NCBI RefSeq assembly: GCF_000144695.1 | Contig: NC_014378.1 | Location: 124,001 to 188,000, forward strand | Source: Acetohalobium arabaticum DSM 5501 | GTDB taxonomy: Bacteria > Bacillota > Halanaerobiia > Halobacteroidales > Acetohalobiaceae | DNA length: 64,000 bases | Reading direction: 5' to 3' | Shown here: positions 1-64,000 of the stretch, in pieces | Numbering within the stretch: position 1 is the stretch's first letter | Layout of the letters: each line of letters begins with the position of its first letter | Translations under genes and position numbers: made by a program | The notes under the pieces: model-generated | What the model saw: the letters and a program-made list of their open reading frames with translations, nothing else | What the model was told of the DNA's origin: nothing | The model's database searches: none

Positions 1-116
1 CTGGCTTCTTAGTTGCATTAACTGGTGCAGTAATGACAATGCCTGGTTTACCAAAGGTTCCAGCTGCTGAAGAGATTGATGTTGATGGTGACGGTAATAT
101 TACAGGCTTATTCTAA
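1..116 (+). CDS. fhs: Formate-tetrahydrofolate ligase, C-terminal fragment
   Basis: Only the last 37 residues lie in the window (codons from base 3, stop at 114-116); the gene begins upstream. The end contains [18 protein letters not shown] followed by a terminal GNITGLF, the highly conserved C-terminus of ATP-dependent formate-THF ligase. The enzyme makes 10-formyl-THF in one-carbon metabolism and in the methyl branch of the Wood-Ljungdahl pathway. Identification is by recognition of the conserved tail; the catalytic part is not visible. A strong terminator follows 23 bases later. Confidence 0.88.
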
Positions 117-138
117 GATAGACAAATAGTTGATTTAT

Positions 139-169
139 ACCTGCGGTCTAATTAGGCCGCAGGTTTTTT
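139..169 (+). terminator. Intrinsic terminator after fhs
   Basis: Perfect 8-bp stem ACCTGCGG (139-146) / CCGCAGGT (157-164), extendable inward, followed by a T run at 164-169. It separates fhs from the pantothenate operon. Its T run overlaps the -35 of the next promoter. Confidence 0.92.
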
Positions 170-196
170 GCTTTTGGAACTTAATGATGCTATAAT
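168..196 (+). promoter_or_regulatory. Sigma-A type promoter of the pantothenate operon
   Basis: TTGCTT (168-173), a 17-base spacer and a perfect TATAAT (191-196). It directs transcription into the pan leader RNA. The -35 lies in the T tract of the preceding terminator, so the two units are packed without spacer. Confidence 0.75.
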
Positions 197-227
197 GTAG
201 ACGATGAAAAAAATTAATATAAATCTT

Positions 228-340
228 TGCTCTACCGCTCAGATCCTGAATAGGACGGAGACGGTTTAAGCAAATTATTATTGGGCTAACTATGGCCAAA
301 TAACCTGCTTAACCGTTACCATTGCGGTTAAGCAGGTTTT
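228..340 (+). promoter_or_regulatory. pan-motif leader RNA with transcription attenuator
   Basis: A stem with bulged adenines lies at 234-265: ACCG/CGGT and CTC/GAG helices, A261 unpaired between them on the 3' side, and a capping TCCT/AGGA hairpin with GAAT loop. This fits the pan motif, an orphan riboswitch candidate known upstream of panB/panC/panD genes. It is followed by a 14-bp intrinsic terminator, 302-315 with 325-338, and TTTT. The 3' strand of the pan stem plus following bases (262-272) can pair with the left terminator arm (306-315) with one bulge, so pan-stem formation and antitermination look mutually exclusive. Assignment to the motif is from structure and genomic position, not from a covariance-model search. 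Confidence 0.8.
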
Positions 341-363
341 ACTTATTATTAGGGGGTGAATCT

Positions 364-1269
364 TTGGAGCAAACAAAAGTAGTAATTATTGGAGCTGGAG
401 CAGTAGGTAAAAGTTTAGGGTATCTATTAGCCAATAATGGCTATCAAGTTCTCGGTTTTATAAGTCGTAGTCTGTCTTCAGCTCAAGAGGGACAGGAGTT
501 GGTTGGAGAAGGAATTGCTACTACAGAGTATGGTGATTTTATTTTAAAGGCAGATTTAATCTTCATTACCACTCCAGATCAGGTGATCAGTCAGATTGCT
601 ACTAAACTTTTTAGGGAAGGATTGGTTAAGAAGGATAGCTGTTTAGTACACTGCAGTGGTGCTCTAACTTCGGAGATTCTATTTTCTGAAGTAGAAAACA
701 TGAATGAAATTGAATATGGTCGGCTTTCTCTACATCCGTTACAGTCAGTTGCTGATGTTAGGAAAGGGATAGAGGCTTTACCTAATTCTTTCTTTACTAT
801 CGAGGGTAATGAAGCAGGAGAAGAGATCGGAAAAAAAGTATTGGATACTTTAGATGCTGATTATACAGTAATCCAGAGCTGTGCTAAGCCGCTCTATCAT
901 GCTGCTGCCTGCGTAGCTTCTAATTACTTAGTAACTATCGTTGACTTAGCATTAAAGATGAATCAACAGGTAGGTATTTCATCTGAAAAGGCTCTGGTAG
1001 GCTTATTACCGTTGATGGAGGGGACACTGCAGAATATCAAAGAGATGGGGATTGTTGAGGCCTTGACCGGTCCTATATCCCGGGGAGATATTAATATAAT
1101 CGAGAATCATTTGGAAGCATTAGAGGAATTTATGCCAGAGAATCTAGATCTATATAAAGAGTTAGGGACTTATACTACAGATATAGCCCGAAGGAAAGGC
1201 AGTATTAATCAAGATAAGGTAATTAAACTTAAAAAGCTACTTGATCAGGAGGGAATAAAAGATGAGTAA
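364..1269 (+). CDS. Rossmann-like DUF2520 oxidoreductase, candidate ketopantoate reductase
   Basis: A 301-residue protein with an N-terminal dinucleotide-binding Rossmann fold (GAGAVG at residues 10-15 after a beta strand) and a helical C-terminal half as in DUF2520/COG5495 proteins. The start is a TTG at 364, preceded by AGGGGGTGA; the longer reading frame would begin inside the attenuator stem and is rejected. It is the first gene of the pantothenate operon and overlaps panB by 8 bases. PanB makes ketopantoate and PanC needs pantoate, yet no PanE-type reductase is present here, so this protein is the natural candidate for the NADPH-dependent reduction (compare the alternative reductase PanG). 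The substrate is inferred from context only. Confidence 0.78.
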
Positions 1270-2062
1270 GGTTACAGTAACAGATTTAAAAACAAAGAAA
1301 GAAGCAGGGGAAAGAATTACAATGTTGACTGCCTATGACTATCCTATGGCCAAAGCTATAGATGAAGCGGGGATTGATATAATCTTAGTAGGAGACTCTT
1401 TAGGCATGGTGGTTTTGGGCTATGATGATACTTTAGCAGTTACGATTGGAGATATGATCCATCATACTAAGGCTGTAAATAGAGGAGTAAAAGATGCATT
1501 AGTAGTTACTGATATGCCCTTTATGTCTTATAAGACTGGAGATATCAGCCAGACAGTCAAAAATGCAGGACGGATTATTAAAGAAAGCGGAGCCCAGGCA
1601 GTAAAAGTAGAAGGCGGTAGTGAAGTAGTAGCCGAGATTGAAGCAGTTGTCAAAGCCGGAATTCCAGTCATGGGACATTTAGGTTTAACTCCCCAATCAA
1701 TTAATCAGTTCGGCGGTTTTAAGGTACAGGGTAAGGAGAGCGAAGCTGCTCAGAAATTGATTACTGATGCCAAAGCCTTAGAAGAAGCAGGTATCTTTGC
1801 TTTAGTTTTAGAATGTATTCCTGCTGTTTTAACTAAAGAAGTTACAGAAGCAGTAGAGGTTCCTACTATCGGTATTGGAGCAGGAAAGGAATCTGATGGT
1901 CAGGTTTTAGTAACTCAGGATCTGCTGGGTATCTTTGCTAACTTTACTCCTAAATTTGTTAGAAAGTATGCTGATTTGAATGACGAGATCAAGACAGCAT
2001 TGAAAGATTATAAAAAGGATGTTGAAACTGGAGAGTTTCCAAGTCAGAAGGAAAGCTTTTAG
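1262..2062 (+). CDS. panB: 3-methyl-2-oxobutanoate hydroxymethyltransferase
   Basis: A 266-residue cytosolic enzyme that transfers a hydroxymethyl group from 5,10-methylene-THF to 2-oxoisovalerate, giving ketopantoate, the first step to pantothenate. The metal-ligand motif GDSLGM (Asp45) and the TDMPF motif (Asp84) are present, as are HLGLTPQS and LECIP. Length is usual for PanB. The ATG overlaps the end of the DUF2520 gene and has an AGGAGG site just upstream, indicating translational coupling. It belongs to the operon controlled by the pan leader RNA. Confidence 0.97.
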
Positions 2063-2094
2063 ATAGATTTTTAATTAAATAGGAGGTAAAAATA

Positions 2095-2943
2095 ATGGAG
2101 CTTTGTAAAAGTATTGATGAAGTACGGGACTTTATTGGAAAGCAGCAGAAAGCTGGAAAAGAAGTAGGTTTGGTACCGACAATGGGTTATTTCCATCAAG
2201 GCCATTTAGCTTTGATGGAGAAGGCTAGAGAGGAGAATGATATAGTAGTAGTTAGCCTCTTTGTTAATCCCACTCAGTTTGGTCCTGATGAGGATTATAA
2301 TGAGTATCCTCGCGATTTAGATAGAGATTTAGAATTAGCTGAAGAAGCAGGAGTAGATATAGTCTTTGCTCCAGAGGCTGACGAGGTCTACTTGTCTCAG
2401 GCAGCAACCAAAGTAATGGTAGAAGGCTTGACAGATTATCTCTGTGGTGCTGCTAGAGAGGGACACTTTACCGGTGTCTGTACTATTGTTACTAAGCTGT
2501 TTAATATTATTGATCCTGATCGGGCTTACTTTGGCCAGAAGGATGCCCAACAGGTATTAGTAATCAAGAGGTTAGTTAAGGATCTGAACTTTGATTTAGA
2601 GATAGTAACAGTGACAATTCAGCGTGAAGAAGATGGCCTGGCTATCAGTTCGCGTAATAAATACCTGGACTCTAAGGAAAGGGAAGCAGCGACAATTCTA
2701 TATCAGACTCTACAGCTGGCTAAAGACTTAATTAATCAGGGAAAAAGAGATGCTGAAGCTGTTAAAGAAAGATTAATCAATAAGATTGAGGCTGAACCAT
2801 TAGCAGAGATCGACTATGTAGAGATAGTAGACCAATCTACTTTAGAGCCATTAGTAGAAATTAAGGGCGAGGTATTGATGGCTCTGGCTGTCTATATCGG
2901 CGATACTAGATTGATAGATAACTTAATGCTGGAGGTGAATTAG
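2095..2943 (+). CDS. panC: Pantoate-beta-alanine ligase (pantothenate synthetase)
   Basis: A 282-residue ATP-dependent ligase that joins D-pantoate and beta-alanine through a pantoyl-adenylate. Nucleotidylyltransferase signatures are clear: [10 protein letters not shown] (the HxGH at residues 34-37), [16 protein letters not shown] and the ISSRN loop near the C-terminal half. Full length for the family. It follows panB by 32 bases with an AGGAGG ribosome binding site, and panD starts 4 bases after its stop. Confidence 0.97.
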
Positions 2944-2947
2944 ACTC

Positions 2948-3301
2948 ATGATGCGGATGATGCATAAATCGAAGATCCATCGGGCAAGAGTGACTGAAGC
3001 AAATCTGGATTATGTGGGCAGCATAACTATTGATAGAGACTTAATTGAAGCGGCAGATATTTTACCTAATGAGAGAGTGCAGGTAGTTAATAATAATAAT
3101 GGAGCTAGATTTGAAACCTATGTCATTGCTGGCGAACGCGGTTCGGGTGTTGTCTGTCTCAATGGAGCAGCAGCCAGAAAGGTTCAACCGGGGGATGAAG
3201 TCATAATAATCTCTTATGGTCTTATGAAGGATAATGCTGCTCGAGACTTAGAACCGAAAGTGATCTTAGTAGATGAGAATAACCGAATTATTAAATCTTA
3301 A
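2948..3301 (+). CDS. panD: Aspartate 1-decarboxylase proenzyme
   Basis: A 117-residue pyruvoyl enzyme that makes beta-alanine from aspartate for PanC. The self-cleavage site is Gly24-Ser25 within YVGSITID; Ser25 becomes the pyruvoyl group of the alpha chain. The conserved KSKIHRA start region and the NGAAAR motif are present. Two in-frame ATGs occur at 2948 and 2951; 2948 gives better spacing from GGAGGTG at 2931-2937. Last gene of the operon, so all steps from oxoisovalerate and aspartate to pantothenate are covered if the DUF2520 protein is the reductase. Confidence 0.96.
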
Positions 3302-3307
3302 GTTTAG

Positions 3308-3336
3308 TTGACAGAATATCAGTGATTATATATAAT
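3308..3336 (+). promoter_or_regulatory. Consensus promoter of birA-coaX-dusB
   Basis: TTGACA (3308-3313), 17-base spacer, TATAAT (3331-3336): a perfect sigma-A type consensus 35 bases before the birA start. No terminator was seen between panD and this promoter, so read-through from the pan operon is possible. Confidence 0.85.
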
Positions 3337-3371
3337 TGAAGCAAAATTAATTAAACTGTAGGTGAGATATA

Positions 3372-4367
3372 ATGTCCCAAACTTCTAAGCGTAAACAACG
3401 AGTACTTAGGATATTACATAAGAATCGAGACCAATATATTTCTGGCCAGGAATTGAGCGATAGGCTGGAGGTATCACGGACTGCTGTCTGGAAGTATATT
3501 CAATCCTTGCGTGAACAGGGATATGTAATTGATTCTTCTTCTAGACTGGGCTACTGTCTAGTAAAAGCTCCTGATATTCTGTCGCCAGAAGAGATAAAGA
3601 AGGATTTAAAGACTGATCTATTAGGCTGTGAAGTGATCTATCAAGAAGAAGTAAAATCTACTAATTCACTAGCAAAATCAGAAGCTAGACAGGAAGCTGA
3701 GGAAGGAACAGTTATTGTGGCTAAAGAGCAGGTTGGCGGCAAGGGCCGTTTGGGCAGAGAATACTTCTGTCCGCCGGGAGGGATCTGGTTTTCAGTTATT
3801 CTCCGGCCTAATATGAAGCCGGACTCTGCTTCTCAATTCAGTTTTGTAGCAGTAGTGGCTTTAGCCAAAACAATTGATGAATTAACTGATTCAGTTCCAG
3901 AAATTAAATGGCCGAATGATGTGTTGATTAATGGGAAGAAGGTTAGCGGTATTTTAACTGAAATGAGTGCTGAAATTGATCAGATAGATTATTTAGTACT
4001 TGGAATTGGAGTTAATTTGAATATAGCTGTGGATGAATTTCCATCAGACTTAAAGAATAAAGCTACCTCTATTCAAGAGGAATCAGGACAACAGATTCCC
4101 AAATTGAATTTCTTTTTATCTCTTTTAGAGCAATTAGAGGAGGAATACTTTAAATTACAAACGGAGGGGTTCGAAAAGATTATAGAGGGCTGGAAAGAAT
4201 ATAATATCACTTTAGGAAATGAAGTAACAGTTACCAGTAATAATGAAGTGTTGACAGGACAAGCAGTAGACGTTGATAATAAAGGTAGATTATTAGTAGA
4301 ATTACCTAATGGTACTATGAAGAAAGTGGTTGCTGGTGATGTAACTTTAAATACTGAATATAATTAA
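3372..4367 (+). CDS. birA: Bifunctional biotin operon repressor / biotin-[acetyl-CoA-carboxylase] ligase
   Basis: A 331-residue protein. Residues 1-65 form a winged helix-turn-helix (ISGQELSDRLEVSRTAVWKY), so the repressor domain is retained. The ligase domain has the biotinyl-5'-AMP loop GGKGRLGRE (residues 122-130), the KWPNDVL motif with the following Lys, and a C-terminal SH3-like domain ending in KKVVAGDVTL. It activates biotin with ATP and attaches it to carrier proteins. No biotin synthesis genes are adjacent; the neighbours are other cofactor genes. Confidence 0.95.
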   Translation: MSQTSKRKQRVLRILHKNRDQYISGQELSDRLEVSRTAVWKYIQSLREQGYVIDSSSRLGYCLVKAPDILSPEEIKKDLKTDLLGCEVIYQEEVKSTNSLAKSEARQEAEEGTVIVAKEQVGGKGRLGREYFCPPGGIWFSVILRPNMKPDSASQFSFVAVVALAKTIDELTDSVPEIKWPNDVLINGKKVSGILTEMSAEIDQIDYLVLGIGVNLNIAVDEFPSDLKNKATSIQEESGQQIPKLNFFLSLLEQLEEEYFKLQTEGFEKIIEGWKEYNITLGNEVTVTSNNEVLTGQAVDVDNKGRLLVELPNGTMKKVVAGDVTLNTEYN

Positions 4368-4409
4368 GGTTAAAAAATGTAATCAAGAGAGTTTGAAGGG
4401 GAGACAGAG

Positions 4410-5174
4410 ATGATTTTAGCTATTGATGTGGGAAATACTAATACTGTATTAGGGGTTTTTGCTGATGAAGACCTATTAGTAGATTGGAGAATATCTACTG
4501 ATCGGTATAAAACAGCTGATGAATATGGAATGTTATTCTTTGATCTCTTTAATTATAATGATTTAAAGGCTGATGATATAGAAAGGATAATTATTTCCTG
4601 TGTAGTTCCCTCAGTAGTAAATGCTTTAGAGGAGGTAGCCATCAAGTATTTTGGAGTTGAACCTCTAATTGTAGGTCCCGGAATTAAGACCGCAATGGAT
4701 ATTAAAATAGAGAATCCCAAAGAGGTAGGGGCTGACAGAATTGTTAATGCTGTAGCTGCCTATAACTTATATGGAGGACCAGTGATTGTAGTTGATTTTG
4801 GAACAGCTACTACTTTCTGTTTAATTTCAGAGCAGGGGAATTACTTAGGCGGTGCTATTGCACCCGGAATAGATATTTCTATGGATGCCTTATTTAGCTA
4901 TGCTGATAAGTTACCTAAAGTGGAATTAGAAAAGCCGGAGAGTGTAATTGGTAAGAATACTTTAGACAGTTTAAAGGCGGGAATTATCTATGGTGCTGTG
5001 GGACAGGTTGATGGTGTAGTAAGAGAGATTAAAGCTGATTTAGACCAGGAGGCTGAAGTTATAGCTACTGGTGGTTTGGCAGATTTAGTTAGCGATGAGT
5101 CTGAAGAGATCGATCGGACCAATTCTTTGCTTACTTTACAGGGTCTGCGCATGATTTCAGAATTAAATAGCTAA
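4410..5174 (+). CDS. coaX: Type III pantothenate kinase
   Basis: A 254-residue ASKHA-fold kinase that phosphorylates pantothenate in the first step of CoA synthesis. DVGNTN (residues 6-11) is the phosphate-binding loop; GADRIVNAVAA and VDFGTATTF are further CoaX signatures. Usual length. RBS is GAAGGGGAG before the ATG. It directly follows birA and lies about 1.1 kb from the panBCD genes, linking pantothenate synthesis to CoA production. Type III kinases are not feedback-inhibited by CoA, so regulation may fall on the pan leader RNA (inference). Confidence 0.96.
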   Translation: MILAIDVGNTNTVLGVFADEDLLVDWRISTDRYKTADEYGMLFFDLFNYNDLKADDIERIIISCVVPSVVNALEEVAIKYFGVEPLIVGPGIKTAMDIKIENPKEVGADRIVNAVAAYNLYGGPVIVVDFGTATTFCLISEQGNYLGGAIAPGIDISMDALFSYADKLPKVELEKPESVIGKNTLDSLKAGIIYGAVGQVDGVVREIKADLDQEAEVIATGGLADLVSDESEEIDRTNSLLTLQGLRMISELNS

Positions 5175-5192
5175 TGATGGAGGGAGTAATTG

Positions 5193-6161
5193 ATGGAGAT
5201 AGGAGAAGTGGAATTGGATAATCCGGTTATGTTAGCACCTATGGCTGGAGTAACAGACCTGCCTTTCCGCAGAATAGTCAAGGAGTTCGGTTGTGGATTA
5301 GTCTGTACTGAGATGGTCAGTGCTAAAGGATTGGTTTATGGCAGTTCGCGAACAGAAGAGTTATTGACTATCAGTGATCAGGAGCGGCCAGTCTCACTAC
5401 AGATTTTTGGTTCAGAACCAGAGATAATGGCTGAAGCAGTAGAGAAGATTGAAGAATATAGACCGGATATTATAGATGTAAACTTAGGCTGTCCAACTCC
5501 CAAAATTGTCAAGGGTGGAGCTGGGTCTGTCTTAATGAAGGAACCTGATTTAGTAGGCCGAATCGTAGATGCTTTAGTTAGAGCAACTGAGATTCCTATT
5601 ACTGTTAAGATGAGAAAAGGCTGGGATGAGGATCATGTTAATGCTGTAGAGATTGCTCAAACTGCTGAAGAAAGTGGAGTCCAGGCAGTAGCAGTCCACG
5701 GTAGGACTAGAGAACAGTTTTATAAGGGAGAAGCTGATTGGAATATTATAAAAGAAGTGAAAGAAGCAGTAGAAGTTCCAGTGATCGGTAATGGAGATAT
5801 CTTTAGCCCACAGGATGCTGAAGAGATGATTGATACTACAGGCTGTGATGGGGTAATGATTGCGCGGGGAGCACAGGGTAATCCCTGGATTTTCAAGCGT
5901 ACGCTTCATTATTTAGAGACAGGCGAATTATTGCCGCCGCCTACTATTCAGGAAAGAATTGAGATGGTAGTTAGGCATTTAGAAGCTTTAGTTGACTATA
6001 AAGGAGAATATATAGCCGTTAGAGAGATGCGCAGACATACTGTCCAATACATCAAAGGACTATATAACTGTACTGAAGTTAAACAGAAGGTAAATCAGGC
6101 AGAAACAGAAGAAGAGTTAAAAGAAATATTACATAATTATAAAAGAGAACTTATGGATTAA
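5193..6161 (+). CDS. dusB: tRNA-dihydrouridine synthase (DusB family)
   Basis: A 322-residue FMN-dependent TIM-barrel enzyme reducing uridines in the tRNA D-loop. It opens with MLAPMAGVTDLPFRR; the catalytic Cys100 lies in VNLGCPTPK, and ITVKMRKGW and IGNGDI are FMN/substrate motifs. The ATG at 5193 is preferred over a TTG three bases earlier because GGAGGGA at 5179-5185 then has good spacing. Last gene of the birA operon; a strong terminator follows immediately. In many Firmicutes dusB is directly followed by greA-lysS; here 2.9 kb separate them. Confidence 0.94.
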   Translation: MEIGEVELDNPVMLAPMAGVTDLPFRRIVKEFGCGLVCTEMVSAKGLVYGSSRTEELLTISDQERPVSLQIFGSEPEIMAEAVEKIEEYRPDIIDVNLGCPTPKIVKGGAGSVLMKEPDLVGRIVDALVRATEIPITVKMRKGWDEDHVNAVEIAQTAEESGVQAVAVHGRTREQFYKGEADWNIIKEVKEAVEVPVIGNGDIFSPQDAEEMIDTTGCDGVMIARGAQGNPWIFKRTLHYLETGELLPPPTIQERIEMVVRHLEALVDYKGEYIAVREMRRHTVQYIKGLYNCTEVKQKVNQAETEEELKEILHNYKRELMD

Positions 6162-6164
6162 ATT

Positions 6165-6202
6165 AAGCTCTGATGTAGGCTATCTACATTAGAGCTTTTT
6201 TT
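6165..6202 (+). terminator. Intrinsic terminator after dusB
   Basis: A 14-bp near-perfect stem, 6165-6178 with 6184-6197 (AAGCTCT...AGAGCTT ends), short loop, and a run of seven T. It starts 3 bases after the dusB stop codon. Confidence 0.93.
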
Positions 6203-6877
6203 ATGATATGGGAAATTATACTTCTTGCAAGTTGTAGATGACTTTCATCATAAAATTAAATTGATATATTGTTGCAGTTTAGAGTTGATATCTTGCAAAC
6301 GCTCCGGAAATCAGCCCTAGTTACTCAGCAGTAAATAAATCTTAGTGTTATGATTTAAAGATTCCGCTTTATATATTAACTATTCTCTCTTGTGGGACTG
6401 CTTTAAAGTCGCTTTTTGCAAGATATCAACTAAATTGTGCAAAATTATTCGAGGGACGTGTTTAAAACCAGATCAATGAAATTTCTATGCTGGATATGTT
6501 TATAGCGATTCTCATTGGGGATAACAATAGCAATATATCCTATTACAAATAGTCAACATTTCTCTGGAGCGACTCTTAAAACTGACTCGGAACCAGGGAT
6601 GGTGGAGAGTCAGTTTTTGAGAATGAGTGAGACAGGACGTCGAACGAATGGCAAGCGTAAGAGATTTGTTGACTATAATTTGCAATATCATGAAAGAAAC
6701 TATATTAGCTGCAAATGAAAAGTGACACAATATATCAATATCCTTTCAAAGAATAGTAGAGTTAAACCTATAAAAGCGTACTCAGCAGACCATTTTTTCG
6801 GTATAATTATCCTCAAACTTCACATATTAAATAAAAGCTTAATTATAATAGGATAAATGTAATCAGAGGTGTGAAGT
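6203..6877. other. Gene-poor stretch with nested inverted repeats, function unknown
   Basis: No convincing coding region: the two opposing frames of about 70 codons at 6512-6730 mirror each other and resemble nothing I recognise. Three inverted repeats are visible: a 13-bp pair ATTGATATATTGT (6260-6272) / ACAATATATCAAT (6727-6739); a 17-bp pair AGTTGATATCTTGCAAA (6283-6299) and its exact complement (6415-6431); and an 11-bp pair AAAACTGACTC (6578-6588) / GAGTCAGTTTT (6607-6617). It could be a MITE-like or decayed mobile element, or a structured non-coding RNA. A TATAAT at 6844-6849 probably belongs to the promoter of the next gene. Confidence 0.5.
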
Positions 6878-7786
6878 ATGAATAAAATAGTTAGTGTTAG
6901 TTTAGGCTCTTCTGCTAGAGATCATGTAGTAGAAACAGAAATTTCAGATGAGGTCTTTCGATTAGAAAGAATAGGAACTGATGGCGACCTGCAGAAAGCC
7001 AAAAAACTTTTTACTGAATTAGATGGGGAAGTAGCTGCTTTGGGAATGGGCGGTATAGATTTACATATCTATACCCAAGATAGTAAATATAAATTACAAG
7101 ATGCTGCTAAATTAATAGCTGATGTTGGAGAGACGCCGGTGGTTGACGGCAGCGGTTTGAAGATGACATTAGAAAAGAGAATTATATCTGATTTGAAGCA
7201 GGATTATGGTTTGGATTTAGCAGATAAGAATATTTTACTGACTAGTGCGGCAGATAGATTTGGCATGGCGTCAGTTTTTGATAAATTAGGAGGTAATGTT
7301 TATTATGGAGACTTAATATTTGGTTTAAATTTACCGTTACCTATTAAGTCTCTAAAGACTATAGATTATGCTATTAAATTATTAGGGCCGGTTATAAGCA
7401 GACTTCCTTTTAAGTTATTATATCCAACAGGAAGTAAGCAGGAGACTACAGGAAGTAATAAATATCAGAAGTATTATCAGTGGGCTGATATAATTGCTGG
7501 AGACTTTCATTTAATTAAGAAGTATCTTCCTTATAATTTGGATGATAAGATAGTAATTACCAATACAGTAACTGATGATGATATTGCTATGTTACAGAAA
7601 AGGGGAGTAAGACTATTAATTACTACTACTCCAGAATTGAAGGGGAGATCTTTTGGAACCAATTTATTAGAAGCAGTGTTTGTTTCTCTAATAGATAAGC
7701 CTGTTAGAGCAATCAAATCCAATGATTACCTTGCTCTAATGGACCAATTAGATTTTAAGCCTAGATTAGAAGTTTTGAATAGCTAA
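6878..7786 (+). CDS. Quinate 5-dehydrogenase-like protein of unknown function
   Basis: A 302-residue soluble protein starting VSVSLGSSARDH, with IGTDGD, ALGMGGIDL, VVDGSGLK and FPFKLLYPTG-like blocks (here LPFKLLYPTG). I recognise it as a family that databases label quinate 5-dehydrogenase, but I see no clear dinucleotide-binding glycine motif and the label has weak support. RBS AGAGGTGTGAAG precedes the ATG. It is followed after 23 bases by an AAR-like dehydrogenase; the two look like a functional pair. No quinate or shikimate genes are near, so a role in quinate metabolism is doubtful. Confidence 0.7.
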   Translation: MNKIVSVSLGSSARDHVVETEISDEVFRLERIGTDGDLQKAKKLFTELDGEVAALGMGGIDLHIYTQDSKYKLQDAAKLIADVGETPVVDGSGLKMTLEKRIISDLKQDYGLDLADKNILLTSAADRFGMASVFDKLGGNVYYGDLIFGLNLPLPIKSLKTIDYAIKLLGPVISRLPFKLLYPTGSKQETTGSNKYQKYYQWADIIAGDFHLIKKYLPYNLDDKIVITNTVTDDDIAMLQKRGVRLLITTTPELKGRSFGTNLLEAVFVSLIDKPVRAIKSNDYLALMDQLDFKPRLEVLNS

Positions 7787-7809
7787 AGGTAAGATAGGGA
7801 GGGGATTTT

Positions 7810-8883
7810 TTGGAGCAGTTTGGTTTTTTGCTACATCCTTTGCAAGTAAATGATTTAGCTAGAAAATTTACTATTAGTAAGCAGATTCCAGATAGTATTT
7901 TAAGACAGATAATTAGATTTATGCCTCAGATTGAACTTTCTCATGTTACCGGAATAGAATCTGAACTGGGAAATAAAGCTGAAGGATGGTTAGTGGGCTG
8001 CACTTTAACATCTGAACAGATGTTAAAGCTTCCAGTGGAACATGTGCTTAAACAGATAATTAGTGCTGCTAAAAAAGCAGAAAAATTGGGGGCTGAGATT
8101 GTAGGATTAGGGGCCTACACTTCTATTATCGGAGATGGAGGTCGGAGAGTTGCCGAAAAGTTGGATATTCCAGTGACAACAGGTAATAGCTATACAGTTG
8201 CTACGGCTGTTAAAGCAGTAAAAAGGGCTGCTGATAAATTAGGAATTGTACTGTCTGAGACCCATTTAGCAGTTATAGGTGCCACCGGTTCTATTGGAGA
8301 AGCCTGTGTGCAGCTTTTAGCTGATGAAGTTAATGATATCTCGTTAGTAGCTAGAAATGAACCAAAGTTAAGAAGATTAACTACATCGATAAAGAGTAAT
8401 TATCAGTTAAATAGAGTGAATTATTCTACAGATATTAATAAAGCATTATCCGAAGCTGAAATTGTTATTACAGTTTCAAGTGCTATAGATAGTATTATAG
8501 ATCCTAATAATTTGAAGCCGGGGGCTATTGTCTGTGATGTGGCCAGACCTAGAGATGTAGCTAAGCAGGTTAATGAAAGTAGAGAGGATATTTTAGTAAT
8601 TGAAGGTGGAATAGTCCAGTTACCAGGACAGGTGAGGTTGAATTTTGATCTTGGTTTACCGCCGGGAAGGATTTATGCCTGTATGGCAGAAACAATAATT
8701 TTAGCTTTAGAAGGTCGGTATGAAAATTATACCTTGGGCAAGTCAGTGTCATTGGAAAAAGTAAAAGAGATACAGCAGTTGGCTGATAAACATGGGTTTC
8801 AATTAGCTGGACTGCGTTATGTTGGAGAAAAGATAGGCCAACAGCGCTTTAAACAGGTGAGACAGGCAGCTTCAAGGGCTTGA
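7810..8883 (+). CDS. COG5322 dehydrogenase, similar to acyl-ACP reductase (AAR)
   Basis: A 357-residue protein starting at TTG 7810 with AGGGAGGGG upstream. The order of motifs matches cyanobacterial acyl-ACP reductase: GLGAYTSII, TTGNSYT, a Rossmann glycine motif GATGSIGEACVQLL, VLKGG-like IEGGIVQ, and YACMAETIILALEG followed by SLEKV and KHGF. Cys291 in YACMAE falls at the position of the AAR active-site cysteine that carries the acyl thioester. AAR reduces fatty acyl-ACP to fatty aldehyde with NADPH. Family membership is well supported; the substrate here is unknown. No aldehyde-deformylating oxygenase is present, as expected in an anaerobe. Confidence 0.78.
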   Translation: MEQFGFLLHPLQVNDLARKFTISKQIPDSILRQIIRFMPQIELSHVTGIESELGNKAEGWLVGCTLTSEQMLKLPVEHVLKQIISAAKKAEKLGAEIVGLGAYTSIIGDGGRRVAEKLDIPVTTGNSYTVATAVKAVKRAADKLGIVLSETHLAVIGATGSIGEACVQLLADEVNDISLVARNEPKLRRLTTSIKSNYQLNRVNYSTDINKALSEAEIVITVSSAIDSIIDPNNLKPGAIVCDVARPRDVAKQVNESREDILVIEGGIVQLPGQVRLNFDLGLPPGRIYACMAETIILALEGRYENYTLGKSVSLEKVKEIQQLADKHGFQLAGLRYVGEKIGQQRFKQVRQAASRA

Positions 8884-8908
8884 CAAAACTTAATAATTAA
8901 ATTATAAT
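8880..8908 (+). promoter_or_regulatory. Consensus promoter overlapping a stop codon, upstream of greA
   Basis: TTGACA (8880-8885), 17-base spacer, TATAAT (8903-8908): perfect consensus. The TGA inside the -35 box is the stop codon of the preceding dehydrogenase gene. First of two tandem promoters for greA-lysS. Confidence 0.78.
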
Positions 8909-8939
8909 ATTTTATTAATAAGTTGAATGATTAAATTTC

Positions 8940-8968
8940 TTGACAGTATTTTATATTTTTGAAATAAT
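8940..8968 (+). promoter_or_regulatory. Second promoter upstream of greA
   Basis: TTGACA (8940-8945), 17-base spacer, AATAAT (8963-8968). It lies 60 bases after the first promoter and 64 bases before the greA start. Confidence 0.7.
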
Positions 8969-9031
8969 TAAGTGTGGTTAGTATGGATTTATTTCAATTT
9001 TATTAAAATTTAGAAAGAGGGAGCGAAACTT

Positions 9032-9505
9032 ATGGCTGAGAAAGTAATTTTAACAAAAGAAGGGCTTAATAAACTGGAAGAAGAATTATCATATTTGAAA
9101 GGTACTAAACGGAGAGAAGTTGCTAAACGGATTAAACAGGCATTAGAATTTGGTGATATCAGCGAAAATTCAGAGTATGATGATGCTAAAAATGAACAGG
9201 CCTTTGTAGAGGGTAGAATTAAAGAAATTGAGAATATGTTGAATAATGCTGAAGTAATTAATGAAGACGAAGTAGAAACTACAGAGGTTAATATTGGAAC
9301 AACTGTTACAATTAGGGACTTGGATACTGAGGAAGAGTATAATTATAAAATAGTCGGAACTACAGAAGCAGACCCGTTTGAGAATAAAATTTCGAATGAT
9401 TCTCCTGTAGGAAACGCATTACTCGGTCATAAGATAGGCGAGGAAGTGGAAATCGATGCTCCAGCAGGAAAGATTGTTTATAAGATTTTAGCAATTCAGA
9501 AGTAA
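9032..9505 (+). CDS. greA: Transcription elongation factor GreA
   Basis: A 157-residue protein that enters the RNA polymerase secondary channel and stimulates cleavage of backtracked RNA. The N-terminal coiled coil (residues 1-75) has the acidic tip with GDISENSEYDDAKNEQ, including the conserved Asp and Glu; the C-terminal FKBP-like domain ends with GKIVYKILAI. Length and motifs are standard. RBS AGAGGGAG. It is followed by lysS after 57 bases, a pairing conserved in Firmicutes. Confidence 0.97.
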   Translation: MAEKVILTKEGLNKLEEELSYLKGTKRREVAKRIKQALEFGDISENSEYDDAKNEQAFVEGRIKEIENMLNNAEVINEDEVETTEVNIGTTVTIRDLDTEEEYNYKIVGTTEADPFENKISNDSPVGNALLGHKIGEEVEIDAPAGKIVYKILAIQK

Positions 9506-9562
9506 ATATTGATTTATTAAATTGTAAAATTATATAAAGTAGTACTTGGAGGTTGATATTTA

Positions 9563-11038
9563 ATGGAAGAAGAACAGGACTTAAATGATTTGATGTTAGA
9601 ACGAAGAAAGAAATTAGATATGCTAGAAGAAAAAGGAATCACAGTTTATGGAGAAAAATATGAACGAAGCCATGTTGCTCAAGAAGTTATAGATAATTTT
9701 GAGGAATTAAAGGAAGATGAAACAGAGGTTAGATTGACCGGTAGATTAATGGCAGTTAGAGAACATGGTAAAGCCAGTTTTGCTGATATAGAGGATATGT
9801 CAGGGCGGATTCAGCTGTATGCTAAAGAGGATAATTTAGGTGAAGATCTGTATGAATTATTTATGTCTCTGGATATTGGTGATCAGATTGGAATAGAAGG
9901 ACTTTTATTTAAAACAGGACGCGGTGAGGTTACTGTCCAGATTGAGAATTTTGAATTATTGGCTAAAGCGTTGCGTCCGCTGCCGGAAAAATGGCATGGT
10001 CTAAAAGATGTTGAAATGAGGTATAGACAGAGATATGTGGATTTAATAGTTAATTCCGATGTAAGAAATACTTTTGTTTTACGGAGTAAGATAATTCATA
10101 CTATGCGTGAGCATTTAGAGGAAGAAGACTTTTTAGAAGTTGAAACTCCTTTGATGCATCCTATTGCTGGCGGGGCTGAGGCAAGGCCTTTTGTTACACA
10201 TCATAATGCCTTAGATATGGATCTTTATCTACGGATTGCTCCGGAGTTATACTTAAAGCGGTTGATTGTAGGCGGTTTTGAAAAAGTTTTTGAAATCGGT
10301 AAAAACTTGCGAAATGAAGGTATTTCCACTAAACATAATCCTGAATTTACTTCAATGGAATTATACCAGGCAAATGCTGATTATGAAGATATGATGGAGA
10401 TTACTGAAAGTGTAATTGTTAATATTGCCCAAGAAGTATTGGGTACATTAGAAATTGAATATGATGGACAAGAAATTGATTTAAGTCCAAGCTGGACAAG
10501 GATGACAATGAGAGAAGCTATTAATGAATATGCGGGAGTTGACTTTTCTGAAGTTGATGATTTCAAGACAGCACAAAAGTTAGCCGAGGATCATGGGGTA
10601 GACTATGAAGAGATTACTTCTGTCGGAGAACTTATTAATGAGTTCTTTGAAGAGTTTGTAGAGGATGAGTTGATTCAACCAACCTTTATTACCGAATATC
10701 CAATTGAAGTTTCGCCTTTAGCTAAGCGGAAGCCTGAAGATTCAGACTTTACAGAGAGATTTGAATTATTTGTTGCTGGAAATGAATTAGCTAATGCTTT
10801 TTCAGAGTTGAATGATCCTATTGATCAAAAGCAACGATTTAAGGAACAGATGGAACAACGAGAAGCAGGTGATGATGAGGCTCATATGATGGATTATGAT
10901 TATATTAGAGCTTTGGAATATGGAATGCCTCCTACGGGAGGATTAGGAATTGGTATTGATAGGTTAGTTATGTTATTAACGGATTCTACTTCCATTAGAG
11001 ATGTGATTCTCTTTCCACATATGAGGCCCGAACAATAA
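9563..11038 (+). CDS. lysS: Lysine-tRNA ligase, class II
   Basis: A 491-residue enzyme charging tRNA-Lys. An N-terminal OB-fold anticodon-binding domain (about residues 55-150, with [20 protein letters not shown]) is followed by the class II core: motif 2 [13 protein letters not shown] and motif 3 [13 protein letters not shown] near the end. Length agrees with the bacterial family. The ATG has GGAGG upstream. The sequence is rich in Asp/Glu. An intrinsic terminator closes the operon. A matching tRNA-Lys(TTT) gene lies at 19414. Confidence 0.97.
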
Positions 11039-11052
11039 ATCTCAAGCAGTTT

Positions 11053-11086
11053 AATTTAGGTCACATTATAGTGACCTAAATTTTTC
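11053..11086 (+). terminator. Intrinsic terminator after lysS
   Basis: Perfect 12-bp stem AATTTAGGTCAC (11053-11064) / GTGACCTAAATT (11071-11082) with 6-base loop and T tract. Confidence 0.92.
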
Positions 11087-11093
11087 TTTTAAT

Positions 11094-11117
11094 CCACCTC
11101 CTGCCACACGGGGGGGA
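11094..11117 (+). promoter_or_regulatory. Possible operator for the CsoR/CstR-family repressor
   Basis: The short gap before the repressor gene holds a C-rich stretch and a seven-G run (CCACCTCCTGCC ... CGGGGGGG), an imperfect inverted repeat around CACA. DUF156 regulators typically bind G-tract pseudo-palindromes and repress themselves. Suggestive only; no experimental or comparative support was available. Confidence 0.35.
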
Positions 11118-11131
11118 TAGAGGGTGATAAA

Positions 11132-11404
11132 ATGCATAAAGAAGAAGCAAAAAAGGATTTATTGAATCGGCTGAAGACTTTAAAAGGACATATTGGTGGT
11201 ATCGAAAGAATGATTGAAGAGGAGCAAGACTGTATTGATATTTTAGTTCAGATAGCTGCTATTAAATCTTCTATTGATAAAGTAGGACAGTCAATTATTG
11301 AAGATTATGCCCATGAATGTATTCTTTCTTCAATAGATGAGGAAGATGATATCGAAGAGGCAGTTAAGGAAACGATCAAGACGATTTTAAAGTTTTCTAA
11401 ATAA
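11132..11404 (+). CDS. CsoR/RcnR-family (DUF156) transcriptional repressor, CstR-like cysteine pair
   Basis: A 90-residue all-helical repressor. LKTLKGHIGGIERMIEEEQDCIDILVQI is split here into the family signatures LKGHIGGIERM and DCIDILVQI. Candidate sensing residues are Cys34 and Cys63. The His that completes the Cu(I) site of CsoR (His in HxxxC) aligns with Tyr59, so a copper site looks incomplete; the two-cysteine pattern is closer to the persulfide sensor CstR. No copper ATPase, sulfurtransferase or rhodanese gene is adjacent, so the target is unknown. It has its own RBS, GAGGGTGAT. Confidence 0.85.
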   Translation: MHKEEAKKDLLNRLKTLKGHIGGIERMIEEEQDCIDILVQIAAIKSSIDKVGQSIIEDYAHECILSSIDEEDDIEEAVKETIKTILKFSK

Positions 11405-11489
11405 CTCTTATGCTGCTACTAATTACTAGTATACTCCGTGGCTAACTTATGCTATACTTGATTAAAAGGGTTAGCTAAGGAGGACAACA

Positions 11490-12752
11490 TTGAAAAAAGA
11501 ATTTATAGTAGTAGTCATATTTGTGCTGTTGTTCAGTGTTGGAATCACGGCTCGTAGTTTGGATTATAATAGTTCTGTGAATGATGTAAATTTACATAAA
11601 AAGAATAATGGGGAGGAACAATTAAAGGATAGTCAAGAACTAAAGCAAGAAACTAGTGAACCAATTAAAGGTATTTATTTAACCGGTTGGGTAGCAGGCA
11701 GTCCAAAAAGATTTAACAGGTTGTTGAATTTGATTACAGAGACAGAATTAAATGCAATGGTTATTGATGTAAAGAATATAGAAGGAGAAGTTAGTTATAA
11801 TTCAAAAGTTGACTTAACTGAAGAGATTGGAGCTAATGTAGCAAAGATAAAGAATATAGATCGATTACTGGATAAATGTAAAGAGAATAATATTTATAGT
11901 ATTGCCCGGATACCTGTCTTTAAAGACTATAAATTAGCAGCTTATAAAGAGTATGCATTAAAATATTACGATCTTCAGCAGAGTAATTCTGAAATATTCA
12001 GTAGTCCTGAATGGGTCAATCCTTACAGTAAGAAGGTATGGAAATATAATGTTGACTTAGCAATTGAAGCAGTTAAACATGGATTTGATGAGGTTCAATT
12101 TGATTATATTAGATTTCCGGTCTTCTTTAATCGCTCTCGCTATAATTTAGCTGTAGCCCCTTCAAATTCAAAAGTTCGGATAATTGATGATTTTTTGAGA
12201 TATGCTAAAAATAGGTTAGATAAGTTGGAGGCACCTGTTTCTATTGATGTTTTTGGGCTAACTACGACAGGTAATGATTTAGGAATTGGACAGAATTTTG
12301 CTTTAATGGCCCAGAGAATTGATTATATTTCACCTATGGTTTATCCATCTCATTATCAACCAGGAATTTATGGATTAACCTTACCGGAACAGACTCCCTA
12401 TTCTACTGTTTTTAATAGTATGCAGGAGGCTAAGGAAAAATTAAATGGTGAAACAGGTCAAATTCGCCCCTGGCTGCAAGATTTTTCGTTACGATATAAG
12501 TATGGAGTTGAAGAAGTTCGTGAGCAGATTGCAGCAGCAAAGGCATCAGGGTTGGATAGCTGGCTGCTGTGGAATCCGGCTTCAAATTATACTTGGCAGG
12601 CTTTTTTGGATAATGAAATTGTTATAAATAAAAAGAAGAGACTTATTGATATAATAGATGATATTGAAGGTGATAATGATGTTAGAGTTAACAGAAGAGA
12701 GAGTAATGCCCAGGAAAATGAATCCAGAGAACGGCCTTTTGATCGAACATAA
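11490..12752 (+). CDS. Exported putative glycoside hydrolase (DUF4015)
   Basis: A 420-residue protein from TTG 11490 (AAGGAGG at 11478). An N-terminal hydrophobic segment (about residues 4-22) acts as signal peptide or anchor, followed by a charged linker to about residue 60. The main domain begins PIKGIYLTGWVAGS and contains MVIDVKN, FDEVQFDYIRFP, ISPMVYPSHY and SWLLWNPAS, the order found in DUF4015 TIM-barrel putative glycoside hydrolases. The acidic DVKN and FDYIRFP motifs are likely active-site residues (inference). Substrate unknown; a cell-wall or exopolysaccharide role is likely. The last 40 residues are low complexity and overlap the next gene. Confidence 0.82.
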   Translation: MKKEFIVVVIFVLLFSVGITARSLDYNSSVNDVNLHKKNNGEEQLKDSQELKQETSEPIKGIYLTGWVAGSPKRFNRLLNLITETELNAMVIDVKNIEGEVSYNSKVDLTEEIGANVAKIKNIDRLLDKCKENNIYSIARIPVFKDYKLAAYKEYALKYYDLQQSNSEIFSSPEWVNPYSKKVWKYNVDLAIEAVKHGFDEVQFDYIRFPVFFNRSRYNLAVAPSNSKVRIIDDFLRYAKNRLDKLEAPVSIDVFGLTTTGNDLGIGQNFALMAQRIDYISPMVYPSHYQPGIYGLTLPEQTPYSTVFNSMQEAKEKLNGETGQIRPWLQDFSLRYKYGVEEVREQIAAAKASGLDSWLLWNPASNYTWQAFLDNEIVINKKKRLIDIIDDIEGDNDVRVNRRESNAQENESRERPFDRT

Positions 12753-13287
12753 GGTTCGTTATAGATTTGCCAGTCAATATTGTCAGGGACGAGTATTAGA
12801 TATTGCCTGTGGCGTCGGCTATGGTTCTGAAATGATCTTAGCACTAGGAGAAGGAATCACGGAAATAATAGGGGTAGATAACGAACAGAAAGTAATAGAG
12901 TATGCTAGAAAACATTATTCTCATCCTCCAATTACGTTTAAAACTGGTAACGCTAATGATAAAGAATTGGCTGATAAAATAGGAAAATTTGATACTATAG
13001 TTAGTTTAGAAACAGTAGAACATATTAAGGATGATTTCGAATTTATTAATAATCTCAATAGATTACTTAAGCCAGATGGTAGAGTAATTATTTCTACTCC
13101 CTTCGGAAGAGGTAGGGAAGAGCCCTGTTCTAATCCCTATCATTACCGACAGTATCGGGAAGAGGAATTTAGAGAGTTATTATCGTTATTTTCAGATGTA
13201 GAGCTCTATTGTCAACTTAATGAGACTATCGAAATACCTAAACCGGATAAAAAGTATTATTTAATGGTGGCTGTCTGTCAAAAATAG
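12676..13287 (+). CDS. Class I SAM-dependent methyltransferase (Methyltransf_11 type)
   Basis: A 203-residue protein with SAM motif I RVLDIACGVGYG (residues 39-50), an acidic loop ending motif II (IIGVDNE), and motif IV around DTIVSLETVEHI. Substrate unknown. The start at 12676/12679 (ATGATG, with AAGGTG at 12667) keeps the conserved N-terminus (TEERVMPRKM) seen in such enzymes; it lies 77 bases inside the preceding gene in another frame. A later ATG at 12706 would still overlap. Co-transcription and translational coupling with the DUF4015 gene are likely. Confidence 0.8.
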   Translation: MMLELTEERVMPRKMNPENGLLIEHKVRYRFASQYCQGRVLDIACGVGYGSEMILALGEGITEIIGVDNEQKVIEYARKHYSHPPITFKTGNANDKELADKIGKFDTIVSLETVEHIKDDFEFINNLNRLLKPDGRVIISTPFGRGREEPCSNPYHYRQYREEEFRELLSLFSDVELYCQLNETIEIPKPDKKYYLMVAVCQK

Positions 13288-13391
13288 TTCAATTAATTAT
13301 TATAATTTTGAATAAATCAATTATAAATTGGGTAAATTAAGCTTAGCAATTATTAAGATAATATTTGAATGAATTAAAATTTGATTTTTCC

Positions 13392-13432
13392 TTGACAAAA
13401 GAGCTAATAGATGATAAATTATAAAGCGTCGC
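13392..13432 (+). promoter_or_regulatory. rRNA promoter P1
   Basis: TTGACA (13392-13397), 17-base spacer, TAAATT (13415-13420), then 7 bases and GTCGC (13428-13432). First of four tandem rRNA promoters with the same geometry. Confidence 0.8.
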
Positions 13433-13467
13433 CTCAAAAGCGGCTGACAAATTAATTCATTTTTCCC

Positions 13468-13508
13468 TTGACAAAGTGAAGTTTTGATGTTAGAATGTTT
13501 AATGTCGC
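13468..13508 (+). promoter_or_regulatory. rRNA promoter P2
   Basis: TTGACA (13468-13473), 17-base spacer, TAGAAT (13491-13496), then 7 bases and GTCGC (13504-13508). Confidence 0.82.
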
Positions 13509-13561
13509 TTGTAAGAAAGCAGTCTTTTCTGCTGCAAAATCAAATAATTTGAGATTTCTTC

Positions 13562-13602
13562 TTGACAAGTGACTGGATTTGTGTTAATATATTAATTGTC
13601 GC
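13562..13602 (+). promoter_or_regulatory. rRNA promoter P3
   Basis: TTGACA (13562-13567), 17-base spacer, TAATAT (13585-13590), then 7 bases and GTCGC (13598-13602). Confidence 0.82.
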
Positions 13603-13643
13603 TTGAAAAGAACTGAATCTTCTTGAGATTCTTGAATTTGTTC

Positions 13644-13684
13644 TTGACAAGCTACAAGAAAAATGTTAAAATACTTGATGTCGC
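13644..13684 (+). promoter_or_regulatory. rRNA promoter P4
   Basis: TTGACA (13644-13649), 17-base spacer, TAAAAT (13667-13672), then 7 bases and GTCGC (13680-13684). The following bases can fold GTCGC with GCGAC at 13691-13695. Confidence 0.82.
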
Positions 13685-13697
13685 TTATTTGCGACTA

Positions 13698-13823
13698 CTG
13701 ATCTTTGAAAACTGAACATTGTCCATGCCAACGTCAATTGAGAATGGTAGTAATCCTTTATTCTTATTTGAGCCATATTAAACTCAACTTTTAGATCTGC
13801 TTTGCAGATTTAAATATATTCTT
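13698..13823 (+). promoter_or_regulatory. 16S leader with boxA-like sequence and processing stem
   Basis: TGATCTTTGAAAACT (from 13699) resembles the boxA antitermination element of rRNA leaders. Bases 13708-13725 are exactly complementary to 15397-15414 behind 16S, forming the long processing stem for RNase III-type cleavage around the 16S precursor. Confidence 0.75.
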
Positions 13824-15366
<1,543 letters not shown>

Positions 15367-15442
15367 AGTACTTTTAAACCATTCTATTGCGTTTAATGGA
15401 CAATGTTCAGTTTTGAGAGATCAATTCTCTCTGAATAAATGT

Positions 15443-15519
15443 GGGTCTATGGCTCAGTTGGTCAGAGCGCGCGCCTGATAAGCGTGAGGTCGGTGGTTCG
15501 AATCCACCTAGACCCACCA
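15443..15519 (+). tRNA. tRNA-Ile (GAT)
   Basis: 77 bases with encoded CCA. Acceptor GGGTCTA / TAGACCC; anticodon loop CTGATAA gives anticodon GAT; T arm contains GGTTCGAATCC. Lies in the 16S-23S spacer. Confidence 0.97.
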
Positions 15520-15539
15520 TTTTCAAAATTATAATCTGT

Positions 15540-15615
15540 GGGGGTATAGCTCAGTTGGGAGAGCGCCTGCCTTGCAAGCAGGAGGTCAGCGGTTCGAATC
15601 CGCTTACCTCCACCA
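15540..15615 (+). tRNA. tRNA-Ala (TGC)
   Basis: 76 bases with encoded CCA. Acceptor GGGGGTA / TACCTCC; anticodon loop CTTGCAA gives TGC. Second tRNA of the 16S-23S spacer, the usual Ile-Ala pair. Confidence 0.97.
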
Positions 15616-15668
15616 TTTTAAACTAATTAAACTTGTACTTTGAAAACTGCACAATACCTGCATCAACA

Positions 15669-18620
<2,952 letters not shown>

Positions 18621-18728
18621 GTGGAAGGTATTGTGCAGTTTTGAAAGTGCAACTAGAAAGCACTTGACAATAAATAAGAAAGATGATATATTGTTAGGTG
18701 TGAGTAAAAAATAAACAAGTAAATAAAT

Positions 18729-18848
18729 TTTCCGGTGGTAATCGCGGAGGGGCTACACCTGTTCCCATTTCGAACACAGCAGTTAAGTCCTCCAGCGCTG
18801 ATGGTACTATGGGGGTGACCCTATGGGAGAGTAGGTCGCTGCCGGAAA
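18729..18848 (+). rRNA. rrf: 5S ribosomal RNA
   Basis: About 120 bases closed by TTTCCGG (18729-18735) / CCGGAAA (18842-18848). Contains the conserved CCCATTTCGAACACAG and GGGAGAGTAGGTCGCTGCC. Follows 23S by about 110 bases. Confidence 0.95.
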
Positions 18849-18874
18849 TTAATTAATATATGTTCCATCTGTGT

Positions 18875-18950
18875 TCCCCGATAGCTCAGTTGGTAGAGCG
18901 AGTGGCTGTTAACCACTTTGTCGCAGGTTCAAGTCCTGCTCGGGGAGCCA
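18875..18950 (+). tRNA. tRNA-Asn (GTT)
   Basis: 76 bases with CCA; acceptor TCCCCGA / TCGGGGA; anticodon loop CTGTTAA gives GTT. First of six tRNAs behind 5S. Confidence 0.97.
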
Positions 18951-18959
18951 TTTAAATTT

Positions 18960-19035
18960 GCCCCCATCGTCTAGAGGCCCAGGATACTAGGTTTTCATCC
19001 TAGCGGCAGGGGTTCGAATCCCCTTGGGGGTGCCA
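18960..19035 (+). tRNA. tRNA-Glu (TTC)
   Basis: 76 bases with CCA; acceptor GCCCCCA / TGGGGGT with a G-U closing pair; anticodon TTC in GTTTTCATC. Substrate of GltX at 31390. Confidence 0.96.
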
Positions 19036-19167
19036 ATTTAATCTAATTAAAGGCACTTAAATGTATTGTAAGTAAGCAACTTAAACTTAAGTGTAGTAAT
19101 TGCATGTGCCACAGCAAGGCTTGGTTTGTAGCCTGGCTGAGGGTGCCACTTTAACCTATTAAGTTAA
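19036..19167. other. Unexplained spacer inside the tRNA cluster
   Basis: All other tRNA gaps here are 3 to 26 bases; this one is 132. It can fold: GGCAC (19052-19056) faces GTGCC (19106-19110), CACTTAA faces TTAAGTG inside it, and a second hairpin AGGCT/AGCCT follows. The end, CTGAGGGTGCCA, resembles the 3' end of the preceding tRNA-Glu, so it may be a decayed tRNA copy. No functional tRNA can be folded from it by eye. Confidence 0.4.
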
Positions 19168-19243
19168 GGGCGAATAGCTCAGTTGGGAGAGCACCTGCCT
19201 TACAAGCAGGGGGTCACAGGTTCGAGCCCTGTTTCGCCCACCA
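19168..19243 (+). tRNA. tRNA-Val (TAC)
   Basis: 76 bases with CCA; acceptor GGGCGAA / TTCGCCC; anticodon loop CTTACAA gives TAC. Confidence 0.97.
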
Positions 19244-19248
19244 TTTAA

Positions 19249-19326
19249 GGGGATGTAGTAGAGCTGGTCAACAACGCCGGCCTGTCACGCCGGAGGACGC
19301 GGGTTCAAATCCCGTCATCCCCGCCA
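19249..19326 (+). tRNA. tRNA-Asp (GTC)
   Basis: 78 bases with CCA; acceptor GGGGATG / CATCCCC; anticodon loop CTGTCAC gives GTC. Confidence 0.97.
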
Positions 19327-19329
19327 TGT

Positions 19330-19405
19330 GCTGACGTAGCTCAATTGGCAGAGCAGCTGACTTGTAATCAGCAGGTTACCGGTTCAAGTCCGGTCGTCAG
19401 CTCCA
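19330..19405 (+). tRNA. tRNA-Thr (TGT)
   Basis: 76 bases with CCA; acceptor GCTGACG / CGTCAGC; anticodon loop CTTGTAA gives TGT. A second threonine isoacceptor (GGT) lies at 39480. Confidence 0.97.
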
Positions 19406-19413
19406 AGTAAAGT

Positions 19414-19489
19414 GGGCCATTAGCTCAGCTGGAAGAGCATCGGACTTTTAATCCGAGTGTCGGAGGTTCGATCCCTCCATGGCTCACCA
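19414..19489 (+). tRNA. tRNA-Lys (TTT)
   Basis: 76 bases with CCA; acceptor GGGCCAT / ATGGCTC with one G-U pair; anticodon loop CTTTTAA gives TTT. Last gene of the rRNA-tRNA transcript. Confidence 0.96.
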
Positions 19490-19520
19490 TTTATATTGAA
19501 CTATACATATAGTAGAAAGT

Positions 19521-19558
19521 AAGCTCTTCATACTAAACAGGTATGAAGAGCTTTTTTG
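19521..19558 (+). terminator. Terminator of the rRNA-tRNA operon
   Basis: Perfect 13-bp stem AAGCTCTTCATAC (19521-19533) / GTATGAAGAGCTT (19541-19553) followed by six T on the plus strand. It also lies just downstream of the minus-strand gene but has no comparable T run in that direction. Confidence 0.93.
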
Positions 19559-19573
19559 GTTTTTAATTGTAGA

Positions 19574-19831
19574 TTATTGAAATTCTTCATTAGTTTCCTG
19601 TGCTTTTTTAATTACCTTCTTTGCTTCAGGATACTTGAGAAATTCAGCATGGATTTCTGCAAAAGCTTGACGAAACTCAGGACTTTCTTTTAATATTTTA
19701 ATTCCTACCTCTGTTGCTGCTATAAATGCTTTTACAGTTTTATTGTACTCTTCAGGATCTGATTCTTTCAATTCATTAAGGTTATCTAATGCTATTTTGG
19801 CTGATAATTCTGTAGTGAATTTTTCAAACAT
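19574..19831 (-). CDS. Small acidic helical protein, unknown function
   Basis: An 85-residue protein read on the minus strand, starting MFEKFTTELSAKIALDNL and ending NEEFQ. The ATG at 19831 is chosen because AAGGGTGGA lies 8 bases upstream; a longer GTG start would fall inside that ribosome binding site. It appears entirely helical and soluble, rich in Glu and Lys, with no cysteine and no membrane segment. I do not recognise the family. It faces the rRNA operon and is the only supported minus-strand gene in the window. Confidence 0.6.
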   Translation of the reverse strand: MFEKFTTELSAKIALDNLNELKESDPEEYNKTVKAFIAATEVGIKILKESPEFRQAFAEIHAEFLKYPEAKKVIKKAQETNEEFQ

Positions 19832-20172
19832 ATTTAGTTCCACCCTTGTCTAGATTTTAAATTATTATATGTAGGCCTTATTTATTATATTCTGAGATCT
19901 AGTTGAAAATTGAATTAAGTTTTATGTCCTGACCTGATAGATTTAATTGGTCAGGTATTTTTATTTTGTAATTTATTGAATTATTGAATATTTTTAGAAT
20001 CATTTTAAAATAATATTCAAGAATAGATTTAATTAAACGAGGGAAGACAGGATTAAAAATTTAATAATTAATACTTGTAAGTAAACATTATAGTTAAATA
20101 GAGAATATTATATTTATGAGGAGATAATTAGGTTTAGTACATTATAATTTTCATAAATTAGCTTTAGAATTA
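19832..20172. other. AT-rich gap between the minus-strand gene and ctsR
   Basis: No gene seen. It contains one plus-strand hairpin CCTGACC (19928-19934) / GGTCAGG (19949-19955) followed by TATTTTTATTTT, which looks like an intrinsic terminator with no gene to serve. A short untranslated transcript or leftover operon end are possible; nothing else stands out. Confidence 0.4.
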
Positions 20173-20201
20173 TTTGCAAATAATAAAAGATGATGTATAA
20201 T
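20173..20201 (+). promoter_or_regulatory. Promoter of the ctsR operon
   Basis: TTTGCA (20173-20178), 17-base spacer, TATAAT (20196-20201), directly upstream of the CtsR operator. Confidence 0.72.
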
Positions 20202-20211
20202 AAATTTAAAA

Positions 20212-20228
20212 GGTCAAGAATAGTCAAA
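20212..20228 (+). promoter_or_regulatory. CtsR operator
   Basis: Direct heptad repeat GGTCAAG-AAT-AGTCAAA, one mismatch from the known CtsR box (GGTCAAA, three bases, GGTCAAA or AGTCAAA). It overlaps the expected transcription start, so CtsR would repress its own operon, relieved by heat or protein stress. Confidence 0.85.
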
Positions 20229-20248
20229 GTTAAAAAGGGGGGGCAATG

Positions 20249-20734
20249 ATGAGTAGCCTGTCTGATAGAATAGAATATTATCTTAAGAATTTATTGACAG
20301 AAACTGAAGCCAAGAATATTATTAAGATTCAGAGGAATAAGGTAGCTGAGAAGTTTAATTGTGTACCGTCACAGATTAATTATGTATTAAAGACTCGTTT
20401 TAATATGGCAAGCGGTTACGTGATTGAAAGCCAGCGAGGCGGTGGAGGTTATGTCAAAATTATTAAAATAGATCATGATTCTAAACTGAAAATATTGAAA
20501 TTAATGTTGAATAAGATCGGGGATAGTATTTCACAGCGGGATGCTAATAATATAATTCAGCGCTTATATGAAGAAGATATTATGACAAAACGAGAAAAAG
20601 AATTATTGGAAACAATGCTTCATCGGCAAAATTTAAATCTTAATTTGCCTGACCGTGATATTTTAAGAGCTAATATGTTAGGTTCGGCTTTGCAGGTGTT
20701 GGCTAAGGCTGAAGAGACTAATAAGGAGGGATGA
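20249..20734 (+). CDS. ctsR: Transcriptional repressor of class III stress genes CtsR
   Basis: A 161-residue repressor. The N-terminal winged helix-turn-helix includes KFNCVPSQINYVLKTRF, the glycine-rich wing ESQRGGGGYVKI (the thermosensing loop region in CtsR), and a C-terminal dimerisation domain. The second of two adjacent ATGs is preferred because the G run at 20237-20243 is too close to the first. First gene of ctsR-mcsA-mcsB-clpC; its own operator is visible upstream. McsB normally phosphorylates CtsR on arginine and inactivates it. Confidence 0.95.
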   Translation: MSSLSDRIEYYLKNLLTETEAKNIIKIQRNKVAEKFNCVPSQINYVLKTRFNMASGYVIESQRGGGGYVKIIKIDHDSKLKILKLMLNKIGDSISQRDANNIIQRLYEEDIMTKREKELLETMLHRQNLNLNLPDRDILRANMLGSALQVLAKAEETNKEG

Positions 20735-20737
20735 GAT

Positions 20738-21265
20738 ATGCTTTGTCAAGAATGTCAAAAACGGGAAGCAACAGTTCATTTAACTAAGATAATTAATAAT
20801 AAAAAGAAGGAAATCTATCTCTGTGATAAATGTGCGCAGGAAAAAGAAGAACTAAATTTTGGTAAGGAAGGCTTCTCTTTTAATAATTTATTAGCCGGTT
20901 TATTAAGCAGTGAGTCTGGTTCTAATACACCTAACTCTAATCTGAATTTAAGTTATAATAAGGCTCAAGCAGAGTGTGAAGATTGTGGTTTAAATTATGC
21001 TGAGTTCAGCCGTCAGGGAAAGTTAGGCTGTAGTGAATGTTATACAGAGTTTGAAGATAAAATTAATAAAGTATTGAAGAAAGTTCATGGCAATAATCGG
21101 CATACAGGTAAGGTTCCTAAAAGAACTGGCGGAGTAATTAGAACTAGAAAGGAAATTCAGAAGCTGCGGAAAAAAATGCAGGAGGCAGTCCAAGAGGAAG
21201 AGTTTGAAGAAGCTGCTAGGCTGCGGGATGAAATAAAGGAACTAGAAGAAAAAATTGAGGAGTAA
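20738..21265 (+). CDS. mcsA: Protein-arginine kinase activator McsA
   Basis: A 175-residue protein with four CxxC pairs: CQEC (3-6), CDKC (29-32), CEDC (80-83) and CSEC (98-101), forming zinc-binding sites. A UVR motif (about 139-174, EEEFEEAARLRDEIKELEEK) closes the protein and can contact ClpC. It stimulates the kinase McsB. The gene starts 3 bases after ctsR and runs into mcsB after 14 bases. Confidence 0.95.
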   Translation: MLCQECQKREATVHLTKIINNKKKEIYLCDKCAQEKEELNFGKEGFSFNNLLAGLLSSESGSNTPNSNLNLSYNKAQAECEDCGLNYAEFSRQGKLGCSECYTEFEDKINKVLKKVHGNNRHTGKVPKRTGGVIRTRKEIQKLRKKMQEAVQEEEFEEAARLRDEIKELEEKIEE

Positions 21266-21279
21266 ATGGAGGTGGAAAT

Positions 21280-22335
21280 ATGTCCATGACAAGCAGAATT
21301 AATAACACTTTAAATAAATGGATGAAGGCTTCAGGGCCTGACTCCGATGTAGTAATCAGTAGTCGGATTCGGTTAGCCAGAAATCTTATGGAGTTATCAT
21401 TTCCTAATCATGCTTCTGATAAGGAAGCTAGAAAAGTTATTGATAAGGTAGAGGAGTTGCTAGCTGAAAAGGAGAGCGAATTAGATTTTAAATTACTGGA
21501 TTTGGAAACAATTCCTACTTTAGAAAAGAAGGTAATGGTAGAGAAGCATTTAATTAGTCCTGAACATGCTGAACCGGGGCAACATAAAGGTTTAATATTG
21601 ACTGACGATGAAAGTGTCAGTATTATGATTAATGAAGAGGACCATATTAGAATTCAGATCTTATTTTCAGGATTACAGTTAGAAGAGGCTTGGGATTTAG
21701 GTGATCAGGTTGATGATTATTTGGAATCTAAGTTGAATTTTGCTTTCAATGAAGAATACGGTTATCTAACAACCTGTCCTACTAATGCAGGAACGGGAAT
21801 GAGGGCTTCGGTAATGGTTCATCTACCAGCATTAAATTTAAGTAATCAGATTAATGATGTTCTGCGGGCTATTTCCCAATTAGGATTGGCAGTAAGAGGA
21901 CTATATGGGGAAGGGACAGAAGCATTAGGTAATATTTATCAAATATCCAATCAAGTGACTTTGGGGCCTTCAGAGGAAGAGATTATTGAGAATTTACAAG
22001 GAGTTATTAAACAGATTATAAACCAGGAACGGAATGCCCGCAAAAGATTGATGAAGGAGAATAAAATAGAATTAAAGGATAGGATTTATCGTAGCTATGC
22101 AGTTTTAAAGTATGCACGTAAAATATCAAGTAAGGAAGCTATGAAATTATTGTCTGATGTAAAATTAGGAGTAGATTTGGGAATAATAGATGATGTTTCT
22201 GCTAGCATCTTTAATGAATTGATGGTTTTAATTAGCTCACCTGCTTTACAGCGACTAGAGGAAAAAGATTTAAATTCTTCACAGCGAGATGAAAAAAGAG
22301 CTGATTTAATCAGAAAGAGAATTAGAGAAAAATAA
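21280..22335 (+). CDS. mcsB: Protein arginine kinase McsB
   Basis: A 351-residue kinase of the phosphagen-kinase fold that phosphorylates arginines on CtsR and on misfolded proteins, marking them for ClpC-ClpP. ATP-binding arginines appear in [12 protein letters not shown] (near residues 25-36) and [11 protein letters not shown]; Cys166 in [14 protein letters not shown] corresponds to the active-site cysteine loop. NEEDHIRIQ is also conserved. Full length. RBS GGAGGTGG. Confidence 0.95.
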
Positions 22336-22354
22336 AACTGGAGGTGTCAAACTT

Positions 22355-24796
22355 ATGATTTTTGGTCGCTTTACAGAAAGAGCTAGAAAGGTATTAGTCT
22401 TAGCCCAGGAAGAAGCTAAGGATTTAGGCCATAGTTATGTAGGTACGGAACACCTATTATTAGGTTTAATATCAGAAGGAGAAGGCATTGCCAGTAAAAC
22501 ATTGGAAGATTTTGATCTTAAATCAGAAGAGTTAAAAGTAGAGGTTAATAAATTAATCGGTGACAAAGGCAGTCCAGTACAAGCAGATAAGCTGAACTTT
22601 ACGCCGCGTACTAAAAAGGTTTTAAACTTAGCAATGGAAGAGGCTAGACGATTAGGACAGAATTATATCGGAACTGAACATCTTTTATTGGGATTGGTTA
22701 AAGAAGGTGAAGGAGTAGCAGCAAGAGTCTTGAAGAATTCAGGAGTAGAACTGGATAAATTACGAAAGAAGATCATGAATGAATTAGGAACTACAGAGAA
22801 AGCAGGTAAATTTAATCAACAAGGCAGAAAACGAAATAGTAATACTCCTACGCTGGATGATTTCAGTCGTGATCTAACTGCTTTAGCTGAAGAGGAAAAA
22901 TTAGATCCAGTAATTGGTCGAAAACAGGAGATACAGCGAGTAATTCAGGTGTTAAGTAGAAGAAAGAAGAATAATCCTTGCTTAATTGGGGAACCGGGAG
23001 TAGGTAAAACAGCTATTGCTGAAGGTTTAGCACTGATGATTGCTAACGATGATGTTCCGGAAACATTGACTGATAAGCGGGTATTGGCTTTGGATTTAAG
23101 TTCATTAGTAGCAGGTTCTAAATATAGAGGAGAATTTGAAAAGCGGTTAAAAGCAGTTATGAATGAGATTAATGAAGCCGGTGACATAATCATCTTTATT
23201 GATGAACTCCATAATTTAGTTGGAGCTGGCGGGGCTGAAGGAGCTATTGATGCAGCTAATATTCTAAAACCGGCTCTTGCGCGAGGAGAACTACAGTGTA
23301 TTGGAGCTACTACTTTAGATGAATATCGCAAGCATATTGAAAAGGATTCTGCATTAGAAAGAAGATTCCAGTCTGTATTAGTTGAAGAGCCGTCTATAGA
23401 AGAAACAGTATCAATCTTAGAAGGTCTGCGTGATGTCTATGAAGCCCACCATCGGGTAAAAATTACTGACGAAGCTATTAAGGCAGCTGCTAATCTCTCA
23501 CATCGATATATTACTGATCGCTTCTTGCCTGATAAGGCAATAGATTTGGTAGATGAAGCAGGATCTAAAATAAGGTTACAGGATAATACAGTTCCATCTG
23601 AAATTAAAGAGTTAAATAAAGAATTGGAAAGTGTTGAAAAGGAGAAGGAAGCTGCTGTTAAAGCCCAGGAATTCGAAAAGGCTGCTAACCTGAGAGATAA
23701 AGAGAAGCAGTTAAAAGAGGAATTAGAAGAAACTAAATCAGAATGGAAAAATCAGAAGGGGAGAGATGAATCTCTAATTACCAAAGAAGATATTGCTGAA
23801 ATTGTCTCTGACTGGAGCGGAGTGCCGGTAACTAAACTGACTGAAGATGAATCTAAAAAATTACTGCGTTTAGAAGAAGAGTTACATGAAAGAATTGTGG
23901 GCCAGGATGAAGCTATTGAGGCTGTATCCCAAGCAGTCCGCCGAGCTAGAGCAGGACTTAAGGATCCTAAGCGGCCTATCGGTTCCTTTATCTTCTTAGG
24001 GCCTACTGGTGTAGGTAAGACAGAGCTGGCAAAGACATTAGCTGAAGCAATGTTCGATGATGAGGAAGCTATGATTAGAATTGATATGTCTGAATATATG
24101 GAAAAGCATGCTGTTTCTAGATTAGTAGGAGCACCTCCAGGATATGTAGGCCATGAAGAGGGAGGACAGTTAACTGAACAGGTAAGACGCCAACCTTTCT
24201 CTGTAATCTTATTGGATGAGATTGAGAAAGCCCATCCGGAAGTCTTTAATATGCTGCTGCAGGTTTTAGAGGATGGCCAGTTGACGGATTCTCAGGGCAG
24301 AACTGTAGACTTTAAGAATACAATCATTATTATGACTTCTAATGTTGGAGCCAATTTAATTGAGAATCAGTCCGGTGTCGGTTTTACACCTAGTGAGAAG
24401 AATGCTGAAACTTCTTATCAGCGGATGAAAGAAAAGGTAACTTCTGAACTGAAGAAACAGTTTAGACCTGAATTCTTAAACCGGCTGGATGAAACAATTG
24501 TCTTCCATGCTTTAGAGTTAGAGCATATTAAGGAGATTATTGATTTGATGTTAGAAGAGGTGTTTGAGCGGTTAGATGAGAAAGAGATTACAATAGAAGT
24601 AACTGATGATGCTAAAGAAGTTATTGCTGAAAAAGGATTTGATAAAGAGTTTGGCGCTAGGCCGCTAAAACGGACTATTCGCCGGATGATGGAGAATCCT
24701 CTGTCGGAAAAATTAATAGCTGGTGAATTCAGTGATGGTGATCACATTGTAGTGGATGTTGATGAAGAAGAAAATCTAACCTTCATTGAAGCATAA
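22355..24796 (+). CDS. clpC: ATP-dependent Clp protease ATP-binding subunit ClpC
   Basis: An 813-residue AAA+ unfoldase. Residues 1-145 hold two Clp-N repeats (both with [11 protein letters not shown] or [11 protein letters not shown]) that read phosphoarginine. The first ATPase has Walker A GEPGVGKT (212-219); the middle domain with a UVR-like segment ([20 protein letters not shown] region) recruits McsA-type adaptors; the second ATPase has GPTGVGKT (549-556). It ends with the D2 small domain. Works with ClpP, which is not in this window. Terminator-like palindrome follows. Confidence 0.97.
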
Positions 24797-24807
24797 TTAA
24801 TCAAGCT

Positions 24808-24840
24808 AAGTAGAGGGATATCCCTCTACTTAATTATTTA
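24808..24840 (+). terminator. Probable terminator after clpC
   Basis: Perfect palindrome AAGTAGAGGGAT/ATCCCTCTACTT at 24808-24831 followed by an AT-rich stretch with only short T runs. The stem is strong but the tail is weak, so termination may be partial, allowing stress-linked read-through into radA. Confidence 0.6.
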
Positions 24841-24846
24841 TATAGC

Positions 24847-24875
24847 TTGTTAAATTTGTTTAAAAATGTTATAAT
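24847..24875 (+). promoter_or_regulatory. Promoter of radA
   Basis: TTGTTA (24847-24852), 17-base spacer, TATAAT (24870-24875), 48 bases before the radA start. Confidence 0.7.
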
Positions 24876-24923
24876 AAAATTTAGGTTCAAGTAACTAAAG
24901 AAAATAATTTTAGGTGATAAAGA

Positions 24924-26312
24924 GTGGCTAAAAAGAAAGTAAGATATGTTTGTGAGGAATGTGGTCATGAAGCTTTGAAGTGGAATGGTCAATGTGCTGG
25001 CTGCGGCAGTTGGAATACCTTAGTAAAGAAAATTCATGATAAACAAGAGAAAAAAAAGCAGGAAGAGAAAAAGAAAAAAGCTGAAAAAGGAAATCCCCCT
25101 CAACAGATTGATCAGATTACAACAGCAACAGCTAATCGACTGAAGACAGAACTTAGTGAGTTAAATCGCGTTTTAGGGGGAGGTATCGTTCCTGGTTCGT
25201 TAATTTTGATCGGTGGAGCTCCAGGAATAGGGAAATCTACTCTTTTATTACAGTTAGCTTATCAGATTAGCTGTAAATATGGGAAAGTATTATATGTATC
25301 TGCCGAGGAGTCAAAACATCAGGTCAAATTAAGGGCTGATCGGCTGCAGGTTAACAGTTCTGAACTTTATGTCTTAACAGAAACTAATTACTTTACTATA
25401 GAAGAAGAAGTTAAAAATTTAGCACCTGAATTAGTAATTATAGATTCAATCCAAACTATCTATGATCCTGATTATGATTCGGTGCCCGGCAGTATAAAAC
25501 AGGTCCGGGAATGTACTGGAAAATTGATGAGGTTAGCTAAGACAGAAGATATACCCATTTTTTTAGTCGGACATGTAACCAAAAAGGGATCTATTGCTGG
25601 GCCAAAGATGTTAGAGCATATGGTTGATGTTGTTCTTTATTTTGATAGTGAACAGCAGCAGCTCTACCGCATTCTGCGTTCAGCCAAGAATCGCTATGGA
25701 TCTACTGATGAAATAGGTATTTTTGAAATGAAACAGCAGGGGTTAATAGAAGTTTTGAATCCGTCTCGACATTTTATTTCAGAGCGTCCTAGTGGTGTTT
25801 CGGGTTCAGTAATTGTACCTTGCTTAGAAGGCACCAGACCGATATTGGTTGAGGTACAGGCTTTAACTAGCACAGCTAATTATGGTTCACCAACTAGAAT
25901 GACTTCTGGGGTTGATCATAGACGTGTTTCTTTAATTCTGGCTGTATTAGAAAAACGCTTAGGGCTTTATTTGCAAGGTGAAGATGTCAATATAAATATT
26001 GCCGGAGGTATGCAGATAGAAGAACCCGGTATTGATTTAGGTATTGCTGTAGCTATTATTTCCAGCTTCCGGGAGCTTCCTTTACCGGAGGATTTATTAG
26101 TTTTAGGAGAGATAGGTCTTTCGGGAGAGGTAAGGGCAGTCAGTAGGATGGAAAGTAGAATTCAAGAAGCTATAAAACTAGGCTTCAAGCAATTTATAAT
26201 TCCGGATGGTAATTTATCATCTTTAGAATTAGATGTAAGTGATCTAGAAATAGAAGTCTGTGGAGTTAAGCAGGTTTCTGAAGTATTGGATCTAATTTTG
26301 GGAGGTGAATAA
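24924..26312 (+). CDS. radA: DNA repair protein RadA (Sms)
   Basis: A 462-residue branch-migration helicase acting in homologous recombination. It starts at GTG with an N-terminal zinc finger (Cys10, 13, 24, 27), a very Lys/Glu-rich linker (about 38-60), the RecA-type ATPase with Walker A GGAPGIGKST (97-106), the RadA-specific KNRYG motif (255-259, usually KNRFG), and a C-terminal Lon-protease-like domain. It precedes disA by 5 bases, as in many Firmicutes. Confidence 0.96.
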   Translation: MAKKKVRYVCEECGHEALKWNGQCAGCGSWNTLVKKIHDKQEKKKQEEKKKKAEKGNPPQQIDQITTATANRLKTELSELNRVLGGGIVPGSLILIGGAPGIGKSTLLLQLAYQISCKYGKVLYVSAEESKHQVKLRADRLQVNSSELYVLTETNYFTIEEEVKNLAPELVIIDSIQTIYDPDYDSVPGSIKQVRECTGKLMRLAKTEDIPIFLVGHVTKKGSIAGPKMLEHMVDVVLYFDSEQQQLYRILRSAKNRYGSTDEIGIFEMKQQGLIEVLNPSRHFISERPSGVSGSVIVPCLEGTRPILVEVQALTSTANYGSPTRMTSGVDHRRVSLILAVLEKRLGLYLQGEDVNINIAGGMQIEEPGIDLGIAVAIISSFRELPLPEDLLVLGEIGLSGEVRAVSRMESRIQEAIKLGFKQFIIPDGNLSSLELDVSDLEIEVCGVKQVSEVLDLILGGE

Positions 26313-26317
26313 GAAGA

Positions 26318-27439
26318 GTGGATACTGAACATGATGAATTTAAAGAGGTATTTGATTTTTTGGCTCCAGGAACTTCTTTTCGTGAAGGCTTGGAGAATAT
26401 ATTGCGGGCTAAAACTGGTGGATTAATAGTAGTTGGTGATAGCAAAGAAGTTTTAGGAATAGTAGACGGTGGTTTTAATATCAATAGCGAGCTGACAGCA
26501 GCTCGGTTATATGAACTGGCTAAGATGGATGGTGCTATTGTATTAAGCAGTGACTGTGAGCGGATTTTATGTGCTAATGCTCAATTAGTACCTGATCCCG
26601 GAATTTCATCAACTGAGACAGGAACGAGACATAGGACTGCTGAACGGGTTGCTAAACAGACTGGAGAATTAGTAATTTCAATTTCGCAGCGCCGGGATAT
26701 AATCTCGTTGTATAAAAATGAGGAGAAGTATGTTCTAGAAGACATAAGAGTTATTTTAGCCAAGGCTAACCAGGCTATTCAGACTTTAGAAAAGTATAGA
26801 AGTGTGTTAGACCAGACTTTAAATAAATTAAGTGCTTTAGAATTTCAGGATTTAGTCACAGTTTCAGAAGTAGCAACTGTCCTCCAACGAACGGAGATGG
26901 TATTACGAATTGGAAAAGAGATTGAAAGGTATATTCGAGAATTAGGTACTGAAGGGCGCTTAATTAATATGCAGTTAGAAGAGCTGCTGGCTAATGTAAA
27001 GGACGAAGGAATTTTATTAATTAAAGATTATATTACTCAGTCACAGATTGAATCAGAGGAGGGGGCTGAAGGAGAGGAAGATGATGAAAATGTGATTAAC
27101 TCTCCAGAAGATATTCTGATTAATATATCTGATTATGCTTCCGATGATCTAGTTAGCTTGACAACTATTAGCAAAAGATTAGGCTACGGCGGAAATATGA
27201 GTGTGCTTGATCTGTCTGTGTCTCCACGCGGATATAGACTGCTGCGTAAGATTCCTAGATTACCGATGCCGGTGATCGAAAACTTAGTTGATAATTTCAG
27301 TGATTTTCAGGCTATCTTAAATGCTTCTATAGATGAGCTGGATGATGTCGATGGTGTTGGGGAAGTAAGGGCCCAAGCTATTAAAGAAGGACTGAAACGT
27401 TTACGAGACCAGTCTTTATTGGAACAGAGGATGTATTAA
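26318..27439 (+). CDS. disA: DNA integrity scanning diadenylate cyclase DisA
   Basis: A 373-residue enzyme from GTG 26318 that makes c-di-AMP from two ATP and stops when bound to branched DNA. The DAC active site shows DGA (71-73) and GTRHRTAER (102-110). A helical linker (about 145-290, with an acidic SEEGAEGEEDDEN insert) and a C-terminal helix-hairpin-helix DNA-binding domain (DELDDVDGVGEVRAQAIKEG) follow. c-di-AMP controls osmolyte and potassium handling, relevant for a halophile. Coupled to radA. Confidence 0.96.
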   Translation: MDTEHDEFKEVFDFLAPGTSFREGLENILRAKTGGLIVVGDSKEVLGIVDGGFNINSELTAARLYELAKMDGAIVLSSDCERILCANAQLVPDPGISSTETGTRHRTAERVAKQTGELVISISQRRDIISLYKNEEKYVLEDIRVILAKANQAIQTLEKYRSVLDQTLNKLSALEFQDLVTVSEVATVLQRTEMVLRIGKEIERYIRELGTEGRLINMQLEELLANVKDEGILLIKDYITQSQIESEEGAEGEEDDENVINSPEDILINISDYASDDLVSLTTISKRLGYGGNMSVLDLSVSPRGYRLLRKIPRLPMPVIENLVDNFSDFQAILNASIDELDDVDGVGEVRAQAIKEGLKRLRDQSLLEQRMY

Positions 27440-27468
27440 TTGATTTTTTCAGTGAAATATGATATAGT
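27440..27468 (+). promoter_or_regulatory. Promoter of carD
   Basis: TTGATT (27440-27445), 17-base spacer, TATAGT (27463-27468), starting directly after the disA stop codon. Confidence 0.72.
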
Positions 27469-27505
27469 GTAATAGGCTTATTATGCTTTGAATGGAGGGG
27501 TATTA

Positions 27506-28015
27506 ATGTTTGAAACTGGCGATAAAATAGTTTATCCCAATCATGGTGCTGGAACTATTACTGATATTGAAAAGAAAGAAGTCTTAGGTGAAACAAAGAA
27601 GTATTATGTTATGCAGCTGCCTATCGGAGAGATGAGGGTAATGATTCCGATGGATAATGTAGATGATATTGGAATTAGAGAGGTTATAAGTTCAGATAGA
27701 GTAGATGATGTATTTCAGATATTAAAAGGTGAGAAGAGTGAAATGTCTCAAAACTGGAACCGAAGATATAGAGCCAACACAGAAAAAATTAAAAGTGGCG
27801 ATATTTTTGAAGTGGCAGAAGTAGTTAGAAATCTTACCCTGCGGGATATAGAAAAAGGATTATCAACAGGTGAGAAGAAGATGTTGAGTAATTCAAGACA
27901 GATTTTAATCAGTGAATTGGTGTTAGCTGAAGATAAAGATAAAGAGGAGATTGAAGAAGAAATTGATGAAATATTTTTTGATACTGAAGAAGAGAATGAA
28001 GAGGACGAAGAATAA
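27506..28015 (+). CDS. CarD-family transcriptional regulator
   Basis: A 169-residue protein. The N-terminal CarD/TRCF RNA-polymerase-interacting domain begins MFETGDKIVYPNHGAGTI and includes the YYVMQLP segment; a helical C-terminal domain follows (LTLRDIEKGLSTGEKKML), and the last 25 residues are almost only Glu and Asp. CarD/CdnL proteins bind RNA polymerase beta and stabilise open complexes, often at rRNA promoters. The ATG at 27506 has GGAGGGG upstream; a TTG six codons earlier lies in front of the binding site and is rejected. Confidence 0.93.
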   Translation: MFETGDKIVYPNHGAGTITDIEKKEVLGETKKYYVMQLPIGEMRVMIPMDNVDDIGIREVISSDRVDDVFQILKGEKSEMSQNWNRRYRANTEKIKSGDIFEVAEVVRNLTLRDIEKGLSTGEKKMLSNSRQILISELVLAEDKDKEEIEEEIDEIFFDTEEENEEDEE

Positions 28016-28018
28016 TGG

Positions 28019-28036
28019 CGTCAGGTCTTCCTGACG
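28019..28036 (+). other. Short hairpin between carD and the PIN/TRAM gene
   Basis: Seven-bp stem CGTCAGG (28019-28025) / CCTGACG (28030-28036) with TCTT loop, followed by only three T. It may act as a weak attenuator or as an mRNA-stabilising hairpin. Confidence 0.45.
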
Positions 28037-28063
28037 TTTAATTGCTTGGAAGGAGGTGGCGAA

Positions 28064-29188
28064 ATGCTGAAGCGAATTTGGCGCGGAATATGTACTATTT
28101 TAGGTGCAGTAGTTGGTTATCAGATCATTGAAGTATTAGGGTTGGCAGAAAAATTTGATTTTAGTTTAAATACTATCGATCAATTATTAACCAGTAATCA
28201 GATTTATGGAATAGTAATTGGAGGAATTATTGGGTATCTTTTATTACCAGTAGCAGTTGAGAGATTATTCCAGATTATTTTAAACTTTGAAGATAAACTG
28301 GAACGAATCCCCTTTCAAGATATAGTTGCTGGAATTGCCGGTTTGATCATTGGTCTAATAATTGGAATTCTTTTAATATTTGCTTTTCCCTTATCTTCGA
28401 TTCCGCAGTTTGGACTTTCGTTACAGGTGTTAGTTAATTTAGTTTTAGGTTATTTAGGTGTTAATTTAGCTATAAAAAAACGGGAAGAGTTTTTTAGATT
28501 ATTCGAAAATCTTCCTAATATCTTCAATAAGGATAAAATTTTGAGCAGCAGTGACCAAGAAGAAAATCAGGAATCAACTCCACCTTGTAAAATCTTAGAT
28601 ACTAGTGTAATTATTGATGGTAGAATAGCAGATATCTGCCAGACTGATTTTATTGATGGGGTATTTGTTATTCCTGAGTTTGTGTTAGAAGAATTACAGC
28701 ATATAGCTGATTCTTCTGATATATTAAAACGGAATCGAGGGCGCCGAGGACTTGAAATTTTAAATAAAATGCAGAAAGAATTAGATGTACCGGTTGAAAT
28801 TTATGAGGGGGATTTTGAGGATATAGATGAAGTGGACAGTAAATTGGTTAAGCTTGCTAAACTGCTTGGGGGCAAGGTAATAACTAATGACTACAATTTA
28901 AATAAGGTATCAGAGCTACAGGGAGTATCAGTTTTAAACATTAATGAGTTGGCCAATGCAGTAAAACCAGTAGTCTTACCGGGAGAAGAGATGACAGTTG
29001 AAATTATTAAAGAAGGTAAAGAACCAGGACAAGGTGTAGGTTATTTAGATGATGGCACTATGATTGTGGTAGATGATGGTAAGCAGAATATAGGTGATGA
29101 AATAGACGTCTTGGTAACTAGTGTATTACAGACAGCAGCCGGAAGAATGATTTTTGCTAAACCTAAAGCAGCCGAACAGGCTCTATAA
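28064..29188 (+). CDS. PIN/TRAM domain integral membrane protein (YacL type)
   Basis: A 374-residue protein. Four membrane segments lie at about 8-27, 46-66, 86-109 and 116-137. A PIN ribonuclease-like domain starts at 177 ([15 protein letters not shown], with Asp179 and Asp185 as candidate metal ligands), with further acidic residues in FVLEEL and TNDYNL. A TRAM RNA-binding domain (about 310-370) ends the protein. Homologues are known as YacL; the natural RNA target is not established. The start is the ATG 28064 behind AAGGAGGTGG. Confidence 0.9.
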
Positions 29189-29311
29189 TCAACTTATTAT
29201 CGGCAATTATAATTATATTTATAATATTTCTTAACATCACCACCTTTGGAGAATTAACAATTTATATTTTTAAGACATAATATTAAAAATAAAGATAGGT
29301 GACTAAATAGA

Positions 29312-30004
29312 ATGGAATCTATAACTGCTATTATTCCTGCTGCTGGGCAGGGGAAGCGGATGAAGAGTAAGTTGAATAAGCAGTATCTTTCTTTATTGGA
29401 TAAACCGGTTTTGGCCCATACTGTAGAAGTATTTCAGAATTGTGATCTGATTACTGAAATTATTGTTGTGGTTAAAGAGGACGAAATAGATTATTGCCGG
29501 CGGAAAGTAATTGAAAAGTATAATTATAATAAAGTCAAGGCTCTTATCAGAGGAGGGCAGAGTAGACAGAAGTCGGTTCACAATGGGCTGCAGTCAGTTG
29601 ATAATGCTGACTATGTCTTGATTCATGATGGAGCTAGACCGTTGCTGACTGAAGATATGCTGTGTAGAGCTGTAGACCAGGTAAAGGATTACAAAGCAGT
29701 AGGGGTAGCAGTGCCTGTAAAGGATACAATCAAAAGAATAGATAATGATGGCTATGTAGCAGAGACTCCTGTTCGAGATAAACTCTGGGCCATTCAGACC
29801 CCTCAGGCTTTTGAATATAGTTTGGTGTCTGAAGCTTATAATAAAGCAATGAAGGAAGGTATCAGCGGAACAGATACTTCAATATTAGTTGAAAGATTAG
29901 GCCAAAAAGTTAAATTGATAAGAGGGAGTTATGAGAATTTGAAGATAACTACTCCTGAAGACTTAATCAATGCCGAGGCAATTATTAAAAGGAGGCAGCA
30001 ATGA
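29312..30004 (+). CDS. ispD: 2-C-methyl-D-erythritol 4-phosphate cytidylyltransferase
   Basis: A 230-residue MEP-pathway enzyme joining CTP and methylerythritol phosphate. IIPAAGQGKRMKSKLNKQYL is recognised through its parts AAGQGKRM and NKQYL; VLIHDGARPL, VKDTIKR and TPQAF are further signatures. Full length. Its stop overlaps the ispF start by 4 bases (ATGA type), so both are translated together. MEP pathway genes are typical of Firmicutes anaerobes. Confidence 0.96.
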   Translation: MESITAIIPAAGQGKRMKSKLNKQYLSLLDKPVLAHTVEVFQNCDLITEIIVVVKEDEIDYCRRKVIEKYNYNKVKALIRGGQSRQKSVHNGLQSVDNADYVLIHDGARPLLTEDMLCRAVDQVKDYKAVGVAVPVKDTIKRIDNDGYVAETPVRDKLWAIQTPQAFEYSLVSEAYNKAMKEGISGTDTSILVERLGQKVKLIRGSYENLKITTPEDLINAEAIIKRRQQ

Positions 30005-30483
30005 GAGTTGGAATCGGTTATGATGTTCATCAATTAATTAGTGGTGAAGATTTAATCTTAGGAGGCATCAAAATAGATCACAGTTCTGGCTTAAAAGGCC
30101 ATTCTGATGCTGATGTATTATTACATGCAGTGATGGATGCTATGTTAGGGGCTATTGGCGCCGGGGATATAGGAAAGCATTTTCCGGATTCAGATCCAGC
30201 CTATGAAGGAATTTCTAGTTTGAAGCTTTTATCAGAAGTTAATTCTTTATTAACTAAGCAAGGGTATTCTATAATTAATATAGATGTTACTATTATTGCC
30301 CAAAAGCCTAAATTAGCTTCTTATTTAGAAAAAATGGAAAAAAGGATAGCTGAAGTATTGGATATATCTTTAACTAAAATTAATTTAAAAGCTACTACGA
30401 CAGAAGGATTAGGGTATATAGGAAATGAAGCAGGGATTGCAGCCCAAGCTATAGTCAGCTTAGAATCAGCAGGGTATGAGTAG
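30001..30483 (+). CDS. ispF: 2-C-methyl-D-erythritol 2,4-cyclodiphosphate synthase
   Basis: A 160-residue trimeric enzyme acting after IspE in isoprenoid synthesis. GIGYDVHQ supplies the metal-binding Asp8 and His10; GHSDADVLLHAVMDA supplies the second His and the catalytic Asp region; the C-terminal TTEGLGYIGN loop is conserved. Full length; RBS GGAGG lies inside the ispD end. Confidence 0.97.
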   Translation: MRVGIGYDVHQLISGEDLILGGIKIDHSSGLKGHSDADVLLHAVMDAMLGAIGAGDIGKHFPDSDPAYEGISSLKLLSEVNSLLTKQGYSIINIDVTIIAQKPKLASYLEKMEKRIAEVLDISLTKINLKATTTEGLGYIGNEAGIAAQAIVSLESAGYE

Positions 30484-30501
30484 GAAGAAGGGGTGTTAGC
30501 T

Positions 30502-31275
30502 ATGATAGTTAAAGACATAATGATTAAAGATGTAATTACAGTTAATGAGAATGTAACTATTTCAGAAGCAGAAAGAATTATGACTGTTAATGATATTGGT
30601 AGACTGATTGTCGAAGATGATCTAGGAAAAGTAGTAGGAATGATCACTGATGGTGACTTAGTTAAAGAGCGTAATTTTGATCTTAAGGTCAAGGAAATAA
30701 TGACTACTGATTTGATTAAGGGGTATCAGACACAGAGTATTCAGGAAGTGGCTCAGATAGTTTCTGATAATCAGATCGGCGGTGTACCTATCTTTGATGA
30801 AACAGATAATTTGGTAGGGATAGTAACTGTTGATGATATTGTATCAGGTTATATGAAGGAAGAGAATACTGCTAAAATAAGTCCTGAAAGTTCAGCTATT
30901 TATCTATCTATGACTAGAAGTAGAGAGTATGAGAATTACTGGCTGGATAAAATCAATGGCTATGGCTACAAAGCCGCTATTACTCAAACGGGAGCCAATG
31001 CTGAAGATTTACCTATTAAATTAAGAGAGAGTGCAACAGTAGCAGCTATTGCCCGTAAAGTAATTAAGGAACGGGCTAAAGAGAAGGTAGCCGTTTCTAA
31101 TGCTGTAAGGGATGCTTATAATCAGTTAAACCTGATTAATCCTGGTTTAGGCGGTGGGTTTAAAGTTGCCATTGTTAGAGGAGAAGGAAAGGTAGCTGTT
31201 TCTGCTTTTGGTAAGTTCGGCCATGCATTAGTTGATGGTCCGGAACAGATTGCTTTAGGTACGAGCATAATCTAA
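30502..31275 (+). CDS. CBS-pair protein fused to a HutP-like antiterminator domain
   Basis: A 257-residue protein. Residues 1-118 are two CBS domains (VKDIMIKDVITV..., VKEIMTTDLIKG...), the kind that bind adenine nucleotides. Residues 128-257 match HutP, the histidine-dependent RNA-binding antiterminator: LSMTRSRE, AAITQTGA, NPGLGGGFKVAIVRGEG and the terminal GPEQIALG. The metal-ligand histidines of Bacillus HutP (His73, His77, His138) align with Asn200, Asp204 and Gln249. No hut gene is nearby; it sits between ispF and gltX. Start is ATG 30502; an upstream GTG lies in the ribosome binding site. Domain calls are from motifs; function is inferred only. Confidence 0.82.
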   Translation: MIVKDIMIKDVITVNENVTISEAERIMTVNDIGRLIVEDDLGKVVGMITDGDLVKERNFDLKVKEIMTTDLIKGYQTQSIQEVAQIVSDNQIGGVPIFDETDNLVGIVTVDDIVSGYMKEENTAKISPESSAIYLSMTRSREYENYWLDKINGYGYKAAITQTGANAEDLPIKLRESATVAAIARKVIKERAKEKVAVSNAVRDAYNQLNLINPGLGGGFKVAIVRGEGKVAVSAFGKFGHALVDGPEQIALGTSII

Positions 31276-31295
31276 GTATTAGTTAGGAACCAATC

Positions 31296-31324
31296 TTGTA
31301 ATAATTAGCAATTTGCTTTATAAT
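31296..31324 (+). promoter_or_regulatory. Promoter of gltX
   Basis: TTGTAA (31296-31301), 17-base spacer, TATAAT (31319-31324), 65 bases before the gltX start. Confidence 0.68.
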
Positions 31325-31389
31325 ATTTGTAGTTAATGAACCTTGTTAGATTAAAATTAATAAGATAATTAAATAGGAAGGGGAAGACT

Positions 31390-32856
31390 ATGAGTGATAT
31401 TAGAGTAAGATTTGCACCAAGTCCTACGGGACAGATTCATATTGGTAATATTCGTACTGCTTTATTTACCTGGTTATATGCTAGAAAGCATAACGGAACT
31501 ACAGTCTTAAGGATTGAAGATACTGATCAGGAACGTTCTACGTCTGAATTTGAAGAGATTATTCTGCAGGAAACAGACTGGCTCGGCCTGGATTGGGATG
31601 AAGGTGTGCGGGCTGGCGGTGATTATGGTCCATATCGTCAGAGTGATAGGCTTGATATATATGATAAATACATAGATAGGTTAATCGAAGAAGATAAAGC
31701 TTACTACTGTTATTGTACTGACGAAGAATTGGAGCAAATGAGAGAAGAGGCAAAAGCTAAAGGCAAACCGCCTAAGTATAACGGAAGATGTCGTAATTTA
31801 TCTGAAGAAGAAAGAAAAGAATTAGAAGCTGAAGGAAGAGAGCCTGCTGTTAGATTCAAGATGCCTACGGAAGAAATAAAGATTGTAGTTAATGATCTAG
31901 TTCATGGTGAGGTAGAGTTTAGCAGTGAAGTTTTAGATGATTTTGTGATTGTAAAGTCGGATGGACTACCGACTTATAACTTTGCAGTAGTGATTGATGA
32001 TCATTTAATGGAAATTAGCCATGTGATCCGTGGAGAGGACCATCTGTCCAATACTCCCAAGCAGCAGTTGATTTATGATGCTTTAGATTGGGAAATGCCT
32101 GAATTTGGTCATCTACCGATGATTCTAGGTGAGGATAAATCTAAGTTAAGCAAACGGAGTGGAGAAGCCTATGTTTATGTTAGTGAATACCGCCAAAAAG
32201 GTTATCTCCCGGAAGCATTGATTAACTTTTTAGCCTTATTGGGTTGGTCTTCTGCTGATGATGAAGAATTATTTACTGTAGAAGAAATTATAGATAACTT
32301 TTCAATGGAGAGAGTAAATAATAGCCCATCAGTTTTTGATGTAGAGAAGTTAAATTGGATGAATGGACATCATATTAGAGAGTCTGAGCTGGATAGAATA
32401 GTAGACTTAGCAATTCCTTATCTGCAGGAAGCAGGTTATATTGCTGATGAGCTAAGTGATGAGGAGTATAACTATGTAGCCCAAATAGTTGATGTAGTCC
32501 GCGATTCACTGGATTATGTAGCCCAGATTACGGACCATGTAGATATCTTCTTTGGTGAATTGGAATATGAAAACAAAGAAGAAGTTATAGACTGTTTTCA
32601 GCAGGAGGATGTTGATTTAGTACTGGAGACTTTAAAGGACCGCTTAGCTGTATTAGATGATTATAGTCCGGATTCGGTTTTAGAAGAAATGAGGGCTATT
32701 TTGAATGATTTACCGGTTGGAGGCAGACTCTTTTATCATCCTACTCGCTATGCCTTGACTGGCAAGGGATCAGGACCTGAATTATATCAAGTAGTTTCTA
32801 TTCTAGGTAAGGAAGAAACCATTAATCGACTTGATAAAGCCCTTAATTTAGTTTAA
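31390..32856 (+). CDS. gltX: Glutamate-tRNA ligase
   Basis: A 488-residue class I synthetase. RFAPSPTGQIHIGNIRTALF holds the HIGH motif; the second active-site motif is KLSKRSG. A zinc-type segment YCYCTDEE/YNGRC (CxC...C) lies near residue 110. An alpha-helical anticodon-binding domain ends the protein. It charges tRNA-Glu (gene at 18960), possibly tRNA-Gln as well, since many Firmicutes use the transamidation route. RBS GGAAGGGG. Confidence 0.96.
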   Translation: MSDIRVRFAPSPTGQIHIGNIRTALFTWLYARKHNGTTVLRIEDTDQERSTSEFEEIILQETDWLGLDWDEGVRAGGDYGPYRQSDRLDIYDKYIDRLIEEDKAYYCYCTDEELEQMREEAKAKGKPPKYNGRCRNLSEEERKELEAEGREPAVRFKMPTEEIKIVVNDLVHGEVEFSSEVLDDFVIVKSDGLPTYNFAVVIDDHLMEISHVIRGEDHLSNTPKQQLIYDALDWEMPEFGHLPMILGEDKSKLSKRSGEAYVYVSEYRQKGYLPEALINFLALLGWSSADDEELFTVEEIIDNFSMERVNNSPSVFDVEKLNWMNGHHIRESELDRIVDLAIPYLQEAGYIADELSDEEYNYVAQIVDVVRDSLDYVAQITDHVDIFFGELEYENKEEVIDCFQQEDVDLVLETLKDRLAVLDDYSPDSVLEEMRAILNDLPVGGRLFYHPTRYALTGKGSGPELYQVVSILGKEETINRLDKALNLV

Positions 32857-32889
32857 ACTTATAGTTAAATTTTAAAATTAAATACTTTA

Positions 32890-33137
32890 AAGGCTCTGAG
32901 CAGAATTAAGTAAGTCAGTAGTTTCGCCAGAGAGAAGATGCCGGAGGCTGAAAGCAGCTTCATTAAACTGACTGAATTGCATCTGTGAGCTGTATGCCCG
33001 AAGCAGTAAGTAGGGTGTAACGTTTAGTAAGCGTTAATTACTTTAAGTGAATCAGATTTGATTTCTAGTCTGATTAAACAGAGTGGAACCGCGCCCTTAC
33101 GTCTCTGTAGTTAACAGCTATGGAGTGTAAGGGATTT
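32890..33137 (+). promoter_or_regulatory. Cysteine-specific T-box leader of cysE-cysS
   Basis: A 306-base gap holding a T-box riboswitch. Stem I begins near 32897, with AGAGAAGATGCCGG (32931-32944) as the distal conserved part, and the specifier loop GAATTGCATCTG has the codon TGC at 32978-32980, cysteine. The T-box sequence GTGGAACCGCG lies at 33083-33093. A terminator stem CCCTTAC (33094-33100) / GTAAGGG (33127-33133) follows with a moderate T tail. Uncharged tRNA-Cys would pair with TGC and the T-box bulge and allow read-through. Confidence 0.9.
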
Positions 33138-33162
33138 ATTAATTGAGGAGGTAGTAAGTTAG

Positions 33163-33834
33163 ATGTTAAAGATGATTAAAGCAGATATTGATGCTGTGTT
33201 TGAGCGGGATCCAGCAGCGAGGAGTTTAGTAGAAGTATTGTTGACTTATTCAGGTCTGCATGCCATTATTATGCATAGGATTGCCCACTGGCTGCAGAAT
33301 AAGAATCTATCACTGCTAGCCAGAATTATTTCTCAATTCAGCCGTTTTCTGACAGGGATTGAGATTCATCCTGGAGCTGAAATCGGAACCGGCTTCTTTA
33401 TTGACCACGGAATGGGAGTGGTAATCGGTGAAACGGCTGAGATTGGTGATGATGTTACCCTCTATCAGGGAGTGACCCTCGGTGGTACAGGTAAGGAAAC
33501 CGGTAAGCGCCATCCGACTTTAGGGAATAATGTGATGGTCAGTGCTGGAGCCAAGGTTTTAGGATCGATAGAGATTGGGGATAATGTTAAAATAGGTGCT
33601 GGGGCAGTAGTTTTAGATCCGGTGCCGGCCAATACTACGGTAGTAGGAGTGCCGGGTAAAGTGGTAGTTCAGGATGGGGAACGGATTTGCGGAGAGATAG
33701 ATCTTGAACATGGAAATCTACCGGATCCTGTAGAAGAGATGCTGCGGTGTATGAATAATAGAATTGAAAAATTGGAAAATAAGCTTAATAATTCAGACCA
33801 AAAGTTTAGTGAATCTAAAGACAAGAAGGAGTGA
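33163..33834 (+). CDS. cysE: Serine O-acetyltransferase
   Basis: A 223-residue enzyme making O-acetylserine for cysteine synthesis. A helical N-terminal part is followed by a left-handed beta-helix of hexapeptide repeats (about 65-170): [60 protein letters not shown]. The catalytic His is in DHGMG. The short Ser/Lys-rich tail is unlike the Ile-ended CysK-binding tail of E. coli. Under T-box control together with cysS, so cysteine supply responds to tRNA-Cys charging. Confidence 0.95.
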
Positions 33835-33840
33835 TCGGAA

Positions 33841-35286
33841 ATGACACTACAGATATATAATACTTTAACCCAGAAGAAGGAAGAGTTTGAACCACTTGAC
33901 CAAGATGAGGTTAAACTTTATTCTTGTGGTCCAACGGTCTATGATTATTTTCATATCGGAAATGCTCGTGCCTTTATTCTACCTGACATTTTAAAGAGAT
34001 ATCTAGAATACAAAGGCTATAATGTCTTACATGTTACTAATTTTACCGATGTTGATGATAAAATGATTAAGCGGGCTAATGAAGAAGAAATTGAAATTGA
34101 AGAGTTGGCTGATAGATTTATTACTGCTTATTTTGAAGATACTGAAAGGTTAAATATCAAACAAGCAGATGTTTATCCTAAAGCAACGGAGCATATTTCT
34201 GATATTATTGAGTTGGTAAAGAAGTTAGAAGATAAGGGATATGCCTATGAGGTGGATGGCGATGTCTTCTTTGCTGTTAGAAAGTTTGCTGACTATGGGA
34301 AACTGTCTAATCAGGAGTTAGAAGAGTTGACATCAGGATCTAGAGTTGAAGTTAATGATAAGAAGGAGGATCCGCTGGATTTTGTTCTCTGGAAGAAGAG
34401 TAAAGAAGGAGAACCGTCTTGGGAGAGTCCCTGGGGTACAGGCAGACCAGGTTGGCATATAGAATGCTCAGCTATGTCGATGTGTTATTTAGGTGAAGAA
34501 TTTGATTTTCATACCGGAGGTGTTGATTTAGTATTCCCCCATCATGAGAATGAGATTGCACAGAATGAAGCAGGAGTTGGCAGTCAAGTAGTTAATTACT
34601 GGCTCCATAATGGGTATATCAATGTTGATGGCGAAAAGATGTCCAAGTCGCTAGGTAATTTCTTTACTACGAGAGATATTCTGCAGGATTATAGTGCAGA
34701 AGTACTGCGCTTTTTCTTGATCTCTAAACATTATCGGAGTCCGATAAACTTCAGTGATGCTGAACTTGATAATGCAGCCAAAAGTCTACAGAGATTACAG
34801 AATACAGTCAATAAGTTAAAGGATTTATTAGATAGGGATAGAGCCGATTTAAAGCCGGGGAATAAAGAAGAATTGCAGGAATTAGAGAAAAAAATTAAAG
34901 CTAAAAGAGAGAAGTTTGAAGAGGCTATGGATGATGACTTAAATACTGCTTTGGCTATTGGAGCCTTACATGAGCTGGCTAAGGAGTTAAATATTGTAGT
35001 AAATGATGCGGATTTTGAATTAAATCAGGCCAACATTATAGTGCTGGAGAAGGCCTATGATACATTTAAAGAATTAAGCCAGCAGGTATTAGGAATCAAT
35101 CTGGAAACCGAAGATGATATCAGTGATAATTTAACTTCTGATTTAATTGGACTTTTATTGGAAGTTAGAAATAAGGCTCGACAGAATCAGGATTGGGAAT
35201 TGGCTGACCAAATTAGGGATGAATTGTCTGAATTAGGAATTATTCTTGAGGATACGCCGCAGGGTACAGACTGGAAGTTAGAGTAA
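33841..35286 (+). CDS. cysS: Cysteine-tRNA ligase
   Basis: A 481-residue class I synthetase. Cys29 in YSCGPTVYD begins the zinc site, completed by ECSAM and HHENE; HIGN is the HIGH-type motif; KMSKSLG is the KMSKS loop. A DALR-type helical domain ends the protein. It follows cysE by 6 bases within the T-box operon. Confidence 0.97.
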   Translation: MTLQIYNTLTQKKEEFEPLDQDEVKLYSCGPTVYDYFHIGNARAFILPDILKRYLEYKGYNVLHVTNFTDVDDKMIKRANEEEIEIEELADRFITAYFEDTERLNIKQADVYPKATEHISDIIELVKKLEDKGYAYEVDGDVFFAVRKFADYGKLSNQELEELTSGSRVEVNDKKEDPLDFVLWKKSKEGEPSWESPWGTGRPGWHIECSAMSMCYLGEEFDFHTGGVDLVFPHHENEIAQNEAGVGSQVVNYWLHNGYINVDGEKMSKSLGNFFTTRDILQDYSAEVLRFFLISKHYRSPINFSDAELDNAAKSLQRLQNTVNKLKDLLDRDRADLKPGNKEELQELEKKIKAKREKFEEAMDDDLNTALAIGALHELAKELNIVVNDADFELNQANIIVLEKAYDTFKELSQQVLGINLETEDDISDNLTSDLIGLLLEVRNKARQNQDWELADQIRDELSELGIILEDTPQGTDWKLE

Positions 35287-35301
35287 GTAGGGGGTTGAGT
35301 A

Positions 35302-35712
35302 ATGTTTAATGATATATTGGAACTGCCTGAAAGGCCACGGCTGTTTTCACCAGAGACTATGGCCTATATCGGTGATAGTATCTATGAAGTCTTTATTCGT
35401 TCTTATTTGATAGAGCAGGGACTGCGCAAAGGCAATAGCCTCCATCAGCAGGCTGTTAAGTACGTTAATGCCGGGGCTCAGGCAGAATTATTGCAGCAAC
35501 TGGAGAGCTATCTTACAGAAGAAGAAGAGGCAATTGTCCGGAGAGGGCGGAATTCCAATTCCGGTAGTGTACCTAAGAATGCAGATGTGGTTGATTATCG
35601 CTACAGTACTGCCTTTGAAGCCCTGCTGGGATATCTTTATTTGGAAGGGAAAAAGGTTAGATTAGAAGAAGTATTGACAGAAATTAAAGGAATAATTGAT
35701 GAAATAGAATAG
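35302..35712 (+). CDS. mrnC: Mini-ribonuclease 3
   Basis: A 136-residue RNase III domain without the dsRNA-binding domain, which matures 23S rRNA ends in Firmicutes. MAYIGDSIYEVFIR carries the catalytic acidic motif, RRGRNSNS is a conserved basic stretch, and YSTAFEALLGYLYLEG the second acidic site. Usual position directly after cysS. The long 23S processing stem described above is a plausible substrate. Confidence 0.95.
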   Translation: MFNDILELPERPRLFSPETMAYIGDSIYEVFIRSYLIEQGLRKGNSLHQQAVKYVNAGAQAELLQQLESYLTEEEEAIVRRGRNSNSGSVPKNADVVDYRYSTAFEALLGYLYLEGKKVRLEEVLTEIKGIIDEIE

Positions 35713-35724
35713 GAGTTGAGGATA

Positions 35725-36441
35725 ATGGAAAGCAAATTAAATGTTAAACTAATCAACCATACTCCAGAACCGGAGCGAACTGCTGCTAGTGCTGCCAGGC
35801 TCTGTTATTCGCCGGTAGGGGCTGAAAAGCTAGTTGAAGATATGACAGATGAAGAAATCGAAGACTTATTAAACATTATTTTAGGAAATGGACATTATTC
35901 TACACTAGAACATGTGACCTTTACTTTTGCTATTGAGGGAATCAGTCGTGTAACTAGCCATCAATTGGTTAGACATAGGATTGCCAGCTATAGTCAGCAG
36001 TCACAGCGTTATGTAAGAGAAAAGGATCAATTCAATTATATTATTCCTGATAAAATTAAGGATAATGAGGAATTAACGGAACTATTTATTGAAAATATGA
36101 AGCAGCAGCAGAAGCTGTATAATAAATTAACTGCTGGTTTAATGGAAGATGGCTATGAAGAGAAGGAAGCCATCGAAGCGGCCCGGTATTTACTGCCCAA
36201 TGCTACTGAGACTAAGATTGTTGTGACAATGAATGCCAGAAGCTTACTCCATTTCTTTGAAGTTAGATGCTGTAATCGGGCCCAAAGAGAGATTAGAGAG
36301 ATGGCTAATGAAATGTTGAATCAGGTTAAGGATATAGCTCCAATTATCTTTAATAATGCTGGTCCTACCTGTGTTACTGAAGGCCGGTGTGCTGAAGGGG
36401 CTATGAGCTGTGGAAGAATTAATGAACTTAAAGAGGAGTAG
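35725..36441 (+). CDS. thyX: Flavin-dependent thymidylate synthase
   Basis: A 238-residue FAD enzyme methylating dUMP with methylene-THF and NADPH. The ThyX signature RHRIASYSQQSQRY fits RHRxxSxxxxSxR; ARYLLPNATETK and ARSLLHFFEVRCCNRAQREIR are conserved (split here at natural points), with the catalytic Ser region near LPN. Start is ATG 35725 behind AGGAG; the upstream TTG lies in the ribosome binding site. Its presence here between mrnC and rlmB is common in Clostridia. Confidence 0.96.
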   Translation: MESKLNVKLINHTPEPERTAASAARLCYSPVGAEKLVEDMTDEEIEDLLNIILGNGHYSTLEHVTFTFAIEGISRVTSHQLVRHRIASYSQQSQRYVREKDQFNYIIPDKIKDNEELTELFIENMKQQQKLYNKLTAGLMEDGYEEKEAIEAARYLLPNATETKIVVTMNARSLLHFFEVRCCNRAQREIREMANEMLNQVKDIAPIIFNNAGPTCVTEGRCAEGAMSCGRINELKEE

Positions 36442-36450
36442 ATAAAACCA

Positions 36451-37182
36451 ATGAAGAAAATAGAAGGCCGTAATCCTGTTATGGAAGCATTGAAATCCGA
36501 AAGAAGAATAGATGAGATATTAATCTATCAGAATGCTGAAGGGGTTAATGAATTATTAAAGAAAGCCAAAGCAGAAGGGATTAAACTCAAACGAGTTGCT
36601 AAAGAAAAGCTTGATAACTTAGCTGATTCTTATTCTCATCAAGGAGTAATTGCTTTTGGTGAACCTATTAAGTATTTATCATTGGACCAATTAATTGATA
36701 AGGCATATAATAAGACTGATGATCCATTATTTATTCTGTTGGATGAGATTAAAGATCCCCATAATTTCGGTTCTATTCTGCGGACAGCTGATGCTGTTGG
36801 AGCTCAGGGAGTAATTATTCCTAAACGTAGAAGTGTTGGTCTAACATCGGCTGTCGGAAAGGCTTCAGCAGGAGCTATTGAACATATACCGGTAGCTCAG
36901 GTAACTAATTTAGTCCGGGCCATGGAAGAATTAAAAGAGAATAGATTCTGGATTGCAGGTGCTGATATGGAGGCAGAAGGCTTCTGTTATCAACAGGATT
37001 TGACAGGACCATTGGGGATTGTTATCGGCAGTGAAGGAGCTGGAATGCGCAGGTTAGTTAAGGAAAGATGTGATTTCTTGATTAAATTACCAATGAAAGG
37101 TAGAATAAATTCTTTAAATGCAGCAGTAGCAGGGGCTGTTTTAATGTATGAAGCCTTGCGGCAGCGAAATTATAGCGATTAA
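36451..37182 (+). CDS. rlmB: 23S rRNA (guanosine-2'-O-)-methyltransferase RlmB
   Basis: A 243-residue SpoU/TrmH-family methyltransferase. The N-terminal substrate-binding domain (GRNPVMEALKSERRIDEIL) is followed by the knotted catalytic domain: motif 1 LLDEIKDPHNFGSILRTADA, motif 2 IVIGSEGAGMRRL, motif 3 IKLPMKGRINSLNAAVAGAVL (each read in shorter parts). It probably methylates G2251 of 23S rRNA, or a tRNA, as family members vary. Confidence 0.93.
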   Translation: MKKIEGRNPVMEALKSERRIDEILIYQNAEGVNELLKKAKAEGIKLKRVAKEKLDNLADSYSHQGVIAFGEPIKYLSLDQLIDKAYNKTDDPLFILLDEIKDPHNFGSILRTADAVGAQGVIIPKRRSVGLTSAVGKASAGAIEHIPVAQVTNLVRAMEELKENRFWIAGADMEAEGFCYQQDLTGPLGIVIGSEGAGMRRLVKERCDFLIKLPMKGRINSLNAAVAGAVLMYEALRQRNYSD

Positions 37183-37204
37183 TCGTTAGTTGAGGAGTTA
37201 GAGA

Positions 37205-38530
37205 ATGAAGAATAGTCTATTAGCAGCATTAGTTGCTTTGACATTACTCTTTTCTATAGGTTTAGGGATATATATTGGAAGCTATTTCTTTTTCAAACAG
37301 CATGAAGATGTGATATTTTCAGGAGTTATGATCGAAGGATATGATTTCAGCGGTTTAACTAAGAAGCAGGCTAAAGAACGTTTGAAGAAATTGACTGAAC
37401 CGCTTTTGCAAGAACCGCTTGTTTTAGAGAGGGATAATGATAAATGGCTGCTTAGACCGGATGATATAGAGTTGAAATTCAAGAATAGGGGGGCATTAAA
37501 TAAGGCTTTTGGGATTGGAAGAAGCGGTACTCTGTTACAGAGAAGTATAGCAGTTTGGCAGTCTGCAGAATATGGTAAGAGCTTAACAGTAGATATAAGC
37601 TATAATGAAGATAAGCTAGATGAGAAGCTACAACAGATTGCTAATGAGGTTAATATTAGTTCCAGCAATGCCTATTTAGATTTAGAAACTGAAGAGCTGA
37701 TAAGTTTTCAGTTGGGCAAGAGATTAAGGTTAGAAGAGTCAAAGCAAAAGATCATTAGTCGCTTCAATAATTTTAAAAAGATTCCGGTTAAGTTAGTGAT
37801 TGAGAAGAAAGTGCCGGAGGTGAATAGAGAAAAACTAAAGGAGTGGAACTTAACCAATCAGTTAAGCAGTTATAAAACTAGTTTTGATACTGAAAAGGAG
37901 AATCGGGTTCATAATATCAAACTGGCTGCTCAAAAGATCAATGCTACTCTGTTAAAGTCGGGAGAAGTATTTTCTTTTAATCAGACTGTAGGAAGGCGGA
38001 GTTTAAAAAACGGCTTTAAACAGGCTACGGAGATAGTAAATCAGGAATTTGTAACAGGAGTAGGCGGCGGTGTTTGTCAGGTGTCGTCAACCCTTTATAA
38101 TGCTGTTCTACTAGGAGATCTTAAAGTACTAGAACGACATAATCATTCACGGCCAGTAGGCTATATTCCTTTAGGCCGGGGAGCTGCTATTTATAATGGT
38201 TATCTTGATTTTAAGTTTAAGAATACAAGTTCTGATCCGATTATGATTTTAGCAAAAGTGTTAGAGAATAGCTTGGAGATTGCTATTATGGGCCAAAGTA
38301 AAGATTATCAGATAGAAATCTCTACTTCTCAACCAAAAGTACTGGATTATGGCCAAGTAAAGAAGAAGGCTAAGGTGGAAGAAAGGAAAGTAGTTAAAGA
38401 AGGTAAACAAGGCTATCAAGTTAAGGTAGTCAAGAAAATTATTGTTGATAATGAATTAATCAATAAAGAAATTATTTCTCAAGATGTTTATCAACCGGTT
38501 GATAAAGTTATTAAAGTTCCCGTCAAATGA
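37205..38530 (+). CDS. VanW family exported protein with PG-binding and G5-like domains
   Basis: A 441-residue protein with one N-terminal membrane segment (about 4-28), a YoaR-like putative peptidoglycan-binding region (about 35-205), and a VanW domain (about 225-365: KLAAQKINATLLKSGEVFSFNQ, GGGVCQVSSTLYNAVL, RHNHSRPVGYIPLGRGAA). The C-terminus (QVKVVKKIIVDNELINKEI) looks like a G5 domain. The cell-wall role is unproven. In Bacillus this place between rlmB and sigH holds yacP (rae1), absent here. Confidence 0.9.
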   Translation: MKNSLLAALVALTLLFSIGLGIYIGSYFFFKQHEDVIFSGVMIEGYDFSGLTKKQAKERLKKLTEPLLQEPLVLERDNDKWLLRPDDIELKFKNRGALNKAFGIGRSGTLLQRSIAVWQSAEYGKSLTVDISYNEDKLDEKLQQIANEVNISSSNAYLDLETEELISFQLGKRLRLEESKQKIISRFNNFKKIPVKLVIEKKVPEVNREKLKEWNLTNQLSSYKTSFDTEKENRVHNIKLAAQKINATLLKSGEVFSFNQTVGRRSLKNGFKQATEIVNQEFVTGVGGGVCQVSSTLYNAVLLGDLKVLERHNHSRPVGYIPLGRGAAIYNGYLDFKFKNTSSDPIMILAKVLENSLEIAIMGQSKDYQIEISTSQPKVLDYGQVKKKAKVEERKVVKEGKQGYQVKVVKKIIVDNELINKEIISQDVYQPVDKVIKVPVK

Positions 38531-38570
38531 GGTATGAGTAAATAAGTAAAAAAGTTACAGTTTTAATTTC

Positions 38571-38600
38571 TTGACTTCATAAAATGACGTAGGTTATAAT
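38571..38600 (+). promoter_or_regulatory. Promoter of sigH
   Basis: TTGACT (38571-38576), 18-base spacer, TATAAT (38595-38600). Confidence 0.72.
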
Positions 38601-38655
38601 TAAGGATATAATAGAGGTTATTAAAGTTAGTTTTAAAATATTAGGAGGGATTTGG

Positions 38656-39309
38656 TTGGGGATAGAGTTAACGGAGGATAAATATGAAGAATATACTGAA
38701 TATGATCAACTAACAGATGATGAATTGGTTCAGTTTGCCCAGGATGGTAATCAATTGGCTATGGAGTATTTACTTAAAAAGTATAAAAATTTTGTTCGTA
38801 ATCGGGCTAGATCTTATTTTTTAATTGGAGCTGGTAGAGATGATCTAGTTCAGGAGGGTATGATCGGTTTATATAAAGCTATCTGTGATTATAAAGTTGA
38901 AAGATTAGCCTCTTTTCAATCTTTTGCTGAATTATGTATTACCCGGCAGCTAATTACTGCTATCAAGACGGCTACTAGACAGAAGCATCAGCCTTTGAAT
39001 TCATATGTTTCCTTTGATCAGCCGATTTATGATCAAAACTCTAAGCGAACTTTATTGGATGTTTTAGAGGGAAGTGAATTAAATAATCCTGAGGAACAGT
39101 TTATCAGTTATGAAGCTTATAAATTATTAGAAGAGAATATTAAAGAAAGATTAAGCGGGTTAGAATTAAATGTTTTACTGGAATATTTAAAGGGGAAGAC
39201 TTATCAAGATATAGCCGAAGCTTTAGATCGGCATGTTAAGTCAGTAGATAATGCTCTACAGAGAATCAAGAAAAAACTGGAAGATTTTCTAGAAGAAAAT
39301 GATATTTAG
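38656..39309 (+). CDS. sigH: RNA polymerase sporulation sigma factor SigH
   Basis: A 217-residue sigma-70 family factor. Region 2 spans about 20-95 (NQLAMEYLLKKYKNFVRNRA, DDLVQEGMIGLYKAICDY); region 4 spans about 150-210 (LNVLLEYLKGKTYQDIAEAL followed by DRHVKSVDNALQRIKKKL), the SigH pattern. It directs early stationary-phase and sporulation genes, so the host is probably a spore former or descended from one. TTG start five bases after AGGAGGGA. Confidence 0.95.
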   Translation: MGIELTEDKYEEYTEYDQLTDDELVQFAQDGNQLAMEYLLKKYKNFVRNRARSYFLIGAGRDDLVQEGMIGLYKAICDYKVERLASFQSFAELCITRQLITAIKTATRQKHQPLNSYVSFDQPIYDQNSKRTLLDVLEGSELNNPEEQFISYEAYKLLEENIKERLSGLELNVLLEYLKGKTYQDIAEALDRHVKSVDNALQRIKKKLEDFLEENDI

Positions 39310-39401
39310 AGAAAAATTGATTAAAGTAGAGAATGATTGATATAAAAGTAAGTATTGAGTTATATTAAATGATAAAGCAGATAAAAAGAAAAATATTTTT
39401 C

Positions 39402-39430
39402 TTGATTTCTATTGCTAAAAAGCATATAAT
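39402..39430 (+). promoter_or_regulatory. Promoter of tRNA-Thr and tuf
   Basis: TTGATT (39402-39407), 17-base spacer, perfect TATAAT (39425-39430), 50 bases before the tRNA. The same transcript may continue into tuf, since no terminator is visible between them. Confidence 0.75.
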
Positions 39431-39479
39431 GTATATTGTGGTTATTGTTAGAATGCTAGTACTGTCTTATAGATTATGG

Positions 39480-39554
39480 GCCCACGTAGCTCAGTGGTAG
39501 AGCACATCCATGGTAAGGATGGAGTCACCGGTTCAAGTCCGGTCGTGGGCTCCA
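39480..39554 (+). tRNA. tRNA-Thr (GGT)
   Basis: 75 bases with CCA; acceptor GCCCACG / CGTGGGC; anticodon loop ATGGTAA gives GGT. It is 72 bases upstream of tuf. Confidence 0.96.
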
Positions 39555-39626
39555 GTATTAATATCAGAGTTTATTTTTATTTTTTAATACATAAGCCCAA
39601 GGGAAATCTAAAGGAGGATAAGAAAG

Positions 39627-40823
39627 ATGGCAAAAGAAAAGTTTGAACGAGATAAGCCGCATATGAATATTGGAACTATTGGACATGTTGACCACGGTAA
39701 GACAACAACAACTGCTGCAATTACTAAGGTGTTATCCAAAGGAGAAGAGGGTTCTGCAAATTTTGAGGATATCGACAACGCACCAGAAGAGCAGGAACGC
39801 GGAATTACAATCGCTACTTCTCATGTGGAGTATGAAACAGAGAACCGTCACTATGCTCACGTAGACTGTCCAGGACATGCTGACTATGTTAAGAATATGA
39901 TTACTGGTGCAGCTCAGATGGATGGAGCATTATTGGTTGTATCTGCTGCTGATGGACCGATGCCGCAGACAAGAGAGCACCTACTATTGGCCCGTCAGGT
40001 AAATGTACCGAATATTGTAGTCTTCTTGAACAAGGCAGATATGGTTGATGACGAAGAATTAATCGAATTAGTAGAGATGGAAGTAAGAGAACTACTTAAT
40101 GAATATGACTTTAACGGTGATGAAGTACCAATTATTGTTGGTTCCGGTCTTAAAGCATTAGAATGTGGTTGTGGAGATAGAGACTGTGAATGGTGCGGAC
40201 AGATTCTAGAATTGATGGATGCTATTGATGAGTATCTGCCTGAACCAGAAAGAGATACAGACAAGCCGTTCTTACTACCAGTAGAGGATGTCTTTACAAT
40301 CAAAGGACGCGGAACAGTTGCTACAGGGAGATTAGAACGAGGAAAGCTACATCCTGGAGATGAAGCAGAGTTAGTAGGAGTTAAGGATACACAGGAGACA
40401 GTAGTAACCGGAGTAGAGATGTTCCGTAAGATGTTAGATGAAGCAGTAGCTGGAGATAATATTGGTGCCTTACTGAGAGGTGTTGATAGAGAAGAGATCG
40501 AGAGAGGCCAGGTTCTAGCTGAGCCGGGATCAATTACACCACATACTGAATTTGAAGCAGAGGTTTATGTACTAAGTAAAGACGAAGGCGGAAGACATAC
40601 ACCATTCTTTGATGGATATAGACCACAGTTTTATTTCCGAACTACAGACGTGACAGGAGATATCAACCTACCAGATGATGTAGAGATGGTAATGCCTGGA
40701 GATAATGTAGAGATGGGAGTTAAATTGATTACACCGATAGCTATGGAAGAAGGTCTGCGCTTTGCAATTCGCGAAGGCGGTAAGACTGTAGGAGCCGGTG
40801 TAATTACAGAGATTATTGAATAA
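39627..40823 (+). CDS. tuf: Elongation factor Tu, first copy
   Basis: A 398-residue GTPase delivering aminoacyl-tRNA to the ribosome. GHVDHGKTT (P loop), DCPGH (with Cys81) and NKADM are present. A four-cysteine insertion, [11 protein letters not shown] (residues 180-190, C-x-C-x4-C-x2-C), lies in the G domain before ILELMDA; similar Cys-rich loops occur in other Clostridia. The protein is identical to the second copy at 54653, and I counted only two silent base differences (39695 and 40604). RBS AAAGGAGG. Terminated at 40856-40885. Confidence 0.98.
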
Positions 40824-40855
40824 TTGAATAAAGTGGAGATGAATTTTATATTATA

Positions 40856-40886
40856 AAAAGCGGGTAGATTACTACCTGCTTTTTCT
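40856..40886 (+). terminator. Intrinsic terminator after the first tuf
   Basis: Stem AAAAAGCGGGTAG (40856-40868) / CTACCTGCTTTTT (40872-40884) with one G-U pair and a T-rich tail. Confidence 0.88.
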
Positions 40887-40922
40887 TTAGAATCATAGAG
40901 TAGTAGATAGCAAAGAAAAATT

Positions 40923-40951
40923 TTGACTTTTAACTTGAAGTATGATACATT
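40923..40951 (+). promoter_or_regulatory. Promoter of rpmG-secE-nusG
   Basis: TTGACT (40923-40928), 17-base spacer, TACATT (40946-40951); an overlapping TATGAT at 40941 is too close to the -35 to be the -10. Confidence 0.6.
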
Positions 40952-41004
40952 GAAAAAGTGTTGATTTGAAGCTGTATGTTTTCTGGTTTGAGGAGGTGGC
41001 ATCA

Positions 41005-41154
41005 GTGAGAGAGACTATAACTTTAGCCTGTACAAAGTGTAATCAGCGTAATTATTCTACTACTAAGAATAAGTCCAATACTCGCGATCGTCTGGAAGTA
41101 AAGAAATTCTGTAAATTCTGTGGAGAACACACCATCCATAAGGAAACTAAATAA
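41005..41154 (+). CDS. rpmG: 50S ribosomal protein L33, zinc-binding type
   Basis: A 49-residue protein. GTG 41005 is the start because GAGGAGGTGG lies just before it and L33 begins with RETITLACT; the longer frame adds an unrelated N-terminus. CTKC and CKFC form the zinc ribbon (C+ type). Its place in front of secE-nusG is standard. Confidence 0.95.
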
Positions 41155-41180
41155 GTTTTAAATTATGAGGATGTGAAATA

Positions 41181-41384
41181 ATGGCTGAAGATAGTATATT
41201 TGGCAAGATCAAAAAATTTTTTCGGGAAGTTAAAGCTGAACTAAAAAAAGTAAACTGGCCTAATCAAAGTGTTTTACTTTCGTATACAACAGTGGTAATT
41301 GTTACTGTTTTAGCAGTAATGCTGTTCATTGGAGGAGTGGATTTGATTTTTTCTAGAATTATAACTCCTCTGATCCTAAATTAA
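41181..41384 (+). CDS. secE: Preprotein translocase subunit SecE
   Basis: A 67-residue single-span form of SecE. An amphipathic helix (FFREVKAELKKVNWPNQ) is followed by one membrane segment (about 35-60). It stabilises SecY in the translocon; the short form is typical of Gram-positive bacteria. Confidence 0.95.
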   Translation: MAEDSIFGKIKKFFREVKAELKKVNWPNQSVLLSYTTVVIVTVLAVMLFIGGVDLIFSRIITPLILN

Positions 41385-41416
41385 GGGAGGTGTAGGTCCT
41401 TCTAGAGGGCTCCCTT
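41383..41416 (+). promoter_or_regulatory. Hairpin enclosing the nusG ribosome binding region
   Basis: AAGGGAG (41383-41389) pairs with CTCCCTT (41410-41416), with CCT/AGG pairing inside. The best Shine-Dalgarno, GGGAGGTG at 41385-41392, lies in the left arm, 27 bases before the nusG ATG. The fold either hides it or brings it near the start. A weaker GAGGG site lies at 41405-41409. Confidence 0.5.
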
Positions 41417-41419
41417 TTC

Positions 41420-41956
41420 ATGAGTAAAAAAGAACCAGAATGGTATGCTATTCATACTTATTCAGGACGTGAGAATAAAGTTAAGTCAAATTTAGAACAG
41501 AGAATTAAGACTATTGATATGGAAGAAAAGATAATTGATATCTTAATTCCATCTAAAGATGAGGTTAAGGTTAAAGATGAAGGAGAAAAGAAAGTTTCGG
41601 AAGAAAGATTCTTTCCTGGTTATGTCTTAATTAAGATGATTATGGATGATGAATCCTGGTATGTTGTTCGCAATACTCCGGGAGTAATTGGATTTGCTGG
41701 GGCTTCAGGTACTAAACCGGTTCCGGTATCTGATCCGGAAGTTAGGACAATTAAAAATGAAATGGGACTACAATCTCAAGTTGATATAGATTTGGAAGTT
41801 GGCGATGAAGTGAGAGTAGTTGATGGTCCATTTGAAGATTTTGCAGGTGAGATTCAGGAAATTAATCTGGATAAGAGCAAATTAACTGTATTAGTATCAA
41901 TGTTTGGTCGGCAGACGCCGGTAGAGTTAGACTTTGATCAAGTTGAAGATATTTAA
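41420..41956 (+). CDS. nusG: Transcription termination/antitermination protein NusG
   Basis: A 178-residue protein. The NGN domain ([36 protein letters not shown]) binds the polymerase clamp helices; a C-terminal KOW domain ([19 protein letters not shown]) contacts ribosome or Rho. Full length. The start codon is clear from the family N-terminus, but the ribosome binding site sits in an unusual hairpin. Confidence 0.97.
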
Positions 41957-41970
41957 GGAGGTGTGTAGTG

Positions 41971-42402
41971 ATGGCGAAGAAAGTTGTAGGTGAGATCAGT
42001 TTACAGATTCCAGCTGGTGAAGCCAATCCAGCTCCTCCAGTAGGTCCGGCTTTAGGACAGCATGGAGTTAATATTATGGAATTCTGTAAAGCTTTCAATG
42101 CTAAGACAGCTGATAAGGCCGGTAATATTATTCCGGTAGAGATTACTGTTTATGCTGATAGGTCTTTTGATTTTATTACTAAGTCTCCTCCTGCTGCTGA
42201 TCTATTAAAGAAAGCAGCCGGAATTGATAGCGGGTCTGGAGAGCCTAATATAAATAAGGTAGGTACTGTAACTAAAAAAGACCTAGAAGAGATTGCCAAG
42301 ACTAAAATGGAAGATTTGAATGCTGCTAATTTAGAAGCCGCTATGAGAATGATTGCAGGTACTGCTCGTAGTGCTGGGATTGTAGTAGAAGACGAGGAAT
42401 AA
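41971..42402 (+). CDS. rplK: 50S ribosomal protein L11
   Basis: A 143-residue protein of the GTPase-associated centre. [20 protein letters not shown] is the N-terminal hinge motif; [14 protein letters not shown] and GTARSAGI belong to the rRNA-binding domain. ATG 41971 is preferred over the adjacent GTG by spacing to AAGGAGGTG. Confidence 0.97.
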
Positions 42403-42453
42403 TTTTAAATTGTGGGAGGATATTATCCTATTACCACAGAGGAGGAGATAGAA

Positions 42454-43146
42454 ATGTCCAGAAGATATGAAGAAGTGTTAGCTGAGGTTGACCGCGATAA
42501 AGTTTATCAGCCTGAAGAAGCATTGGAGTTAGCTAAAGAGACAGCAACAGCTAATTTTGATGAAACAATTGAGATTGCTTTTAAGTTAGGGATTGATCCC
42601 GGTAAAAATGATCAACAGTTAAGAGATGCTCTTGTTCTACCGCAGGGTACTGGACAAGAAGTTAAAGTTGTAGTTTTTGCCCAGGGAGAGAAAGCCAAAG
42701 AAGCTGAAGAAGCAGGTGCCGATGTAGTAGGCAGTGAAGATTTAGCTGAAAAGATTGAAGAAGGCTGGTTAGACTTTGATGTAGCTATTGCGACTCCTGA
42801 TATGATGAGTGTAGTCGGCAAACTAGGACCGATTTTAGGACCAAAAGGTTTAATGCCTAATCCTAAGGTAGGGACCGTAACCTTTGAACTAGAGAGAGCA
42901 ATAGAAGATATTAAAGCAGGGAAGATTGAATATCGAGCTGATGATGGTGGAAATGTTCATCTTCCCCTCGGTAAAGCTTCTTTTGAAGTTGAGGAGCTGT
43001 TAGAGAATCTTGAAGCTGTCTGTGATGAAATTGTTAGAGCCAGACCTAGTGGTGCTAAAGGTCGTTATATCCTAAATATGACTGTTTCAGCTACAATGGG
43101 GCCGGGGATTAAGATTGATCCTCAGTTTGCTCGGGATATGGTTTAA
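42454..43146 (+). CDS. rplA: 50S ribosomal protein L1
   Basis: A 230-residue L1-stalk protein. [15 protein letters not shown] and the C-terminal [11 protein letters not shown] are signatures; [14 protein letters not shown] lies near the N-terminus. The start is ATG 42454 behind GAGGAGGAG; a frame extension to 42412 lacks family similarity. Often represses its own operon by binding mRNA, but no such site was identified here. Confidence 0.96.
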
Positions 43147-43177
43147 CGGAATAATCTTTGCTGAACAGAAAAAAATA

Positions 43178-43206
43178 TTGACTTAATTATAAAGTTATGT
43201 TATAAT
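43178..43206 (+). promoter_or_regulatory. Promoter of rplJ-rplL
   Basis: TTGACT (43178-43183), 17-base spacer, TATAAT (43201-43206). Confidence 0.8.
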
Positions 43207-43244
43207 CTAACCTGTTGTGGGTTGAAAGTTGAAAATTGAATATT

Positions 43245-43358
43245 AAATTATAGCTGTAGACAGTAGGTGCCAGAAAGGCTTAAATCTGCCTGCCGAGGCT
43301 GGAGATAGATGAAGTTATTAGACTGTATAGTCTCCGGCTGTCTGCGGAGGCTTTTTTT
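43245..43358 (+). promoter_or_regulatory. Ribosomal protein L10 leader RNA with terminator
   Basis: The segment AGACAGTAGGTGCCAG ... CTGCCTGCCGAGG (about 43258-43301) has the conserved core of the L10 leader, which binds the L10-L12 complex. It is followed by an intrinsic terminator TCTCCG (43331-43336) / CGGAGG (43345-43350) with eight bases C plus T run to 43358. Excess L10 would stop transcription before rplJ. Confidence 0.85.
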
Positions 43359-43380
43359 AGTTGTAAAAGGAGGTGGAAGG

Positions 43381-43899
43381 ATGCCTACTCGCGAAAAAGA
43401 AATAATTGTGGAAGAATTAACTGATAAATTTAGTAATGCAAAATCAGCTGTTTTAACTGATTATTGTGGACTAGATGTTGAAACAATGACAGAGCTTAGA
43501 GCTAAGCTGCGTGAAGCTGGTGTTGACTATAAGGTGGTTAAGAATACGCTGGCTCGTTTAGCAGCAAAAAAAGCAGAGTATGATGAGGTTGATGACTACT
43601 TAACAGGACCAACAGCAATTGCCTTTTCTGATGAGGATCCTGTAGCTCCGGCTAAAGTTTTGGCTGACTTTGCTGAAGAGCATGAGGAGTTAGAGATCAA
43701 GGCTGGAATTTTGCAAGGCAGTTTAATTGGACAAGAACAGCTTGATTCTTTAGCTGATATTCCACCGCGTGAAGAATTGATTGCTCAGGTATTAAGAAAG
43801 ATGAAAGCACCGGTTAATGGTTTAGTAAATGCCTTGAATGATCCGTTAAAGAGTTTAGCCCATGTTTTAAATGCTATAAAAGAAGAAAAAGAAGAATAA
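43381..43899 (+). CDS. rplJ: 50S ribosomal protein L10
   Basis: A 172-residue protein that anchors the L7/L12 stalk. [17 protein letters not shown] start, [15 protein letters not shown] and [12 protein letters not shown] match the family; the C-terminal helix binds L12 dimers. ATG 43381 behind AAAGGAGGTGG; a frame extension into the leader RNA is not translated. Confidence 0.97.
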
Positions 43900-43927
43900 A
43901 TGTAACTGTTTTAAGGAGGTGAAGATA

Positions 43928-44302
43928 ATGGATAAAGAAGAAATTATGGAAGCTATTGAGAATATGACTGTTCTTGAATTAGCTGAATTAGTTGAAGAAT
44001 TAGAAGAAAAGTTTGATGTTTCTGCTGCTGCACCAGTAGCAATGGCAGGAGCTCCTGCTGCCGGTGGTGATGCTGGTGATGAAGAAGAACAGACAGCTTT
44101 TGATGTAGAGATTACTTCTGGTGGAGATAAGAAGATTAAGGTAATCAAAGCTGTACGAGAAGTAACTGATTTAGGCCTTAAAGATGCTAAGGCTTTAGTT
44201 GATGAAGCACCTAACACTGTTAAAGAAGGTTTAGAAAAGGAAGAAGCTGAAGAGATTAAGGAACAGCTTGAAGAAGCTGGTGCTACTGTAGAACTTAAAT
44301 AA
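43928..44302 (+). CDS. rplL: 50S ribosomal protein L7/L12
   Basis: A 124-residue stalk protein. N-terminal dimerisation helices, an Ala/Gly-rich acidic hinge (about 35-55) and the globular C-terminal domain ([29 protein letters not shown]) that contacts translation factors. ATG 43928 is chosen over a GTG that overlaps the AAGGAGGTG site. Confidence 0.97.
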
Positions 44303-44352
44303 TTATCTAAAGTACTTAATATAATTAAAAAATAGATGTGCATATAGATAAT

Positions 44353-44390
44353 AAAAAGCACTCTGTTAGTTACTAACAGGGTGCTTTTTA
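44353..44390 (+). terminator. Intrinsic terminator after rplL
   Basis: Long stem AAAAAGCACTCTGTTAG / CTAACAGGGTGCTTTTT with one G-U pair (44353-44369 with 44374-44390). Confidence 0.92.
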
Positions 44391-44409
44391 GCTTATTATA
44401 AAATATTTC

Positions 44410-44438
44410 TTGACATTATTTTAAGATTATGTTACCAT
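44410..44438 (+). promoter_or_regulatory. Promoter of rpoB-rpoC
   Basis: TTGACA (44410-44415), 17-base spacer, TACCAT (44433-44438). It is followed by an AT-rich leader of about 210 bases (44440-44652) without a clear gene or terminator. Confidence 0.68.
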
Positions 44439-44652
44439 TATTAATTGTTATGAGAATGTAAAATGAGATTAATATACCTTCTATTAACTGTTAAGATAGA
44501 TTATCTGTTAGAAATTAATAAAAAATGTATATTTAAAATCCAGTTTAACCAAAATATTATTGTTATTATGCTTACAATAATTTACTTATATATAATGATA
44601 GGCTGTAATAGTTTCTGTAGGTTGAGAAAATTAGCGGGGGTGAATTTTATTC

Positions 44653-47600
44653 ATGGCCAAGCCGGAGAGTTCTCTTAGGCGGAAGCGAAGGAGCTTTGCT
44701 AAAGTAGAAGATGGAATGGAAGTACCGTATTTACTTGAGACGCAGAAAAGTTCTTATCAGTGGTTCTTCGATAATGGAATCTTGGAAATGTTTGATGAAA
44801 TTTCACCGATTCAAGATTTTTCTGAGAATTTAGTATTGGAATTTCTTGATTATAGTTTAGGGGAACCTAAATATGATGAAGTGGAAAGTAAGCATCGAGA
44901 TGTAACTTATGATGCACCTTTAGAAGTTAAAGTTCGGCTAATTAATCAAGAAACAGGGGAAGTAAAAGAACAGGAAGTCTTTATGGGAGATCTGCCATTG
45001 ATGACTGATAAAGGGACGTTTATCATCAATGGAGCAGAAAGAGTAATAGTTAATCAGTTAATCAGATCTGCTGGAGTCTATTTTGGAGAAGAGAGAACAA
45101 AGGATGGACGACAGTTAATTGATGGTAGTATAATTCCTAACCGTGGAGCCTGGATCGAGTTTGAATATGATAAGAAGAGGATAATTGCTGTTAGAGTTGA
45201 CCGTGCTCGTAAGATGCCTTCCACTGTATTATTTAGGGCTTTAGGCTATAGTACAGATTCAGAATTGATAGATTTGCTTGGTGACCATGAGATAGTTCAT
45301 GATACAATTGATCGTGATAATACTGAAAATAGGGAAGAAGCTTTAATAGAACTTTATAAGAAACTGCGGCCGGGGGAACCGCCGACAGTAGAAAGTGCGG
45401 AGAATTTAATAGAATCATTATTTTTTGATCCTAAGCGGTACGATCTGGCTGAAGTAGGGCGTTACAAGCTCAATAATAAGTTAGGTCTTGATACTGATCT
45501 TGACCAGAGAACATTACAAAAAGAGGATATTGTAGAGACAGTAAAGTATCTAATCAAATTAATTCATGATGATGATGATGCTTATATCGATGATATTGAT
45601 CATCTCGGTAATCGACGTTTAAAGACAGTAGGTGAATTGCTGCAGAATCAATTTAGAATTGGGCTGTCGAGAATGGAGAGAGTAATTAGGGAAAGGATGA
45701 CGATTCAGGATATTGATGTGATTACTCCTCAGGCTTTGATCAATACTCGACCGGTAGTAGCAGCAATTAAAGAATTTTTTGGCAGTGGTCAGCTGTCGCA
45801 ATTTATGGATCAGACTAATCCATTATCAGAATTGACTCATAAACGTCGGATGAGTGCTTTAGGGCCCGGAGGTTTAAGCCGGGAACGAGCTGGATTTGAT
45901 GTGCGGGATGTGCATCATACTCACTACGGGAGAATCTGTCCAATTGAAACTCCGGAGGGGCCGAATATCGGGTTAATTGGTTCGCTTTGTCTGTATGGAA
46001 AGACCAATAAGTATGGATTTATTATGACGCCGTATCGCAAAGTGGAAGACGGTCAAGTAACAGGAAAGATAGAGTATCTGACAGCTAACGATGAAGAAGG
46101 AAATGTTATTACTCAAGGTAATGTTAGTTTAGATGACGAGGGAAATATATTAGATGAACGTCCAAGGGCTAGATATCGAGAAGATATTCTGGAGGTAACT
46201 CGAGATAAGATAGATTATGTGGATGTATCGCCGGGTCAGATTGTTAGTGTGTCTGCAGCTTTGATTCCTTTCTTAGAGAATGATGATGCTAACCGGGCTT
46301 TGATGGGGGCTAATATGCAGCGGCAGGGTGTTCCACTGCTGAAGACAGATGCTCCCTATGTAGGAACAGGGATTGAGTATAAAGCTGCTAAGGATTCCGG
46401 AGTTGCAGTAGTAGCTAAAAATAGCGGTGAAGTAATGAGAGTAACTGCTAAAAAGATCTTGGTTAAGACTGATGATGGTGATGTAGATAAGTATGAACTG
46501 GATAAGTTTGTCCGTTCTAATCAGGGGACTTCCTTTACTCATAAGCCGATTGTCCGAAAAGGTGATAGAGTAGAAGCCGGTGATGTAATTGGTGATGGTC
46601 CAGCTATGGATCAGGGAGAGCTTGCTTTAGGCCGTAACTGTTTAGTAGCCTTTATGACCTGGGAAGGATATAATTATGAGGATGCTATTTTAATCAGTGA
46701 GAAATTAGTTAAGGATGATAGCTTAACTTCTGTCCATATTGAAGAACATGAAGCAGAGGCTAGAGATACCAAGCTTGGTCCTGAGGAGATCACTAAAGAT
46801 ATTCCGAATGTTAGTGAGGAAGCTCTAAAAGATTTAGATGAGCGCGGTATTATTCGCCCTGGAGCTGAAGTTAGACCGGGAGATATCTTAGTGGGGAAGG
46901 TAACTCCAAAAGGTGAAACAGAACTGTCGGCTGAAGAGAGATTATTGAGAGCAATCTTTGGCGAAAAAGCTAGAGAAGTTAGAGATACTTCCCTTAAGGT
47001 ACCACATGGGGAGAAGGGGATTGTAATCGATGTTAAGGTCTTTACTCGTGATGATGGTGATGATCTAAAACCAGGAGTAAATAAATTAGTTAGAGTCTAT
47101 ATAGCCCGCAAAGGTAAGATCGAGGTTGGTGATAAGTTAGCCGGACGCCATGGGAATAAAGGTGTTATTTCCCGAGTTTTACCGGAAGAAGACATGCCGT
47201 ATCTGCCGAATGGTGAGCCAGTAGAAATTGTACTTAATCCCTTAGGTGTACCATCCCGAATGAATTTAGGCCAGGTATTAGAAACTCATCTAGGCTGGGC
47301 AGCAGAAGAATTAGGGATTCATGTTGAAACTCCTGTCTTCAACGGAGCAACTGAAGATGATGTTATGGATATGCTGGAGGAAGCAGGTCTACCTCGTGAT
47401 GGTAAGGTGCAGCTGTATGACGGACGAACTGGAGAAGAGTTTAAAGAGAGAGTTACAGTCGGATATATGTATATCTTGAAGCTACATCATTTAGCTGATG
47501 ATAAGATTCATGCCCGTTCAACCGGCCCTTATTCTCTAGTAACACAGCAGCCGCTAGGAGGTAAAGCCCAGTTTGGAGGTCAGAGGCTTGGTGAAATGGA

Positions 47601-47904
47601 AGTTTGGGCCTTAGAAGCATACGGTGCTGCTCATTGTTTACAGGAGATGTTGACTGTTAAATCTGATGATGTAGTAGGTAGAGTAGAGGCTTATGAATCA
47701 ATTGTAAAAGGTGAGAACATACCGGAATCCGGTATTCCGGAATCATTTAAGGTATTGATTAAAGAAATGCAGAGTATTGGACTTGATGCCAAGGTTTATT
47801 CTGATGAGGATGAGGAATTAGAGATTGAGGAGAATGAGGAAGCTGTCAATGATACTACTAAGAAGCTAGGATTAGACTTAGATGAAGACGAGGATGGTCA
47901 ATAA
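44653..47904 (+). CDS. rpoB: DNA-directed RNA polymerase subunit beta
   Basis: 1083 residues, somewhat shorter than the E. coli subunit because lineage-specific insertions are absent. Landmarks in order: the rifampicin region ([36 protein letters not shown]), [33 protein letters not shown] and the C-terminal [23 protein letters not shown] (each read in parts). The last 35 residues are strongly acidic. RBS GCGGGGGTGAAT ten bases upstream. Forms the operon with rpoC. Confidence 0.98.
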
Positions 47905-47955
47905 AGCCTTGCTTTGATTTTAAGTTATTAAAATCTAAAGGAGGGAGTACAGCCC

Positions 47956-50900
47956 TTGCTTAATGTAAATAATTTCGATTCCATGAAGATTGGTTTAGCT
48001 TCTCCAGAACAGATTCGTAACTGGTCTAGCGGAGAGGTTAAGAAACCTGAGACGATTAATTATAGAACTTTAAAACCGGAAAAAGAGGGACTCTTCTGTG
48101 AAAAGATATTTGGACCGACTAAAGATTGGGAATGCCACTGTGGAAAGTATAAACGGGTTAGATATAAAGGTGTTGTCTGTGATCGCTGTGGTGTAGAGGT
48201 TACTCGTTCTAAAGTAAGGCGGGAACGAATGGGCCATATTGAGCTAGCAGCTCCTGTCTCTCATATCTGGTATTTTAAGGGGATACCTAGTCGGTTAGGA
48301 TTAGTTATGGATATGTCGCCGAGATCTTTAGAAAAGGCCTTATACTTTGTTTCTTATATTGTTATTGAACCTGGAGATACTCCTTTAAGTGAAAAACAAC
48401 TGTTGAGTGAAGATGAATATCGAGAAGCAAAGATAAAGTATGGCGATAGCTTTAAAGCAGGTATGGGTGCTGAAGCTGTAAAAGAGATTCTGAAGAATAT
48501 GGATCTGGATAAAGAAGTAGAAGAATTAAGAGCTGAAATCAAGGATATTTCTGGGCAGCGGCGCAAACGTGCTGTCAGGCGGCTTAAGGTAGTAGATGGA
48601 CTTCGGAAATCCGATAATAAGCCTGAATGGATGGTTCTCGATGTTATTCCGGTAATCCCGCCAGAGTTAAGACCAATGGTTCAGTTAGATGGTGGCCGGT
48701 TTGCTACTTCTGATTTAAATGATCTTTATCGTAGAGTTATCAATAGAAATAATAGATTAAAGCGCTTGTTGGATTTAGGTGCTCCTGATATCATTATCAG
48801 AAATGAAAAGAGGATGCTCCAGGAGGCTGTTGATGCCTTAATTGATAATGGACGTCGGGGTCGGGCAGTGACAGGTTCCGGTAATCGACCGCTTAAGTCC
48901 CTAAGTGATATGCTGAAAGGAAAACAGGGGCGCTTTAGACAGAATCTGTTAGGTAAGCGTGTTGATTATTCCGGCCGTTCAGTAATTGTTGTTGGTCCGG
49001 ATTTAAAGATGCATGAGTGTGGTCTACCAAAAAAGATGGCGTTAGAATTATTTAAACCGTTTGTAATGAAGAAGTTAGTTGAAGAAGACTTAGCCCATAA
49101 TATCAAGAGTGCTAAGGGGAAGGTCGAAAAACTGGATGAGGAAGTCTGGGATATTTTAGAAGAAGTTATCAAAGAACATCCTGTTTTATTAAACCGGGCT
49201 CCAACACTGCATAGGTTAGGTATTCAGGCCTTTGAACCGGTCTTAGTAGAAGGAAAGGCGATCAAGATTCATCCTTTAATCTGCCCACCTTATAATGCTG
49301 ACTTTGACGGTGATCAGATGGCAGTACATGTACCACTGTCTGCAGAGGCCCAGGCAGAATCCAGACTTTTGATGTTATCCACTTACAATCTACTATCGCC
49401 AGCCGATGGTGAAGCAATTGCAGTGCCATCACAAGATATGGTCTTAGGTGCTTATCATATGACTATGAAAGAGGAAGGCGTGAAAGGTGAAGGTAAGTTC
49501 TTTGGCGATGTTGATGAAGTTTTGAAGGCTTACGAGAATGATGTTGTTGATATTCATGCCGAAATTAAATATAAACTGGAAGAGGAATGGATTGAAACCA
49601 CAGTAGGAAGGGTCTTATTCAATGATATCTTCCCTGAAGAACTGGAGTTTCAGAATGAAGTATTTGATAAAGGACGCTTATCTGATTTAGTAGGTAATTG
49701 TCATGATAAATTTGGTCCTAATCAGACTGCTGATCTTCTGGATGATTTAGAGGAGATAACATTTGAATACTCTACTAAATCCGGAATTACTATCGGTGTT
49801 ACCGATGTGCGGGTACCAGAGGAGAAACCGGAAATCCTGCAGAAGTCTGAGGATAAAGTTCATCAGATTGAGGAACAGTATAAACGCGGTTTGATTACTG
49901 AAAAGGAAAGATACCAGCGGGTAATTGATATCTGGGGAACAGCCAAAGATAGAGTAACAGAAGAGATGGTAGATGGTCTACCAGAGACTAACTCCATTTA
50001 TATGATGGCTACTTCCGGAGCCCGAGGTAATACTTCTCAGATTACTCAGTTAGGCGGAATGCGCGGTTTAATGACTGATCCGTCTGGGCAGATTATTGAC
50101 CTGCCGATTAAAGCTAACTTCCGGGAAGGTTTAACAGTATTGGAATACTTCATTTCTACTCACGGTGCTCGAAAGGGTCTAGCTGATACAGCTTTAAGAA
50201 CAGCTGATTCCGGTTATTTAACTAGAAGGTTAGTTGATGTTTCACAGGATGTGATAGTCAGAGAAGAAGAATGTGGAACTGATGATGGTATTCTGGTTGA
50301 AGCTATTAAAGAAGAGGGGGAAGTAATTGAACCGCTAGAAGAGAGAATAGTCGGTAGACTGGCTAATACTGATATTGAACATCCTGAAACAGGAGAGACA
50401 ATTGTTGAAAAGGATGAAATGATTACTGAAGACACTGCCGCTGAGATTGCAGAAGCTGGATTGGAAGAAGTAGAGATTAGGTCTATCTTAACTTGTAGAA
50501 CTAAAAACGGTGTCTGTTGTAAATGTTATGGTGAGAACTTAGCCACTGGTAGATTGGTAGATGTTGGTGAAGCCGTAGGAATTATAGCTGCTCAGTCCAT
50601 CGGTGAACCGGGAACTCAGTTAACAATGCGTACTTTCCATACTGGTGGAGTTGCCGGTGATGATATTACACAGGGTCTACCTCGTGTTGAAGAGTTATTT
50701 GAAGCCAGAACTCCAAAAGGACAGGCAATTGTAACTGAATTGAGCGGTAAAATTAAATTGGTAGAGACGGCTAATTCTCATAAAGCAGTAATCAAAACAG
50801 ATGATGGCAAGCAGAAGACTTATAAGCTGCCTTACGGTTCAACAATGAAGATTGAAGATGGAGATTATGTTGAAACGGGACAGAGATTAACCAAAGGACC

Positions 50901-51432
50901 GCTGGATCCGGAGGATATCTTGAATATTCGCGGTGCAAGAGCAGTACAGAAGTATCTGCTCCGTGAAGTTCAGGATGTATATAGATCCCAGGGAGTAGAG
51001 ATTGATGATAAGCATATGGAAGTTGTCATTAGACAGATGTTAGATAAAGTTAAGGTTAAAGAAGCTGGAGATACTGACTTACTGCCAGGTAAATTAGTTA
51101 ATGTCTTTGAATTTGAAGAAACTAATAATGAAGCCATTACTGAAGGTAAAGAACCGGCAACGGCTGAACCTGAATTGTTAGGAATTACGAAGGCTTCTTT
51201 AGCTACTGAGAGTTTCTTGTCTGCTGCTTCTTTCCAGGAAACGACTCGTGTCTTAACTGAGTCTTCACTGGATGGGCAGAATGATTCATTAGTTGGATTA
51301 AAAGAGAATGTGATTATTGGGCAGTTGATTCCAGCCGGTACCGGAATGAAGCGTTATAGGGATATTGATATCGATATTACTGAAGAAGAGGACCAGAAGG
51401 ATGAAATTGCTGAAGTAGAAAAGGTAAAGTAG
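47956..51432 (+). CDS. rpoC: DNA-directed RNA polymerase subunit beta'
   Basis: 1158 residues from TTG 47956. An N-terminal zinc site ([20 protein letters not shown]), the rudder/lid region, the catalytic [16 protein letters not shown] with three Asp ligands of Mg2+, the bridge and trigger helices ([19 protein letters not shown]), and a second zinc-type cysteine cluster ([13 protein letters not shown]) are visible. The terminal stretch [18 protein letters not shown] is acidic. Full length for Firmicutes. Confidence 0.98.
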
Positions 51433-51451
51433 TAAAAAATCAGTATATTCC

Positions 51452-51480
51452 TTGACAGTTAAGAATTAAAGTGTTAAAAT
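51452..51480 (+). promoter_or_regulatory. Promoter of the str operon (rpsL-rpsG-fusA-tuf)
   Basis: TTGACA (51452-51457), 17-base spacer, TAAAAT (51475-51480), 20 bases behind rpoC. Confidence 0.8.
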
Positions 51481-51567
51481 ACGTAAGTGTGTTATGGTAC
51501 TAAGTTAATTCTGGATTTTCTGATGATAGATTCTTTCTAGTGACTAGTGAGAGGTTGTTAGGTATTG

Positions 51568-51598
51568 AGAAGAGGTGGGGGTGCCCACCTCTTCTTTA
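51568..51598 (+). terminator. Attenuator-like hairpin in the rpsL leader
   Basis: Perfect 12-bp stem AGAAGAGGTGGG (51568-51579) / CCCACCTCTTCT (51584-51595) with GGTG loop and only a short T tail. It lies between the str promoter and rpsL, so it is a probable attenuator or read-through terminator. Confidence 0.65.
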
Positions 51599-51639
51599 AG
51601 GAATGATACTTGTTTAAATCTGCGGAAGGGGGTGTAGCA

Positions 51640-52008
51640 ATGCCTACTATCAATCAATTGATTCGTAAAGGAAGAAATAAGGTAAAGAAGAAACAGACTG
51701 CTCCGGCTTTGGAAGGGGCGCCACAGAAGCGAGGTGTCTGTACCCGTGTCTATACTGCAACGCCTAAAAAGCCTAATTCTGCTTTAAGAAAGGTAGCCCG
51801 TGTTCGATTAACTAATGGAAAAGAAGTTACTGCCTATATTCCCGGCGAAGGACATAATTTGCAGGAACACTCTGTAGTTTTGGTTAGAGGTGGAAGAGTT
51901 AAGGACTTACCAGGGGTTAGGTATACTATTGTCCGTGGTGCTTTAGATACTGCTGGTGTTGAAGACAGAAAGCAGGCTCGTTCTAAATACGGAGTTAAGA
52001 AGCCCTAA
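51640..52008 (+). CDS. rpsL: 30S ribosomal protein S12
   Basis: A 122-residue decoding-centre protein. [11 protein letters not shown] start, [17 protein letters not shown] with the streptomycin-associated lysine, and [10 protein letters not shown] are conserved. ATG 51640 follows GGAAGGGGGTG. No L7Ae-type gene lies between rpoC and rpsL, unlike Bacillus. Confidence 0.98.
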
Positions 52009-52045
52009 ATCTAAAAAATAATATTTTATGAAGGGAGGAGAATCG

Positions 52046-52516
52046 ATGTCACGTAAGAATATAGCTGGCAGAAAGGATATTACACCTGATCCAGTCTTTA
52101 ACAGTCGTTTAGTTACTAAGGCTATCAATAAGGTTATGTATGATGGCAAGAAGAGCTTAGCTGAAAAAATCTTTTATAAAGCAATGGCTGTAATTGAAAA
52201 GAATACTGGAGAGAATGCTTTAGAGGTATTTAAAGAAGCTTTAAATAATGTTATGCCTGTCTTAGAGATTAAGTCTCGTCGAGTTGGTGGTGCTAACTAT
52301 CAGGTACCTGTTGAAGTAGATAATGACCGTCGTTTAACATTAGGACTGCGTTGGCTTATTGAAGCAGCCCGCAGCCGTGGTGAGAGACGAATGGTAGCTA
52401 GACTTGCTAATGAAATTATTGATGCTTATAATGAAGAAGGTGGAGCTGTTCGTAAAAAAGAAGAAATTCATCAGATGGCAGAGGCTAATAAAGCATTTGC
52501 TCATTATAGATGGTAA
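52046..52516 (+). CDS. rpsG: 30S ribosomal protein S7
   Basis: A 156-residue head protein that nucleates the 16S 3' domain. [41 protein letters not shown] and the C-terminal NKAFAHYRW are signatures (read in parts). ATG 52046 behind GGGAGGAG. Confidence 0.97.
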
Positions 52517-52555
52517 AACTAGTTAAGACCAGTGTACAACTAAGGAGGGTAAATA

Positions 52556-54625
52556 GTGGCTAGACAATTCCCACTGAAGAAAACAAGAAATATTGGTATT
52601 ATGGCGCATATTGATGCAGGTAAAACTACTGCTACTGAACGTATTTTATTCTATACAGGCCGCGTTCATAAGATGGGAGAGACACATGATGGTGCTTCCC
52701 AGATGGACTGGATGGACCAAGAACAGGAACGTGGAATTACAATTACCTCTGCTGCTACTACTTGTCAGTGGCGAGATCACAGAATTAATATTATAGACAC
52801 GCCAGGACACGTGGACTTTACTGTAGAGGTAGAAAGATCTCTGAGAGTGTTGGATGGAGCTATCGGTGTCTTCTGTTCAGTTGGCGGTGTTGAGCCTCAA
52901 TCTGAAACTGTCTGGAGACAGGCCGATAGATATAATGTACCGCGGTTTGCTTTTGTTAATAAGATGGATAGAACAGGAGCCGATTTTTATAATGTAGTAG
53001 ATATGATGGAGGAGCGAATAGATGCTAATCCGGTTCCAATTCAACTGCCGATTGGTAAGGAAGATGACTTTATTGGTGTAGTTGACTTAGTAAAGATGAA
53101 GGCCATCGTTTATAGAGATGAATTAGGAGTTGACTATGAAGAAGAGGAAATTCCTGAAGATTTACAGGAACAGGCAGAATTATATAGAGAAGAGTTATTG
53201 GAAGCTATTGCAGATGTCGATGAAGAAATAATGATGAAGTATTTAGAGGATGAAGAGATCACTGAAGATGAGATTAGGGATGGTATCAGACAAGGAGTTA
53301 TTGAAAATGAATTTACTCCTGTAATGTGTGGAACAGCACTCAAAAATAAAGGTATCCAGCCAATGCTGGATGCAGTTGTGGATTACTTGCCATCACCTGT
53401 GGATATCCCGCCGATTGAAGGTGAGGTTCCAGGAACGGAAGAGACTGAAGCTCGTCCAGCTGATGATGATGAGCCGTTTTCTGCTTTAGCCTTTAAGATT
53501 ATGACTGATCCTTATGTAGGTAAATTAGCCTTCTTTAGAGCTTATTCTGGAATTTTAGAATCAGGTTCTTATGTTTATAATTCTACTAAGGAGGAGAAAG
53601 AAAGAGTTAGCCGGATTTTACAGATGCATGCTAACCACCGGGAAGAGAGAGATCAGGTCTATGCTGGAGACTTAGCAGCAGCTGTAGGACTTAAGAATAC
53701 ATCAACTGGAGATACACTCTGTGATGAAGATAATCCAATCATCTTAGAGTCTATGGAATTTCCTGAACCGGTAATTGCAGTTGCAATTGAGCCTAAGACT
53801 CAAGCAGATCAAGATAAGCTAGGTCAAGCGCTGCAGAGTCTAGCCGAAGAGGATCCAACATTCCAGGTTAAGACTGATGAGGAAACAGGCCAAACAATTA
53901 TTTCCGGAATGGGTGAATTACACTTAGAAGTAATTGTAGATCGCTTAACGCGTGAATTTAATGTAGAAGCCAATATAGGAGCTCCACAAGTTGCTTATCG
54001 TGAAACTATTAAGGAGGAAGTAGAAGCTGAAGGTAAGTTTATTCGTCAGTCTGGAGGTCGAGGCCAGTACGGTCATGCTGTGATTGAAATTGAACCGCTA
54101 GAAGCCGGTGGAGGATTTGAGTTTGAAGATAATATTGTTGGTGGAGTCATTCCTAGAGATTATATTCCTGCTGTTGAAGATGGAGTTAAAGAAGCCATGG
54201 AGAATGGTATTTTAGCTGGATATCCGATGGTTGATATTAAAGTTAGCTTGAATGATGGTTCTCACCACGAAGTTGACTCTTCTGAGATGGCTTACAAAGT
54301 TGCTGGTTCTAAAGCCTTCAGACAGGGAACTAAAAGAGCTAATCCGGTTCTGTTAGAACCTATTATGGAAGTCGAAGTTACTACTCCTGAGGAGTATATG
54401 GGAGATGTAATTGGAGACTTAAATGGACGCCGAGCCCAGGTCGAAGGTATGGAACAGCGCGGTAATGCTAAAGTGATTAAAGCCTATGTACCGTTAGCTG
54501 AGATGTTTGGTTATGCTACTGATCTTCGATCAAAGACTCAGGGTCGAGCCAATTATGTAATGCAGTTTGATCATTATGGTGAAGTTCCAAATAGTATTGC
54601 TAAAGAAATTATGGATAAAGAGTAA
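52556..54625 (+). CDS. fusA: Elongation factor G
   Basis: A 689-residue translocase GTPase from GTG 52556. P loop [27 protein letters not shown], then domains II to V; domain IV carries [10 protein letters not shown] and [17 protein letters not shown]. An acidic stretch ([19 protein letters not shown]) lies in the G' region. Standard order after rpsG. Confidence 0.98.
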
Positions 54626-54652
54626 TTTATCAATTGAAGGAGGATGAGAAAG

Positions 54653-55849
54653 ATGGCAAAAGAAAAGTTTGAACGAGATAAGCCGCATATGAATATTGGA
54701 ACTATTGGACATGTTGACCATGGTAAGACAACAACAACTGCTGCAATTACTAAGGTGTTATCCAAAGGAGAAGAGGGTTCTGCAAATTTTGAGGATATCG
54801 ACAACGCACCAGAAGAGCAGGAACGCGGAATTACAATCGCTACTTCTCATGTGGAGTATGAAACAGAGAACCGTCACTATGCTCACGTAGACTGTCCAGG
54901 ACATGCTGACTATGTTAAGAATATGATTACTGGTGCAGCTCAGATGGATGGAGCATTATTGGTTGTATCTGCTGCTGATGGACCGATGCCGCAGACAAGA
55001 GAGCACCTACTATTGGCCCGTCAGGTAAATGTACCGAATATTGTAGTCTTCTTGAACAAGGCAGATATGGTTGATGACGAAGAATTAATCGAATTAGTAG
55101 AGATGGAAGTAAGAGAACTACTTAATGAATATGACTTTAACGGTGATGAAGTACCAATTATTGTTGGTTCCGGTCTTAAAGCATTAGAATGTGGTTGTGG
55201 AGATAGAGACTGTGAATGGTGCGGACAGATTCTAGAATTGATGGATGCTATTGATGAGTATCTGCCTGAACCAGAAAGAGATACAGACAAGCCGTTCTTA
55301 CTACCAGTAGAGGATGTCTTTACAATCAAAGGACGCGGAACAGTTGCTACAGGGAGATTAGAACGAGGAAAGCTACATCCTGGAGATGAAGCAGAGTTAG
55401 TAGGAGTTAAGGATACACAGGAGACAGTAGTAACCGGAGTAGAGATGTTCCGTAAGATGTTAGATGAAGCAGTAGCTGGAGATAATATTGGTGCCTTACT
55501 GAGAGGTGTTGATAGAGAAGAGATCGAGAGAGGCCAGGTTCTAGCTGAGCCGGGATCAATTACACCACATACTGAATTTGAAGCAGAGGTTTATGTACTA
55601 AGTAAAGACGAAGGCGGAAGACATACACCGTTCTTTGATGGATATAGACCACAGTTTTATTTCCGAACTACAGACGTGACAGGAGATATCAACCTACCAG
55701 ATGATGTAGAGATGGTAATGCCTGGAGATAATGTAGAGATGGGAGTTAAATTGATTACACCGATAGCTATGGAAGAAGGTCTGCGCTTTGCAATTCGCGA
55801 AGGCGGTAAGACTGTAGGAGCCGGTGTAATTACAGAGATTATTGAATAA
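54653..55849 (+). CDS. tuf: Elongation factor Tu, second copy
   Basis: A 398-residue protein identical to the copy at 39627, including the Cys-rich insertion at residues 180-190. The coding sequences differ at two silent sites (54721 T versus C; 55630 G versus A). ATG 54653 is used; an in-frame start nine bases earlier is inside the GGAGGATGAG ribosome binding region. Canonical place behind fusA, closed by a terminator. Confidence 0.98.
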
Positions 55850-55868
55850 ATCAAGCAGCGAAAAGAGA

Positions 55869-55902
55869 ATGAGGAGATATAATTTCTCTCCTCATCTTTT
55901 TT
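55869..55902 (+). terminator. Terminator between tuf and the S10 cluster
   Basis: Stem ATGAGGAGA (55869-55877) / TCTCCTCAT (55887-55895) followed by C and six T. No separate strong promoter was found between it and rpsJ, so it may be an attenuator rather than a full stop. Confidence 0.82.
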
Positions 55903-55934
55903 CTGTGTAATATTTCTCCAATGGAGGTGTAAGC

Positions 55935-56252
55935 ATGGCAAACCAAGCTCAAGAAAAGATTAGAATCCGATTAAAAGCATATGAACATCAGGTTTTAGAT
56001 AAATCGGCTACTAAGATTGTAGAGACTGCTAAGCGAACCGGAGCTGAGGTTTCAGGTCCTGTACCGTTACCAACTAAAAAAGAGGTATTTACTGTTTTAC
56101 GTTCACCTCATGTTCATAAAAAGGCTCGTGAACAGTTTGAGATGAGAACCCATAAAAGATTAATTGATATCTTAGAGCCGACTTCTAAGACAGTTGATTC
56201 TCTGATGCGGTTGGATCTACCAGCAGGTGTCGATATTGAAATTAAATTATAA
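55935..56252 (+). CDS. rpsJ: 30S ribosomal protein S10
   Basis: A 105-residue protein, also NusE in transcription antitermination. [46 protein letters not shown] and THKRLIDI are conserved (read in parts). First gene of the S10 cluster; GGAGGTG site. Confidence 0.97.
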
Positions 56253-56307
56253 TTCTTAATTTAAAATGGAATAGAGACTGTTGGATTTATGAGGAGGTGC
56301 AGAAAAG

Positions 56308-56937
56308 ATGACAAGAGAAATTTTAGGTAAGAAAGTAGGTATGACACAGATCTTTGATGATGAAGGAGAGGTTATTCCGGTTACTGTAATTGAAGCGGGA
56401 CCCTGTTCTATAGTTCAAAAAAAGACTGAAGAAAAGGATGGATATAAGGCCATTCAATTAGGTTTTGGTGAAGCTAAAGAAAGTAAGCTTAATAAACCGT
56501 TAAAAGGCCATTTCGATAAATATGGCGTTGAACCTAAGGAATATATTCGAGAAGTTAGAATTAATGAGGAAGATGAATATGAAGTAGGCGATGAAATTAA
56601 AGCCGATATCTTTGCAGTAGGAGACAGAGTTGATGTAACAGGAACTTCTAAAGGTAAAGGGTTTGCTGGAACAGTTAAACGCTGGAACTTTAACTTAGGA
56701 CCTAAGACACATGGTTCTAGAAATTATAGATTACCGGGATCTATTGGTGCGTCTGCTGACCCGGCTCGAGTCTTCAAAGGTAAAAAGATGCCGGGGAGAA
56801 TGGGACGAGAGCAGGTTACTATTCAGAATTTGAAAGTAGCTAAAGTGGACCCAGAGAAGAATATTCTCGCAGTTAAAGGTGCAGTACCAGGACCTAAGAA
56901 AGCTTTAGTGCGGATTAAAGAATCTGTTAAAGGATAA
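56308..56937 (+). CDS. rplC: 50S ribosomal protein L3
   Basis: A 209-residue assembly-initiating protein. ILGKKVGMTQIFDDEG start; GKGFAGTVKRWNF, HGSRNYRLPGSIGAS and MPGRMG near the peptidyl transferase loop. RBS GAGGAGGTG. Confidence 0.97.
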   Translation: MTREILGKKVGMTQIFDDEGEVIPVTVIEAGPCSIVQKKTEEKDGYKAIQLGFGEAKESKLNKPLKGHFDKYGVEPKEYIREVRINEEDEYEVGDEIKADIFAVGDRVDVTGTSKGKGFAGTVKRWNFNLGPKTHGSRNYRLPGSIGASADPARVFKGKKMPGRMGREQVTIQNLKVAKVDPEKNILAVKGAVPGPKKALVRIKESVKG

Positions 56938-56961
56938 GTTGGTTAGAAAGGAGGAGAAAGA

Positions 56962-57591
56962 ATGCCTGAATTAACATTATTTGATGCAGAAGGTAGCCAA
57001 GTAGGTGAAGTTGAGCTTAATCAGAGTATATTTGATGTAGAAATCAATGAACATGTTGTCCATGAGGCGGTAACAGCCCAGTTAGCTGCTAAGCGGGCAG
57101 GAACTGCTTCGACTAAGACTAGAGCAGAAGTAAGAGGCGGTGGCCGTAAGCCTTGGCGTCAGAAAGGTACTGGTCGGGCTCGTCATGGTAGTATCCGATC
57201 CCCAATCTGGGTCGGTGGAGGAACTACTTTTGGCCCTCAACCGAGAGATTATTCTAAGGATATTCCTAAAAAAGTAAAAAGATTAGCTGTTAAATCAGCT
57301 TTAACTGCTAAAGTTCAAGACGAAGAATTAACAGTTGTCGATGGGTTTAATTTTGATCAGCCTAAGACTAAGCAGATGGTTAAGGTCCTTGAGGCTTTAG
57401 ATGCTAAAGATAAAAAGGTGTTAGTTATTACTGCTGAAAAGGATGATAATTTATATAAATCTGCCCGGAATATTCCAGATGTTAAAGTTTTATTAGGATC
57501 AGCAGTTAATGTCTATGATGTCTTAGATAATGAGCAGATAATTATTACTAAAGAAGCAATTAAAAAAGTAGAGGAGGTGCTGGATAAATAA
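56962..57591 (+). CDS. rplD: 50S ribosomal protein L4
   Basis: A 209-residue protein with the exit-tunnel loop KTRAEVRGGGRKPWRQKGTG followed by RARHGS. Its stop codon shares one base with the rplW start (TAATG). Confidence 0.97.
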   Translation: MPELTLFDAEGSQVGEVELNQSIFDVEINEHVVHEAVTAQLAAKRAGTASTKTRAEVRGGGRKPWRQKGTGRARHGSIRSPIWVGGGTTFGPQPRDYSKDIPKKVKRLAVKSALTAKVQDEELTVVDGFNFDQPKTKQMVKVLEALDAKDKKVLVITAEKDDNLYKSARNIPDVKVLLGSAVNVYDVLDNEQIIITKEAIKKVEEVLDK

Positions 57592-57881
57592 TGCGTGATC
57601 CAGAAGATGTAGTTATCCAGCCGCATATTTCGGAGAGGGCAATGCAGGATATTGAAGAAGAGAACTGGTATACTTTTAAAGTAATTATGAATGCTAATAA
57701 GCCTGAAATAAAGCGTGCTATAGAGGAATTATTTGAAGTGAAGGTCAATAAAGTAACAACCTGTAGAATGCCTAGTAAAAAACGGAGAATGGGCGTTCAT
57801 GAAGGAACTAGACCGGAATGGAAAAAAGCAAGGGTTAAATTAGCTGAAGGAGATAGAATCGAAATCTTTGAAGGTATGTAA
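57591..57881 (+). CDS. rplW: 50S ribosomal protein L23
   Basis: A 96-residue tunnel-exit protein, docking site for trigger factor and SRP. VIQPHISERAM, VIMNANKPEIKRAIEELFEV and a basic loop PSKKRRMG are family traits. Translationally coupled to rplD. Confidence 0.95.
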   Translation: MRDPEDVVIQPHISERAMQDIEEENWYTFKVIMNANKPEIKRAIEELFEVKVNKVTTCRMPSKKRRMGVHEGTRPEWKKARVKLAEGDRIEIFEGM

Positions 57882-57908
57882 TTTTTAGTGTACAAGGAGG
57901 GAATTAAG

Positions 57909-58745
57909 ATGGCAATTAAGACATTTAAACCGACATCACCGTCTAGAAGATATATGACTGTAGATACTTTTGAAGAAGTTACAACTGATGAATCGGAAAA
58001 GTCTCTACTGGCTCCACTAAAGAAGAGTGGAGGACGTAATGTAAATGGTCGTATTACTTCCCGACGGCGCGGTGGCGGACATAAACGCAAGTATAGGATT
58101 ATTGATTTTAAACGTGATAAAGACGGAGTTCCAGCTAAGGTTGCTACGATTGAGTATGATCCCAATCGTTCTGCCTACATTGCATTATTAAATTATGCAG
58201 ATGGGGAAAAGAGATATATCTTAGCTCCACGGGGAATTGAAGTTGGAGAAAAGATCATGTCCGGTCCTGAAGCAGAAATTAAGCCGGGAAATGCTTTACA
58301 GATGAAGGATATGCCGGTAGGTACTATTATTCATAATTTAGAACTGCAGCCGGGCAAAGGCGGTCAGTTGGTTCGTTCAGCTGGAGCACAGGCAAGACTG
58401 ATGGCCAAAGAAGAACAGTATGTTCATGTTAATCTACCTTCAGGAGAGGTAAGATTGATTCCTGCCGAATGTAAAGCAACAGTTGGGCAGGTTGGAAATA
58501 TTGAACATGAGAATATCACACTCGGAAAGGCAGGACGCAGCCGTTGGTTAGGACGTCGTCCAAGTGTTCGCGGTGTAGTTATGAACCCACATGATCACCC
58601 ACACGGCGGTGGAGAAGGTAGGAAGCCTGCTGGAAGACATCCGGTTACTCCTTGGGGTCAGCGTACTATCGGTAAGAAGACGCGCAAGTCTAAGAAGTCT
58701 GATGAATTAATTATTCGTCGGCGAAATGAAGAGAAGCAAGAATAA
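57909..58745 (+). CDS. rplB: 50S ribosomal protein L2
   Basis: A 278-residue protein at the peptidyl transferase centre. [15 protein letters not shown] start, [15 protein letters not shown], and [14 protein letters not shown] with the functionally important His. ATG 57909 behind AAGGAGGGA; the longer GTG frame lies before the site. Confidence 0.97.
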
Positions 58746-58775
58746 ATTCAGTGACAGATAAAGGAGGGATTTATT

Positions 58776-59060
58776 GTGGGTCGTTCAGTTAAGAAAGGAC
58801 CATTCGTAGAAAAAAAATTACTAGATAAAATTGAAGAGCTGAATGAATCTGGGGAGAAAGAAGTAATTAAGACTTGGTCGCGAGATTCTACAGTCTTTCC
58901 CCAGATGGTGGGCCATACGATTGCTGTATATGATGGTCGCAAGCATGTACCTATCTATATTACTGAAGAGATGGTAGGCCATAAATTAGGTGAATTTGCA
59001 CCAACTAGAACATTTAGGGAACACAGCCGTCATACAGAGAGGTCAACATCGTTAAAATAA
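58776..59060 (+). CDS. rpsS: 30S ribosomal protein S19
   Basis: A 94-residue head protein from GTG 58776. [39 protein letters not shown] and [11 protein letters not shown] match the family (read in parts). AAGGAGGGA site. Confidence 0.97.
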
Positions 59061-59091
59061 GGTATTATTCAAGTAAAAAGGAGGTTAGAAG

Positions 59092-59433
59092 ATGGAAGCG
59101 AAAGCAACTGCTAAGGAGGTTCGCATTTCTCCACGAAAGGCTAGATTGGTAATTGATCTAGTCCGGGATAAAGAGATTGGTAAAGCCTTTGGAATTTTGC
59201 GCAACACTCCTAAGAAGGCAGCTGAAATTATTGAAAAAGTGCTTAATTCTGCAGTAGCTAATGCAGAGAATAATCATGATATGATTCCGGATGAACTATA
59301 TATATCTGAAGCTTATGTTAACGAAGGACCGACGATGAAGAGATTTAAGCCGAGAGCAATGGGGCAGGCAACTCCGATTAATAAAAGAACTAGCCATATC
59401 ACTATTAAAGTTAAGGAACAGAAGGAGGGATAA
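59092..59433 (+). CDS. rplV: 50S ribosomal protein L22
   Basis: A 113-residue tunnel protein. [15 protein letters not shown], the extended hairpin [19 protein letters not shown] and RTSHITIKV are conserved. rpsC begins 4 bases after its stop. Confidence 0.96.
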
Positions 59434-59436
59434 TTA

Positions 59437-60087
59437 GTGGGACAAAAAGTAAATCCCCACGGTTTAAGAGTTGGAGTTATTAAAGATTGGGATGCTAAAT
59501 GGTATGCAGAGAAGGATGAGTATGCTGATGTGTTACATGAAGATTTAGAAATTAGAAACCATGTTAAAGATAAAATGTATAATGCAGGTATTGCGCGAAT
59601 TGTAATTGAGCGGGCTGCTGATCGAGTTAAGTTAGATGTTCATACTGCTCGTCCAGGAATGGTAATCGGAAAAGGTGGTTCTGAGGTAAATGCTTTACGT
59701 AATGAACTACAGGATATAACAGGAAAACAGATTCAGATTAATGTAGTTGAGGTTAAGAATCCAGAAAAGAATGCTCAATTAATTGCTGAAGGTGTAGCCC
59801 AACAGCTTGAGCAGCGGGTTTCATTCCGTAGAGCTATGAGACAGGCAATGAATCGTACTCTGCGCCAAGACGGTATAGAAGGCTTTAGAATTGAATGCAG
59901 CGGACGTTTAGGTGGAGCAGAAATGGCTCGCCAGGAAGGTTATAATAAAGGAAATGTTTCCTTGCAGACTCTAAGAGCTGATATTGATTACGGATTTACA
60001 GAAGCCTATACGACTTATGGTAAGATCGGAGTTAAAGTCTGGATCAATAAAGGAGAAATTCTGCCTGATGTTGAGGATGAAGAATAA
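59437..60087 (+). CDS. rpsC: 30S ribosomal protein S3
   Basis: A 216-residue protein from GTG 59437. [13 protein letters not shown] start; KH type-2 domain with [10 protein letters not shown]-terminal FRRAMRQAM and [10 protein letters not shown]. It lines the mRNA entry channel. The GGAGGGATAA site overlaps the rplV end. Confidence 0.97.
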
Positions 60088-60115
60088 GGATTAGGTTTAG
60101 AAAGGAGGTAACAAT

Positions 60116-60550
60116 ATGTTATTACCAAAACGGGTTAAGCATAGAAAGCAGCAGCGTGGTCGAATGAAAGGTAAAGCTACTCGCGGTAATAAAGTAAATT
60201 TCGGTGAATATGGTCTACAGGCCCTAGAACCGGCCTGGATTTCAAATCGTCAGATTGAAGCAGCTAGAATTGCTCTTACTCGTCATGCTAAACGAGGAGG
60301 GAAGGTCTGGGTTAATATCTTCCCTGATAAACCTGTAACAGCTACTCCTGCTGAAACTCGAATGGGTTCCGGAAAAGGAGATCCTGAATACTGGGCTGCA
60401 GTAGTTAAGCCTGGTCGAATCATGTTTGAAATTGCTGGTATTCAAGAGGAGGTAGCTGAGGAAGCAATGCGTTTAGCTTCTCATAAATTACCGATTCAGA
60501 CGAGATTTGTAAAACGCGAAGGAATGGATGGTGACAGTGATGAAAGCTAA
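60116..60550 (+). CDS. rplP: 50S ribosomal protein L16
   Basis: A 144-residue protein near the A site. [17 protein letters not shown] start, [20 protein letters not shown] and [12 protein letters not shown] are signatures. The last 11 bases overlap rpmC. Confidence 0.97.
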
Positions 60551-60740
60551 TGAATTGCGAGAGTTAACTTCGGAGGAATTAGAGCATAAATTATCAGATC
60601 TGAAAGAAGAATTATTTAACTTGAGATTCCAGAATGCGACTGCTCAACTGGATAATCCAGCTCGTATTCGTGAAGTTAGAAGATCAATTGCTCGGGTTAA
60701 GACTATTCTACATGAGAGAGAATTAGAAATTAGACATTAG
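60540..60740 (+). CDS. rpmC: 50S ribosomal protein L29
   Basis: A 66-residue coiled-coil hairpin protein at the tunnel exit: [18 protein letters not shown] and [19 protein letters not shown]. The start is ATG 60540, inside the rplP end; the ribosome binding site is weak (GGTGA), so translation is probably coupled to rplP. Confidence 0.95.
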
Positions 60741-60770
60741 TGAATAATGTCTGGCAAAGGAGGGTATCTA

Positions 60771-61028
60771 ATGTCAGAGGAAAATAATAAAAAGACTAGA
60801 ATTGGTAAAGTTGTTAGCGATAAGATGGATAAAACAATAGTTGTTGCTGTTGAACGTAAAACACAGCATGATTTATATAAAAGAGTAATCAATAGAACAA
60901 CACGCTTTAAAGCTCATGATGAAGATAATGAATGTAGTGAAGGCGATAAAGTAAGAATTATAGAAACACGACCGATCAGTAAGGAAAAGAACTGGAAAGT
61001 TGATGAGATTCTGCGGAAAGCTAAATAG
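60771..61028 (+). CDS. rpsQ: 30S ribosomal protein S17
   Basis: An 85-residue OB-fold protein: [32 protein letters not shown] and [21 protein letters not shown] 60771 behind AAAGGAGGG; a frame extension to 60747 lacks similarity. Confidence 0.96.
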
Positions 61029-61070
61029 ATAATTTATCGGTTGTGATTGTAGAAAGGAGGGTGCTGTCAA

Positions 61071-61439
61071 GTGATTCAGGTAGAATCAAAATTGAATGTA
61101 GCTGATAACTCTGGAGCACGGGAACTGTTATGTGTAAAGATATTAGGCGGTTCTAAGAAAAAGTATGCTACGATTGGCGATATAATTATTGGTACTGTCA
61201 AAGAAGCCATTCCTGATGGTATGGTCAGTAAAGGAGAGGTTGTAAAGGCAGTTGTTGTTAGAACTCAAAGAGAGTATCGCCGCCCTGATGGTTCATATAT
61301 CAGCTTCGATGAAAATGCAGCGGTAATTATTGATAATAATGATAATCCTACAGGCACAAGGATTTTCGGTCCGGTAGCTAGGGAATTAAGGGATAAGAAG
61401 TTTACTCGAATTATTTCCTTAGCGCCAGAAGTATTATAA
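61071..61439 (+). CDS. rplN: 50S ribosomal protein L14
   Basis: A 122-residue protein from GTG 61071: [35 protein letters not shown] and FGPVARELR. Forms an intersubunit bridge. AAAGGAGGG site. Confidence 0.97.
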
Positions 61440-61477
61440 ATGGATTCAGTTTTAAGTTTTGAGAGGAGGTAGTTAAG

Positions 61478-61804
61478 TTGGCCCTTTCTAAGTTACATGT
61501 AAAAAAAGATGATGAGGTTATGGTTATTGCCGGTAATGATAAAGGGAAGCGCGGTAAAGTATTAAAGGCCTTTCCCAAAGAAGAAAGAGTAGTTGTGGAA
61601 GGTATCAATATTAGACATAAGCATCAACAGCCTAGTCAGGATATGCCCCAAGGAGGCATTGTGGAAAAAGAAGCTCCGATTTACAGTTCTAATGTAATGT
61701 TAATCTGTAAATATTGTGACCAACCAACTAAAACCGGTACAGAAGTTTTAGATTCCGGTGAAAAGGTTCGCGTCTGTAAAGAATGTGGAGAGATTATAGA
61801 CTAA
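61478..61804 (+). CDS. rplX: 50S ribosomal protein L24
   Basis: A 108-residue KOW-domain protein from TTG 61478 (GAGGAGG upstream): LHVKKDDEVMVIAGNDKGK. The C-terminal CKYC and CKEC pairs form a zinc-ribbon extension, as in many Firmicutes. Confidence 0.96.
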   Translation: MALSKLHVKKDDEVMVIAGNDKGKRGKVLKAFPKEERVVVEGINIRHKHQQPSQDMPQGGIVEKEAPIYSSNVMLICKYCDQPTKTGTEVLDSGEKVRVCKECGEIID

Positions 61805-61843
61805 TAAATAATTTTTGTCTGTAGTTGGAAGGAGGGTAAATTA

Positions 61844-62383
61844 ATGGTAGTGTTAAAAGAACAATATAAAGATGAAATTGTTGATAAATTGATGGATAAG
61901 TTTGAGTATGATAATATAATGCAGGTGCCTGAGCTAGAAAAGATTATAGTTAACATGGGGATCGGTGAAGCATCAGAGAATGTTAATCTGTTGGATGATT
62001 CTGTAGAACAACTGAAAGCAATTACAGGACAGAATCCTGTAGTTACTAGAGCTAAAAAGTCTATTGCCAACTTTAAGATCAGAAAGGGAATGCCGGTTGG
62101 CTGTAAGGTAACATTACGCGGTGAAGTAATGTACGAATTCTTATATAAATTAGTTAATGTTGCCCTGCCGCGGGTGCGAGACTTTAGAGGTTTATCTACT
62201 AAGTCATTTGATGGCCGAGGTAATTATTCATTAGGTCTTGATAATCAGACGGTCTTTCCTGAGATCGATGTTGATGATGTAAATAAGATTCAAGGTATGG
62301 ATATTACAATTGTAACTAGTGCCGAGACGGATGAGGAAGCAAGAGAGTTATTATCACTGATGAATATGCCCTTTAAACAGTAA
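61844..62383 (+). CDS. rplE: 50S ribosomal protein L5
   Basis: A 179-residue 5S-rRNA-binding protein: [37 protein letters not shown] and [20 protein letters not shown] (read in parts). Full length; GAAGGAGGG site. Confidence 0.97.
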
Positions 62384-62409
62384 AATAATAATCTAAAGGA
62401 GGGAAGATA

Positions 62410-62595
62410 GTGGCACGCAAAGCAAAAGTAGAAAAATCCAACAAAGATCAAAAGTATTCCACTCGAGGGGTACTACGTTGTCGTCGATGTGGCCGAGCTA
62501 ATGGTGTTTTACAGAAGTTTGAACTCTGTAGAATCTGTTTTAGAGAATTAGCCCATAAAGGCGTTCTTCCAGGCGTTAAGAAATCAAGCTGGTAA
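62410..62595 (+). CDS. rpsZ: 30S ribosomal protein S14, zinc type
   Basis: A 61-residue type Z S14 from GTG 62410. CRRCG and CRICF supply the four zinc ligands. [20 protein letters not shown] matches the family. Confidence 0.96.
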
Positions 62596-62623
62596 TCGTT
62601 GAATATAGAAAGGAGGTTCTGTT

Positions 62624-63022
62624 ATGTCTGTGACGGATTCAATTGCGGATATGTTAACCCAAACTAGAAATGCTAATATGATGGTGAAAGAGAAAGTCGA
62701 TATTCCTGCCTCTAATTTAAAAGAAGAAATGGCCCGGGTTTTAGAAGAGGAAGGATTTATTAAAGACTATAAACGAATTGAAACTGATGCTCAGGGGAAA
62801 ATAAGACTTTATTTAAAGTATGGAGCTAATAAAGAAAAAGTAATTACTGGTTTGAAGCGAATCAGTAAGCCAGGACTTAGAGTTTATGTCGACAAAAATG
62901 AGATTCCTCAGGTGTTAGGCGGACTTGGAATTGCTATTCTGTCTACATCTCAGGGAGTCATGACTGATAAAGAAGCACGCAGCCGAGGAATCGGTGGAGA
63001 AGTACTCTGTTATGTATGGTAA
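62624..63022 (+). CDS. rpsH: 30S ribosomal protein S8
   Basis: A 132-residue 16S-binding protein: [34 protein letters not shown] and [20 protein letters not shown] (read in parts). It can repress the spc operon in other bacteria; no site was identified here. Confidence 0.97.
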
Positions 63023-63063
63023 GCTAAACTGGTAAGTTAAATTAGAGCAGGAGGTGGAATAAA

Positions 63064-63600
63064 GTGTCACGGATTGGACATTTACCGATTGAAATTCCGG
63101 ATAAGGTAGATATAACTGTTGATGATAATGTAATTACTGTTAAAGGTCCAAATGGTGAGTTAAGCAATAAGATTGATGAACGATTGGATGTTACTCTTGA
63201 TGAGGATACCATTACCATTAATCGAACTGGAGATTCTAAAGAAGATAGATCAATTCATGGTTTGAATAGAAGTTTAGTTGTTAATATGGTTCAAGGAGTA
63301 ACTGAAGGTTTCAAAAAAGAATTGGAATTGAATGGTGTTGGATATAGGGTGCAGAAGAAAGGCCAGAATCTTGAGCTGCAGGTTGGATACTCTCATCCTG
63401 TCGTAATTGAAGCTCAAGATGGTATTAAATTAGAAATAGAAGGCAATGATAAAATAATAGTTAGTGGTGCTGATAAACAGAAAGTAGGAGAAGTAGCTGC
63501 TAATATTAGGTCGGTTCGCGAACCTGAACCTTACGGTGGAAAAGGAATTAAGTATGTTGATGAGCATATTAGGCGAAAAGAAGGTAAAACTGCTGGTTAA
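63064..63600 (+). CDS. rplF: 50S ribosomal protein L6
   Basis: A 178-residue protein from GTG 63064: SRIGHLPIEIPDKVDI start, GYSHPVVIEA, and the C-terminal EPEPYGGKGIKYVDE. GCAGGAGGTGG site. Confidence 0.97.
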   Translation: MSRIGHLPIEIPDKVDITVDDNVITVKGPNGELSNKIDERLDVTLDEDTITINRTGDSKEDRSIHGLNRSLVVNMVQGVTEGFKKELELNGVGYRVQKKGQNLELQVGYSHPVVIEAQDGIKLEIEGNDKIIVSGADKQKVGEVAANIRSVREPEPYGGKGIKYVDEHIRRKEGKTAG

Positions 63601-63631
63601 TAGTTTTTATAGTTAAGGAGGGAGGATTCAG

Positions 63632-63982
63632 ATGAGCACAAGTAGAAAGAAACGCCATCAAAGGATTCGAAATAAAATTAGTGGAACTCCTTTTAAACCT
63701 CGATTAAGTGTTTATCGTAGTTTAAAGCATATTTATGCCCAATTAATCGATGACTTATCCGGTGAAACATTAGCTGCAGCTTCTACTCAAGATCCTGAAA
63801 TTAGAGATGAGATCGATAATGGTGGAAATGTAGAAGCAGCTCAGATGGTAGGAGAACTAATAGCTGAACGTGCCTTAAAAGAAGATATTAAAGAAGTTGT
63901 CTTTGACCGCGGAGGCAATAAATATCATGGTCGAGTAAAAGCTTTAGCTGAAGCAGCTAGAGAAAACGGTTTGGAATTTTAA
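63632..63982 (+). CDS. rplR: 50S ribosomal protein L18
   Basis: A 116-residue 5S-binding protein: [32 protein letters not shown] and [20 protein letters not shown]. Complete; a ribosome binding site GAAGGAGGG at 63986-63994 announces the next gene (expected rpsE), which is outside the window. Confidence 0.97.
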
Positions 63983-64000
63983 TCAGAAGGAGGGAAGAAA

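Follow-up and report, generated by a model that had tools for sequence, protein, structure and literature searches.

What signal and what target would a HutP domain serve once it is joined to a pair of CBS domains and lies far from any hut operon? The question is raised by a gene in the window (the whole stretch of 64,000 nucleotides of Acetohalobium arabaticum DSM 5501 that was analysed), for which a sequence-only reading had suggested a nucleotide-gated RNA antiterminator. The model for such a function is HutP of B. subtilis, which recognises RNA with NAG repeats once it carries L-histidine and Mg2+ (PMC7430163).

Domain layout and fold of the fusion protein

The open reading frame of the fusion was confirmed in the window, with its stop at 31275. 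The ATG at 30502, placed behind GGAAGAAGG, was preferred as the start over the GTG at 30493, in agreement with the start found in relatives. The gene and its domains are laid out as follows.

30502..31275, + strand: CBS-CBS-HutP fusion gene, 257 aa; alternative GTG start at 30493
30508..30669, + strand: CBS domain 1, residues 3-56, motif G46-x-x-T49-x-x-D52
30685..30849, + strand: CBS domain 2, about residues 62-116, motif G106-x-x-T109-x-x-D112
30892..31260, + strand: HutP-family domain, residues 131-253, whose fold matches HutP crystal structures

That two CBS domains are joined to a full HutP-like domain, as had been read from the letters, was borne out by Pfam scores and by the modelled fold. 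Residues 131-253 scored 110 bits with the HutP model PF09021 (cut-off 25, E 1.1e-31) and the two CBS stretches 88 bits with PF00571 (cut-off 24, E 4.8e-25); both scores are far above cut-off, so that a relation to HutP is present, and the same two-domain result was repeated in five other members. None of the 25 NCBIfam matches listed was a HutP model, all being CBS-containing families. Since a fold search with the full-length model was swamped by CBS proteins, the HutP domain was modelled alone, with 17 relatives as input (pLDDT 89.8, pTM 0.84). Its sole Foldseek matches below E 0.001 were HutP crystal structures, with Z scores of 16.9-18.4 over 125-131 residues (VIA), and the best non-HutP match, SpoIIAB, reached a Z of 6.8, within the range of common arrangements. 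The HutP fold is therefore retained, as proposed. When the HutP part was used as a single query against PDB sequences, HutP was not recovered, which makes the relation a remote one, visible solely by profiles and fold.

In the CBS part, Gly and Asp of both GxxTxxD sites are kept across about 50 members, and Thr/Ser mostly so. At site 1, D52 is present in all 50 aligned members and residue 49 is T, S, G or V (Gly or Val in 9); at site 2, G106 and D112 are found in 51/51 members, with T or S at 109. The window protein has the nucleotide-type motif [ST]xxD at both sites (T49-D52 and T109-D112). The nearest fold matches of this half are AcuB (AMP, ADP, ATP or Ap4A bound) and MJ0100 (SAM/MTA bound). 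The profile of the fusion family also matched a number of recent PDB entries, titled just CBS domain-containing proteins, in their CBS part. Spread of the fusion on plasmids was considered and set aside, a search of plasmids having given CBS-part matches only.

The metal and histidine site of HutP

The three metal-contacting histidines of HutP had been aligned with Asn200, Asp204 and Gln249. Only the last pairing, His138 with Gln249, stood; those of His73 with Asn200 and of His77 with Asp204 were one helix turn off. MAFFT and hhalign (17 fusions against 6 true HutPs, probability 95) agree in placing His73 at Val196, His77 at Asn200, Glu81 at Asp204 and His138 at Gln249. An assignment of His138 to Pro247, given by one multiple alignment, was dropped, as the other alignment and hhalign give Gln249, with E137/E248 and G142/G253 in register. 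Occupancy of these positions in the 51 fusions is given below.

31087..31089, + strand: codon for Val196, which aligns with the HutP metal ligand His73; Met, Ile, Leu, Val or Ser in the family
31099..31101, + strand: codon for Asn200, which aligns with the HutP metal ligand His77; Asn in 49/51
31111..31113, + strand: codon for Asp204, which aligns with HutP Glu81 rather than with a metal ligand; Asp in 51/51
31246..31248, + strand: codon for Gln249, which aligns with the HutP metal ligand His138; Gln in 47/51

Three additional members that have diverged further (L123-L125) carry Gln at position 200. With Val196, Asn200 and Gln249 at the triad positions, the broader point, a change of the known ligand site, was upheld. 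We conclude that the fusion, as aligned here, has lost the metal/histidine site of HutP, and that two positions of this site carry new, nearly fixed residues. Of the 40 residues invariant in six true HutPs, only 14 are kept in the fusion, mainly Gly/Ala together with E137. The clade-defining HutP residues E55, T56 and R98, the last with its LLRTVGL segment, are gone; we take E55, T56 and the R98-T99/LLRTVGL segment to be part of the RNA contact of HutP.

Distribution of the fusion and of other HutP-family proteins

HutP-family domains were found in 131 of the 199 genomes sampled from the phylum (Bacillota), about two thirds, though HutP is, to our knowledge, known essentially from one operon. 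Of 398 genomes sampled across the phylum, 36 carry the fusion type, with one such HutP domain per genome, CBS-fused in every readable copy. Records come from Halanaerobiia (Halanaerobium, Orenia, Natroniella, Halonatronum and others) and from Bacillota MAGs, one of them labelled Aneurinibacillus. In the class to which the window belongs, 42 of 47 good genomes have the fusion, and one family lacks it (f100, 0/6). A chance fusion or frame artefact, which we give virtually no credence, was refuted by 50 further loci that keep the fusion in one frame at 48-75% identity (one is cut by a contig end), and more copies occur in other genomes. The frame is open over at least 256 codons for 35 of the 36 fusions, the remaining one being cut by a contig end. 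Separately, one copy (G232:C113:2681-3466) contains an in-frame TAA, possibly an assembly error, in an assembly that is 77% complete.

When HutP-family domains were placed in a tree, the fusions grouped on a single branch (98/97), whose stem is 3.4 changes per site long and whose inner branches are short, and true HutP formed a separate branch (support 100/99). Because this tree brings long branches together, its deeper order is uncertain. On this placement the fusion represents an ancient clade distinct from true HutP.

Neighbours of the other groups were assessed by eye. True HutP with all three histidines adjoins histidine ammonia-lyase-like genes (L046, L112). The most widespread HutP-family protein of the phylum, group A, precedes chorismate mutase, aminotransferase, DAHP synthase, prephenate dehydrogenase and aroA-type genes, with a chorismate mutase-type gene directly after it in 5 of 6 loci, and is likely, on the evidence of these neighbours, a regulator of aromatic amino-acid synthesis. 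One copy is L134:5006-5422, or C1:1108732-1109109 in own-genome coordinates (138 aa, 169 bits, Gly-Gly-Glu for the triad). Stand-alone proteins that keep the three metal histidines and are not true HutP (L049, L103, L106, L107, L108, L110) are located near transporter or catabolic genes, not hut. A further group (L044, L047, L048; two of the three in the class of the window) has an Arg-Arg-His triad and a long tree branch. To judge by its triads, the HutP family has changed its ligand site several times, the fusion being one such branch to which a sensor was added.

A fixed place after ispD-ispF

The neighbours of the fusion gene in the window are the following.

29312-30004: ispD, upstream of ispF
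30001..30483, + strand: ispF, immediate upstream neighbour, ending 18 nt before the ATG of the fusion gene
31296-31324: promoter-like site that would serve gltX separately, in the gap between fusion gene and gltX; such sites are no commoner here than by chance
31390..32856, + strand: gltX, downstream neighbour

Of the placement among ispF, gltX and the radA-disA region, noted from the window, the position after ispD/ispF proved constant in loci with a readable upstream flank. The fusion gene directly follows ispD and/or ispF in all 49 survey loci with a readable upstream flank (L099, which starts inside the fusion gene, was left out), and does so too in L033, L123-L125 and L129. The cluster reads radA-disA-carD-yacL-ispD-ispF-X-gltX, X being the fusion gene, and the gap from ispF is about -83 to +54 nt when the longest possible ORF starts are used. 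Downstream lies usually gltX, with murA and another gene in between in some MAGs; gltX is missing from the locus in L059 and L085. In L059, a Halothermothrix MAG, its place behind the fusion is taken by a 288-aa ORF, DUF1002-like by eye (8907-9773). Seven MAG loci (L092, L093, L096-L098, L100, L102) lack disA, and the order of the cluster is kept with or without it. This fixed place in an old operon may reflect plain vertical inheritance.

No shared leader RNA and no Rfam family were found in the gaps around the fusion gene, that towards gltX being short, and no terminator was found on the coding strand near the gene. A T-box leader (116.6 bits) lies further on, at 32887-33109 of the window, between gltX and cysE. 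As had been remarked, there is no hut operon nearby: the only urocanase gene of the genome is at 2,048,850, roughly 0.58 Mb off in the shorter direction if the chromosome is circular, and 8 of 20 fusion-bearing genomes have none.

Conservation of the two parts

Protein identities to the window proteins were taken as medians, for class members and for other lineages respectively. They were 77/68% for the HutP part and 48/31% for the CBS part, compared to 68/64% for ClpC, 70/58% for CarD, 66/57% for DisA, 58/46% for GltX, 55/52% for IspF, 51/49% for RadA and 73/65% for CysE (few loci). The HutP part is thus the most conserved protein stretch of the cluster, above ClpC, RadA, DisA and GltX, and the CBS part the least conserved outside the class. 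The HutP part has 55 columns that show no variation across all 51 fusion sequences, and its invariant stretches are rich in polar residues (MTRSRxYExYWL, KLRES, NPGLGGGFK, FGHALVDGxEQ). A near-constant binding partner is the simplest reading of this conservation, and an enzyme-like site the main alternative.

Possible functions of the fusion

From what was seen directly (domains, fold, loss of the triad, fixed position, a conserved HutP part and a fast-changing CBS part), we infer a two-part, CBS-gated regulator of the HutP fold that would act in trans, its target being a conserved RNA or ribonucleoprotein, a proposal that we favour tentatively and at somewhat below an even chance. The N-terminal CBS pair would sense an adenosine-type ligand, most likely AMP, ADP or ATP. 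The C-terminal domain would form an oligomer as in HutP and would bind a target near-constant across lineages, with a conserved RNA or ribonucleoprotein as the likeliest candidate. Expression would be set through co-transcription with ispD-ispF, and ligand occupancy of the CBS pair would alter the oligomer, hence its hold on the target. In its favour are the absence of a cis leader, the extreme conservation of the HutP part, the CBS motifs, the fold, and the single, CBS-fused copies at one cluster position, with archaeal HibA (see below) as a precedent for the logic. Against it, the invariant residues of true HutP that we take to be RNA contacts (E55, T56, R98-T99) are not kept, the HutP domain is not strongly basic (18 K+R versus 14 D+E), and so high a density of invariant polar residues would fit a small-molecule or catalytic site just as well.

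That last point leads to a different function, in which the HutP-fold domain would bind no RNA and would instead be a small-molecule, catalytic or one-conserved-protein binder (for instance of a product of the neighbouring operon) under CBS control. The very dense invariant polar residues, the change of the triad and of most clade-defining HutP residues, and the stem of the clade towards other HutP-family groups all point this way; however, no matching enzyme fold was found, SpoIIAB being the nearest, and we consider such a function possible if somewhat unlikely. Antitermination in the manner of HutP, where a ligand-gated protein would bind a NAG-repeat-like leader RNA of some operon and block formation of a terminator, appears distinctly less probable. 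It has in its favour the identity of fold with HutP and the presence of HutP-family relatives at plausible target operons (histidine ammonia-lyase-like for true HutP, aromatic amino-acid for group A). But the fusion's own locus, where the gene is coupled to ispF, has no leader or terminator, the residues of the HutP RNA segment are missing, and the HutP part is more conserved than expected for a domain tracking a lineage-variable leader RNA. The antiterminator of the sequence-only reading is thus not supported.

CBS pairs in other proteins can bind c-di-AMP, and disA lies five genes upstream in most loci, which would suit a dedicated c-di-AMP receptor tied to the DisA of the same cluster. We regard this as very unlikely, as disA is absent from the seven loci listed above and the cluster order is indifferent to it. 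Of 20 genomes tested, 19 have a diadenylate cyclase, but this family is widespread in any case and the co-occurrence says little. A special role for c-di-AMP thus gains nothing from the neighbourhood.

Returning to the trans-acting regulator, a more far-reaching version of it, which we hold unlikely as it stands, is that one old Bacillota lineage freed the HutP fold from histidine and metal sensing and turned it into an adenylate-gated binder of a near-invariant RNA or ribonucleoprotein, such as the ribosome or a housekeeping RNA. If true, this would be a new bacterial class of energy-sensing RNA regulator, with a logic like that of archaeal HibA and a different domain.

The fusion looks like an unstudied regulator whose signal and target differ from those of HutP. 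It couples the HutP fold to a general nucleotide sensor, with an altered ligand site and a constraint above that of ClpC or GltX, so that two questions become testable: what other ligands and targets HutP-fold proteins have, and whether bacteria possess CBS-gated RNA binding. The Pfam label 'HutP' should not be equated with histidine-dependent antitermination. No description of a HutP-CBS fusion was found in the literature searched, largely without subscription papers and preprints, so that an earlier mention is possible; Pfam/InterPro may list the architecture already. The separate domains are known, and what appears new in that literature is their combination, the fixed position, the altered site and the constraint.

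Comparison with known systems

HutP of B. subtilis/Geobacillus (PDB 1wpv, 1wmq, 4ok9) has the same fold over the whole C-terminal domain, at about 20% identity. Its E137 and its Gly and Ala positions are retained in the fusion, whereas E81 has become Asp, the metal triad has become Val/Met/Ile-Asn-Gln, and the LLRTVGL segment is absent. Unlike HutP, the fusion has an N-terminal CBS pair and no association with hut, and forms a separate clade. The stand-alone groups A (aro operon) and I (triad-keeping) share its Pfam family and domain length, but have no CBS part, a different triad (Gly-Gly-Glu in A, His-His-His in I) and other neighbourhoods.

On the CBS side, AcuB, MJ0100 and CcpN resemble the fusion in having a CBS pair beside an effector domain and an adenosine-ligand motif, with a CBS fold match at E of about 1e-12. 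The effector domain of these CBS-pair regulators is ACT or HTH, whereas it is HutP-like in the fusion. Replacement of HPF by the fusion was considered and rejected, HPF being present in 19 of 20 fusion-bearing genomes. HibA, a ribosome hibernation factor of archaea, consists of a ribosome-binding domain of the HPF/RaiA type and a CBS module with a Kd of 12 uM for AMP, and its ribosome binding was not clearly altered by AMP or ATP (PMC13324472). By analogy, HibA shows that a design combining a CBS module with RNA or ribosome binding exists. Both proteins join a CBS module to a second domain, HPF/RaiA-like in the archaeal protein and HutP-fold in the bacterial one, and ribosome binding, shown for HibA, would have its counterpart in the RNA or ribonucleoprotein binding that we predict for the fusion.
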